Shown here piece by piece: positions 1-41,815 of a stretch of DNA of 41,815 nucleotides (the stretch's first letter is position 1; every line of letters begins with the position of its first letter). The position numbers and the translations under genes were made by a program. The stretch comes from Candidatus Bathyarchaeota archaeon. GTDB lineage: Archaea; Thermoproteota; CALKCG01; B24. The stretch covers positions 1 to 41,815 of the forward strand of contig JAGHAZ010000011.1 in assembly GCA_021161255.1 (NCBI GenBank), written 5' to 3'. The notes beneath the pieces were generated by a model. The model was given only the letters and a program-made list of their open reading frames with translations. It did not search any database and was not told the origin of the DNA.

Positions 1-8
1 GTTTATAG
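1..8 (+). promoter_or_regulatory. Possible TATA box for hsp20
   Basis: The window opens with GTTTATAG, an A/T-rich TATA-like element about 40 bases before the hsp20 ATG. Archaeal TATA boxes sit about 25 bases upstream of the transcript start, which would give a short leader. The upstream half of the promoter is outside the window, so this is tentative. Confidence 0.3.
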
Positions 9-46
9 CTTAGTTAATTCCTCTGATCTCTTCGGAAGGGTTAGCT

Positions 47-595
47 ATGGATAGTGAAGACCGGTGGAGGAGACGTAGGAGGAGCTGGTGGTTCGACATA
101 TTCGACGAGTTCGAACGTATGAACCAGATGATCGAAGATATAATAAGGCGGAGCTTTAGGTTTGAACCTGAAGAGTTTTTCGAGAGGATGGGTGAGCCAG
201 GCAAGCCTAGGGTATACACCTACGGCTTCTCGATAAAAATCGGGCCTGACGGTAAACCGGTCATCAGAGAGTTCGGTAATGTCTTCCCAGGTAGATATGG
301 ACCAGAGATAAGACCTGAGATAGAGCCCCTAGTGGATGTCATGGAGAAAGACGACGAGATCATCGTGGTGGCGGAGTTGCCGGGTGTGGAAAAGGAGCAG
401 ATCAACCTGCATGCTACCGAGAAGACTCTCACCATAGACGTCGACTCACCTAGAAGACGCTACCATAAAGAGCTTGAGCTTCCAGCTCCCGTAGACCCTA
501 AGTCCTCTAAGGCAACCTACAAAAACGGTGTGCTCGAGGTTAGGCTTAAGAAGGTTAGACCATCTGTTAAGGGTGAAAAGCTTAAGATAGAGTAG
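47..595 (+). CDS. hsp20: Small heat shock protein, Hsp20/alpha-crystallin family
   Basis: This 182-residue protein is an ATP-independent holdase that binds unfolding proteins in the cytoplasm as large oligomers. The N-terminal 50 residues are rich in Arg, Trp and Phe, as expected for the variable substrate-binding arm. The alpha-crystallin domain spans roughly residues 95-175, with a strand region containing LVDVMEKDDEIIVVAELPGV and the family signature NGVLEVRL near residue 162. The C-terminus ends in KLKIE, resembling the I-x-I tail that pins neighbouring subunits. It lies 34 bases upstream of the uL15 gene, a place more usually held by ribosomal protein genes, so it may be co-transcribed with them. 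Confidence 0.9.
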   Translation: MDSEDRWRRRRRSWWFDIFDEFERMNQMIEDIIRRSFRFEPEEFFERMGEPGKPRVYTYGFSIKIGPDGKPVIREFGNVFPGRYGPEIRPEIEPLVDVMEKDDEIIVVAELPGVEKEQINLHATEKTLTIDVDSPRRRYHKELELPAPVDPKSSKATYKNGVLEVRLKKVRPSVKGEKLKIE

Positions 596-629
596 GCTTA
601 TCTTTCTCTTCAACTGGCGGTGAAGCTAT

Positions 630-1067
630 ATGCCGACAAGGCTTCGTAAAATAAGGAAGTTAAGGGGGTCTAGAACCTGTGGCTGGGGTAGGGTAGGTCA
701 GCATAGGAAAAGCGGTATGAGAGGGGGCTTCGGTAGAACCGGTAGGCATAAGCACAAATGGACTTGGGTGATCAAATACGCGCCAGACTACTTCGGTAAA
801 AGAGGATTCAAGTCGCCTATGCAGAAGATCAAGGTCAGGCTTAAGGAGGTCAACGTGGGTGAGCTACCCGATATCTTGGTCAAGCTCGAAAAGGTAGAGA
901 CCAAGGACGGTAAACCTGTCATAGACCTCCCGTCTCTGGGATATGGTAAATTACTCGGTAAAGGACGCATAGACATGCCGGTTATCGTTAAAGCTTACGA
1001 TTTCACGGAGACAGCTGTCGAGAAGATCAAGAAAGCGGGTGGAGATATCGTAAAGATAGGGGCATGA
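630..1067 (+). CDS. rpl15: Large ribosomal subunit protein uL15 (archaeal L15/L27a type)
   Basis: This is a 145-residue component of the large ribosomal subunit. The very basic N-terminus, with MPTRLRKIRKLRGSRTCGWG followed by a Gly/His/Arg-rich stretch (residues 20-45), is typical of archaeal and eukaryotic L15/L27a and threads into 23S rRNA. The C-terminal half carries the globular domain with the GKGRIDMPVIVKA segment. It is followed after 6 bases by secY, the usual archaeal spc-operon order. Start is ATG at 630, preceded by GGCGGTGAAG as a ribosome-binding site. Confidence 0.95.
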   Translation: MPTRLRKIRKLRGSRTCGWGRVGQHRKSGMRGGFGRTGRHKHKWTWVIKYAPDYFGKRGFKSPMQKIKVRLKEVNVGELPDILVKLEKVETKDGKPVIDLPSLGYGKLLGKGRIDMPVIVKAYDFTETAVEKIKKAGGDIVKIGA

Positions 1068-1073
1068 TAGGCC

Positions 1074-2492
1074 ATGCCGGGCAGGTTCCTAAGCCTATTC
1101 AAACCGATATCAAAATTCACGTTCGAGGTTAAGAAACCTGAGAGGAGGACAAGTTTCACAAATAAGCTTCTATGGACTTTTATGGCGCTTCTGATATACT
1201 ATCTCATGAGCGAGATCCCGCTCTACGGTATACCTGTAAGAGGATTAAGAGACCCGCTTGTAGCCGCCAGAGTCATATTCGCTTCGAGACACGGGACGCT
1301 CATGGAGCTCGGTATAGGCCCCATAGTCACCGGGGGACTTATCCTCCAGCTTCTAGTAGGCTCTAAACTTATAGAATGCGACTTATCAGACCCGGAGGAT
1401 AGAGCTCTCTATACAGTGGCTACCAGGTTCATGAGCATATTCATGACGGTTTTCCAGTGTCTAGTATATATTTTAGGTAGGATCTGGGGACCCCTAACGC
1501 TGGAGGAGAATATCTTGGTTTTCCTTCAGCTTTTCTCAGCCGGTATAATTCTAATTCTACTGGATGAAATGGTTCAGAAGTGGGGTTTAGGTAGCGGCAT
1601 AAGCCTATTCATCTTAGCAGGGGTCGCTAAACAGATCTGGTGGTTTGGTTTCTCTCCCTTACCTGGTATAGCGCAAGACGGTAAGCTCTATGGAGCCTTG
1701 CCTGCTTTTATAGAAGGGCTTATAAAAGGTGAGGATTTCTCAACGGCGTTTCTGAGGACGGGTAATCTACCCAACATGGTTGGGTTTATATCGACAGTCG
1801 TAGCCTTCCTCGTGATCATATACCTCGAAGGCGTTAGAGTAGAGATACCTATATCTTACGCCGACTATAGAGGTTTTAGAGCTAGGTTCCCCCTAAAGCT
1901 ACTATATGTATCGGTTATCCCGGTCATATTCGCGTCCGCCTTATTAGCCAACATATATATCATGTTAAGGCTTTTATGGTCTAACTTCAACCCCGCGAAT
2001 CAGGATTTCTGGTTTAACCTTCTGGCACAGTTCGACCCTGAGACTATGTCCCCTATGAAAGGTAGCCTCGCATACTACGTATCGTCTCCAAGGAGCCTAC
2101 AGTACGCGGCTGAAGACCCTATAAGAGCCATAGTCTACGTCGCTATCTTCGTTTTACTTTGCGTGATGTTTTCCGTAATGTGGATAGAAGTCGGTGGTAT
2201 GGGTCCAAGAGATGTCGCAGAGCAACTTATAGACGCCGGTATCCAGATACCTGGCAGGAGACGGACGGTTAAAAGTATAGAGCGCTTAATGAAACGCTAT
2301 ATCCCGACGGTGTCGATCCTAGGAGGCGCTATAATAGGTCTCATAGCTGCCGTATCGGACTTGTTCAACGTATTCGGATCAGGAACTGGTGTGTTGCTCT
2401 CAGTAGACATAGCCTACCAATACTATCAGCTGTTAGTCAGAGAAAGGGTTGCTGAACTATATCCAGTGTTAAGACCTATACTGGAGAAGTGA
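1074..2492 (+). CDS. secY: Preprotein translocase subunit SecY (Sec61 alpha)
   Basis: This 472-residue protein is the channel subunit of the Sec translocon and moves unfolded proteins across or into the cytoplasmic membrane. About ten hydrophobic helices are visible, starting at residue 30 (LLWTFMALLIYYLMSEIPLY), followed by the plug/TM2 region (GIGPIVTGGLILQLLVGSK). Long cytoplasmic loops carry VEIPISYADYRGFRARFPLK and the loop between TM8 and TM9 with GGMGPRDVAEQLIDAG, both typical of archaeal SecY. Length matches the archaeal family. It overlaps or abuts the next membrane-protein gene, suggesting co-translation. In many archaea adk follows secY; here adk is absent from this position. Confidence 0.96.
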   Translation: MPGRFLSLFKPISKFTFEVKKPERRTSFTNKLLWTFMALLIYYLMSEIPLYGIPVRGLRDPLVAARVIFASRHGTLMELGIGPIVTGGLILQLLVGSKLIECDLSDPEDRALYTVATRFMSIFMTVFQCLVYILGRIWGPLTLEENILVFLQLFSAGIILILLDEMVQKWGLGSGISLFILAGVAKQIWWFGFSPLPGIAQDGKLYGALPAFIEGLIKGEDFSTAFLRTGNLPNMVGFISTVVAFLVIIYLEGVRVEIPISYADYRGFRARFPLKLLYVSVIPVIFASALLANIYIMLRLLWSNFNPANQDFWFNLLAQFDPETMSPMKGSLAYYVSSPRSLQYAAEDPIRAIVYVAIFVLLCVMFSVMWIEVGGMGPRDVAEQLIDAGIQIPGRRRTVKSIERLMKRYIPTVSILGGAIIGLIAAVSDLFNVFGSGTGVLLSVDIAYQYYQLLVRERVAELYPVLRPILEK

Positions 2493-2497
2493 TAGCC

Positions 2498-3037
2498 ATG
2501 AACTTTTTCGACGTTATAGTGGAGTTCCTAAAACCTCTGGCCGTTAACCCTGGGATGGGTTCGCTCACGATCTTAGGGTTATCTACATTGATGACCATAT
2601 TCTCTACTCTGTTGAATAAGGTTATAATGAACGAAGAGCTTCAGAAGACCTACACTAAGGAGCTCAGCGAGTATAAGCGTCTTATGAGCGAGTATAAGAT
2701 GAAGGGAGACAAGAAGATATTGATAAAGATCAGGAAGAAGGAGCCGATCATAGCGAACCTTAGTAAGAAGGTCCTTATAAGAACTGTTTTAAGGATGGTT
2801 ATTCTTCTGACTTTCGCCTGGGGCTTCTTCGCTGTGATAGGTGCGGTATTCGGCTCGGACTATACGATATTCATACCTTTCCCCGTCGAGACACCTGTGG
2901 GGTGGTCCGTATGGTACTTTATATGCGTTTTCGCGTCTAGTCTTCCGATCTCTAAGCTTCTCGGTATCTCTATGGTACCAACTACCCAGGAGGTCACAAG
3001 CCATGAGGAAGAATCTTCTGTCAAAACCAAAGGTTAA
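2498..3037 (+). CDS. DUF106 membrane protein (Oxa1/EMC3/TMCO1 relative)
   Basis: This is a membrane protein of about 179 residues of the archaeal DUF106 family, which belongs to the Oxa1 superfamily with eukaryotic EMC3 and TMCO1; these assist membrane-protein insertion. The layout fits: one N-terminal hydrophobic helix (residues 17-40), a charged coiled-coil hairpin (residues 45-95, rich in Lys/Glu), then two or three hydrophobic helices (residues 100-160). Start is uncertain: a GTG at 2489 overlaps the secY stop, but ATG at 2498 is preferred. Its position after secY and before eL34 is the conserved archaeal arrangement and supports a role alongside the translocon. The function is inferred from the family. 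Confidence 0.85.
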   Translation: MNFFDVIVEFLKPLAVNPGMGSLTILGLSTLMTIFSTLLNKVIMNEELQKTYTKELSEYKRLMSEYKMKGDKKILIKIRKKEPIIANLSKKVLIRTVLRMVILLTFAWGFFAVIGAVFGSDYTIFIPFPVETPVGWSVWYFICVFASSLPISKLLGISMVPTTQEVTSHEEESSVKTKG

Positions 3038-3251
3038 GATTAGGCTTCCAGGCGGTGAAACGGTCGTCAGGGTCGTTAAGAAGAAGCCTGGGAAAGCCTA
3101 CTGTGGGATATGCGGTAGGGAGCTCCACGGCGTAAATTATGCAGGGAAGACCAAGTCTCAGAGAAGCGTCGAAAGATTACATGGTGGAAGCATATGCGCT
3201 AGGTGTTTAAAGCGTCTCCTCGTCAGGGAGGTGCTTTCTAGGTTTGGCTAA
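3003..3251 (+). CDS. rpl34e: Large ribosomal subunit protein eL34
   Basis: This is an 82-residue ribosomal protein found in archaea and eukaryotes but not in bacteria. It starts at ATG 3003, inside the end of the DUF106 gene (35-base overlap), with GGAGGT at 2989-2994 as ribosome-binding site. A CxxC pair near residue 34 (CGICG) and another near residue 67 (CARC) form a probable zinc ribbon, as in thermophile eL34. The segment TKSQRSVERLHGG is strongly conserved in the family. Translation appears coupled to the neighbours on both sides, because the next gene also overlaps its 3' end. Confidence 0.93.
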   Translation: MRKNLLSKPKVKIRLPGGETVVRVVKKKPGKAYCGICGRELHGVNYAGKTKSQRSVERLHGGSICARCLKRLLVREVLSRFG

Positions 3252-3792
3252 AGGCCTCGTGATAGCCGTCAGTGGCCTACATGGAGCCGGCAGGTCTACC
3301 CAGGCTAAGATGCTAGCGTCCGAGTTCAACCTTAGATATGTATCCGCCGGAAGCCTGTTCAGGGAATATTGTCATAAGAAAGGCATAAGCTTGGCTGAGG
3401 CGGCGGAGATGCTTAAGGACGACCCTAAGCTCGACAACTACATCGACTCTAGGACCAAAGAGGAGGCTAAGAAAGGCTCTGTAGTGTTGGAAGGCGACCT
3501 CGCCGCTTGGATGGCGGGGGAGTTGGCTGACGTTAAAATATTTCTAACAGCACCGGATGAAGTTAGGTTTAAACGTTTAGCCGAGCGTGAGGGTCGACCT
3601 ATAGGGGAGGTCTCTGAGGAGACTAGGCGTAGGGAGTCTGGAGACCGGATAAGGTATAGGCTTTTCTATGGTATAAATTTCGAGGATATGAGTATATACG
3701 ATATCGTGCTCGATACAGGCAGGCTTCCGGCTGAGTCGGTCTTCAAGGTTCTGAAGACCTTGGTAGAAGAGTACGCTAAACTTAAAGCTTAG
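3244..3792 (+). CDS. cmk: Cytidylate kinase (archaeal type)
   Basis: This 182-residue NMP kinase phosphorylates CMP/dCMP with ATP. The gene uses a TTG start that overlaps the eL34 stop by 8 bases; GGGAGGTG at 3226-3233 decides this start. The P-loop reads GLHGAGRST (residues 11-19), so the Walker A lysine is replaced by Arg17. The region [11 protein letters not shown] (nucleotide-monophosphate binding), the LEGDLAAW segment and the Arg-rich lid ([17 protein letters not shown]) follow the archaeal Cmk pattern. Placement between eL34 and eL14 is the conserved archaeal order, which supports the assignment despite the P-loop change. Confidence 0.88.
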
Positions 3793-3823
3793 CTTTCGTT
3801 CAACTAGGTGGGAGGATACGGAT

Positions 3824-4111
3824 ATGATAGAAGTGGGTAGAGTCTGTGTCAAAACCATGGGCCGGGAAGCAGGTAGAAAATGCGTAGTAGTCGATATCAT
3901 AGACGAGAACTTCGCCCTCATAACCGGTCCTAAATCCATCAGCGGTGTCAAGAGGCGTAGGGTGAACATCAAGCACATCGAGCCTACACCTTACAAGCTA
4001 GACATATCCCGAGGTGCAAGCGACGACGAGGTCGTCAAAGCCATAGAGAAGGCTGGTTTAAAAGAAGTATTCGAAAAGCCTCTGAAACCTGAGAGGAGGG
4101 CTGTTTTCTGA
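3824..4111 (+). CDS. rpl14e: Large ribosomal subunit protein eL14
   Basis: This is a 95-residue archaeal/eukaryotic ribosomal protein. The N-terminal KOW-like barrel begins [20 protein letters not shown] and continues with [20 protein letters not shown], both hallmark segments of eL14. A C-terminal helix follows. GGGAGG at 3810-3815 precedes the ATG. The last codons of this gene carry a strong Shine-Dalgarno sequence (GAGGAGGG, 4093-4100) for the next gene, cbf5, which overlaps the stop codon. That links synthesis of a ribosomal protein with the rRNA pseudouridine synthase. Confidence 0.93.
4093..4110 (+). promoter_or_regulatory. Shine-Dalgarno and unusual CTG start for cbf5
   Basis: GAGGAGGG at 4093-4100 lies inside the end of the eL14 gene and matches the anti-Shine-Dalgarno sequence. 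Seven bases later comes CTG (4108-4110), overlapping the eL14 stop. In the cbf5 frame there is an in-frame TGA at 4090 and no ATG, GTG or TTG until well inside the conserved catalytic region. CTG is therefore the best-supported start codon. This is an inference from spacing and the lack of alternatives. Confidence 0.6.
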
Positions 4112-5111
4112 GGTATCAGGCTCCTTGGGAGGTTAAGTGGGATAGGCTTTACAAGTCTTTCGACGAGACCAACGAGGCTTATGGTAAACCGCCTTGGAGA
4201 AGAAGCATCGAGGAGCATCTAAGATATGGGGTCGTAGTGCTCGATAAACCGGCTGGCCCTACAAGCCATGATGTAACGGCTATGGTTAAGAGGATCGCGA
4301 ACGTCGAGAAGGCTGGGCATGGGGGGACCCTAGAGGTTTAAGCCGGGGAGATCCCCCTGCCACAGGGGTCTTACCGATAGCTTTGAACGAGGCGACTAAA
4401 GTCCTTCAGGTTCTACTATCAGGCGGTAAAGAATATGTATGCGTTATGAAGCTTCACGGTGATTTCTCCGAGGAGAGGCTTCGAGAGGTCGTCGAGGAGT
4501 TTCAGGGAGATATCTACCAGAAGCCTCCGCTAAGGTCTTCCGTTAAGCGAGCATTAAGGATTCGACGAATCTACTACATCGATCTCCTAGAGGTTGAAGG
4601 TCGACTTGCTTTGCTTAAAGTCGGCTGTCAAGCTGGCACGTACATCCGGAAGCTCGTACACGATATCGGTGAGGTCCTAGGCTGTGGGGCGCATATGAGG
4701 GAGCTTAGGAGAACTAGGGTCGGGCCGTTCAGCGAGGAAAGAGGTCTAGTCACGCTTAGAACACTTGCCGAGGCCTTCGAAGCATATAGGGCAGGTGACG
4801 AAAAACCCCTCAGACGCGTAGTCCAGCCGGTTGAAGAGGTCCTCGCCTTGACACCTAAGGTATGGATCAGGGATACGGCTGTGGACGCGATATGCCACGG
4901 CGCTGACCTTGCGGTTCCAGGGATAGTGAGCCTGAATTCAGGTATAAAGACCGATACTCTTGTCGGGATCTTCACGCTTAAAGACGAGCTTGTCGCGTTA
5001 GGTAGGGCGTTAATGTCTAGCGAGGAGATTCTAGAGCGGGAAAAAGGCATAGCGGTTAAGACGGAGAGGGTCATCATGAAGCCTGGTACGTATCCTAGGA
5101 TGTGGAAGTAA
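4108..5111 (+). CDS. cbf5: tRNA/rRNA pseudouridine synthase Cbf5, interrupted by a short intron
   Basis: Cbf5 is the catalytic subunit of archaeal H/ACA RNPs and converts uridine to pseudouridine in rRNA. Exon 1 is 4108-4333 and encodes the N-terminal segment with [17 protein letters not shown]. Exon 2 is 4351-5111. Removing bases 4334-4350 restores [13 protein letters not shown], the TruB-family catalytic motif; the intron splits the codon of catalytic Asp76. Exon 2 continues with the [13 protein letters not shown] core, the [16 protein letters not shown] motif and a C-terminal PUA domain (about residues 245-328). The spliced protein would be 328 residues, normal for archaeal Cbf5. Without splicing, translation stops at TAA 4339. 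The CTG start is unusual but well placed. Confidence 0.9.
4334..4350 (+). other. 17-nt archaeal bulge-helix-bulge (BHB) intron in cbf5
   Basis: The 17 bases aggtttaagccggggag interrupt cbf5 and carry an in-frame TAA. The surrounding RNA folds into a canonical BHB: outer helix GGGGGA 4322-4327 with UCCCCC 4352-4357; 3-nt bulge AGA at 4349-4351; 4-bp central helix CCCU 4328-4331 with GGGG 4345-4348; 3-nt bulge AGA at 4332-4334; and a short inner stem GGU/GCC (4335-4337, 4342-4344) with a UUAA loop. Cleavage after the second base of each bulge, the known archaeal tRNA-splicing-endonuclease rule, joins CTA G to AT CCC and restores the frame. Confidence 0.9.
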
Positions 5112-5121
5112 TAGGTATCTA

Positions 5122-5970
5122 TTAGCCGTCTACATTCTCTAAGATTTTCTGAAGCTTCTCCACTATCTCTATGAAAGCGTTGCTGGCTGGACTCTCCGGC
5201 TTCCATATAACTATAGGCTTACCCACCTCTACCGAAAGGTTGAGCTCTGGGTCTATCGGTATCTCACCTAATATGTTTAATCCAAGCTCTTCAGCCATCT
5301 TTTTTCCGCCACCACTTCCAAATATATTCACTTTATAACCGCACTTCGGACATGTGAACCCGCTCATGTTCTCGACTATCCCTAGAATCCTAAGTCCAAG
5401 TCTCTTAGCAAATCCTACCGCACGTCTGACGACTATGAACGACAGGTCTGACGGTGTAGTAACGATCACAACACCTGTAATGTTCGGTATCGAACGTGCG
5501 ACCGTTAAAGCTTCATCACCTGTGCCCGGCGGTAGGTCTATGAAGAGATAATCGAGTTTACCCCATAGGACTTCGCCGAGGAACTGTCTTATAGCCGCGG
5601 ATTTGAGGGGGCCTCTCCATATAACCGGTGTGTCATCGTCAGGTAGAAGTAGGTCCATCGATACAAGCCTTAGGTCTAAGGCTGTTTTCACGGGCATTAT
5701 CCCTACGGGTGCAGCCGTCAGAGGGTTCCCCCTCACGCCTAGTATCTTAGGTATGCTCGGCCCGGTTATGTCGGCGTCGAGTATACCGGTTTTGAAGCCC
5801 TTAGACGCCATGGCGCAGGCAAGATTCGCGGCTACGACGCTCTTACCGACCCCGCCTTTACCGCTTAGTATGGCGATCTTATATTTGACGTTTCGCATAG
5901 ACTTCTCTATACGCTCCATCTGCCTCCTATAGGCTTCCAAAGCCTTCAACTCCTGGTTATCCAAACACAT
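5122..5970 (-). CDS. mrp: Mrp/NBP35-family Fe-S cluster carrier ATPase (ApbC-like)
   Basis: This 282-residue P-loop ATPase belongs to the Mrp/NBP35 family, which binds and transfers 4Fe-4S clusters to apoproteins as a dimer. The deviant Walker A GKGGVGKS lies at residues 38-45. DADITGPSIPKILG follows, and the switch region contains IDLPPGTGDEALT. The cluster-binding CPKC motif is near residue 210, within MSGFTCPKCGYK. No N-terminal ferredoxin extension is present. It is the last gene of the metal operon, starting 7 bases after the permease gene with GGGGG(TAG) as ribosome-binding site. It converges on cbf5 with only 10 bases between stops. Confidence 0.92.
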   Translation of the reverse strand: MCLDNQELKALEAYRRQMERIEKSMRNVKYKIAILSGKGGVGKSVVAANLACAMASKGFKTGILDADITGPSIPKILGVRGNPLTAAPVGIMPVKTALDLRLVSMDLLLPDDDTPVIWRGPLKSAAIRQFLGEVLWGKLDYLFIDLPPGTGDEALTVARSIPNITGVVIVTTPSDLSFIVVRRAVGFAKRLGLRILGIVENMSGFTCPKCGYKVNIFGSGGGKKMAEELGLNILGEIPIDPELNLSVEVGKPIVIWKPESPASNAFIEIVEKLQKILENVDG

Positions 5971-5977
5971 CTACCCC

Positions 5978-6835
5978 CTACTTTATATGATGCTCCCGAA
6001 CAACCCTAAAACACTGGATTATGCTTTTACACTTTCTCCTCTTAACCGAGAGCTTTATCGATATGAGATATCCGACCGATAGGATCACCCCGACCACCGC
6101 GCTTGTAGGTAGGTTCAGCATAACAGAGACTAAGAAGCCGAGTATAGATGATATAAGGATCGTGACGAACGATATCTTACCCATCTCCTCGAAGCTATGC
6201 GAAAACTGGTATGCCACTACAGCCGGTATGGCTATGAAAGCGACCGATAGGATCGAGCCCACAATCCTCAAGTTCACAACCATCGAAATAGCCGTGAGAA
6301 CTAAAAGGAGATATCTGTAAAACCTGACGTTCAAACCCATGGCACTCGACCCCTCTGGGTCGAACGTTATGTATTTGAATTCCATCTTGAAGAGGGTTAT
6401 CACACCTATCACGGCTAGACTCATAACCGCTAATACCAGAAGCTCGTTATCGGTGATGCCTAATACGTCTCCGATCAGGAATCTCCACGCCGACGCGGCG
6501 TAGGGGCTTGAAAGGGATATAGCCAAAGCGGCTACGGCGGTCGAGAAGCCGAATAACACACCGATGGTCATATCCGCCTTAACTTCGCCTTTCTCCTCAC
6601 CGTAGCCTGAAAGCAGGGCGAAAACCAGGCTTAATATTAATGCCCCTACGACGGGGTCTAATCCTGTCAAGAGGCTAATGGCTGCTCCCGCCAAGGCGAC
6701 GTGAGCTATCGCAGCTCCTATAGACGACAGTCCTCTGAGAACCATGTAGACCCCTATCAGGGCAGACGCCGAGCCGGATAAAATCACGGCTATCAGGGCT
6801 TTAATCATGAAGGGTTGAGTTAAGACTTCAAGCAT
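5978..6835 (-). CDS. znuB: Zinc/manganese ABC transporter permease (ZnuB/MntB, ABC-3 family)
   Basis: This 285-residue integral membrane protein is the channel-forming subunit of a cluster-9-type ABC importer for Zn2+ or Mn2+. It contains about eight hydrophobic helices. The segment GLSSIGAAIAHVALAGAAIS near residue 32 and the later RIVGSILSVAFIAIPAVVAY are conserved family signatures. The C-terminus is a basic cytoplasmic tail. The start codon overlaps the end of the ATPase gene by 8 bases, so the two are probably translationally coupled. The metal specificity cannot be read from sequence; the DtxR-type regulator at the head of the operon points to Mn, Fe or Zn. Confidence 0.9.
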   Translation of the reverse strand: MLEVLTQPFMIKALIAVILSGSASALIGVYMVLRGLSSIGAAIAHVALAGAAISLLTGLDPVVGALILSLVFALLSGYGEEKGEVKADMTIGVLFGFSTAVAALAISLSSPYAASAWRFLIGDVLGITDNELLVLAVMSLAVIGVITLFKMEFKYITFDPEGSSAMGLNVRFYRYLLLVLTAISMVVNLRIVGSILSVAFIAIPAVVAYQFSHSFEEMGKISFVTILISSILGFLVSVMLNLPTSAVVGVILSVGYLISIKLSVKRRKCKSIIQCFRVVREHHIK

Positions 6836-7598
6836 GATAGCTCACCCCCGTAACTATCCTTTCCCCATCTGATGCCACGACTTGAACTCTTTTCAAAAAC
6901 GTCTCCGTCAGAAGAGCCTCATCCAAGACCTCGTCTGGTTTTCCGAATGCTATGATCCTACGGTTGAGTAGCATGAGCCTGTCTATATGCTTCAACAGGA
7001 TGTTTATCTCGTGCGTGACTAGTATGATCGTTACACCTGATTTATCCACGAGCTCTCTGAGAAGCCTTACCAAGAGCTGGGTGGTAGGCGTATCCACGGC
7101 TGAGAACGGCTCGTCTAGTAGAAGCAAGCTAGGCTCCGACGCTAGCGCCCTGGCTACTAGAACTCTCTGCTGTTGGCCGCCGGATAGATGCGCGTATGGC
7201 TCCTCCCAGAACTGGTCGACCTCAAGTAGCTGAGCGATCTCTCTAGCCTTCTCTAGGTCCTTGCTCGTCGCTCTTCTCGGGAAACGCTTCCTCGCCAGTC
7301 TACCCATGAGTATTATATCTTTAACCAGCACAGGTATCAAAGGGTCTATACGCTCCCTCTGGGGAACATAGCCGACGAGCCTCCTCACACTAGAATCCTC
7401 CACCGGGTTCTTACCTAGAACCCTTATCTCCCCTTCGACTGGTTTTATGATCCCGAGTATGGTCTTAAGCAACGTAGTCTTACCCGCCCCATTGGGACCG
7501 ACTACTGCCACGAAGCTCGGCTCGACTATGCTGAACGATAGATCCTCCAGTATGGGTTGCTGGTTTAAAACCACGTAAACGTTCTTAAGCTCTACTAT
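6828..7598 (-). CDS. znuC: Zinc/manganese ABC transporter ATP-binding protein (ZnuC/MntA type)
   Basis: This ABC ATPase powers the importer. Walker A is GPNGAGKTT, the Q-loop region is VGYVPQRERID, the signature motif is LSGGQQQR, Walker B is LLLLDEPFSAVD, and the switch His is in LVTHE. The annotated GTG at 7574 would remove the first beta strand; conserved IVELKNVYVVLNQ upstream shows the protein begins earlier, at an ATA codon (7596-7598) or ACG (7602-7604), because the frame closes at a TAG (7605-7607). A GGGGTGG Shine-Dalgarno lies at 7610-7616. I place the start at ATA 7598, but it is uncertain. It overlaps the binding-protein stop. Confidence 0.88.
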   Translation of the reverse strand: MVELKNVYVVLNQQPILEDLSFSIVEPSFVAVVGPNGAGKTTLLKTILGIIKPVEGEIRVLGKNPVEDSSVRRLVGYVPQRERIDPLIPVLVKDIILMGRLARKRFPRRATSKDLEKAREIAQLLEVDQFWEEPYAHLSGGQQQRVLVARALASEPSLLLLDEPFSAVDTPTTQLLVRLLRELVDKSGVTIILVTHEINILLKHIDRLMLLNRRIIAFGKPDEVLDEALLTETFLKRVQVVASDGERIVTGVSYHA

Positions 7599-8563
7599 AC
7601 TCGTCTAAACCACCCCTCAAAGACCAGAAACAATACGAAGAGTATAATGGTTGCATAAAGCCATATGTCTAGTCCCCCTTCACCCGTGTTCTCGGGTATA
7701 TCCATCTGTAAGCCGGCTAAAGCCATGGATGTCAAAGATTTGTAGAACTCTACATAGCTTTCTGAAGGGTCTAAGGGGAACGCGTAGAGATATAATACAG
7801 GAATTCCCGTGGCTTTAGAGATCTCTAGGGCAAGCCTGCCTTCATCGCTTCCTTTCTCGGTAGCCAGCACAACTATATACACGGGTCTGGTCTCCGAGAG
7901 TGTGCTCTGGAAGTCTGAGACATCTATCGGGCCGGGGGCTTTACCGCCTTTGACAAGTACAGCCACCACCGTTATGTTCAAGAAATCAAAAAGAGGCTCG
8001 AAGTGTGAACCGGCTAGAGCGACTTTGGGATCTACCAGGTTTAAACCTGTTAAAACGGTCTTCGCCCATGTCTTAATCCTAGAGATATCGTTCGAAAACC
8101 TCTTGAATCTCTCGTGGTAGTAGTCTCCGCCTTCTGGGTCTATCTCAGAGAGCTTTTCGACTATTTTAGACGCCGCTTTCAAGGCGTCGTCTGGATATAA
8201 CCATATGTAATGCGGGTTTCCGTCTTTAAGCTTCAACCCCGCCTCAACCCAATCCTCCCAACCGATCCTCGGGACGTTTAATTTCTCGAACATGCCTAGA
8301 AACTCCTCCTTACCTATCGTGACGAATAGGTCGCAGCTTCGGACAAGCAGCACGTCTCCTGGCTTAGGGGAGTACGTATGAGGGTCTAACCCGACGGGGA
8401 CTATCGAGTATACATCGACTCTTTCTCCTCCAACTTCTCTGACGATCATCGCAAGAGGCCATATCGTAGCCACGACCTTAAGCTTAGGCCTAGCTAGTGA
8501 TACTTTGGCTGTCGAAGTCATAAGGAACATCAGGGTCAGCAGCAGTATGGGTTTGGCTCGTAT
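7595..8563 (-). CDS. znuA: Metal-binding lipoprotein-like ABC substrate-binding protein (ZnuA/TroA family)
   Basis: This is the extracytoplasmic metal receptor of the importer, about 322 residues. TroA-family landmarks are PVGLDPHTYSPKPGDV (first ligand His), NPHYIWLYPDDA (second His) and LAGSHFEPLFDFL (third site). Unusually, the C-terminus carries a membrane anchor (WLYATIILFVLFLVFEGW) instead of an N-terminal lipid attachment. The first ATG, at 8530, would cut off the signal peptide; reading upstream gives a hydrophobic core ILLLTLMFLM after a basic n-region, starting at an ATA codon (8561-8563) 6 bases after GGGGGTG (8570-8576). I place the start there. No His-rich loop typical of bacterial ZnuA is visible. 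Confidence 0.87.
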   Translation of the reverse strand: MRAKPILLLTLMFLMTSTAKVSLARPKLKVVATIWPLAMIVREVGGERVDVYSIVPVGLDPHTYSPKPGDVLLVRSCDLFVTIGKEEFLGMFEKLNVPRIGWEDWVEAGLKLKDGNPHYIWLYPDDALKAASKIVEKLSEIDPEGGDYYHERFKRFSNDISRIKTWAKTVLTGLNLVDPKVALAGSHFEPLFDFLNITVVAVLVKGGKAPGPIDVSDFQSTLSETRPVYIVVLATEKGSDEGRLALEISKATGIPVLYLYAFPLDPSESYVEFYKSLTSMALAGLQMDIPENTGEGGLDIWLYATIILFVLFLVFEGWFRRV

Positions 8564-8575
8564 GGGTCACACCCC

Positions 8576-9001
8576 CTAGGGATGTCTATGCACTATCTCC
8601 AATCCACAGGGAGCTCTCCTAGGCTTGTTGAGGAGAGAGCATAGCTTGTCGCATACTTTGTGTGAAATCCTGGTTTCCAACTTTAAAGCCTCTTCATGAG
8701 CGTCTGAGGGGTTTAACTCTAAAACCTCGTGTAGGAATACCTCTAGGACACCATGTTTATGGGCTATCTCTATGGCCTCCTTTACACCGTCCTCTGTAAG
8801 GGTCACACCGACCCTTGGCACGACCTTGACAAACCCCTTGACCGCTAGTCCTTGGACGATTCGTATGGCTGTCGGGGTTTTAACGGACAGCCACTTAGCT
8901 AGCTTACTGGTCTTGACGAAGCCCTTAGAACCCCCTAGTATATAGATCGTCTTCAGATACCGGTATTCGGCTTCGGTAAGCATTAGCATGCTAGACAGCA
9001 T
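8576..9001 (-). CDS. DtxR/MntR-family metal-dependent transcriptional repressor
   Basis: This is a 141-residue regulator of the DtxR family. A winged helix-turn-helix occupies residues 7-70 (TPTAIRIVQGLAVKGFVKVV includes the recognition helix). The dimerisation and metal-binding domain follows, with AHEEALKLETRISHKVCDKL supplying His, Glu and Cys ligand candidates, and ends in a family-like APCG segment. The C-terminal SH3-like domain of long DtxR proteins is absent. It is the first gene of the metal-uptake operon and presumably represses it when the metal is bound. The TATA box at 9010-9020 suggests a leaderless transcript using ATG 8989 or 8983 rather than 9001. Confidence 0.88.
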   Translation of the reverse strand: MLSSMLMLTEAEYRYLKTIYILGGSKGFVKTSKLAKWLSVKTPTAIRIVQGLAVKGFVKVVPRVGVTLTEDGVKEAIEIAHKHGVLEVFLHEVLELNPSDAHEEALKLETRISHKVCDKLCSLLNKPRRAPCGLEIVHRHP

Positions 9002-9009
9002 CTAACTAG

Positions 9010-9020
9010 TATATAAATAT
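9010..9020. promoter_or_regulatory. TATA box in the divergent DtxR-Gfo intergenic region
   Basis: TATATAAATAT is an excellent archaeal TATA box and reads on both strands. Toward the minus strand it places a transcript start near 8988, fitting a leaderless mRNA beginning at ATG 8989 or 8983 of the DtxR gene. Toward the plus strand it would leave a leader of about 35 bases before the oxidoreductase gene. Next to it are two 7-base direct repeats, ATTAACC at 9028-9034 and 9037-9043, and three CTAGT copies, which are possible operator elements. Confidence 0.55.
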
Positions 9021-9073
9021 TTCTATGATTAACCTCATTAACCCTATCTAGTCCTATTTTCTAGTGGGTTTAT

Positions 9074-9979
9074 ATGATACGCGTAGGTATCGTAGGCTTC
9101 GATACGTCTCATGCTGTGGAATTTACCAAGAGACTTAACCACGTGGACGTAAGCGAGGAGTATTGGGTTAGAGGAGCTAGGGTCGTGGCCGGCTATCCAG
9201 GCGAGCCATCACCTGCGGCTTCTGAGGAGTTGTTGAACGAGAGAATCGAGGTCTTGAGGCGTTATGGTGTTAAGATCGTCGATAGCCCTGAGTCTCTGAT
9301 AGGGATAGTGGACGCGGTCATGATCGAGTACAACGAGGGTGCTAAACACCTCGAAGCTTCTAAGCCTTTCATAGAGGCTGGGTTGCCGCTTTTCATAGAT
9401 AAACCCCTAGCCTGCTCCATCGACGATGCTAAGAAGATATATCGTCTCGCGGAGTCTAGAGGTGTCCCGGTTTTCTCAGCCTCATCTCTACGCTATGCGG
9501 TCGAAGTTCAGAAGGTCAAAAAGTCGATAGACAAGGTGGGTAGGGTCTTAGGAGCCGACACCTACAGCCCAGGTATGATAGTTCCGTTCAACCCAGGCCT
9601 ATTCTTCTACGTTATACACGCGATAGAGATGCTATACGCACTGATGGGTCGAGGGTGTAGGATGGTTAGGTGCTTCACCGAAGAACGCTGGGACTTTATA
9701 GTGGGCCGATGGGTCGACGGCCGCATAGGCGTTGTAAGGGGTTTAAGACATGGTGGCTGGGGATACGGTTTCACGGTTTTCTGCGAGAATAAGGTTGTAT
9801 CTGCCACTATAAACACCGCCTATCTGTACACCGAGCTTCTGAAAAGGGTGGTCGAGATGTTTAAAACCGGGAAGCCGCCGGTAGACCCCAAGGAGACGTT
9901 AGAGATAATCGCTTTCACCGAGAAAGCCATGGAATCGGCTAGGTTGGGTAAAGACGTGGAGATCCCCCGAGAGATTTAA
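9074..9979 (+). CDS. Gfo/Idh/MocA-family oxidoreductase
   Basis: This 301-residue NAD(P)-dependent dehydrogenase is probably active on a sugar or sugar derivative. The N-terminal Rossmann fold starts VGIVGFDTSHAVEFTKRL, lacking the classic GxGxxG but keeping the fold pattern. The family's EKP catalytic-lysine motif appears as FIDKPLACSIDDAKK near residue 113. The C-terminal half is the alpha/beta substrate domain with a YVIHAIEMLYALMG helix. The gene is followed 65 bases later by a beta-propeller protein and then an apiosidase-like glycosidase, so it probably belongs to a carbohydrate catabolic set. Substrate unknown. Confidence 0.82.
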   Translation: MIRVGIVGFDTSHAVEFTKRLNHVDVSEEYWVRGARVVAGYPGEPSPAASEELLNERIEVLRRYGVKIVDSPESLIGIVDAVMIEYNEGAKHLEASKPFIEAGLPLFIDKPLACSIDDAKKIYRLAESRGVPVFSASSLRYAVEVQKVKKSIDKVGRVLGADTYSPGMIVPFNPGLFFYVIHAIEMLYALMGRGCRMVRCFTEERWDFIVGRWVDGRIGVVRGLRHGGWGYGFTVFCENKVVSATINTAYLYTELLKRVVEMFKTGKPPVDPKETLEIIAFTEKAMESARLGKDVEIPREI

Positions 9980-10044
9980 AGAAAAGTGGTTCGAAAGGCC
10001 TAATAAGATTAGGGTGGAGATTTCAACCGTCGGAGGAATCAGTC

Positions 10045-11274
10045 TTGAAGTTTCTTATCGAGGAGCTTTGGAGCCTAGATGTCGGAGTTGGGCCTGCCGA
10101 GCATGGAGTCTATAAGTTTGGGTATCTCTGGCTTTCGCCTACGTTTAGAAACCAGGTTTGGAAGGTCGATCCTGCGACCGGTAAGGTTCTGCAGGTCTTC
10201 TCTATGCCAGGTAAGGTTTGGGGGGCTCCATGGGTCGATAGGGATGCCGTGTATTCTGCGTCGGATGACGGCTCGGTTAGACGGTTTACCCACGACGGCG
10301 AAGTCGTATGGTCGGTTAACCCGGGGCTCGGAGGGTTTATAGCCGAGGTCATCGTTGAGGCTTGGAACAGGTATCTCGCGGTTCAGTTTCCTAACGGATT
10401 GGCTGTCTTAAGGAAATCCGACGGCGGCGTCGTATGGAGTATAGAATGGAGTCCCATAGTGAACTCGGGTCAGGAGCCGACTTTCACCCTCGACACGGGT
10501 CTTCTGTGGGTATGTAAACCCACCGCTGAAGACAACCTTGAGGCCTATGACTTGCATGGTCGGAGGTTGCATAGGTTTACCCTACCGAGCCCACCGACCA
10601 CCTATGCGTGTCCACAAGTCTGGAATAACTTGATGGCCGTGGTCTGTAGAGACGACGTGGTGGTATTAGACCACGTAAAGGGTCGGATTCTATGGTCCAG
10701 GAGGTTTAAACCTGTGGAGTATGGAGGTAAAGAGTTTGCCGCGCTGGAGGGTGGTCCTAGGGTTATAACACCCGACGGCCGTCTCATAGTCTGGACTACT
10801 GATGGTGTCTTCCACTGCTTCGGTATGGAGACTGGTACGGCTCTTTGGAGGCTCGACATGGTCGAGCTTGGCTATGCGTCGAGGGACTGTAACGATCCAT
10901 GGGGCTACGCGGGCGGGGCCGCCGCAGACGGTGTCCTGGTCATACTCGGTAGAAATAACCTACCTGAGGGTTCTGGTAGCCCCTTCGAGTTCCGTAAGAA
11001 CAGGCTTTTCCTGATAAACTACTTCGACGGCTCGATCGCCGCTGTTTCGAAGCCTAAGTATCAGATGGCTTGTTGCTGTAAACCAGTGGTCGCAGGGGGG
11101 AGGGTGGTCATAGGGGGATGGTATGAGGATTCTGAAAACCGGAGATACGAAAACCGGTATTACTGCTGGAGACTAGGTCCGCTTGAAAACCGTAGGGTTC
11201 GGGATATCGACTATGAGTGGTTAGGCGGTTATCACCACGGAGGGTACAGCGTCGGGACGATTCTAGGAATCTAG
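10045..11274 (+). CDS. PQQ-like/WD40-like beta-propeller repeat protein
   Basis: This 409-residue protein starts at TTG 10045, preceded by GGAGGA (10032-10037). It consists of repeated four-strand blades with the PQQ-like signature of a Trp/Asp-rich hairpin: VWKVDPATGKVLQVF, VRRFTHDGEVVWSV, LDHVKGRILWSRRF and CFGMETGTALWRLD. There is no obvious signal peptide, so it is likely cytoplasmic, unlike secreted PQQ dehydrogenases; it probably acts as a binding or scaffold propeller. The C-terminal third is Tyr/Arg-rich and less regular. It sits between a Gfo/Idh oxidoreductase and a glycosidase-like gene and may act on the same carbohydrate or recognise it. Precise function unknown. Confidence 0.72.
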   Translation: MKFLIEELWSLDVGVGPAEHGVYKFGYLWLSPTFRNQVWKVDPATGKVLQVFSMPGKVWGAPWVDRDAVYSASDDGSVRRFTHDGEVVWSVNPGLGGFIAEVIVEAWNRYLAVQFPNGLAVLRKSDGGVVWSIEWSPIVNSGQEPTFTLDTGLLWVCKPTAEDNLEAYDLHGRRLHRFTLPSPPTTYACPQVWNNLMAVVCRDDVVVLDHVKGRILWSRRFKPVEYGGKEFAALEGGPRVITPDGRLIVWTTDGVFHCFGMETGTALWRLDMVELGYASRDCNDPWGYAGGAAADGVLVILGRNNLPEGSGSPFEFRKNRLFLINYFDGSIAAVSKPKYQMACCCKPVVAGGRVVIGGWYEDSENRRYENRYYCWRLGPLENRRVRDIDYEWLGGYHHGGYSVGTILGI

Positions 11275-11289
11275 GTAAGGTGTTTTCAA

Positions 11290-12867
11290 GTGAAGCCTGT
11301 TCATAAATGGGGTGTGTTCGAAGCGGTCTTCAGAAGCAAAGGCCGTTACGAGGATCCCCTCCGAGATGTGTCTGTCCGTTGCGTCTTCGATTCGCCGAGC
11401 GGTGGGGAAACGGTCGTCGACGCTTTCTGGGATGGGGGAGACGAGTGGAGAGTTAGGTTTATGCCCGATGAGGAGGGTGTGTGGACGTATAGGACCATGT
11501 GTTCTAACGAGTGCGATAAGGGTCTTCACGGCCGGAGAGGCTCCTTCGAGGTGGTTCCCTACGACGGTGACAGCCCGGTTTATAGGCATGGTCCTCTGGG
11601 GCTGTCAGACGACCATAGGTATCTGGTCCACGAAGACGGCACACCGTTTTTCTGGCTTGCAGATACCGCTTGGAACGGTGTGATAAAGTCTACTCTGGAC
11701 GAGTGGCGGGAGTATCTATCTTTTAGGAGGAGACAGGGTTTCACGGTTATCCAGTTCATTCTGACGCATTGGCGTGGAGGTCCATACGACCGGCTGGGTG
11801 AGAGGGCATATGAGGGGGATAAGCGTATAAAACGGTTGAACGTCGGGTTTTTTAGACGTATAGACCCTAAGTTTTCGACGCTGAACGAGTATGGCTTCGT
11901 AGCGGCTCCCGTACTTCTGTGGGCGATTTCAGATGAGATAAGTCCTGGCTACAGGCTATCGGATGAGGATGCCCTTCTGCTCGCCCGCTACCTTGTAGCC
12001 AGATATGGTGCTTATGTAGTCGTTTGGATACTCGCTGGGGACGGCGACTATAGGGGTGAGAAGGCTGAACGGTGGCGGCGTATCGGTAGAGCGCTTTTCC
12101 AAGGCAAGCGTAGGCAACCGGTTACTATGCATCCCGCCGGGAGGCATTGGGTTCTCCAGGAGTTCATAGGCGAAGAATGGTTTGACATAGTGGGCTACCA
12201 AAGCGGGCATGGGGTGGATGAGGAGGACCTTAGATGGCTTTGCTTCGGTCCGCCTAGTAGGGACTGGAGGCTCAAGCCTCCGAGACCGTTCATAAACCTA
12301 GAGCCTAACTACGAGATGCATCTAGCCTATAGAATACTCAAACCCATAACCCCTCACATGGTTCGTAGGGCGGCGTATTGGAGCCTCCTGATAGCGCCTA
12401 CCGCCGGTGTATCCTACGGTACAAACGGTGTCTGGTATTGGGCTGAGAAGCCTGAAACCCCCTTCGCCCATCCCAATGCAGGTGTGGCTAGGCCTTGGTG
12501 GGAGGCTATGCGGCTTCCAGGGGCCGAAGATATGAGCGAGCTTAAACGTATATTCACCGGGTTGCCTTGGTGGCTTCTGCGACCTGACCCCAGGCTTTTG
12601 ACGGAACAGCCTGGGCTTGAGAATGTGGAACGTTTCGTAGCTGCTTCCAGAAGCCTAGACGGTGAGCTAGCAGTGATATATACGCCTGTGCGACAAGAAC
12701 TGCGTTTAAACCTAGCGGGGTTGAAAAGACCGGTTAGAGCCGTCTGGGTCAACCATAGAACCGGCGAGAAATCGAAGGAAAAGAAGATATCGGAGACCTG
12801 TACGACCGTTGAACCTCCTGGAGAAGGAGACTGGATACTAATCCTCCGCCACACATCCTCTTCATAA
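11290..12867 (+). CDS. Apiosidase-like glycoside hydrolase (DUF5060 + DUF4038 architecture)
   Basis: This 525-residue protein starts at GTG 11290. Residues 1-85 form an immunoglobulin-like DUF5060 domain (KWGVFEAVFRSKGRYEDPLR through RRGSFEV). Residues 90-430 resemble the DUF4038 apiosidase-like TIM barrel, beginning HRYLVHEDGTPFFWLADTAW and continuing with SFRRRQGFTVIQFI and VVWILAGDGDY. A beta-rich C-terminal domain (about 440-525, with YTPVRQELRLNLAGLKRPVR) follows. Acidic catalytic residues are not identifiable with certainty. No signal peptide is seen, suggesting it acts on imported oligosaccharides. It ends the carbohydrate gene set and is 2 bases from a convergent toxin-antitoxin gene. 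Confidence 0.75.
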   Translation: MKPVHKWGVFEAVFRSKGRYEDPLRDVSVRCVFDSPSGGETVVDAFWDGGDEWRVRFMPDEEGVWTYRTMCSNECDKGLHGRRGSFEVVPYDGDSPVYRHGPLGLSDDHRYLVHEDGTPFFWLADTAWNGVIKSTLDEWREYLSFRRRQGFTVIQFILTHWRGGPYDRLGERAYEGDKRIKRLNVGFFRRIDPKFSTLNEYGFVAAPVLLWAISDEISPGYRLSDEDALLLARYLVARYGAYVVVWILAGDGDYRGEKAERWRRIGRALFQGKRRQPVTMHPAGRHWVLQEFIGEEWFDIVGYQSGHGVDEEDLRWLCFGPPSRDWRLKPPRPFINLEPNYEMHLAYRILKPITPHMVRRAAYWSLLIAPTAGVSYGTNGVWYWAEKPETPFAHPNAGVARPWWEAMRLPGAEDMSELKRIFTGLPWWLLRPDPRLLTEQPGLENVERFVAASRSLDGELAVIYTPVRQELRLNLAGLKRPVRAVWVNHRTGEKSKEKKISETCTTVEPPGEGDWILILRHTSSS

Positions 12868-12869
12868 TA

Positions 12870-13277
12870 TTATCGACTCTTAGACGTTAGCATACGCTCC
12901 TCCCTAAGCTTTATGTCTATATCCATCGTCTCCGAGAGGGCTTCACTTATCATGAATGCGTAGAGTTTCCTGTCTCTAACGACTATCTTCTCTCCCTCTG
13001 ATAGGGCTTTGAGTCTCAGCTTCGGCGGTGCTCTATCTAAGGGAACTAGGTCTACGGGAATTCCAAGGGCGTCCTCAAGCATATTAGCCAATCCGATGAA
13101 CTCCTTCAAGTTTGGTTTAGGGTCGAGATAGACCCCGATATCTACATCCCTAACCAGCTCCCTTCTTCTCAAGGAGCCGAATAACACAGCTATCTTCACC
13201 TCAGGCATGGAGGCGAATATCTGCCTCAAAGTTTCCAATACCTTCTCCGCCGAGACCCGGTAGTATCTTATGCTCAA
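12870..13277 (-). CDS. mntA: MNT-type minimal nucleotidyltransferase (MntA-like antitoxin)
   Basis: This 135-residue protein of the polymerase-beta-like nucleotidyltransferase superfamily carries the motif GSLRRRELVRDVD (GS followed by DxD) near residue 34 and the third acidic position in VDLVPLDRA. MNT proteins paired with HEPN proteins are type VII antitoxins that AMPylate the HEPN toxin. The TTG start overlaps the stop codon of the upstream HEPN gene (13274-13277), showing operon translation. It appears intact, whereas its partner is frameshifted. The C-terminal 30 residues are an amphipathic helix. Confidence 0.82.
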   Translation of the reverse strand: MSIRYYRVSAEKVLETLRQIFASMPEVKIAVLFGSLRRRELVRDVDIGVYLDPKPNLKEFIGLANMLEDALGIPVDLVPLDRAPPKLRLKALSEGEKIVVRDRKLYAFMISEALSETMDIDIKLREERMLTSKSR

Positions 13278-13683
13278 CTGAGGAATTCCTCCTCCACTTT
13301 CTTAAGAAGTTCTTCGACGCACTTAAAATCGCTTTTTATATTCTCATAGACTTTTCCATCATCGATCGTCCAATAACGGTGAACAAGAAGGTTGCGTAAA
13401 CCCACCAAGAGTCCGAGGTCGCTTGTACAAGATAACCCTAATCTTTCCGAGACGATCTGAATGGCCTCCCTATAGGAGGAGGTGTTTTAGAATAAGCTTC
13501 CATCGATATATGCATACACAGGGAGACAAGAGACTCGACGAGGATCACGATGTTGTATCTAATAGAATACTTCTCATCTATGCTTAAGAACGAGAAAGGT
13601 TTGGATACGAGTCTACACAGCTCGTTTAACGCCGACCTAACATCAGATATCCTAGCATTCAGAACATCTTTATCTATTGGCAT
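13274..13683 (-). pseudogene. hepT: HepT-like HEPN ribonuclease toxin (DUF86), frameshifted
   Basis: Two frames together encode a complete HEPN/DUF86 protein. The N-terminal frame (13438-13683, 81 residues) begins MPIDKDVLNARISDVRSALN and covers the first helices. After EAYSKTPP the frame is lost in a GGA-GGA-GG repeat (13475-13482 on the plus strand). The next frame resumes YREAIQIVSERLGL and runs to TGA at 13274-13276. The catalytic RNase motif RNLLVHRY (R-x4-H-x-Y) is intact in the second frame. Either the gene is inactivated by a one-base change, the repeat supports frameshifting, or it is a sequencing error. Position upstream of the nucleotidyltransferase gene matches the type VII toxin-antitoxin order. 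Confidence 0.8.
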
Positions 13684-13896
13684 ATTTTATCCACCCTAAG
13701 ACATTCCATCGAACACCACCGGTACCTTATCTTTATGTATCCATTTATTTTCTCAGTATGTTCTTCGTCTTCTCAACCCTAAATAACTTTTCGATAACAA
13801 TTTCCGTCAAAACGTTTTTCGCATCTAAGCATTACAAGGCTTAGGAGTAAGGAAAGAGAAATTCGCTAAGTCTCGGTTTCAATAGAGTGGATGTAT
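13684..13896. other. A/T-rich intergenic region between hepT and the TauE pseudogene
   Basis: No coding potential is seen in these 213 bases. On the minus strand, GGGTGG upstream of 13683 is a fair ribosome-binding site for hepT, and A/T-rich stretches around 13725-13755 could hold its TATA box. A hairpin at 13825-13844 is listed separately. Confidence 0.5.
13825..13844 (-). terminator. Possible hairpin terminator after the TauE-like gene
   Basis: CTAAGC (13825-13830) and GCTTAG (13839-13844) form a 6-bp stem with an 8-base loop. It lies about 50 bases downstream of the minus-strand TauE-like gene and is followed on that strand by a tract including GTTTTG. Archaeal termination relies mainly on U tracts, so support is modest. 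Confidence 0.3.
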
Positions 13897-14807
13897 CTAC
13901 CATATGGTTATTCCGAAGTATCCCGTTATAAACTTCAACGATACGTATAGAAAGTACACTCCAAATATAAGCTTCAGAGTGGCTGGTTTAAACCGCCTTA
14001 TGATCGCCGCTCCTACTTGAGCACCTATTATGGTTCCTAGGGCTAGTAGTAGACCCGCACCTATATCTACGAACCCTTGTAAAAGCTTTATCAAGCCCCC
14101 TACGAGCGCTAATGGTATCATAACCGCTAGCGAGGTACCCATAGTTACGTACACCGGGGCGTGGAAAAGATAGATTAAACCTGGGACCAACGCATATCCC
14201 CCTCCTAATCCAGCTATCCCCGTGGTCACTCCTACTATGAAGCCAAATAGGCTTAATCCAAGCCGTGTTCCAGGTATACGACTATCACTTATGGTGGGGA
14301 TTTTGCCTCGAAATATCCCCTCTTTAATCATCCTTAAGGCCGGCCACAGGAAAACGATCCCAAGTATTAACCCAAGCAATTTCGTTTGAGTCGTTAAAAA
14401 AGAAAGATCCATGAACCTAACAGAACACCTAGCACACCTATTCCTCCAAGCCATAGTGTAGCCCTAACGTCGAGATTTCTCCTGATTAAATGCCCATATC
14501 CCCCAGAGACAGCCGTGAAGATCACAGCGAAAAGAGTGGTTCCTACGGCTATAGGAGCCGGATAGTTCATCCAGAAATGTATCACAGGAAGCATGAGACT
14601 ACATCCACCTGTACCTATAATACCGCCTAATAGACCGGCTGAAAACCCAACAACTACCATGACCAAACCGGAAATCATGTCTAAAGGCCTAACTTCCTCA
14701 GGGCGCTGATTCTGAGGTCTCGTAAAATAGTATCCTACCAAGGTGGCTATGAGGAGCAGAAGAAATATGGTAAAAGATTGGCTTTTCAGCAAGTTTTTCC
14801 AAACCAT
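13897..14807 (-). pseudogene. TauE/SafE-family transporter, frameshifted at an A6/T6 run
   Basis: Two overlapping frames encode one TauE/SafE (DUF81) anion exporter of about 303 residues. The N-terminal part (14394-14807) has GFSAGLLGGIIGTGGCSLML, the first family repeat. The C-terminal part (13897 to about 14395) has GFIVGVTTGIAGLGGGYALV, the second repeat. The frames join in six A's at 14396-14401 (plus strand); adding one base gives GSWIFLFLTTQTKLLG, which reads naturally. So the gene is inactivated by a one-base deletion, is rescued by slippage on the U run, or contains a sequencing error. TauE/SafE proteins export sulfite, sulfoacetate or other organosulfonates. A divergent cysteine-rich Lrp-like regulator adjoins it. 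Confidence 0.85.
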
Positions 14808-14834
14808 AGCGGTCTTTAATAGAGATTTTATAAA

Positions 14835-14846
14835 CTTATATAAAAT
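14835..14846 (-). promoter_or_regulatory. TATA box for the TauE-like gene
   Basis: On the minus strand this reads ATTTTATATAAG, a good TATA box about 30 bases before the ATG at 14807. No Shine-Dalgarno precedes that ATG, consistent with a short or absent leader. Confidence 0.5.
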
Positions 14847-14850
14847 TTTT

Positions 14851-14865
14851 GTTTAGAAAATAAAC
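14851..14865. promoter_or_regulatory. 15-bp dyad, candidate Lrp-type operator
   Basis: GTTTA-GAAAA-TAAAC is a perfect inverted repeat with a 5-base spacer, in the A/T-rich region between the divergent TauE-like and Lrp-like genes. Lrp/AsnC proteins typically bind 13-15-bp A/T-rich palindromes. It lies just upstream of the TauE-like TATA box, where it could affect TBP/TFB recruitment. The link to the adjacent regulator is inferred from position. Confidence 0.45.
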
Positions 14866-14926
14866 TATTTTTACCATCAATTGGATACCCAAACCCCAGT
14901 AACTATTTCTCAGATTATGGATTAGA

Positions 14927-14941
14927 TTTAAAACTTTATAT
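14927..14941 (+). promoter_or_regulatory. TATA box for the Lrp-like regulator
   Basis: TTTAAAACTTTATAT lies about 40 bases before the ATG at 14979. It would start transcription near 14960-14965, leaving a short leader with a weak TTAGGAA ribosome-binding site. Confidence 0.45.
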
Positions 14942-14978
14942 GGGCAAATTATTTATCTTTTAAACGAGATTAGGAAAT

Positions 14979-15596
14979 ATGGACTTGGACGAGGTCGATA
15001 GGAAGCTTATATTACACTTAGTTAAAGATGGTAGAGCTACGCTCAAAGAACTCAGCGACGTAATAGGTTACACATCTATGGGTGTCAAGAAGAGACTTAA
15101 CAGACTTCTTAAACAGGAGTTCCTCAGAGTTTCAGCTAATGTAAACTTAGATAAGATGAACTGGGTTTCTGCGCTTATTTTCATGGAGGTCGTGGATAAG
15201 GATTCTATGTACTCCATTTTAAACCGTTTCAGAGAGTGTCCAAGGATTGTTTGGTTCTTCCCAGCCCTAGGTGGCTATAACCTGATAGCCTTTATCGTAG
15301 CTGAGGATTATCAAACACTGCATTGTATATCGAGTGAGGGTTGCTCTATGAGAGGGCTCAACGGTGTTAGACGTATCGAGTTTTACCCGATTAGTAGCAT
15401 CCTTTATGAACCGTTTATACCCTTGAGGCTCAACCTAGCTTATAGGAATCTTGATAAACCCCCTTGTGGTATCGAATGTCTACCTTGTAGAAGCTATATT
15501 GAAGGTAAATGTGTAGGCTGTCCTGCTACGAAGTTCTACCGCTATAGATGGGGTCTCGGTAAGCGTTCTCGAAGGGCTAGAACTCGTGGGGTCTGA
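14979..15596 (+). CDS. Lrp/AsnC-like regulator with C-terminal cysteine cluster
   Basis: The protein has 205 residues. Residues 1-60 are an Lrp-type winged helix-turn-helix (VDRKLILHLVKDGRATLKEL and TSMGVKKRLNRLLKQ). Residues 60-150 resemble the ligand-sensing RAM domain but are divergent. The C-terminus adds a cysteine cluster, Cys163, 167, 170, 178 and 181 (C-x3-C-x2-C-x7-C-x2-C), followed by a basic tail. Such a cluster could bind zinc or an Fe-S cluster, making this a possible redox or metal sensor. It is transcribed divergently from the TauE-like transporter and its 3' end overlaps the convergent NifX-like gene by 20 bases. Ligand unknown. Confidence 0.78.
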   Translation: MDLDEVDRKLILHLVKDGRATLKELSDVIGYTSMGVKKRLNRLLKQEFLRVSANVNLDKMNWVSALIFMEVVDKDSMYSILNRFRECPRIVWFFPALGGYNLIAFIVAEDYQTLHCISSEGCSMRGLNGVRRIEFYPISSILYEPFIPLRLNLAYRNLDKPPCGIECLPCRSYIEGKCVGCPATKFYRYRWGLGKRSRRARTRGV

Positions 15597-15954
15597 ATTT
15601 GGGCTGATAGGGTCTGCTTACGAGCCTCCCCTCTAGGTAGGCTTCTACTATGTCTCTCACCTTACCTTGGGCACCTGTCACGACTTTTATGCCGAACTTG
15701 TTGAACAAATCTATGGCCCTAGGACCCATACCCATGGCTATAACCACGTCTACTCCTCGGTCTTTGAGATATCGGGGTACGACGCCGGGGATGTGACTTA
15801 TAGCAGGGTTCTTTTCGACCTTGACATAGGCTATTCGGCCATCTTCGATGTCTACTAAAACGTAGTACGGTGCTCTTCCGAAGTGCTCGGCTACGTATGA
15901 GTCTAACCCGTCTCCGCTATCGGAGGGTATAGCTATCCTAACCATACACCGCAC
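15577..15954 (-). CDS. NifX/NifB-type dinitrogenase iron-molybdenum cofactor family protein
   Basis: This 120-125-residue protein is of the dinitrogenase iron-molybdenum cofactor (NifX/NafY/NifB C-terminal) fold. The family signature is clear: RIAIPSDSGDGLDSYVAEHF, GRAPYYVLVDIEDG, and GVDVVIAMGMGPRAIDLF. Members bind metal-sulfur cofactors or act in unknown roles in non-diazotrophs; no nitrogenase genes are nearby. The open frame begins at GTG 15954, but ATG 15945 has the better GGTG Shine-Dalgarno at five bases' distance. Its 3' end overlaps the convergent Lrp-like gene, so antisense effects between the two transcripts are possible. Confidence 0.85.
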   Translation of the reverse strand: MRCMVRIAIPSDSGDGLDSYVAEHFGRAPYYVLVDIEDGRIAYVKVEKNPAISHIPGVVPRYLKDRGVDVVIAMGMGPRAIDLFNKFGIKVVTGAQGKVRDIVEAYLEGRLVSRPYQPKFRPHEF

Positions 15955-16091
15955 CTGGAGTTTAATGAGCCATCGCCGAAAAATTAAGCTTTTTCCCTTC
16001 TACCCCACGTCCGAGGTAGCCGTAGACTTCGACTACGCATCCGTCAAGTTCTATGGTCGATGAACCGCTCTGCTAAGAACTTGTTAAAAAA

Positions 16092-16102
16092 GGTTTAATT
16101 TA
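16092..16102 (+). promoter_or_regulatory. Promoter of the purine cluster
   Basis: GGTTTAATTTA, within an A-rich stretch (16085-16102), is a probable TATA box about 50 bases before purF. Transcription would start near 16125. GGGTGG at 16138-16143 is the ribosome-binding site for the GTG start at 16150. A small hairpin, CGTAG/CTACG, lies upstream at 16021-16037. Confidence 0.5.
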
Positions 16103-16149
16103 CCCCCAGGGTTAGCTGATCCCGGTTCAAGGAAGCAGGGTGGTTTCTA

Positions 16150-17550
16150 GTGGCTCCAAGGGAGGCCTGCGCGGTATTTTCAGCGTACTCTAGGTCGGCC
16201 GATGCGGATGTCTCAGGCCTGATATTCGGCGGTCTCCTAGCCCTACAGCATAGGGGTCAGGAGTCGGCCGGCATGACCGTTTTAAAGAATAATAGGCTTC
16301 TAACGTTCAAGGGAGTGGGGCTTGTGCTTCAAGTATTCGACCGAAATGTCCTGAAGGAGCTGAGGTCGCCTAGAGGCATCGGACATGTAAGGTACTCGAC
16401 CTACGGAGCTTCTGCCTTCAGAAACGCTCAACCCATAGAGTTCAACTCTAAGCCAAGGTTCGCCTTATGCTTCAACGGCACTATAGTGAACTACGACGAA
16501 CTCAGGACGGAGCTTAAAGGTAAGGGCTATCGGTTCGAGACGACTTCTGACTCAGAGGTTATAGGATATCTGGTCTCGGACGGTCTAAAGCACAATTCCA
16601 CGCTTGTCGAGGCCATACGGTATGCGATGGATAAGCTCGAGGGAGCATACTCGGTGACTCTGTTATCCGAAGACGGTTCGATGGCTGTCTTCAGAGACCC
16701 CTACGGGTTCAGACCGCTGTGCATGGGATACATGAAGGACCTAGACGCCTATGTATTCTCATCCGAAACCGCCGGTCTAGACGCGGTAAACGCCTCGTTC
16801 ATCGAAGACGTTCAACCAGGCTCGATAAAGCTCGTGGAAGATGGAAAAGTTAGAAGCATGAAGGTATCAGAAAGTAGACACGCCCACTGCATGTTCGAAT
16901 GGGTCTACTTTGCGCGTCAAGACTCCGCGATAGAAGGCATAGACGTTTTCGAGGTCCGGTGGAGACTTGGCGAAAAGCTTGCTGAGCTCAACCCCGTCGA
17001 CGTAGACTACGTGGTCCCCGTCCCCGAGACCAGTAGGGTCGCGGCCTTAGGGTATTCGGCTAGGTCTGGTATACCGATCATGGAGGGCTTCGGGGTCAAC
17101 AGGTACGCCCTTAGGACGTTCATAATGCCTGCGAACAGAGGCTACTTTGCGAGGCTTAAACTCAACCCTCTCAAAAGGGTTTTGAAAGGTAAGCGTATAG
17201 TGCTCATAGACGATAGCATAGTGAGGGGGACGACGTCGAGAACCATAGTTTCGATGCTTAAGAAAGCAGGTGTAAAGGAGGTTCACCTCAAGATAACCTG
17301 TCCACCTCTGATAGCGCCGTGCTATATGGGTGTGGACTTCCCGACGTTCGAGGAGCTGATCGCCCACGGTAGGAGTGTAGAGAATATCCGAAGGGCCATA
17401 GGTGCCGATAGCTTAACGTATATGACGGTTGAAGGGTTGGTAGAAGCCATAGGCCTCCCTAGGGATGAGTTGTGTCTAGCCTGCTTGACAGGCGTATATC
17501 CCGAGGGTATACGACCCAGGTTTAAGAGTAGAGAGGTGATCAAGAGGTGA
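16150..17550 (+). CDS. purF: Amidophosphoribosyltransferase PurF (active-type paralogue)
   Basis: This enzyme commits PRPP to purine synthesis, making phosphoribosylamine with ammonia from glutamine. It has 466 residues. Cys7 (REACAVFSAY) is the expected N-terminal nucleophile after removal of a six-residue propeptide. The glutaminase domain keeps GHVRYSTYG, FNGTIVNYDEL and SDSEV. The transferase domain has PVPETSRVAALGY, NRYALRTFIMP and the PRPP loop VLIDDSIVRGTT. Four cysteines at 247, 391, 442 and 445 align with the 4Fe-4S ligands of the B. subtilis enzyme. Its stop overlaps the start of a second purF-like gene by 4 bases (GTGA), so the two products are made together. Confidence 0.95.
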   Translation: MAPREACAVFSAYSRSADADVSGLIFGGLLALQHRGQESAGMTVLKNNRLLTFKGVGLVLQVFDRNVLKELRSPRGIGHVRYSTYGASAFRNAQPIEFNSKPRFALCFNGTIVNYDELRTELKGKGYRFETTSDSEVIGYLVSDGLKHNSTLVEAIRYAMDKLEGAYSVTLLSEDGSMAVFRDPYGFRPLCMGYMKDLDAYVFSSETAGLDAVNASFIEDVQPGSIKLVEDGKVRSMKVSESRHAHCMFEWVYFARQDSAIEGIDVFEVRWRLGEKLAELNPVDVDYVVPVPETSRVAALGYSARSGIPIMEGFGVNRYALRTFIMPANRGYFARLKLNPLKRVLKGKRIVLIDDSIVRGTTSRTIVSMLKKAGVKEVHLKITCPPLIAPCYMGVDFPTFEELIAHGRSVENIRRAIGADSLTYMTVEGLVEAIGLPRDELCLACLTGVYPEGIRPRFKSREVIKR

Positions 17551-18821
17551 GCGGTTTAATCGGTATATTCGCCTTCGACGAGCTATGGTCTATAGCCAGG
17601 TTCATATATTACGGGCTTATGGGGCTACAGCATAGGGGTCAGGAGTCGGCCGGCATAACGACCGTCAAAGATGGGAGGTTTTACACAAGAGTCTGTAAGG
17701 GACTTGTCGAGGAAGCGTTTAAGGAGGATACTTTGAAAAGGCTTCCAGGTCATATAGGATGCGGCGGGGTTTCGATGGACCCCGCGGTTTCTCAGCCCAT
17801 AGTCTTAGAGGACCGTGGCAAAAGCTTGGCGTTAACCTTCTCAGGAGGGCTTCTAGAAGGTGATTTGAAAGACTTCGGGTTAGCACTTCTCAGAGAGCTC
17901 TCTAAAAGCGACCCGGAGCAGGCGGCTTTGACCGTTATGGAGCGTTTCAAGGGTGGATACAGCTTCCTAGCCTTGACGAACGACGGCCACATCGTAGCCG
18001 GTAGAGACCCGATGGGTGTAAAGCCTCTATGCGTAGGTGGGTTAGGCTTCGACTTGGCGGTTTTCGCATCAGAGTCGTCGGCCCTAGACGTGGTCGGAGC
18101 CGACCTATCTAGAGAGGTGGAACCGGGCGAGGTCATGTCCGTTGAGATGTTCAGCATAAAAAGGGCTTCTACAGGCTATAGTAGACGCGCCTACTGTAGC
18201 TTCGAATACGTATACTACGCCAGACCAGACTCTGTAATGAACGGTATCCATGTGTATGAGGTGAGGAGACGGATAGGCCTATTGCTCGCCAAGGAGAACC
18301 CGGTCGAAGCCGATGTCGTCATAGGGGTTCCTGAAACCGCTATACCCTTCGCGATGGCTTATTCACAGGCCACAGGCATACCTGTCGAGATGGGCTTCAT
18401 GAGGACCGGTAGGTCCGTTAGAACGGCTATAAAACCCACCCAGTTCGAGAGGCTCGTAGGCGTCCAGCTTAAGCTTAACCCGATCAGAGCCGCGGTTAAG
18501 GGTAAAAGGGTCGTGCTCATAGACGACAGCGTAGTGAGGGGAACGACTTTGAGGAACACCGTGTATCTTCTAAGGAAGAGAGGGGCTAAAGAGGTTCACG
18601 TCAGGATCGGAAGCCCCGCCATCGTCGCCAGATGCCCCTACGGCACGGCCGTACCTCCCGAGGACGAGCTTATAGGTAGGGCTTTAAAGCCAGACGAGAT
18701 AGCCCAGGTCATAGGCGCCGACAGCTTCAGCTACCTCAGCGTAGACGGTTTAACAGAGGCCATAGGCCTTTCCAAGAACAGCCTATGCCTAGGATGCTTC
18801 ACGGGAGAATATCCGGTCTAA
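17547..18821 (+). CDS. PurF paralogue with inactivated glutaminase domain
   Basis: This 424-residue homologue of PurF starts at GTG 17547, overlapping the upstream purF stop. The N-terminus reads MSGLIGIFAFDEL, with Ser where the catalytic Cys should be. GHVRYST becomes GCGGVSM, FNGTIVN becomes FSGGLLE, and the SDSEV segment is gone, so glutamine binding and hydrolysis should be lost. The transferase loop VLIDDSVVRGTT is intact, and four cysteines (217, 363, 414, 417) match the 4Fe-4S ligands. The flexible-loop segment NRYALRTFIMP is altered to RTGRSVRTAIKP. It may be a regulatory or structural subunit of a hetero-oligomeric PurF, or an ammonia-dependent transferase. Role inferred. Confidence 0.88.
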   Translation: MSGLIGIFAFDELWSIARFIYYGLMGLQHRGQESAGITTVKDGRFYTRVCKGLVEEAFKEDTLKRLPGHIGCGGVSMDPAVSQPIVLEDRGKSLALTFSGGLLEGDLKDFGLALLRELSKSDPEQAALTVMERFKGGYSFLALTNDGHIVAGRDPMGVKPLCVGGLGFDLAVFASESSALDVVGADLSREVEPGEVMSVEMFSIKRASTGYSRRAYCSFEYVYYARPDSVMNGIHVYEVRRRIGLLLAKENPVEADVVIGVPETAIPFAMAYSQATGIPVEMGFMRTGRSVRTAIKPTQFERLVGVQLKLNPIRAAVKGKRVVLIDDSVVRGTTLRNTVYLLRKRGAKEVHVRIGSPAIVARCPYGTAVPPEDELIGRALKPDEIAQVIGADSFSYLSVDGLTEAIGLSKNSLCLGCFTGEYPV

Positions 18822-18866
18822 AAATCGACCCTATAATTTTTACATAACGATCTAGAATCGTGTTTG

Positions 18867-18883
18867 AGACCCTAGTCGGGTCT
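18867..18883 (+). terminator. Hairpin between the purF pair and purD
   Basis: AGACCC (18867-18872) and GGGTCT (18878-18883) form a 6-bp stem with a 5-base loop, about 45 bases after the second purF stop and immediately before a TATA-like element. It could mark an end or attenuation point between two transcription units. Confidence 0.35.
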
Positions 18884-18888
18884 AAAAG

Positions 18889-18899
18889 TTTACATAAAA
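18889..18899 (+). promoter_or_regulatory. Possible promoter for purD
   Basis: TTTACATAAAA lies 55-65 bases before the purD start. It would give a leader of roughly 30 bases, suggesting that purD through purN can be expressed separately from the purF pair. Confidence 0.4.
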
Positions 18900-18953
18900 T
18901 GCTCAAAAAGGTTAAAGAGGCTGGGCTTTCTTTCACTGATATTAGGTTGTTGG

Positions 18954-20432
18954 GTGGTTTGGTTGAAGGTCCTAGTGGTCGGTGACGGTTCGAGGGAGCA
19001 AGCTATAGCGGAGGCATTAGCCCGAAGCGTCAAGGAGCCGAAGATATACGCGATTATGCGTATCCTAAACCCGGGCATAGTCAAGGTGTGCGAATCTACG
19101 GGAGGCGGGTTCAGAAGAGGGAAACCCACAGACCCGGTTCAGGTGGCGGACTACGCCGAAGAGCTCAACGTAGACTTCGTGTTCGTAGGCCCGGAGGAGC
19201 CTCTGTTCCACGGCGTGGCGGACGAGGTCGAGCGACGGGGTATAGGCTGTATAGGGGCTAAGAAGTCGTTGGCGGAGATAGAGATGTCCAAGGCTTACAT
19301 GAGGCGTCTGATGTGGAAATACGAGGTGCCTGGTAGGCTTAGGTTTAAGGCTTTCAAGAACGTCGAGGATGCTATAGCTTACATAAACGAGTACGCCGAG
19401 AGCCTAGCGATCAAGCCTGCGAGACAGGCCGGTGGTAAAGGTGTTAAGGTGATAGCAGACCTCCAGGCGTATTTGTCAAGGGAGAAGAAGGAGGTCAAGG
19501 CTAAACACGCGGTCAAGGTCGTTAAAGAGCATATGAGAGGCTACACAGACATCGAAGACCGTATCCTACTCGAGGAGAGGGTGGAGGGGCCAGAGTACAC
19601 GCTTCAGTGCTTCTGCGACGGTAAAACTGTTCTACCAACCCCGCTTGTTCAAGATAATAAGCACGCGTTCGAAGACGACCTCGGTCCTGAAACCGGTGGA
19701 ATGGGGTCGATAGCCGGCAAAGGCTTGACTTTACCGTTTATAATGATGGATGAGTACAACCGCTCGGTCGAGATCGTTAAAAAACTGGTGGACGCTGTTC
19801 AGAGGGAATCCGGCGAACACTATAAGGGTGTCATAGCCGGCCAGATGATGCTGACGGATAAGTGGGGTCCAACTATAATAGAGATGTACAGCCGCTTCGG
19901 GCAACCCGAGGGTGAGAACATCCTACCCTTACTAGAGACGGATATGGTCGAGATATGCGAAGCCATACTCAGCCAGAGCCTAGCCAAGGTTAAGCTCAAG
20001 TTTAGGGAGAAGGCCACGGTGATTAAATGTCTAGCCCCTCGGGGCTATCCAGACCATAGAGAGCTGGCTAAGGGACATCCGATATGGGTCGACGAGGAGG
20101 CTATCAGGAAGGCAGGCGGTAAGCTTTTCTGGGGCTCGGTGGATATGGTCGACGGCTCTTACGTAACCGGGGGCTCGAGAGCCTGTGAGATATATGCGGA
20201 GGCCGACACGATAGAGGAGGCGGCTGAGATAGCTGAGCGGTGTATCCCTTACGTCAAGCTCCTCGACGGCTGGGGCCTATTCTACAGAAGCGACATCGGT
20301 AGTAGGAGGCTTCTAGAGAAACGTATGCGGTTAGCCGAGATGGTCAGAGAGATCTATTTGTACAGGGAGAAGAAGGGGATCCTAGGTAAGACGATAGACT
20401 GGATCCCCGGTAGAGGCAAGATAGAGGTGTAA
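18954..20432 (+). CDS. purD: Phosphoribosylamine-glycine ligase PurD
   Basis: PurD joins glycine to phosphoribosylamine using ATP, the second purine step. The protein has about 492 residues. The N-domain starts LKVLVVGDGSREQAIAEAL, and the ATP-grasp domain has AIKPARQAGGKGVKV, LLEERVEGPEYTLQCF, GPETGGMGSI and GVIAGQMMLT. GQPEGENILPLLETD replaces the bacterial FGDPE motif, as in archaeal homologues. An insertion near residues 175-205 makes it longer than bacterial PurD. GTG 18954 is the longest start; TTG 18963 gives a cleaner N-terminus (MKVLVVGDG) and is equally possible. glyA follows after 6 bases. Confidence 0.93.
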   Translation: MVWLKVLVVGDGSREQAIAEALARSVKEPKIYAIMRILNPGIVKVCESTGGGFRRGKPTDPVQVADYAEELNVDFVFVGPEEPLFHGVADEVERRGIGCIGAKKSLAEIEMSKAYMRRLMWKYEVPGRLRFKAFKNVEDAIAYINEYAESLAIKPARQAGGKGVKVIADLQAYLSREKKEVKAKHAVKVVKEHMRGYTDIEDRILLEERVEGPEYTLQCFCDGKTVLPTPLVQDNKHAFEDDLGPETGGMGSIAGKGLTLPFIMMDEYNRSVEIVKKLVDAVQRESGEHYKGVIAGQMMLTDKWGPTIIEMYSRFGQPEGENILPLLETDMVEICEAILSQSLAKVKLKFREKATVIKCLAPRGYPDHRELAKGHPIWVDEEAIRKAGGKLFWGSVDMVDGSYVTGGSRACEIYAEADTIEEAAEIAERCIPYVKLLDGWGLFYRSDIGSRRLLEKRMRLAEMVREIYLYREKKGILGKTIDWIPGRGKIEV

Positions 20433-20438
20433 GCCGCC

Positions 20439-21701
20439 ATGAGCTTCCTAAGAGACCTAGGCTATGTCGAGAAGCTGGATCCAGAAGTTGCGAGGCTAAT
20501 ACGGGAGGAGTTCGATAGACAGGTCTACGGGATAAACCTGATAGCCTCGGAGAACTACGCAGACGAAGCCATAATAGAGGCCCAGGCATCCGTGCTGATC
20601 AATAAATACGCTGAGGGATACCCAGGGCGGAGATACTACAGCGGATGCATGTTCTACGACGAGATAGAGCGGTTAGCCATAGAGAGGGCTAAACAGCTTT
20701 TCGGAGCTGAACATGCGAACGTTCAGCCGCATTCAGGGTCTCAGGCGAACCAAGCCGTCTACCTAGCGTTTCTTAAGCCCGGCGACACCGTGCTGGCTAT
20801 GGACCTGGCTCATGGAGGACATCTGACCCACGGTAGCCCGATAAACTTCTCAGGAATATTCTACAACTTTATCCACTACGGTGTCGATAGGGTGAGCGAG
20901 CGTATCGACTACGACCAGGTCGAGAAGCTGGCCTTGGAGCATAAGCCTAAGATGATAATCGCAGGTGCAAGCGCATATCCAAGGGAGATAGACTTCAAAA
21001 GGTTCAGGGAGATTTGCGACAAGGTCGGGGCCTACTTCATGGTCGACATGGCTCATATAGCCGGTTTAGTGGCCGCAGGCCTACATATGAACCCGACGCC
21101 CTATGCCGACTTCGTGACGAGTACCACGCAGAAGACCCTCAGAGGCCCTAGGGGAGGATTCATACTTTGCCGTAAGGAGTACGCAGAGGCCATAGACCGG
21201 GCGGTCTTCCCAGGTACTCAAAGCGGACCGCTTATGAACGCTATAGCTGCTAAAGCCGTTGCCTTCAAAAGAGCCATGACCGAGGAGTTTAGGAATTATC
21301 AACGTCTCATAGTCGAAGACGCTAAAGCCCTCGCTTCTGCGATGGCTGATAGGGGCTACCGTATAGTAAGTGGGGGGACGGATAACCATCTGCTTCTCGT
21401 AGACCTTAGGTGTTTAGGGGTTTCAGGTAGGAGGGCGCAGAGGGTTCTAGAGAAGGTTCGTATCTATGTTAACAAGAATCTGATACCTTTCGACGAGAAG
21501 CCTCCATATATCACAAGCGGGGTCAGGCTTGGAACACCATGCGTGGCAGCTAGGGGCATGGGTAAGTCTGAGATGGCCTATATAGCTGAGCTTATAGACC
21601 TAGCCCTTAGGAACAGGCGTGATAAAGAGGTCTTAAAGAGCGTCGAAGATAGGGTTGTGGAGCTCTGTAAGAGATTTCCCATATACGGTGGTTCACTTTG
21701 A
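20439..21701 (+). CDS. glyA: Serine hydroxymethyltransferase GlyA
   Basis: This 420-residue PLP enzyme interconverts serine and glycine and loads a one-carbon unit onto a pterin cofactor. Family landmarks are [48 protein letters not shown] and [14 protein letters not shown]. The PLP lysine is Lys232 in [12 protein letters not shown]; the residue before it is Gln231, whereas most SHMTs have His ([11 protein letters not shown]). The neighbours FolD, PurN and FolC suggest tetrahydrofolate rather than tetrahydromethanopterin as the carrier. It supplies glycine for PurD and C1 units for PurN. The stop overlaps the folD start by 4 bases. Confidence 0.95.
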
Positions 21702-22552
21702 CCAACCCCATGATCATGGACGGTAGGACTTTAGCCAAGTCCTTTGCTGAAAAGTTCAAGACTGAGGTCTCACGTCTAGCCGAAAGCGGTGTGAAACCCT
21801 GTTTATCTGTTGTTATGGTGGGGGAGAATCCTGCCTCTAAGGTTTTCGTGAGAAACAAGGTGAGGTTCTGCAACCGCGTAGGAGTCAAAGTCTCTGTCTT
21901 AACCAAGCCGGCTTCCATAAGCGAATCCGAGCTTCTCGAACTCATCGACTTGCTTAACGAGGATGAAAACGTTCACGGCATACTCGTCCAGCTTCCTCTT
22001 CCCGACCACATAGACCCGTTTAAAGTTATGGCGCGTATAGATCCGGTCAAAGACGTGGACGGCTTAACCCCTGTAAACCTCGGTAGGCTCGCATACGGCG
22101 ACGAGGTTCTGGCACCTTGTGGGGCTAAGGCCGTTATGAGGCTTCTCGAGAGATATGGTGTAGACCTTGAAGGACAGGACGTATGCATCATAAGCAATAG
22201 CGTGCTCGTCGGTAAGCCTTTATCGGTTATGATGACGAATAGGTTCGCCACTGTGTCGCTCTGCCACGTCAAGACGAGAGTTCTCGATGAATACACGTCT
22301 AGGGCCGACGTCTTGATATCCGCGACAGGCGTCCCCCACTTGGTGAAGGCCGATATGGTTAAGAGGGGCGCCGTAGTGGTGGACGTAGGTATCTCGAGGC
22401 TTAAAGGTAGGATAGTCGGTGATGTGGACTTTGAGAACGTCAAGGAGCTGGTCTCGATGATTACCCCGGTTCCAGGTGGCGTCGGTCCTATGACTGTAGC
22501 TATGGTCGTCGAAAACCTTCTGAATGCGTTAAGACTTCAAAGAGGAGGGTAG
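21698..22552 (+). CDS. folD: Methylenetetrahydrofolate dehydrogenase/cyclohydrolase FolD
   Basis: This 284-residue bifunctional enzyme oxidises 5,10-methylene-THF and hydrolyses the methenyl form to 10-formyl-THF, the donor used by PurN. Landmarks are [17 protein letters not shown] (the catalytic Lys follows; the usual Tyr of YxxxK is Phe), [38 protein letters not shown] and [14 protein letters not shown]. It begins at TTG 21698, overlapping the glyA stop (TTGA); ATG 21710 is an alternative. Archaeal purine clusters often lack folD, so its presence here supports a THF-based one-carbon pathway. Confidence 0.94.
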
Positions 22553-22559
22553 TCGAGAG

Positions 22560-23237
22560 ATGTTTCGTGAGGCTCCTCCGAGCGTATACGAGATCCCTCC
22601 CGTAGAGGATAGGCCTCTTAGGATAGCCGTGTTGGGCTCGACTAGGGGCACCGACCTACAGGCGGTTATAGACGCCATAGAGTCCGGCGACCTCGACGCC
22701 GAAGTTGTCTGTGTTATAAGCAACAGGAGGAAGGCGTATATCCTCGAAAGGGCGCGAAAACACGGTATCGAAGCTATCTACATAAGCCCCAAAGGCCTGT
22801 CTAGGGAGGAATACGACCGCCTCGTTATGAAGGAGCTTGAGAAACGCGCACCCATAGACTTGATACTCTTGATAGGGTATATGCGTATCCTGAGCAACGA
22901 GTTCGTCAGAAGATATCGGTGGAGGATCATGAATATCCACCCATCTCTTCTCCCGGCATTCGCAGGAGGTATGGACCTTGATGTCCACAAGGCCGTGCTG
23001 GACTACGGTGTGAAGGTCACCGGATGCACCTTGCACTTCGTCGACGAAGGTGTCGACACCGGGCCGATAATTCTTCAAAAGCCGGTTAAGGTGGATGAGG
23101 ACGATACCCCTGAGACGCTTAAATCCAAGGTTCAGAAGGCTGAGCAAGAGATCATACTGGAGGCCATAAAGCTTTTCAAGCAGGGCCGTTTAAGGGTCGA
23201 GGGTAGACGGGTTAGAATACTCCCCGATAAGCCTTAG
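22560..23237 (+). CDS. purN: Phosphoribosylglycinamide formyltransferase PurN
   Basis: PurN transfers the formyl group of 10-formyl-THF to GAR, the third purine step. The 225-residue protein carries the catalytic Asn and His in MNIHPSLLPAF and the catalytic Asp in VDEGVDTGPIILQ, and a strand/loop RIAVLGSTRGTDLQAVIDAI at the N-terminal nucleotide-binding region. A 20-residue N-terminal extension precedes the core. It begins 8 bases after folD, with GGAGGG as ribosome-binding site. It uses folate rather than the formate-dependent PurT route common in archaea. Confidence 0.94.
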   Translation: MFREAPPSVYEIPPVEDRPLRIAVLGSTRGTDLQAVIDAIESGDLDAEVVCVISNRRKAYILERARKHGIEAIYISPKGLSREEYDRLVMKELEKRAPIDLILLIGYMRILSNEFVRRYRWRIMNIHPSLLPAFAGGMDLDVHKAVLDYGVKVTGCTLHFVDEGVDTGPIILQKPVKVDEDDTPETLKSKVQKAEQEIILEAIKLFKQGRLRVEGRRVRILPDKP

Positions 23238-23266
23238 AATATCATAGGAGCTGTTAGGACCGGCTT

Positions 23267-24604
23267 ATGAGCCGCTACAAAGAAGTCACGGAGTATGTGT
23301 ACAACCTCAAGAGGCTAGGGCCTAAGCTAGGTTTGAGGAACATCCGTAGGCTCTTGAAGCTCATAGGAGACCCGCAGAAGTCCTTCAAGTCGGTTCTCGT
23401 GGGAGGGACGAACGGGAAGGGTTCGACGGCCGCTATGATAGCCTCGATCCTCATGGCTGAAGGCTTTAAGGTCGGCTTGTTCACCAAACCTCACCTGTCA
23501 AGCTATACTGAAAGGTTTGTGGTCGACGGTAAGCCCATAAGCGAAGAAGACGTCGTCAGGATAATCTATGAGCTTAAACCCTACATGGAGAGGATGGCGC
23601 GTTGTAAACGGTATAGGCATCCGAGCTTTTTCGAGGCCACGGTGGCTTTGGCGTTCAAATACTTCTCAGAGCAGGAGGTGGATATAGCGGTCGTGGAGGT
23701 CGGGCTTGGAGGCCGCCTAGACGCTACTAACGTTTTAAACCCGTTGGTCTCGGTGATCACGAACGTGCATCTCGAGCATACTAGGATCTTAGGCGATACA
23801 GTCGAGAAGATAGCTTGGGAAAAGGCTCATATAATAAAGCCTAACGGTCTAGCGGTTACGGCTACGAGTAGAGATGAGGCTTTTAAGGTAATCGAGAGGT
23901 TTGCACGTAGGAGACGTGCGAGGCTTTTTAGGGTGGGACGTGATATACGCTTCAGGGTTAAAGACGCTAGTATAAACGGTGAGATATTCGACCTGGAAGG
24001 TTTGAGAGACTTCTACGAAGGACTTAGGATCTCTATGCTTGGTCTCCACCAAGTCGTCAACGCAGCTACGGCCGTCGGAGCTGTCGAGTCGTTAGCATAC
24101 AGAGGTATAATAGTCTCCGAATCCTCTATACGACGGGGGCTTGAAAACGCTTTCTGGCCTGGTAGGTTGGAGATAGTTCAGAAGAGCCCGTTTGTCGTGT
24201 TGGACTGTGCCAAGGACCCGGCTGCGGCTGCCACGCTTAGACGGGAGGTGGGTAGATTCTTCGACGGTAGACGAGTTATACTCGTCGTGAGCATATCCTC
24301 CGACAAAGACTATAGGAGGATGATGGATGAGTTTTGCGGTTTCTCAGACCTCGTAGTCGCTTGTAGGCATAAGGTCATGAATAGAGCCTTGAACCCCAAG
24401 CTCCTAGCCTCTGAGGCTAAACTACGCGGAGTGGAAGCCTTTATAGTAGATGACGTTAAAGATGCGGTCAAGGAGGCGTTGAAGCTGGCGTCTCGGAAGG
24501 ACGTGATCGTGGTTACAGGATCCGTGTTCACAGTCGGAGAGGCTAGGGAGCTCTGGTTTGACGGCAGATATCCTATGGGCCGGGATTTTAACGAATCCGT
24601 TTAA
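23267..24604 (+). CDS. folC: Folylpolyglutamate/dihydrofolate synthase family ligase FolC
   Basis: This 445-residue Mur-ligase-type enzyme adds glutamates to reduced folate, retaining it in the cell, or makes dihydrofolate from dihydropteroate. The P-loop is GGTNGKGSTAAMIAS (residues 46-60). The family segments LFTKPHLSSYTERF, SFFEATVALAFKYF, VVEVGLGGRLDATNVL and ITNVHLEHTRILGDT are all present. It starts at ATG 23267, 29 bases after purN. Its location with glyA, folD and purN makes a polyglutamylated folate pool the likely cofactor of purine synthesis. Which of the two FolC activities it has cannot be decided here. Confidence 0.92.
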   Translation: MSRYKEVTEYVYNLKRLGPKLGLRNIRRLLKLIGDPQKSFKSVLVGGTNGKGSTAAMIASILMAEGFKVGLFTKPHLSSYTERFVVDGKPISEEDVVRIIYELKPYMERMARCKRYRHPSFFEATVALAFKYFSEQEVDIAVVEVGLGGRLDATNVLNPLVSVITNVHLEHTRILGDTVEKIAWEKAHIIKPNGLAVTATSRDEAFKVIERFARRRRARLFRVGRDIRFRVKDASINGEIFDLEGLRDFYEGLRISMLGLHQVVNAATAVGAVESLAYRGIIVSESSIRRGLENAFWPGRLEIVQKSPFVVLDCAKDPAAAATLRREVGRFFDGRRVILVVSISSDKDYRRMMDEFCGFSDLVVACRHKVMNRALNPKLLASEAKLRGVEAFIVDDVKDAVKEALKLASRKDVIVVTGSVFTVGEARELWFDGRYPMGRDFNESV

Positions 24605-24622
24605 ATCTAAGGGTGGTTCTGT

Positions 24623-25120
24623 TTGGAGACTGTTTGGAGCGTATGCGTAGGGTATAAGGAGGAGCAGCTGGACCCGGTGAGTAGGAGGGTTAGGTGGGAG
24701 ATCCGGGATCTCGGCGTCAAAGGGGTCGAGTGGGTTAAGACTGTTCAGGTTTTCCAGCTTAAAGGTAGGCTAGACGAGTCTGATATCAGGTTCCTATGCG
24801 AGGAGCTTCTTCACGACCCTATAGTCCAAGAATACACCTATGTGAGGGGTGAAAAGGCGGCTCATTTATTCGAGAAGCCCGGTGTATGGGTCGTCGAGGT
24901 CAGGTATAAACCAGGGGTCTTCGACAGCCTAGCCGGAAGCGTCCTAGAGGGCGCTAAGGTCATAGGTGTTCAAGGTCTAGAGGAGGCTGAGACGTACACG
25001 ATATACCTCCTGTCTGGGGATTTAAACCATGAGAAGGTCGAGCTGATCTGTAGAAGATGTCTAGCGAACCCGATAATCCACAGCTATAAAATATATACGC
25101 CGCCAGATACTTCTACCTGA
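24623..25120 (+). CDS. purS: Tandem PurS (two fused PurS domains)
   Basis: PurS is the small subunit of FGAM synthase that bridges PurL and PurQ. Ordinary PurS is about 80 residues; this protein has 165 and is two PurS-like halves. Residues 3-72 include VWSVCVGYKEEQLDPVSRRV and end in HDPIVQEYTY. Residues 86-160 include VWVVEVRYKPGVFDSLAGSV and end in ANPIIHSYKI. The paired dimers of standalone PurS resemble the N-terminal domain of large, fused PurL, which is also a PurS-like duplication. Start is TTG 24623 with GGGTGG 7 bases before. It lies two genes before purL. Confidence 0.85.
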   Translation: METVWSVCVGYKEEQLDPVSRRVRWEIRDLGVKGVEWVKTVQVFQLKGRLDESDIRFLCEELLHDPIVQEYTYVRGEKAAHLFEKPGVWVVEVRYKPGVFDSLAGSVLEGAKVIGVQGLEEAETYTIYLLSGDLNHEKVELICRRCLANPIIHSYKIYTPPDTST

Positions 25121-25130
25121 CAGAGACGCG

Positions 25131-26231
25131 TTGAAGCTAAGAAGCATAACGCTTTACCTGAGTCCGAAAAGCTGGGACACCGGATACCTTAAAGAATACG
25201 TGGAGTCCAGGGTCTCCTCTCTCAACGAAGCCGTAGAGACAGTCAAACCCCACATAGAAGTATGGAGCCTAAGAGTGTCGACTCCCCCTCCTCCGAACGG
25301 GATCGACGTAATCAAAGCCGCCGAAACCATATACGAGGCTTCAGCAGACTTAGGTGTGAGCCTGGTCTCAGGCTTCACCTTGGACGCCGAGGACTTAGAC
25401 CCAGGCTTATTGACGCGGCTTCTCGAATCCGGGGTCTACGTATCTGTCAAGATGAAGCGTGAGGATTATTCTAGAAATGTATCGAAGGCTCTCGTAGAGG
25501 TAGCCTACAGGAACCCTGTGCTCTTAGCCGACGTAGCCGTCATCCCAAGAGATCTTAAGGGTTTTCTCACACCATACTTCCCCTTGTCTGTGAATATAAA
25601 CCCTGTAGAGGGGTTAGCCGTCGCTCTCCTATATCCGATGGACCTGTTGAATGCCTATGAAAAGGGTGGATGGAGTGAATTGTCTAGGGAGGCTTCCCGG
25701 ATGATATCCGAGGCCGAGATGTGGGGGCGAAAACTCTCGTCTCGTCTTAAAGTGGAGTTCTACGGCGTAGACTATTCGATTTCTCCATGGATGGAAGACT
25801 CCTCGGCGCGTTTGGTCGAAGCTGTCTCCGGCGTTCCCATACCGGAGCCAGGCTCCGTGGCGGCGGTCGCTAAGCTTAACCGGATGGTTCAAGAGGCGGC
25901 GTCGAAAGTCGGGGTTAAGGAGACGGGTTTCTGCGAGCTTATGTTGCCCGTGGCTGAAGACGACGTTTTGAAGCTTAGGGGTCGAGAGGGTAGGCTCAGG
26001 CTTAGAGACCTCGTAGCTCTCTCTACGGTCTGCGTAGCCGGGGTCGACATGGCAGTCATACCTGCCGATGACGCCATACCGGTTGTCGAGAAGCTGATGG
26101 AAGACGTTTATCAGATTTCGAGGTTTAAAAGAAGGGTGTTAGGCGTGAGGGTGATACCGTATCCAGGTGTAGAACCAGGTGATAACGTACGGCTCGGCTT
26201 CTTCGGAGAGGTCCCTGTTATACCGCCTTAA
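25131..26231 (+). CDS. DUF711/UPF0210 family protein in the purine cluster
   Basis: This 366-residue cytoplasmic protein of unknown function has the DUF711 pattern: VEFYGVDYSISPWMEDSSAR (family: VEFGIVDLSLAPTPAVGDS), LSTVCVAGVDMAVIPADDA and VRVIPYPGVEPGDNVRLGFF. It is shorter than bacterial UPF0210 proteins (about 450 residues), lacking part of the N-terminal region. It starts at TTG 25131, 10 bases after purS, and precedes purL by 54 bases. Its insertion between purS and purL, two subunits of the same enzyme, suggests a link with FGAM synthesis or folate metabolism, but no reaction can be assigned. Confidence 0.8.
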   Translation: MKLRSITLYLSPKSWDTGYLKEYVESRVSSLNEAVETVKPHIEVWSLRVSTPPPPNGIDVIKAAETIYEASADLGVSLVSGFTLDAEDLDPGLLTRLLESGVYVSVKMKREDYSRNVSKALVEVAYRNPVLLADVAVIPRDLKGFLTPYFPLSVNINPVEGLAVALLYPMDLLNAYEKGGWSELSREASRMISEAEMWGRKLSSRLKVEFYGVDYSISPWMEDSSARLVEAVSGVPIPEPGSVAAVAKLNRMVQEAASKVGVKETGFCELMLPVAEDDVLKLRGREGRLRLRDLVALSTVCVAGVDMAVIPADDAIPVVEKLMEDVYQISRFKRRVLGVRVIPYPGVEPGDNVRLGFFGEVPVIPP

Positions 26232-26285
26232 ACCTGAGAGAAAGCCTAATTAAACGTCTAGGCGATATAGGCTTAGTTTCTGGAG

Positions 26286-28646
26286 ATGGTTAGGGTAGCT
26301 GTCATACCTGTTAGATACGCAAGCGATAGGGAGCTTTTAGAGATAAGCCGACGCTATATGCTTTCCCTATCGTTAGAGGAGATGAAGGCGGTTCAGAGGT
26401 ACTTCAGAAAAATAGGCAGAGACCCTACGGATGTCGAGATAAATACGATAGCGCAGACCTGGTCTGAACACTGCTATCACAAGACGTTTAAAGGAATCAT
26501 AGAGACCCAAAGGGGTGTAGTAGACGGTCTTCTAAAGACGTATATATTCAAGGCTACCGAGGAGCTTAACAAGCCTTGGTGCCTCGTCGTCTTTAAGGAT
26601 AACGCGGGTATTGTGGCTTTCGACGAGGAGTGGGCTATAGCGGTTAAGGTTGAGACCCACAACCATCCGACCGCGTTAGACCCCTACGGCGGAGCGGGAA
26701 CGGGGACGGGCGGTGTCTTCAGAGACGTCATGGGTGTAGGGGCTAAGCCGATCCTCTCGACGGACGTACTTTTCTTCGGCCCCCTAGATTATCCATACGA
26801 GAAGCTTCCGCCAGGGATCATGCATCCGAGGAGGCTCATGAGAGGGGCAGTAGCGGGCATAAGGGACTATGGGAATAAAATGGGTATTCCGACCGCATGC
26901 GGGGCCATAGGGTTCGACGAGGGCTATGTATGTAACCCGCTCGTATACGCCGGATGCGTAGGCATAATGCCGATCAGGAAATACACTAGGAACCCTAAAC
27001 CAGGGGACTTAATAGTTCTAGCAGGCGGTAGGACGGGGCGGGACGGTCTCAGAGGGGTCACCTTCGCTAGCGCCGAGTTGACGCCGGAGTCTGAGAAGGT
27101 ATCGGCTGTTTCGGTGCAGATAGGTAATCCGATAGAGGAGAAGAAGCTTCTAGAAGCCATCCTGAGGGCTAGGGATAAGCGCGACAAGCCGCTGTACTCG
27201 GCTATAACCGACTGTGGTGGAGGAGGCTTATCCAGCGCCGTAGGTGAGATGGCTAGGGGTCTGGGGGCGGACGTCGAGTTGACGCGTGTACCGTTGAAAT
27301 ACACCGGTCTAGAGCCTTGGGAGATATGGCTCTCAGAGTCTCAGGAGCGTATGGTCATGGCCGTCCCGAAGGAGAACCTTGAGGAGCTTCTAGAGATATT
27401 CCGTAACGAGAACTGTGAAGCCACCGTGATAGGTGAGTTCACGTCTACGAATAGGCTTGTCGTCAGATACGGTGGAAAGATTGTATGTGACCTAGACCTG
27501 AGATTTCTATTCGACGGTGTACCTAGAGTACGGAGGAGGGCTTACTTGACTCCGCCATGCGAGGAAGACCCGGAGTTTCCTCAACCCGGTGACCTGATGG
27601 ATGTTCTAAAAAGGATCCTCAGCAGCCCTAACGTCGCCAGTAAAGAGTGGGTCCTAAGACAGTACGACCATGAGGTTCAAGCTAGGATGTTCGTCAAACC
27701 CCTCGTAGGGGTTCACCAAGACGGCCCCAGCGACGCCTGTGTGCTTAAGCCCCTGAAAGACAGTTGGAGAGGGGTAGTCGTCTCATGCGGTGTGAACCCG
27801 AAGTATCATATACACCCCTACAAGATGGCGTTATCGGCCATAGACGAAGCTATAAGGAACAACGTGGCCGTAGGAGGACGTAGGATAGCTCTACTGGACA
27901 ACTTCAGCTGGGGAAACCCTGAGAGGGAGGAGACCCTAGGAGCCCTCGTCGAGGCCGTCAGAGGATGCTACGATGGCGCAGTAGGATTCGACACGCCTTT
28001 CATATCCGGTAAGGATAGCCTGTATAACGAGTATAGGCTGCCTGACGGAGGCTGCATATCTATACCTGGGACGTTGCTTATAACGGCCGTAGGTATAATC
28101 CCGGACGTTAGGAAAGCCGTGACGATGGATTTTAAGGAGCCTGGAAACCCCGTATACGTACTCGGTTTAACCAGGAACGAGTTCGGGGGCTCTCACTACT
28201 ACATGGTTTTAGGGTTAAAAGGCGGAGCGGTTCCAGGGGTCGACGTTAAAACGGCTAAGGCGATCATGGATAGGCTCGTCGAAGCGATAGACTTAGGCTA
28301 CGTGAGGTCGTGCCACGACTGTTCCGAAGGAGGTCTAGCGGTGTCCTTAGCCGAGTCGAGTTTTGCAGGAGGGCTGGGTGTAGAGGTTTGGCTGTCGAAG
28401 GTACCGGTCGAGGGTTTAAACAGGGACGACAAGATAATGTTCTCCGAGTCTAACAGTAGGTTCATCGTCGAGGTTTCTCGGGATAGGCTCCATGAGTTCG
28501 AGAGCCTCATGAAGGGTCTTTCATACTCTAGGATAGGTGTCGTAACACCAGGGAATGAGCTAACAATCCACGGGTTGAAAGATAGGGTTTACGAAGAAAA
28601 CATCTGGGAGCTTAAGAGGGCTTGGAAATCCACCTTTGACTGGTGA
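26286..28646 (+). CDS. purL: Phosphoribosylformylglycinamidine synthase, PurL subunit
   Basis: PurL converts FGAR to FGAM with ATP and ammonia, in complex with PurS and PurQ. The protein has 786 residues. Signatures are IAQTWSEHCYHKTF, VETHNHPTALDPYGGAGTGTGG, VFRDVMGVGAKPI, ITDCGGGGLSSAVGEMARGL and the C-terminal SCHDCSEGGLAVSLAESSF. It is somewhat longer than typical small PurL (720-760 residues) but lacks PurS- and PurQ-like domains, which are separate genes nearby. The gene starts at ATG 26286 with TGGAGA just before it. It is followed by an antisense sugar isomerase gene, separating it from purQ. Confidence 0.95.
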   Translation: MVRVAVIPVRYASDRELLEISRRYMLSLSLEEMKAVQRYFRKIGRDPTDVEINTIAQTWSEHCYHKTFKGIIETQRGVVDGLLKTYIFKATEELNKPWCLVVFKDNAGIVAFDEEWAIAVKVETHNHPTALDPYGGAGTGTGGVFRDVMGVGAKPILSTDVLFFGPLDYPYEKLPPGIMHPRRLMRGAVAGIRDYGNKMGIPTACGAIGFDEGYVCNPLVYAGCVGIMPIRKYTRNPKPGDLIVLAGGRTGRDGLRGVTFASAELTPESEKVSAVSVQIGNPIEEKKLLEAILRARDKRDKPLYSAITDCGGGGLSSAVGEMARGLGADVELTRVPLKYTGLEPWEIWLSESQERMVMAVPKENLEELLEIFRNENCEATVIGEFTSTNRLVVRYGGKIVCDLDLRFLFDGVPRVRRRAYLTPPCEEDPEFPQPGDLMDVLKRILSSPNVASKEWVLRQYDHEVQARMFVKPLVGVHQDGPSDACVLKPLKDSWRGVVVSCGVNPKYHIHPYKMALSAIDEAIRNNVAVGGRRIALLDNFSWGNPEREETLGALVEAVRGCYDGAVGFDTPFISGKDSLYNEYRLPDGGCISIPGTLLITAVGIIPDVRKAVTMDFKEPGNPVYVLGLTRNEFGGSHYYMVLGLKGGAVPGVDVKTAKAIMDRLVEAIDLGYVRSCHDCSEGGLAVSLAESSFAGGLGVEVWLSKVPVEGLNRDDKIMFSESNSRFIVEVSRDRLHEFESLMKGLSYSRIGVVTPGNELTIHGLKDRVYEENIWELKRAWKSTFDW

Positions 28647-28651
28647 TAGTC

Positions 28652-29440
28652 TTAGAAGATTATATTATCCAAGAAGTCTATGGCCTTAGGTACGGCTGTT
28701 AAGGGGTCTTCCCTCCCCTCGTATTCGAGTGATATGTATCCGTTATACCCAGACTTTACGAGTATCTCCATTATCCTTCTATAATCTAGCCTTTTTTCGA
28801 CCCAGTAACTATCCAACCCATGCCACTCGAGACCCAACTCATATATCTTGGCATGGATATGAACCGCGTAAGGCGCAACGGCCTCTATGCTCTCATAGAT
28901 GTTCTCTCGAAAGTTTCCCGTATCCAGGTTCACCCTGAACCAGTCGGAGTTTACGGCCTCTAGGAGCTTGACCACCTGTTCAGCCGTGGAGGTTATACCT
29001 CCGTGGTTTTCGACCACGAGCATAAGCCCATACCGCTCCGCGTAGTTAGCAGACTCCTTTATACATTCGACAGCCCACTTGAAAGCCGTATCCTGTGAGA
29101 CACCTTCAGGAGGCCAACCGGCGTTTATCCTCATCACAGGAGAGCCGAGGGTAACGGTGGCATCTATCCACTTCCTGACGAACTCGACCTCCTTTCTCCT
29201 CTCCCCTGGGTCAGGTTTGCAAAAGTTATTATCTACGGTTACACACGAGAGGTCAAGCCCATAATTCAAAAGGATCCTTTTGATAAGCCTGATCCGGTCG
29301 ATCTCCGGTTTAAAGTAAAGCTGGTTAAGCTCAACCCCATCCACACCTAGCTCGAAGGCTCTATCTATGAAGTCCTCTAACTCCATGCTACCGTCTCTCA
29401 AGTATCTGTTATACGAATAGCTGGCTATACCCAACCGCAT
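28652..29440 (-). CDS. Sugar phosphate isomerase/epimerase-like TIM-barrel protein
   Basis: This 262-residue protein resembles xylose isomerase-like/AP-endonuclease-2-type TIM barrels. The conserved pattern GIASYSYNRYLRDG, FELGVDGVEL, VVENHGGITST, VNLDTGNF, VHIHAKIYELG and ISLEYEGREDP supplies the Glu/Asp/His metal-binding residues expected for sugar isomerases and epimerases. The substrate is unknown. It is on the opposite strand between purL and purQ, separated from purL by 6 bases, and divergent from purQ. It may belong functionally with the carbohydrate genes elsewhere in the window rather than with purines. Confidence 0.82.
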   Translation of the reverse strand: MRLGIASYSYNRYLRDGSMELEDFIDRAFELGVDGVELNQLYFKPEIDRIRLIKRILLNYGLDLSCVTVDNNFCKPDPGERRKEVEFVRKWIDATVTLGSPVMRINAGWPPEGVSQDTAFKWAVECIKESANYAERYGLMLVVENHGGITSTAEQVVKLLEAVNSDWFRVNLDTGNFRENIYESIEAVAPYAVHIHAKIYELGLEWHGLDSYWVEKRLDYRRIMEILVKSGYNGYISLEYEGREDPLTAVPKAIDFLDNIIF

Positions 29441-29506
29441 ACTCGAACCACCAGAGGAGAGTAAACCGATAGACCATTTAAGTTTGACCTAACACCTGTG
29501 AGAAAC

Positions 29507-29517
29507 CTCTATAAAAT
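29507..29517 (+). promoter_or_regulatory. TATA box and flanking direct repeats before purQ
   Basis: CTCTATAAAAT is a good TATA box about 35 bases before the purQ start. It is flanked by an imperfect direct repeat, GACCTAACACCTGTGAG (29486-29502) and GACCTGACACTGCTATGAG (29520-29538). Repeats straddling a TATA box are candidate regulator sites. A GGGAGGA ribosome-binding site (29538-29544) precedes the TTG start. Confidence 0.45.
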
Positions 29518-29547
29518 TCGACCTGACACTGCTATGAGGGAGGAAAA

Positions 29548-30354
29548 TTGTCTGAAGATATGGGCGTCAGGACGCTTGTGCTCAGGGTGGAGGGTACGAA
29601 CTGCGACGTGGAGACGGTCGAAGCCTTCGAGGAAGCGGGTTCCCAGGTCGAGCTTAGGCATCTGAACGAGCTTCTCAGGGGAGATGTCGGGTTAGAGGAT
29701 TTTCACATATTCTGTATACCAGGCGGCTTCAGCTATGGGGACGACCTAGGAGCCGGTAAACTTCTGGCTAACCAGCTCAAATACCGGCTGAGAAAGAGGC
29801 TTGAACTCTTCATAAGCGAAGGTAGGGTCCTGGTCGGGATATGCAACGGTTTCCAGGCGCTTGTTAAAGCCGGCCTATTACCGGCCTTCGATGGCCCATT
29901 CTCGAGACAGGAGGTCACCCTTGCCTTGAACGAAAGCGGTCTATTCGTAGATAGATGGGTCTACGTGAGGTATGAAGAAGCCTGTAGATGCCTCCCGATG
30001 AAGAAGCTGGGTTCTAGGGTTCTCCATATCCCGGTGAACCATGCCGAAGGGCGGTTCGTAGCCACCGAGGCTACTTTAAAACGTCTCGAAGAAGAGGGAT
30101 ACGTAGTCTTCAGATACGTGGATCCGCACGGTAGACCTTCTGGGTACCCGTGGAACCCGAACGGATCCATGAATAACATAGCAGGCATATGCAACCGTGA
30201 GGGTAACGTCATCGGGCTGATGCCTCATCCTGAAAAATATACGAACGCCTATCTTCACCCGAGCTGGACGAGGTTTAAGACTCTCGGCTCTGAAGCCGAC
30301 GGTTTAGCTTTTTTCAAGGCGATAGTCGGCTATGTAGTCGAAAACCTGCTTTAA
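29548..30354 (+). CDS. purQ: FGAM synthase glutaminase subunit PurQ
   Basis: PurQ hydrolyses glutamine and channels ammonia to PurL. The 268-residue class I glutamine amidotransferase has its nucleophile Cys in VGICNGFQALVKAGLLP and the His-Glu pair in GLMPHPEK; the oxyanion region is IPGGFSYGDDLGAGKLLA. It starts at TTG 29548 with GGGAGGA just upstream. It is longer than B. subtilis PurQ (227 residues), like the glutaminase domain of large PurL. It has its own promoter because an antisense gene separates it from purL. Confidence 0.94.
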   Translation: MSEDMGVRTLVLRVEGTNCDVETVEAFEEAGSQVELRHLNELLRGDVGLEDFHIFCIPGGFSYGDDLGAGKLLANQLKYRLRKRLELFISEGRVLVGICNGFQALVKAGLLPAFDGPFSRQEVTLALNESGLFVDRWVYVRYEEACRCLPMKKLGSRVLHIPVNHAEGRFVATEATLKRLEEEGYVVFRYVDPHGRPSGYPWNPNGSMNNIAGICNREGNVIGLMPHPEKYTNAYLHPSWTRFKTLGSEADGLAFFKAIVGYVVENLL

Positions 30355-30364
30355 CCCATCCACC

Positions 30365-30372
30365 TATATAAG
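30365..30372 (+). promoter_or_regulatory. TATA box for the PIN-KH ATPase gene
   Basis: TATATAAG lies 48 bases before the GTG start at 30420, implying transcription from about 30395. A second A/T-rich element (TTTATTATATGG) follows at about 30378-30389. Confidence 0.45.
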
Positions 30373-30419
30373 AAAGGTTTATTATATGGTTCCGCCGCTC
30401 TCATGTGTGATCTTCTCCC

Positions 30420-31940
30420 GTGAGAGAGCGAGATAGAAATATGTACCTACCAGACGAGATCGCGATCGAAAGCGGCCTGTTAAGCAGGCTTCTCCTAGAT
30501 GGGAGAATCAAGGGTAAGGTTCTCATACATAGCTCCATAGTACGCGACCTCGAGCATAAGGCTTTAAACGGGGACTTCAGGGGAATACGGGAGCTTGAGA
30601 ACGCCCGTAAGGTCGCCGAAAGCATGGGGGTCTCGTTCGAGCTTCTCAACGGAGACCCAAGTTTAAACCCTAAGGAGGCGCTGAGGGAATTCGCCCTCAA
30701 AACCGGCTCGACGATAGTCACGGCGGATTACATCTCGGCTATAGTCGCTAAGGCCTTGGGGATAAACGTCCTCTATGACAGAAGCCACGTCAAACGGAGC
30801 TTAACAGACTTCTTCGAAGAAGACGTGATGTCTGTCCACTTGAAGGAGGGTTTACCTCCGAGGGTTAAACGGGGTAAGCCTGGTAAATGGGTTTTCGAAA
30901 CCCTTGATGAGGCACCGCTTACCAGGGAGGAGGTCGAAGACCTGGTGAACGAGATCTTAGACCGTGCTCGGTCCGGTGAGGGCTTCATAGAGACCGATAA
31001 GGAGGGGTCTACGATAATCCAGCTCGGAGCCTACAGGATAGTAGTTACCAAACCGCCTTTCAGCGACGGCTTAGAGGTGACGGCCGTCCGACCGATAGTT
31101 CACAGAAGCATCGAGGATTACAACCTACCCCGTAAACTCCTCAGGAGACTTGAGGAGCAGGCTGAGGGAATTCTTATAGCCGGAGCACCTGGGATGGGTA
31201 AGTCCACGTTCGCCCAAGCCTTGGCCGAGTTCTACCTCAGGAAGGGTAAGATAGTTAAAACGGTCGAGGCGCCGAGGGACCTTCAGCTTCCGGACGAGGT
31301 TACACAGTATTCCAAGGTGGTGGGAGATTCTCAGGAGATACACGATGTCTTACTCCTAAGCAGGCCGGACTATACGATATTCGACGAGATGAGGGATACC
31401 AACGACTTTAGGCTGTATTCGGACTTGAGGCTTTCAGGGGTCGGTATGGTCGGCGTCGTACATGCTACGACGGCTGTAGACGCGATCCAGCGCTTCATCG
31501 GTAGGGTCGAGTTAGGGATGATACCCTCCATAATCGATACGGTTATCTTCATGAAGGACGGTGAGGTCGCTAAGGTCTACAGCGTCGAGAGCGTCGTTAA
31601 AGTCCCGCATGGCCTTAAGGAGGCCGACCTCGCAAGACCCGTCGTCGTCGTTAGGGACTTCCTGACGGGTGAGCCTGAGTACGAGATGTATGTATTCGGA
31701 GAGAAGACGTTCGTGATACCTGTCAAGCGTAAGAGCCCGAGGGAGAGGGCTGTGAGCAATAGCATAGACTCGCTTCTCCGTAAGTATACCTATGACTACA
31801 GGGTCGAGATGAGTGGCGAGGTCTTGGAGATATACGTGCCCAAGGAGGTCTACGCCATAATTTCTCGAAGATGCTTCAGAAAACTCGAGAGAATCGGTAG
31901 GAGAGCTGGTTTCACGGAAGTAGCGATCCATGTAATATAA
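30420..31940 (+). CDS. PIN domain-containing AAA-type ATPase (PINA family, PIN-ATPase-KH)
   Basis: This is a 506-residue protein with an N-terminal PIN domain (about 5-135; acidic positions in SSIVRDLEHKALNG and TIVTADYISAIVAK), a PilT/VirB11-like secretion-type ATPase domain (about 200-420; Walker A GAPGMGKST, Walker B-like YTIFDEMRD), and a C-terminal KH-like domain (about 440-506). In Sulfolobus, SisPINA of this architecture is a hexameric ATPase that works with Hjc in Holliday-junction processing. It starts at GTG 30420. Its place between purQ and purE is not functionally explained; it has its own TATA box. Confidence 0.88.
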   Translation: MRERDRNMYLPDEIAIESGLLSRLLLDGRIKGKVLIHSSIVRDLEHKALNGDFRGIRELENARKVAESMGVSFELLNGDPSLNPKEALREFALKTGSTIVTADYISAIVAKALGINVLYDRSHVKRSLTDFFEEDVMSVHLKEGLPPRVKRGKPGKWVFETLDEAPLTREEVEDLVNEILDRARSGEGFIETDKEGSTIIQLGAYRIVVTKPPFSDGLEVTAVRPIVHRSIEDYNLPRKLLRRLEEQAEGILIAGAPGMGKSTFAQALAEFYLRKGKIVKTVEAPRDLQLPDEVTQYSKVVGDSQEIHDVLLLSRPDYTIFDEMRDTNDFRLYSDLRLSGVGMVGVVHATTAVDAIQRFIGRVELGMIPSIIDTVIFMKDGEVAKVYSVESVVKVPHGLKEADLARPVVVVRDFLTGEPEYEMYVFGEKTFVIPVKRKSPRERAVSNSIDSLLRKYTYDYRVEMSGEVLEIYVPKEVYAIISRRCFRKLERIGRRAGFTEVAIHVI

Positions 31941-32031
31941 AACTTCCTAATCGAAACCTAGCTTTTACCTTAATGAGAAACCGAAAGCCTCTTAAGCGAT
32001 CCACTAATCGATCCCGAAATGGTGTTATTCG

Positions 32032-32514
32032 GTGGATGTGTTGGTGATCTTGGGTAGTACATCGGATAGAGAGTATGCAGTTAAGGTGCTTGAGACCCTG
32101 AAAAAACTAGGCGTCGAAGCTGAGGTCGAGGTGGCGTCGGCGCATAGGTCTCCGGAGAGGGTTAAAACGATAGTCGAAGAAGCTGAAGATAAGGGGGTGA
32201 TGGTCTTTATAGCCGTGGCGGGTTTATCCGCCCTGCTTCCAAGCCTCATAGCCGCTTATACGGTTAAACCTGTGATAGGTCTCCCTGTCAAGAGGGCTCT
32301 TGAGGGTTTAGATTCTCTACTATCTATAGCTCAAACACCTCCGGGAGTACCCGTGGCCTGTGTGGGGGTTGATAACGCAGTGAACGCAGCCGTCTTAGCC
32401 GCGGAGGTCGTGGGACTGAGTAAACCCTCTGTCGCTGAAAAGCTTGAGGAATACCGTAGTGCCCTTAGACGTAGAGTCGAGGAGTCAGCTAAAAAGCTTA
32501 AGGGTCTCCTCTAA
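32032..32514 (+). CDS. purE: N5-CAIR mutase/AIR carboxylase family protein PurE
   Basis: PurE interconverts carboxylated aminoimidazole ribonucleotides. The 160-residue protein starts at GTG 32032 with LVILGSTSDREYAVKVLETL and has the family motif VASAHRSPER (His38). The second catalytic histidine of class I PurE (AGGAAHLPG in E. coli) is replaced: here AGLSALLPS, with Leu68 in that place. The following segment LIAAYTVKPVIGLPV resembles class I more than class II. No purK is in the window. The enzyme may act as a class II-like AIR carboxylase using CO2 or may use a modified mechanism. purC follows after 118 bases. Confidence 0.88.
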   Translation: MDVLVILGSTSDREYAVKVLETLKKLGVEAEVEVASAHRSPERVKTIVEEAEDKGVMVFIAVAGLSALLPSLIAAYTVKPVIGLPVKRALEGLDSLLSIAQTPPGVPVACVGVDNAVNAAVLAAEVVGLSKPSVAEKLEEYRSALRRRVEESAKKLKGLL

Positions 32515-32603
32515 GGCTCCCTGGAGAGGTTTGACCCTGCTTTTATATTCAAAAGCTCGACTCCCTCGAGTATGTGCAACAGGCTTTCTAAAGAGGTAGG
32601 TAG

Positions 32604-32613
32604 AAATATTAAA
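32604..32613 (+). promoter_or_regulatory. TATA box for purC
   Basis: AAATATTAAA lies about 24 bases before the first purC ATG (32633), so the mRNA would be leaderless or nearly so from that ATG. GGTGG at 32640-32644 precedes a second ATG at 32648, an alternative start. Confidence 0.5.
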
Positions 32614-32632
32614 GCCTTTGCTCGTCTATTAG

Positions 32633-33493
32633 ATGCCTCGGTGGCTTATGGCTGGAGAGGGTTTACGGCTCTTGAAGAGGGGTAAGGTTAAAGACATCTA
32701 TGAACTCGATAGGGATAGGCTTCTGTTCTACTATACCGATAGAGTTTCAGCCTTCGACGTAGTCCTTCCGTCGACGATACCGTTTAAAGGCGAGGTTTTA
32801 TGCCGTATGTCTGCCTTCTGGTTCAAATACCTCGACTTTCCGAATCATATGCTTGAACTCATACTACCGAACAAGATGGTCGTTAAGCGTTTAACGATGA
32901 TACCTATGGAGTTCGTGGTCAGAGGATACCTCTATGGAAGCCTTTACGAGAGGGTTCTGAGAGGCGAGGCCGAGGTTCCGATAGAGCCTGTACTGGCGGC
33001 TAAGCTTCCAAAGCCTATACTCGACCCTACCACCAAGTTTGAGGCTAAAGATAGGCCTGTGACGAGGGAGGAGGTTATCGATAGAGGGTGGCTTACGGAT
33101 GAGGAGTACGACATGTTAGAGGACGTGTGTATAAAGATATACATGGCTATGGCTAGGAGAGCCGACGAGGCCGGTTTTATACTCGCAGACCTTAAACTCG
33201 AGTTCGGGAGAGATAAAGACGGTAGTATTCTCCTCGCAGATTCTATAGGCCCAGACGAGTTCAGGCTTTGGGTTAAGGCCAACTATAAACCCGGTAGGAG
33301 ACAGGACAGTTACGATAAGCAGCCGGTCAGGGATTGGCTTGAAAGCGTAGGCTATAAGAAGGCTGTCGAAGAGGCCGTTAAAAACGGTAAGCCCATACCG
33401 CCACCTCCGAAGCTTCCAGAGGAGATAATCAGAGAAGTCAGTAGACGATACGTTGAGGCTTTTGAAAGACTCACCGGTGAGAAGTTCCGATAG
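32633..33493 (+). CDS. purC: SAICAR synthetase PurC
   Basis: PurC ligates aspartate to CAIR with ATP. The 286-residue protein carries LKRGKVKDIYEL, TDRVSAFDVVLPSTIPFKG, MEFVVRGYLYGSLYER, ILADLKLEFGRDKDG and DSIGPDEFRLW, all diagnostic. The product-binding RRQDSYDKQPVRDWL segment follows. It starts at ATG 32633, with ATG 32648 (MAGEGLRLLKRGK) as the alternative discussed for its promoter. Only 9 bases separate it from purM, so they form one unit. Confidence 0.95.
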   Translation: MPRWLMAGEGLRLLKRGKVKDIYELDRDRLLFYYTDRVSAFDVVLPSTIPFKGEVLCRMSAFWFKYLDFPNHMLELILPNKMVVKRLTMIPMEFVVRGYLYGSLYERVLRGEAEVPIEPVLAAKLPKPILDPTTKFEAKDRPVTREEVIDRGWLTDEEYDMLEDVCIKIYMAMARRADEAGFILADLKLEFGRDKDGSILLADSIGPDEFRLWVKANYKPGRRQDSYDKQPVRDWLESVGYKKAVEEAVKNGKPIPPPPKLPEEIIREVSRRYVEAFERLTGEKFR

Positions 33494-33502
33494 CATCTCT
33501 AG

Positions 33503-34582
33503 GTGGAGTTTGCCATGAAAGTTCCTAGAAGCTACCGCGAGGCGGGGGTGGACGTAGACAAGGTCTCACGGCTTCACAAGTTTATGAGCGACTTGCTCAA
33601 AGCCACTTTTAGGTTTAGAAGCGGAAAAACAGGAGAGGTGCTGACCGAGATAGGTCACTACGCGGGTTTGATAGACCTCGGCGACGGTAGGGTTTTAGCC
33701 CTCCATGTCGACGGTGTAGGAACGAAGGTCCTGGTCGCTCAGATGATGGGTAAATACGACACAGTTGGCATCGACTGCGTAGCTATGTGCGTTAACGACC
33801 TGGTCTGCATGGGAGTCGAGCCCATGGCTTTGGTAGACTATCTGGTGGTTCAGGAGCCTAGGGAGGACCTGGTAAAGCCGATCATGGAGGGAATCGCTAA
33901 GGGGGCTGAGGAGGCGTCCATAGCAGTCGTCGGGGGAGAAACCGCGGTCATGGGAGACGTGATCAAAGGCGCTAAAGAGGGTTATGGATTCGACCTGGCG
34001 GCTATGTGCGTCGGCATAGCGGATAAAAGTAGAATAGTCACCGGTGAGTCTGTTAGGCCTGGAGACGTTATCGTGGGTTTAGCCAGTAACGGTATACACT
34101 CAAACGGGTTAACGTTAGCGAGGAAGGTTCTGCTATCTAGGTTTCAGATAGACTGCTATGTGGATGAGCTTGGATGTACAGTCGGAGAGGAGCTTCTTAA
34201 ACCGACGAGGATCTACGTGAAACCGGTCCTAGGGCTTTTAAGAAGATTCGAGGTTCATGGTTTAGCCCATATAACCGGGGGAGCATTCACAAAGCTCATG
34301 AGGATAGGTCGTTTAGCAAAGGTAGGGTTCAACCTCTTTAATATGCCCAACCCTCCTCCGATATTCAGCTTGATAAAGACGGTGGGTTCTATAGATGATA
34401 GGGAGATGTATAGGACTTTCAACATGGGGGTGGGCTTCTGCGTAATAGCTCCTCCCAATGACGCAGAAGAGATAATATCGTTCTGCGAAAAAATGGGGGT
34501 TAAAGGCTGGGCTGTGGGGGAGGTTTCAGAGGAGATGGGTGTTAGGGTCAAAGTCGACGGAAAACCCATTATCTTATGCTAG
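33503..34582 (+). CDS. purM: AIR synthetase PurM
   Basis: PurM closes the imidazole ring of FGAM with ATP to give AIR. The 359-residue protein shows GHYAGLIDLGDGRVLALHVD, GVGTKVLVAQ, GIDCVAMCVNDLVCMGVEP, VVGGETAVMGDV, LASNGIHSNGLTLARKV and the glycine-rich HITGGAFTKLMR. The FNMGVGFCVI segment and GWAVGEV complete the family pattern. It begins at GTG 33503; ATG 33515 is an alternative. Its 3' end overlaps the convergent Lrp-like gene by 14 bases. Confidence 0.95.
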   Translation: MEFAMKVPRSYREAGVDVDKVSRLHKFMSDLLKATFRFRSGKTGEVLTEIGHYAGLIDLGDGRVLALHVDGVGTKVLVAQMMGKYDTVGIDCVAMCVNDLVCMGVEPMALVDYLVVQEPREDLVKPIMEGIAKGAEEASIAVVGGETAVMGDVIKGAKEGYGFDLAAMCVGIADKSRIVTGESVRPGDVIVGLASNGIHSNGLTLARKVLLSRFQIDCYVDELGCTVGEELLKPTRIYVKPVLGLLRRFEVHGLAHITGGAFTKLMRIGRLAKVGFNLFNMPNPPPIFSLIKTVGSIDDREMYRTFNMGVGFCVIAPPNDAEEIISFCEKMGVKGWAVGEVSEEMGVRVKVDGKPIILC

Positions 34583-35081
34583 CTCTTCGATGGCTTTTTT
34601 TAGTCCTCCTTTCAGACATAGGCGCCTCGAGAATTCTGGGTATTAAACCGTTTTGAATACTCTTTATAATGGGCGTCGCAAACTCTATCTCGACACTCAT
34701 ATCCTTAAGCTTCGACAGGATATTATCTATTTCCTCCTTGTTCCTACCTACCACGAAAAGTATACCCTCAGGCTTACCCAGAGAGCTTATAACCATGGTC
34801 ACCTGAGGTATGTCTCTAATTCTCTTAAGGAACTCGTTTCTGAACCTGTGGTCTGGAAAGTTAACACCCACGCACATATACTCGGTTAAGCCGAGCTTCT
34901 CGAGGTCCAATACGACCGTGTAGCCCTTGATGACACCCATCTCCTCGAGCTTGTTGATTCGGTAGGCCACCACGTTGGGATGCATATTAAGCTTTCTACC
35001 TATATCAACAAGCGTGACGCTTGAGTTTTCAAGTAGTAGGGATAAGATTCTTAAATCCTTCTCGTCTATATTGGCATGCAC
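34569..35081 (-). CDS. Lrp/AsnC-family transcriptional regulator
   Basis: This 170-residue protein has an N-terminal helix-turn-helix (IDEKDLRILSLLLENSSVTL, then MHPNVVAYRINKLEEMGVIK) and a RAM ligand-sensing domain (VVLDLEKLGLTEYMCVGVNF to about residue 145). The start is GTG 35081 with GGAGGTGG just upstream. It begins only 15 bases after the CdvC stop on the same strand, so it may be the last gene of the division operon. Its 3' end overlaps purM, placing it at the boundary between purine and division gene sets. Regulated genes are unknown. Confidence 0.85.
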   Translation of the reverse strand: MHANIDEKDLRILSLLLENSSVTLVDIGRKLNMHPNVVAYRINKLEEMGVIKGYTVVLDLEKLGLTEYMCVGVNFPDHRFRNEFLKRIRDIPQVTMVISSLGKPEGILFVVGRNKEEIDNILSKLKDMSVEIEFATPIIKSIQNGLIPRILEAPMSERRTKKSHRRASIR

Positions 35082-35096
35082 CTCCTACCACCTCCT

Positions 35097-36212
35097 TTAA
35101 ACGGCTTTAAACTTCTCCCACCATTCTTCATACCGCCTAATGTTCTCTCTCGACACGCTGGGTTTCCTGCTCCTGAGTAACTCTAAGAAATCGCTCATCG
35201 TGATCGCTCTTACCTCTCCACCGTTTCTCTCAAAGTATTCTCTAACAACCCTGACCTGGGCCTCCTGAGCTATGTCCCTGATATCGCTTCCCGTATATCC
35301 CTCTGTCAGCCTCGCAAGCTCCTCGAAGTCGACATCTTTACTGACCTTGAGGTTCCTACAGTATATTTTAAAGAGTTCAAGCCTGGCTCTGAAATCCGGA
35401 GGAGGTATATATATCCTCCTCTGAAATCTCCTTATGAAAGGTTCGTCTAGGTTCCACGGCTTGTTCGTAGCACCTATGACGTAAACGTAGAGATTTTTAC
35501 CCTTATCCTGAAGTCCATCCATCTCTTTAAGAAGCTGGTTTCTAGCCCTGACCTCTCCACCTACCTCGTGGCTTCTAACACCAACCAATGAGTCTATCTC
35601 GTCTATAAATATGATCGCAGGTTTACCTTCGGTCGATAACTCTCTTGCATTCTCGAAGAGGGCTGCGACGTTTTTCTCCGATTCACCGAGCCACTTCGAC
35701 ATGATAGTGGCGGAATCTACGTAGAAGAAATATGCGTCGACCTCGTTAGCCACAGCGGCGGCTAGCATGGTTTTACCGCATCCTGGTGGGCCGAAGAACA
35801 ATATGCCTCTGGGCCATCCAAGCGGAAATAGGTCTGGCCTCTTGACAGGATATACGATCGCCTCTCTTATGGCCCTCTTGGCGTCCTCTAGGTTCGCTAT
35901 GTCTTCCCACTTTACGTTAGGCCTATCCTTTAACGGAGAGCTTGTCTTCTTAAGGCTGGGGAGGCTTGTTCCCGAGGTAGCGCTTTCGAGACTTGGGTTT
36001 TGAAGCTCCTTAACTCTTCTAAGATATGCCTCGGCTTTTTCGGCGTAAACCCGTGACTGGGGAGACTTGGGATATAGCGAACAAACAGTCAGTAGGATCT
36101 CAGCTGCTCTCTGATACTTGGCTGCCGCTAACCTAGCGGCTCCCTGTTTATCAAGCCTAATGGCGTCTAAGGCATTTTTCTCAGCCATCCTTATGAGCTC
36201 CTCGTACGCCAT
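35097..36212 (-). CDS. cdvC: CdvC, Vps4-like AAA ATPase with MIT domain
   Basis: CdvC remodels and disassembles ESCRT-III filaments during archaeal cell division. The protein has 371 residues. Residues 1-75 are an MIT three-helix domain (YEELIRMAEKNALDAIRLDK), which docks to MIM motifs of CdvB. Residues 100-330 are the AAA domain: Walker A FGPPGCGKTM, Walker B IIFIDEID, sensor GATNKPWNLD and arginine finger RRFQRR. The C-terminal segment ending ENIRRYEEWWEKFKAV is the typical Vps4 helix. Start is ATG 36212 with GGAGGCG upstream, 14 bases after the cdvB stop. It is the fourth gene of the Cdv operon. Confidence 0.95.
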   Translation of the reverse strand: MAYEELIRMAEKNALDAIRLDKQGAARLAAAKYQRAAEILLTVCSLYPKSPQSRVYAEKAEAYLRRVKELQNPSLESATSGTSLPSLKKTSSPLKDRPNVKWEDIANLEDAKRAIREAIVYPVKRPDLFPLGWPRGILFFGPPGCGKTMLAAAVANEVDAYFFYVDSATIMSKWLGESEKNVAALFENARELSTEGKPAIIFIDEIDSLVGVRSHEVGGEVRARNQLLKEMDGLQDKGKNLYVYVIGATNKPWNLDEPFIRRFQRRIYIPPPDFRARLELFKIYCRNLKVSKDVDFEELARLTEGYTGSDIRDIAQEAQVRVVREYFERNGGEVRAITMSDFLELLRSRKPSVSRENIRRYEEWWEKFKAV

Positions 36213-36226
36213 ACGCCTCCCCGTCG

Positions 36227-37060
36227 TTACACTATCCTTATCCTACCCTTCTCCTTCAGCCTGTCGAGGGCCTTTTTAACTTCCTCCGGGCTTAGCTTAA
36301 GCTCTAAGGCACATTTTCTTACGCTTATTCTACCCTGGTTTTTCACTATGTAGTTGAAGACTTCCTCATCGATGTTTCTAACAGTTAGGCTTACCGGCCT
36401 AGCCACTACTACGGGTGAAGGGGTTACGGTTATGTTAAGCGTGCCCTCAGCTAAGGGCTCCGCTATCTTAGGAAGCTCTGGGAACCTCTCCCGTATCTTC
36501 TGCTCAGCTATTACCGACGCTTCCTCCATTATACGCTTAGCCTCGTTGCTCAAAGCCTGCGGCGTCTCGACGCCTTCAGGTATACCTGTCTCCAGAACGG
36601 TCTGATTCAGAAGCCTATGAACCCTATCGAGCTCGCTAGAGACCTCAGGCATGATCCCGCTCAGCCTCTTACCTACCTCTCTGACTATACCTAATACCGG
36701 GGTCAGCTGGTTCATTATGTCGCCGAACTCTTTGACCGTTTCAAGCCTGAGGATAACTCTCTCAAGGCTTAGCTGAGCGCTTATGACGAGTTTAGCCATC
36801 TTCCTGATCTCGGCGCACTCGTTCGCGTAAAGTATAGCGTGGGCTACATCGTTAGATAAGTGAGCTCCGATGCACCTCTCGAAAACCTGCCGGTCTCTCC
36901 TCTGAAGCTTGTTTAGCGTATGCTCAAGCTTATCCCTCTGAACCTGGAGGCTGTAAATGGCTTTAACGATCCTTTCCTTCAAAGGTTTATCGGAGATCTT
37001 AAGCTTCTTCTCGATCCTTCTCCAGATGCCTCGGTCCTCGTTAGACCACCTTATTCTCAA
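36227..37060 (-). CDS. cdvB: CdvB, ESCRT-III protein with C-terminal winged helix
   Basis: CdvB forms the contractile division filaments at mid-cell. The protein has 277 residues. Residues 25-200 are the ESCRT-III helical core, with FERCIGAHLSNDVAHAILYA, ECAEIRKMAKLVISAQLSLE and RVILRLETVKEFGD. The linker carries ERFPELPKI, a MIM2-like motif for CdvC's MIT domain. The C-terminus (about 230-277) is a winged helix ending ALDRLKEKGRIRIV, which in Sulfolobus binds the CdvA C-terminal peptide. Start is TTG 37060. It lies between cdvA and cdvC and shares its core with the upstream paralogue. Confidence 0.93.
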   Translation of the reverse strand: MRIRWSNEDRGIWRRIEKKLKISDKPLKERIVKAIYSLQVQRDKLEHTLNKLQRRDRQVFERCIGAHLSNDVAHAILYANECAEIRKMAKLVISAQLSLERVILRLETVKEFGDIMNQLTPVLGIVREVGKRLSGIMPEVSSELDRVHRLLNQTVLETGIPEGVETPQALSNEAKRIMEEASVIAEQKIRERFPELPKIAEPLAEGTLNITVTPSPVVVARPVSLTVRNIDEEVFNYIVKNQGRISVRKCALELKLSPEEVKKALDRLKEKGRIRIV

Positions 37061-37080
37061 AGAAAACCCTCCTTTTGAAG

Positions 37081-37860
37081 TCAGTCCTCAACCTTAACGT
37101 CTATGGGGGGGCTCTCCTTATTCTTATCACCCAAATCCTCTTTCCTCGACTCTTCCTCGATTGATGGTTTTGAGATCCTGGGTTCTGGCTTTACCTCGAC
37201 TTTAGGCGGTTTCGGAAGTACCGTCTTGATGTCCTTTCTCAGAGAGGATGGTTTAAAATCAAGTTTCGAAAGCCTGTTTATCGTATTCTCCAGCTCCTCC
37301 TTCTCTGTGAAGGCTTTATTCAACCCGTCCTCTACTATCGATATGGCTTCTTTGAAGCTATCCTCCTCGATCTCGCCTGTAGCCCTCTGCATCTTAAGGC
37401 TTGTCCTGAACATCTGAAGCTCTCTGATCTGGCTGTTTAACTTGCCTATACGGCCTTTAAGCCTGTTTATCAACCTGTCCCTTCTCTCCCTAAGCTCTCT
37501 AAATGAGGCTTCATGAATCTTCTTAAACTCTTCATAGGTTTCACCAGGTATCTCTCCCATCCTGAAGAGGTCGTCCAAGGCCTGAATACGCTTAATGGCT
37601 AGGTCTAAAGCCTTCGCTATCTCCGTGGACTCTAGCTCCCATGGATAAAGGTATATCAGCGTACCCGCCTCTATCATCAGCTGCTTGCTGGGGCATCTCA
37701 CGAACTCTCCGTTTCCGAACTCTATCTCGACGTCGGTGACGTTCTGGTTTACATCGGTTATCAACCCCACGACCCTGCCAAGAGGTCTCCCATATCCGTC
37801 TACGACGTGTTTACCCAAAAACTTCTTAAACCCTTCAAACTCAAGACCCATATTTCTCAC
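37081..37860 (-). CDS. cdvA: CdvA, PRC-barrel division protein
   Basis: CdvA is the membrane-associated recruiter of ESCRT-III in Cdv-dividing archaea. The 259-residue protein has an N-terminal PRC-barrel (about 10-80; GKHVVDGYGRPLGRVVGLIT and EFGNGEFVRCPSKQL), a long coiled coil (about 85-205), and a Pro/Glu/Lys-rich tail with PKPPKVEVKPEP, ending SPPIDVKVED. That terminal hydrophobic segment is where Sulfolobus CdvA carries the E3B peptide that pairs with the CdvB winged helix. The ATG at 37860 overlaps the stop of the upstream ESCRT-III gene (ATGA), so the two are translationally coupled; ATG 37851 is the alternative. Confidence 0.9.
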   Translation of the reverse strand: MRNMGLEFEGFKKFLGKHVVDGYGRPLGRVVGLITDVNQNVTDVEIEFGNGEFVRCPSKQLMIEAGTLIYLYPWELESTEIAKALDLAIKRIQALDDLFRMGEIPGETYEEFKKIHEASFRELRERRDRLINRLKGRIGKLNSQIRELQMFRTSLKMQRATGEIEEDSFKEAISIVEDGLNKAFTEKEELENTINRLSKLDFKPSSLRKDIKTVLPKPPKVEVKPEPRISKPSIEEESRKEDLGDKNKESPPIDVKVED

Positions 37861-38462
37861 CTCCTAACATGTTCCGATTCTGAAGAGGGAAGTTCGGGAA
37901 GCCGTTCTTTGATCCTTTGCTCAGCTAGACTGGCGGCTTCGGCGAGTATCTTGCGTGCCTCTGAGTTCACGGGCTCCAGCTGCCATTTATGACCCGTGGC
38001 CTCCCCTGCCTCGACGACTATCTTACTAAGCTCGTCTCCTATCTGACCCAGCTCATAGCTGACCTCAGGAATTATCCCTCCAAGCTGATCCTTCAAAGCC
38101 GATATGACACCGGCAACGGGTCCCATAACCGTTATGACGTCACCGAACTCTTCAACGGTCTCAAGCCTTAGAAGAACTTGTTCAAGGGCTAACCTGCTCT
38201 TCAATAGGAGTTTCGAGATCTTCCTAACCTCAGCGCACTCGTTCGCATACAGGGAGGCCCGGGCCTCGTCACCCATGGCTTGAGCCGCAACGCACTTCTC
38301 GAAGAGCTGTTTCTCATGCTGATTCATCCTCATGGCCGCCGTTTCAAGCCTACTCAGCTGGCTCTTAAGTCTGTAAATAGCCTCGTCTATCCTTTCTTTA
38401 AGCGGTCTCTGTCTTCTGATTAAGCCGGCCGGTCTATCCCAGCTTTTAAGCTTTTTACCCAT
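37857..38462 (-). CDS. Second ESCRT-III (CdvB paralogue) without winged helix
   Basis: This 201-residue ESCRT-III protein is the first gene of the Cdv operon. Its core matches CdvB (FEKCVAAQAMGDEARASLYA, ECAEVRKISKLLLKSRLALE, VLLRLETVEEFGDV). It keeps the MIM2-like KERLPELPSS near the end and then stops, lacking the C-terminal winged helix. It should therefore be able to engage CdvC but not the CdvA peptide. It resembles the short CdvB1/B2-type paralogues of Sulfolobus, which are encoded away from cdvABC. Start is ATG 38462 with GAGGTG just upstream. Confidence 0.9.
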   Translation of the reverse strand: MGKKLKSWDRPAGLIRRQRPLKERIDEAIYRLKSQLSRLETAAMRMNQHEKQLFEKCVAAQAMGDEARASLYANECAEVRKISKLLLKSRLALEQVLLRLETVEEFGDVITVMGPVAGVISALKDQLGGIIPEVSYELGQIGDELSKIVVEAGEATGHKWQLEPVNSEARKILAEAASLAEQRIKERLPELPSSESEHVRR

Positions 38463-38752
38463 AGATTTGCACCTCTAGAACAGCTGGACGGATCTAGGTC
38501 GGGATAGAGACTTAAGAATAGTCAAAGATTTTTTAGAAAAACAAGCCTCCTCAAGGAGGCGGATTTTCCTTCTTTAAAACTCTATTTAAAACCTCACATA
38601 AGCGTAGGTAATACCCAGAACTAGCTCTCGGTCTTATCTCTAGGATGGTCTTCTCTAACAACGCCTTAATAACACTTAGTAGTATTATCAACAGAATAGG
38701 TAATGCTTAAAAACTAGCTGGCAAACCTAGACTATTTTTTGGTGAACTCGGC
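38463..38752. promoter_or_regulatory. Divergent promoter region between the Cdv operon and npdG
   Basis: These 290 bases contain no gene. On the minus strand a TATA-like CTAAAAAATC (about 38527-38537) would start the Cdv transcript near 38507, and GAGGTG (38470-38475) is its ribosome-binding site. On the plus strand, GCTTAAAAAC (38705-38714) is the probable npdG TATA box and GGTGA (38741-38745) its ribosome-binding site before TTG 38753. A palindrome at 38545-38560 lies just upstream of the Cdv TATA box. Confidence 0.5.
38545..38560. repeat. Perfect 16-bp palindromic dyad upstream of the Cdv operon
   Basis: GCCTCCTCAAGGAGGC is an inverted repeat (GCCTCC/GGAGGC with loop TCAA). It stands out as G/C-rich in an A/T-rich region, and no gene reads into it from either side, so it is not a terminator of a listed gene. 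Its place immediately upstream of the Cdv TATA box fits a regulator site. No binding protein can be named. Confidence 0.5.
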
Positions 38753-39421
38753 TTGGAAAACCCCATAGCGATCATAGGGGGAACTGCCGGTATAGGCTAT
38801 GCTCTTGCTCTAAGACTCGCCAGAGCCGGTAGAGAAGTGATAATCGGTTCAAGGTTTCCTTGGAAAGCCGAATACGCCGCTAGAACGCTCGAAGAAAAAG
38901 CTGGAAAAGCACATGTTACGGGGTTTAAAAACCCTGAAGCCGCTGCTAAAGCAGATATCGTAGTCTTAGCGGTTCCCTTCAAAGCCCAGATAAACATCTT
39001 TGAGGGGATAAAAGACGCTTTGAGGCCGAACACGGTTTTAGTGGACGTAACGATTCCTTTGAAGCGTTCCAAAAACGGATGTAGACTTATACGCCTGAAG
39101 GAGGGCTCGGCTACTGAAAGGCTTCTGAGACTTTTACCCGAAAATGTCGACTTGGTGGCGTCGTTTAAAAACGTCTCGGAACACGTCCTTAAGGACCTAT
39201 CTCAGCCCTTAGACTGCGATATCTTAATCTGCGGCGATTCTGATGAAGCTAAGAAGAAGGTGATGGAGGTAATAGAGGATATCGAAGCCAGACCTGTGGA
39301 CTGCGGCCCTCTAGCTAACTCCTATCTCCTCGAAGCCCTCGGCGTTCTTATGATAAACCTTGAGATCTTACATAGATATCACGTCTGTGTGAAGTTCAAG
39401 AGGCTACGCTGTATCGGATAA
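38753..39421 (+). CDS. npdG: F420H2:NADP+ oxidoreductase (NADPH-dependent F420 reductase)
   Basis: This 222-residue enzyme transfers hydride between reduced F420 and NADP+, linking F420-based and NADPH-based redox pools. The N-terminal Rossmann motif reads IAIIGGTAGIGYALALRLAR, with GSRFPWKAEYAA as the NADP-phosphate site. VVLAVPFKAQ and VDVTIPLKR follow, and the C-terminal F420 domain includes DCGPLANSYLLEAL. The gene uses TTG 38753. It implies that the organism makes coenzyme F420. It stands next to a glutamate dehydrogenase, another nicotinamide-linked enzyme. Confidence 0.92.
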   Translation: MENPIAIIGGTAGIGYALALRLARAGREVIIGSRFPWKAEYAARTLEEKAGKAHVTGFKNPEAAAKADIVVLAVPFKAQINIFEGIKDALRPNTVLVDVTIPLKRSKNGCRLIRLKEGSATERLLRLLPENVDLVASFKNVSEHVLKDLSQPLDCDILICGDSDEAKKKVMEVIEDIEARPVDCGPLANSYLLEALGVLMINLEILHRYHVCVKFKRLRCIG

Positions 39422-39430
39422 GTTTATACA
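39421..39430 (+). promoter_or_regulatory. TATA box for glutamate dehydrogenase
   Basis: AGTTTATACA begins at the npdG stop codon and lies about 40 bases before the gdh ATG (39466). It would give a short leader of about 15 bases. No strong Shine-Dalgarno is present. Confidence 0.45.
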
Positions 39431-39465
39431 GGCTATCCGCCGAAGTATAGCTAGGGCTAAATACC

Positions 39466-40710
39466 ATGACTGAGCTAAGTCTACTGAATAATGTTATTCA
39501 GGAGTTAGAGTACGTCTCTGAGATTATAGGCTTGGAGGAAGACTTCGTTAGGATTTTGAAGGAGCCTAAGAGGTCTCTGGAGGTCTCCATACCCGTTAAG
39601 ATGGACGATGGGCATATAGAGGTTTTCAAAGGCTATAGGGTTCAACACTGCGATGCGAGAGGCCCCTATAAAGGCGGTATTCGATATCATCCGAACGTTA
39701 CGCTGGACGAGGTTAAGGCCTTAGCCATGATCATGACTTGGAAATGCGCCGTCCACGACCTACCGTATGGAGGGGCTAAAGGAGGCGTCGTCTGCAATCC
39801 TAAAGAAATGAGTGTCAGCGAGCTTGAACGGCTTACGAGGAGATACACGTTCATGATCGCCGACTTGATAGGTCCCTTCAGAGATGTCCCCGCCCCCGAC
39901 GTATATACTGGTCCGAGGGAGATGGCTTGGATCATGGATACCTATAGTCAGCTTAAAGGATATATGATCCCAGAGGTCGTGACCGGTAAGCCTATATCCG
40001 TCGGAGGTAGCGAAGGTAGGGCCGGTGCGACGGGTAGGGGTGTAGCCATATGCGTCAGGGAGGCTGTTAAAGCCCTAGGCCTAGGCAAAGATGCTACTAT
40101 CGCTATTCAGGGCTTTGGTAACGTAGGTTATAACACCGCCAAAACGCTCTATGAGATGGGGTTCAAGGTCGTAGCCGTCAGCGACTCTAAGGGTGGCATA
40201 CTAAACCCGGAGGGCTTAAACCCCGATAGCGTCTTAGCCCATAAAAGAGACTCTGGCACGGTCGTCGGTTATGAACATGGCAAAACCATAACGAACGAGG
40301 AGCTTTTAACGATGAACTGCGACGTATTGGTCCCGGCGGCCATCGAGAACGTATTGACATCTAAGAACGCGGACTACGTAAGTGCGAAGATAGTGGTCGA
40401 AGGTGCGAACGGTCCTACGACATCGGACGCGGCTAGGATACTCAGGGAAAAGGGTGTTCTAATAGTACCTGACATTCTAGCCAACGGCGGAGGCGTCGTC
40501 GTAAGCTATCTCGAGTGGATTCAAAATCTACATAGAGAACGATGGAGCCTGAAGGAGGTTAACGACCAGCTAGACCGTAGGATGTCTAGGGTCTTCTGGA
40601 GCATCTACAAATGCTCCTCTAGAGAGGGCTTGGATATGAGGACGGAGTCTATGGTGATAGCGGTGAAGAGGGTTGCCGAAGCCTTAAAAACGCTCGGAGT
40701 CTGGCCTTAG
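39466..40710 (+). CDS. gdhA: Glutamate dehydrogenase (Glu/Leu/Phe/Val family)
   Basis: This 414-residue enzyme interconverts glutamate and 2-oxoglutarate plus ammonia with NAD(P). The catalytic N-domain has ARGPYKGGIRYHPNVTLDEV, ALAMIMTWKCAVHDLPYGG and the AKGGV lysine, then DVPAPDVYTGPREMAWIMD. The Rossmann domain carries TIAIQGFGNVGYNTAKTL and later VEGANGPTTSDAARIL. Length matches archaeal hexameric GDH. Glutamate here can regenerate the glutamine needed by PurF and PurQ, though a glutamine synthetase is not in the window. Its 3' end overlaps the convergent next gene by 4 bases. Confidence 0.95.
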   Translation: MTELSLLNNVIQELEYVSEIIGLEEDFVRILKEPKRSLEVSIPVKMDDGHIEVFKGYRVQHCDARGPYKGGIRYHPNVTLDEVKALAMIMTWKCAVHDLPYGGAKGGVVCNPKEMSVSELERLTRRYTFMIADLIGPFRDVPAPDVYTGPREMAWIMDTYSQLKGYMIPEVVTGKPISVGGSEGRAGATGRGVAICVREAVKALGLGKDATIAIQGFGNVGYNTAKTLYEMGFKVVAVSDSKGGILNPEGLNPDSVLAHKRDSGTVVGYEHGKTITNEELLTMNCDVLVPAAIENVLTSKNADYVSAKIVVEGANGPTTSDAARILREKGVLIVPDILANGGGVVVSYLEWIQNLHRERWSLKEVNDQLDRRMSRVFWSIYKCSSREGLDMRTESMVIAVKRVAEALKTLGVWP

Positions 40711-41279
40711 ATTCTCTGTTTCTCATACATCTTTTCAAGCGTCCATCTTATAGATGTCCGTAGCTCCCTAAGCCTACGCCTATCTCTATAGTTTCTAATG
40801 TAGATCTCCTTGACGACGTCTCCCTCAACCTTGATGTCAAAGCTGAAGGCCTTCTCAGGTGGGATCTGGCCCGACGACACAAGCTCCCTATCCTTAGCCT
40901 CCATAGCCCTGAGGATCCTATTAACTAGAAACGACCGAAACGGAGGTGTGGATAAGTATAGGTTTAAGTCGGGTTCCACGAGAACCCTAACTTCTTCATC
41001 GGTCGCGTACATTCTAGCCAACAATGTGCCGTCAGAGGCCTTCAGCTGGAAAATTTGACCCATAAACTGTTCAGGCTTGGCTTCAACGGTAGGAGCTGTC
41101 GTAGGCTGGGGCACCTCAGCTGTCTTAAAGCTTTTAGTGACTAGGATAGAATCGATGATCGAGAGGAGGGACTCGATGGTCTCGGCTTCTTCCCTTAAGG
41201 CCTCGAGCTTCCTATGGAGCCTAGCTTTAAGCTCCGCCAGCCTCTTAACCTCCTCAGAATCTGAGCTCATTCTATCCAT
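40707..41279 (-). CDS. Uncharacterised coiled-coil protein with alpha/beta C-terminal domain
   Basis: I do not recognise this 190-residue protein. Residues 8-50 form a heptad-like coiled coil (EVKRLAELKARLHRKLEALR). Residues 55-72 are Pro/Thr-rich (linker). Residues 72-190 form a compact, probably alpha/beta domain with FQLKASDGTLLARMYATDEE, VRVLVEPDLNLYLSTPPFRS and a basic C-terminal helix (RELRTSIRWTLEKMYEKQRI). No enzyme motif or membrane segment is seen. Start is ATG 41279, or ATG 41270 if the transcript from the TATA box at 41294-41301 is leaderless. It is 4-base-overlapping and convergent with gdh. Confidence 0.75.
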   Translation of the reverse strand: MDRMSSDSEEVKRLAELKARLHRKLEALREEAETIESLLSIIDSILVTKSFKTAEVPQPTTAPTVEAKPEQFMGQIFQLKASDGTLLARMYATDEEVRVLVEPDLNLYLSTPPFRSFLVNRILRAMEAKDRELVSSGQIPPEKAFSFDIKVEGDVVKEIYIRNYRDRRRLRELRTSIRWTLEKMYEKQRI

Positions 41280-41293
41280 TATAGGTTTTCCCG

Positions 41294-41301
41294 CTTTATA
41301 C
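41294..41301. promoter_or_regulatory. TATA-like element between the orphan gene and the sugar kinase
   Basis: CTTTATAC reads as GTATAAAG on the minus strand, where it would drive the orphan coiled-coil gene from near its ATG. On the plus strand it would give a leader of about 55 bases before the FGGY kinase. Confidence 0.4.
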
Positions 41302-41381
41302 GGTTAAAGTTATCGGAGACATTTTGTTTGGGGGAAAGCCTTTAGGCCGAACCTGGGTAACTCTATAAACGGTGTCGGCTT

Positions 41382-41815
41382 TTGAGTTTCTTGATAGGAA
41401 CCGATATAGGGACGCTAGGAACTAAAACTATACTCTCCGACTGTGAGGGTAAGGTCTTAGCGTCTTCCTTTAGGGAATACGGTGTGCTAACACCTAAACC
41501 CGGTTGGGCTGAGCAATGGCCTGATATATGGTTCAAGGCGGTATGCGAGACTATACGGGAGGTTTTAGAGGTATCCAAAGTCGACCCGGGGGACATAGCA
41601 GCTATCTGCATAAGCGGCCTATACGGTGGTAGCGGTATACCTTGCGATAAGGACATGAATCCTCTCAGACCATGTATAATATGGGCTGATAGGAGGGCTA
41701 CTGAGGAGTGTAGATGGGTCAGGGAAAACATAGGAGAGGAGGAAATCTTCAAGGTCACCGGTAACACGGTGGATCCGTATTACGGATATACTAAAATGCT
41801 CTGGATAAAGTTCCA
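41382..41815 (+). CDS. FGGY-family carbohydrate kinase (xylulokinase-like), partial
   Basis: The N-terminal 144 residues of an FGGY sugar kinase run off the end of the window. It starts at TTG 41382, with GGTGTC upstream as a weak ribosome-binding site. The phosphate-1 segment is LIGTDIGTLGTKTILSD, followed by PKPGWAEQWPDIWFKA and IAAICISGLYGGSGIPCDKD, then IIWADRRATEECRWV, all characteristic of the xylulokinase/glycerol kinase group. The substrate-deciding and second ATP-binding regions are missing here, so the sugar cannot be named. Together with the sugar isomerase and the glycosidase island it points to carbohydrate use. Confidence 0.85.
   Translation, partial: MSFLIGTDIGTLGTKTILSDCEGKVLASSFREYGVLTPKPGWAEQWPDIWFKAVCETIREVLEVSKVDPGDIAAICISGLYGGSGIPCDKDMNPLRPCIIWADRRATEECRWVRENIGEEEIFKVTGNTVDPYYGYTKMLWIKF

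Follow-up and report, generated by a model that had tools for sequence, protein, structure and literature searches.

Interruption of the cbf5 reading frame

The window, meaning the whole 41,815-nt stretch of DNA analysed here, which comes from a deep-branching archaeon, carries on its + strand a cbf5 gene, encoding the archaeal dyskerin-type pseudouridine synthase Cbf5, with genes for L34e, CMK and L14e lying upstream. The 5' part of the cbf5 frame is open from position 4093, while the remainder lies in a different frame as far as 5111, and the GGTLDPxATG motif is interrupted where the frame runs GAG GTT TAA, with the stop at 4339–4341, as the original prediction had read it. Removal of 17 nt (AGGTTTAAGCCGGGGAG, 4334–4350) gave a single open frame through 5111, and the resulting full-length Cbf5 could be matched from end to end with solved archaeal Cbf5 (E=7.9e-120), bearing out the proposal that this removal restores the motif. 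By frame and homology, exon 1 (4108–4333, from a probable CTG start) would encode the N-terminal part as far as the first base of the catalytic Asp codon, and exon 2 (4351–5111) the rest of that codon and the catalytic and PUA domains. Mechanical ORF calling returned 4383–5111 only, which is the truncated Cbf5 that had been expected of gene callers, and a search of the genome for a second full-length cbf5 match found none.

Since AGA stands at either end of the intron, four deletion phases (4332–4348 to 4335–4351) all yield one and the same product. The cleavage rule for bulge-helix-bulge (BHB) structures, a cut between bulge residues 2 and 3 (PMC2738675), singles out 4334–4350 among them, and cuts at 4333/4334 and 4350/4351 rebuild the Asp codon of GGTLDP as G|AT, with its first and second bases separated. 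Both the host gene and this position are those of the archaeal cbf5 BHB intron, and comparison with the known crenarchaeal introns (PMC2738675), which had been recommended as a check, placed the insertion at the same point between bases 1 and 2.

With regard to the start of the gene, no ATG, GTG or TTG precedes the cbf5 N-terminus, and a CTG at 4108 overlaps the TGA of L14e (CTGA, 4108–4111). Two relatives of the same family (L003 and L004) have TTG in its place, which suggests CTG at 4108 as the start codon. Two other cbf5 genes of the same order (L009 and L011) have no canonical start anywhere from the upstream stop to the conserved N-terminus.

Predicted structure of the intron region

Folding of the intron region gave a minimum free energy (MFE) of -25.6 kcal/mol, with a z of -2.3 against shuffles, which is modest when taken alone. 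The fold contains two 3-nt AGA bulges (4332–4334 and 4349–4351) on opposite strands and 4 bp apart, in which the predicted 5' and 3' cuts fall. Between them lies a 4-bp central helix, formed by CCCU of exon 1 (4328–4331) and GGGG of the intron (4345–4348) with one U-G pair, and within this an inner hairpin (4335–4344) with a 3-bp stem, GGU/GCC, and a UUAA loop. The MFE structure has GGGGGG paired in the outer helix and a single A left out of it, one base off the strict BHB register; that register, GGGGGA (4322–4327) with UCCCCC (4352–4357), also given by the pair table, is a 6-bp alternative pairing of the same strands. The earlier description of a textbook hBHBh' structure thus stands for the AGA bulges, the 4-bp centre and the 3-bp inner stem, while its 6-bp outer register is an alternative to the MFE. 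A covariance model, which cleanly separates intron-bearing from intronless cbf5, found one match in the window, at the intron (68.9 bits, E=5.7e-13), with a runner-up of 8.8 bits.

Introns at the same codon in related genomes

A separate assembly of the same genus (LUCB01, Bathyarchaeota archaeon B24) carries the identical 17-nt intron, and its Cbf5 exon 2 is 99% identical. In the search set the window's class comprises seven genomes of one order, and in the other five the Asp codon is split by introns of 16, 16, 33, 34 and 76 nt. The idea that related genomes might expose the 17 bases as a sequencing artefact is therefore contradicted. Among relatives in general, intron lengths run from 14 to 76 nt and fall in all three classes modulo 3, and read-through is blocked by all 72 distinct introns, those of a length divisible by 3 having an in-frame stop in 14 cases out of 14. 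Published cbf5 introns span 16–44 nt, the 16-nt example being that of Desulfurococcus mobilis (PMC2738675). The L003 intron is likewise 16 nt long, and two loci (L021 and L026) have 14-nt introns, below the published minimum of 16, so 17 nt is short but is not the minimum.

Exon codons beside the intron show a bias that the BHB structure explains. The third base of the Leu codon, which lies in the bulge, is A at 56 of 63 distinct intron-bearing loci compared with 13 of 56 intronless ones, and the third base of the Gly codon, which pairs with a C of the Pro codon, is G at 42 of 63 compared with 10 of 56. In an alignment of 49 sequences 107 cells were double-changed, where shuffles averaged 32.8, and the covariation score was 0.459 against 0.194 (equalled in 0 of 500 shuffles), although shuffle controls overstate this significance because related sequences are not statistically independent. 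When the pairing was slid by 1–3 columns the score fell to 0.07–0.16, and in the same 49 sequences the central helix was 98% paired, one of its pairs occurring as CG, UA or AU. Judged from these patterns, the BHB structure at the cbf5 site is under selection.

Candidate splicing enzymes and alternative readings of the insertion

Two EndA-type genes are present in the genome. EndA alpha (186 aa) keeps Tyr, His and Lys at the presumed catalytic positions and matches the catalytic chain of a solved EndA, 3p1z_B (E=1.6e-44), a structure from Aeropyrum pernix, one of the species in which splicing of cbf5 was demonstrated earliest. EndA beta (223 aa), the second subunit, is without the His and is likely structural, so that at the gene level the genome encodes both subunits of a heteromeric EndA. 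A full-length RtcB gene lies ~3 kb from the EndA beta gene. In the mechanism we propose, exon 1, intron and exon 2 of the cbf5 transcript would fold together into a BHB structure, in whose AGA bulges the tRNA-splicing endonuclease (EndA alpha and beta) would make its two cuts, and the RNA ligase RtcB would join the exons and so rebuild the catalytic Asp codon. An unspliced message would give only a truncated protein from which the catalytic Asp is missing, and for this reason the sole recognisable cbf5 copy would depend on splicing.

The same-site introns, covariation, codon bias and the EndA alpha, EndA beta and RtcB genes all support the original prediction of a BHB intron for the tRNA endonuclease, and we consider it almost certain that bases 4334–4350 are a BHB-type pre-mRNA intron of cbf5, removed by EndA, with the exons joined by RtcB. 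From this we infer that EndA and RtcB cleave and ligate the cbf5 transcript in the cell. Were the 17 bases instead to stay in the mRNA and be skipped by the ribosome, through translational bypassing or frameshifting, a stable hairpin with AGA repeats at both ends would recall take-off and landing repeats. However, the inserts of relatives, at 14–76 nt and in every class modulo 3, show no constrained length or frame, what is conserved is a 3-4-3 bulge-helix-bulge geometry, in which exon and intron bases compensate for each other's changes, and cDNA of the equivalent introns of Aeropyrum and Sulfolobus has shown them to be spliced from the RNA at the same codon (PMC2738675), all of which makes a translational explanation very improbable. 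We give still less credence to a cbf5 pseudogene or a sequencing or assembly error: the truncated protein returned by ORF calling speaks for them, but both exons are conserved, the same bases recur in the separate B24 assembly, relatives have differing introns at this codon, and the genome yielded no further full-length cbf5. Group I and group II introns are ruled out by size, 17 nt against a catalytic core of hundreds of nt, and Rfam gave nothing at gathering score anywhere in the window.

Distribution across archaea

A structure-based search of related genomes with the covariance model, as had been suggested, found the same BHB well beyond the window's order. Of the 398 Thermoproteota genomes searched, 216 gave a match at E<=0.001, but only ~182 of these do so at E<=3e-8; the other 34, at E>=7.8e-6, sit in the range of known intronless loci and were not counted as intron-bearing. 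By a hand count of rows, the ~182 genomes are spread over 49 of 66 families. In Asgard archaea the intron was found in 16 of 228 genomes at E<=3.5e-10 (next best 5e-6), or in 14 when two doubtful genomes, G399 and G570, each also with an intronless copy, are dropped. The G399 locus (L052, contig C57, Thorarchaeota OWC3) was rejected as bin contamination, because this genome has its own intronless cbf5 on a different contig and L052 groups among Bathyarchaeota, and G570, with two cbf5 copies, is a doubtful carrier. The intron was absent from every named locus of groups other than Thermoproteota, Bathyarchaeota and Asgard, among them Hadesarchaea, Hydrothermarchaeota and Methanoperedenaceae.

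Asgard contigs with the intron reach 1.11 Mb (G477) and 443 kb (G579) and have the order SecY, L34e/CMK, cbf5, similar to the window; profilin, used as an Asgard marker, was found in 2 of 14 Asgard genomes and was uninformative. Several Asgard lineages use an alternative Thr codon (ACA), and their introns carry the base that compensates for it. Asgard introns of 29–41 nt at the identical codon, with central-helix compensation, occur in G398, G400, G475–G481, G562, G568 and G578–G580 (loci L073, L093, L176, L178–L189 and L238). The type of EndA was considered as an explanation for intron presence and rejected, since Asgard genomes with and without the intron mostly both have two EndA genes.

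The intron had been described in Desulfurococcales and Sulfolobales only, and as absent from Thermoproteales, Cenarchaeum, Nitrosopumilus and Korarchaeum (Yokobori 2009, PMC2738675), and it is still termed crenarchaeal in a review of 2016 and a paper of 2020. The open-access literature that we searched held no report beyond Desulfurococcales and Sulfolobales, a scope that does not establish priority. The original prediction was thus right that cbf5 introns are known in Crenarchaeota (PMC2738675), but this frame is too narrow: the host is Bathyarchaeota-type, and the intron is common in Thermoproteota and also occurs in some Asgard archaea. The distribution suggests that the annotation of many archaeal genomes wrongly shows cbf5 as truncated.

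Relation to known introns and origin

The window intron shares its gene, Asp-codon site and cut between bulge residues 2 and 3 with the crenarchaeal cbf5 BHB intron (Watanabe 2002; Yokobori 2009, PMC2738675), and the two are alike in size and in having heteromeric EndA genes in the genome, but the host here is Bathyarchaeota-type and outside Desulfurococcales and Sulfolobales. Its hBHBh' is near-canonical, whereas the newly predicted crenarchaeal ones are mostly unconventional (PMC2738675). Archaeal tRNA and rRNA BHB introns spliced by EndA have the same motif and presumably the same enzymes, whereas the window intron sits in an mRNA and splits a catalytic codon. The BHB intron of Haloferax HVO_1309 (PMC7714728) also lies in an mRNA and is EndA-processed, as we predict for cbf5, but it occupies the untranslated 5' leader rather than a coding frame. 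The window intron corresponds in site and in kind to the one already known from crenarchaeal cbf5, an intron that is spread much wider than had been described and is possibly older.

A quick Cbf5 tree of 124 rows, with many weak branches and no inferred root, placed the window's order as a clade within a large Bathyarchaeota-dominated group, and Asgard intron carriers, the contaminant L052 excepted, in several places outside it. Transfer of a crenarchaeal cbf5 into the window genome is rejected, as the window's order groups with Bathyarchaeota Cbf5 and not with Thermoproteia, and the cbf5 of the window has come down by vertical inheritance in a Bathyarchaeota-type lineage. This tree requires at least 14 changes in the presence of the intron, at least eight of them forced by starred branches, so that a single old intron lost many times and several separate gains at the same site are both possible. 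The same changes, the intronless lineages mixed in between carriers, and intron interiors that cannot be aligned among relatives argue for introns that are spliced but were gained independently in Bathyarchaeota, Thermoproteia and Asgard at a favoured site, or were transferred, a rival account of origin rather than of mechanism. Against this, phase and site are identical everywhere and the BHB geometry is common to all, host Cbf5 clades mostly track organism groups, and the window and Asgard contigs are alike in gene order; we regard separate gains or transfer as quite possible, if short of an even chance. Tentatively, the intron may instead date to the common ancestor of Thermoproteota (TACK) and Asgard, at one codon and with many losses, though we would sooner doubt this than assert it. 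If true, it would be the oldest traceable intron of any archaeal protein-coding gene, where this best-known archaeal coding-sequence intron had been placed in the ancestor of Desulfurococcales and Sulfolobales. The wider distribution reopens the question of the time and manner in which protein-coding introns originated in the archaeal lines nearest eukaryotes.

Other genes in the window

Inspection of translations elsewhere in the window revealed two adjacent and overlapping purF-like (amidophosphoribosyltransferase) genes within a purine biosynthesis cluster (16150–18821), and a Vps4/CdvC-like ATPase gene beside two CdvB-like ESCRT-III genes and a CdvA-like gene (35097–38462).
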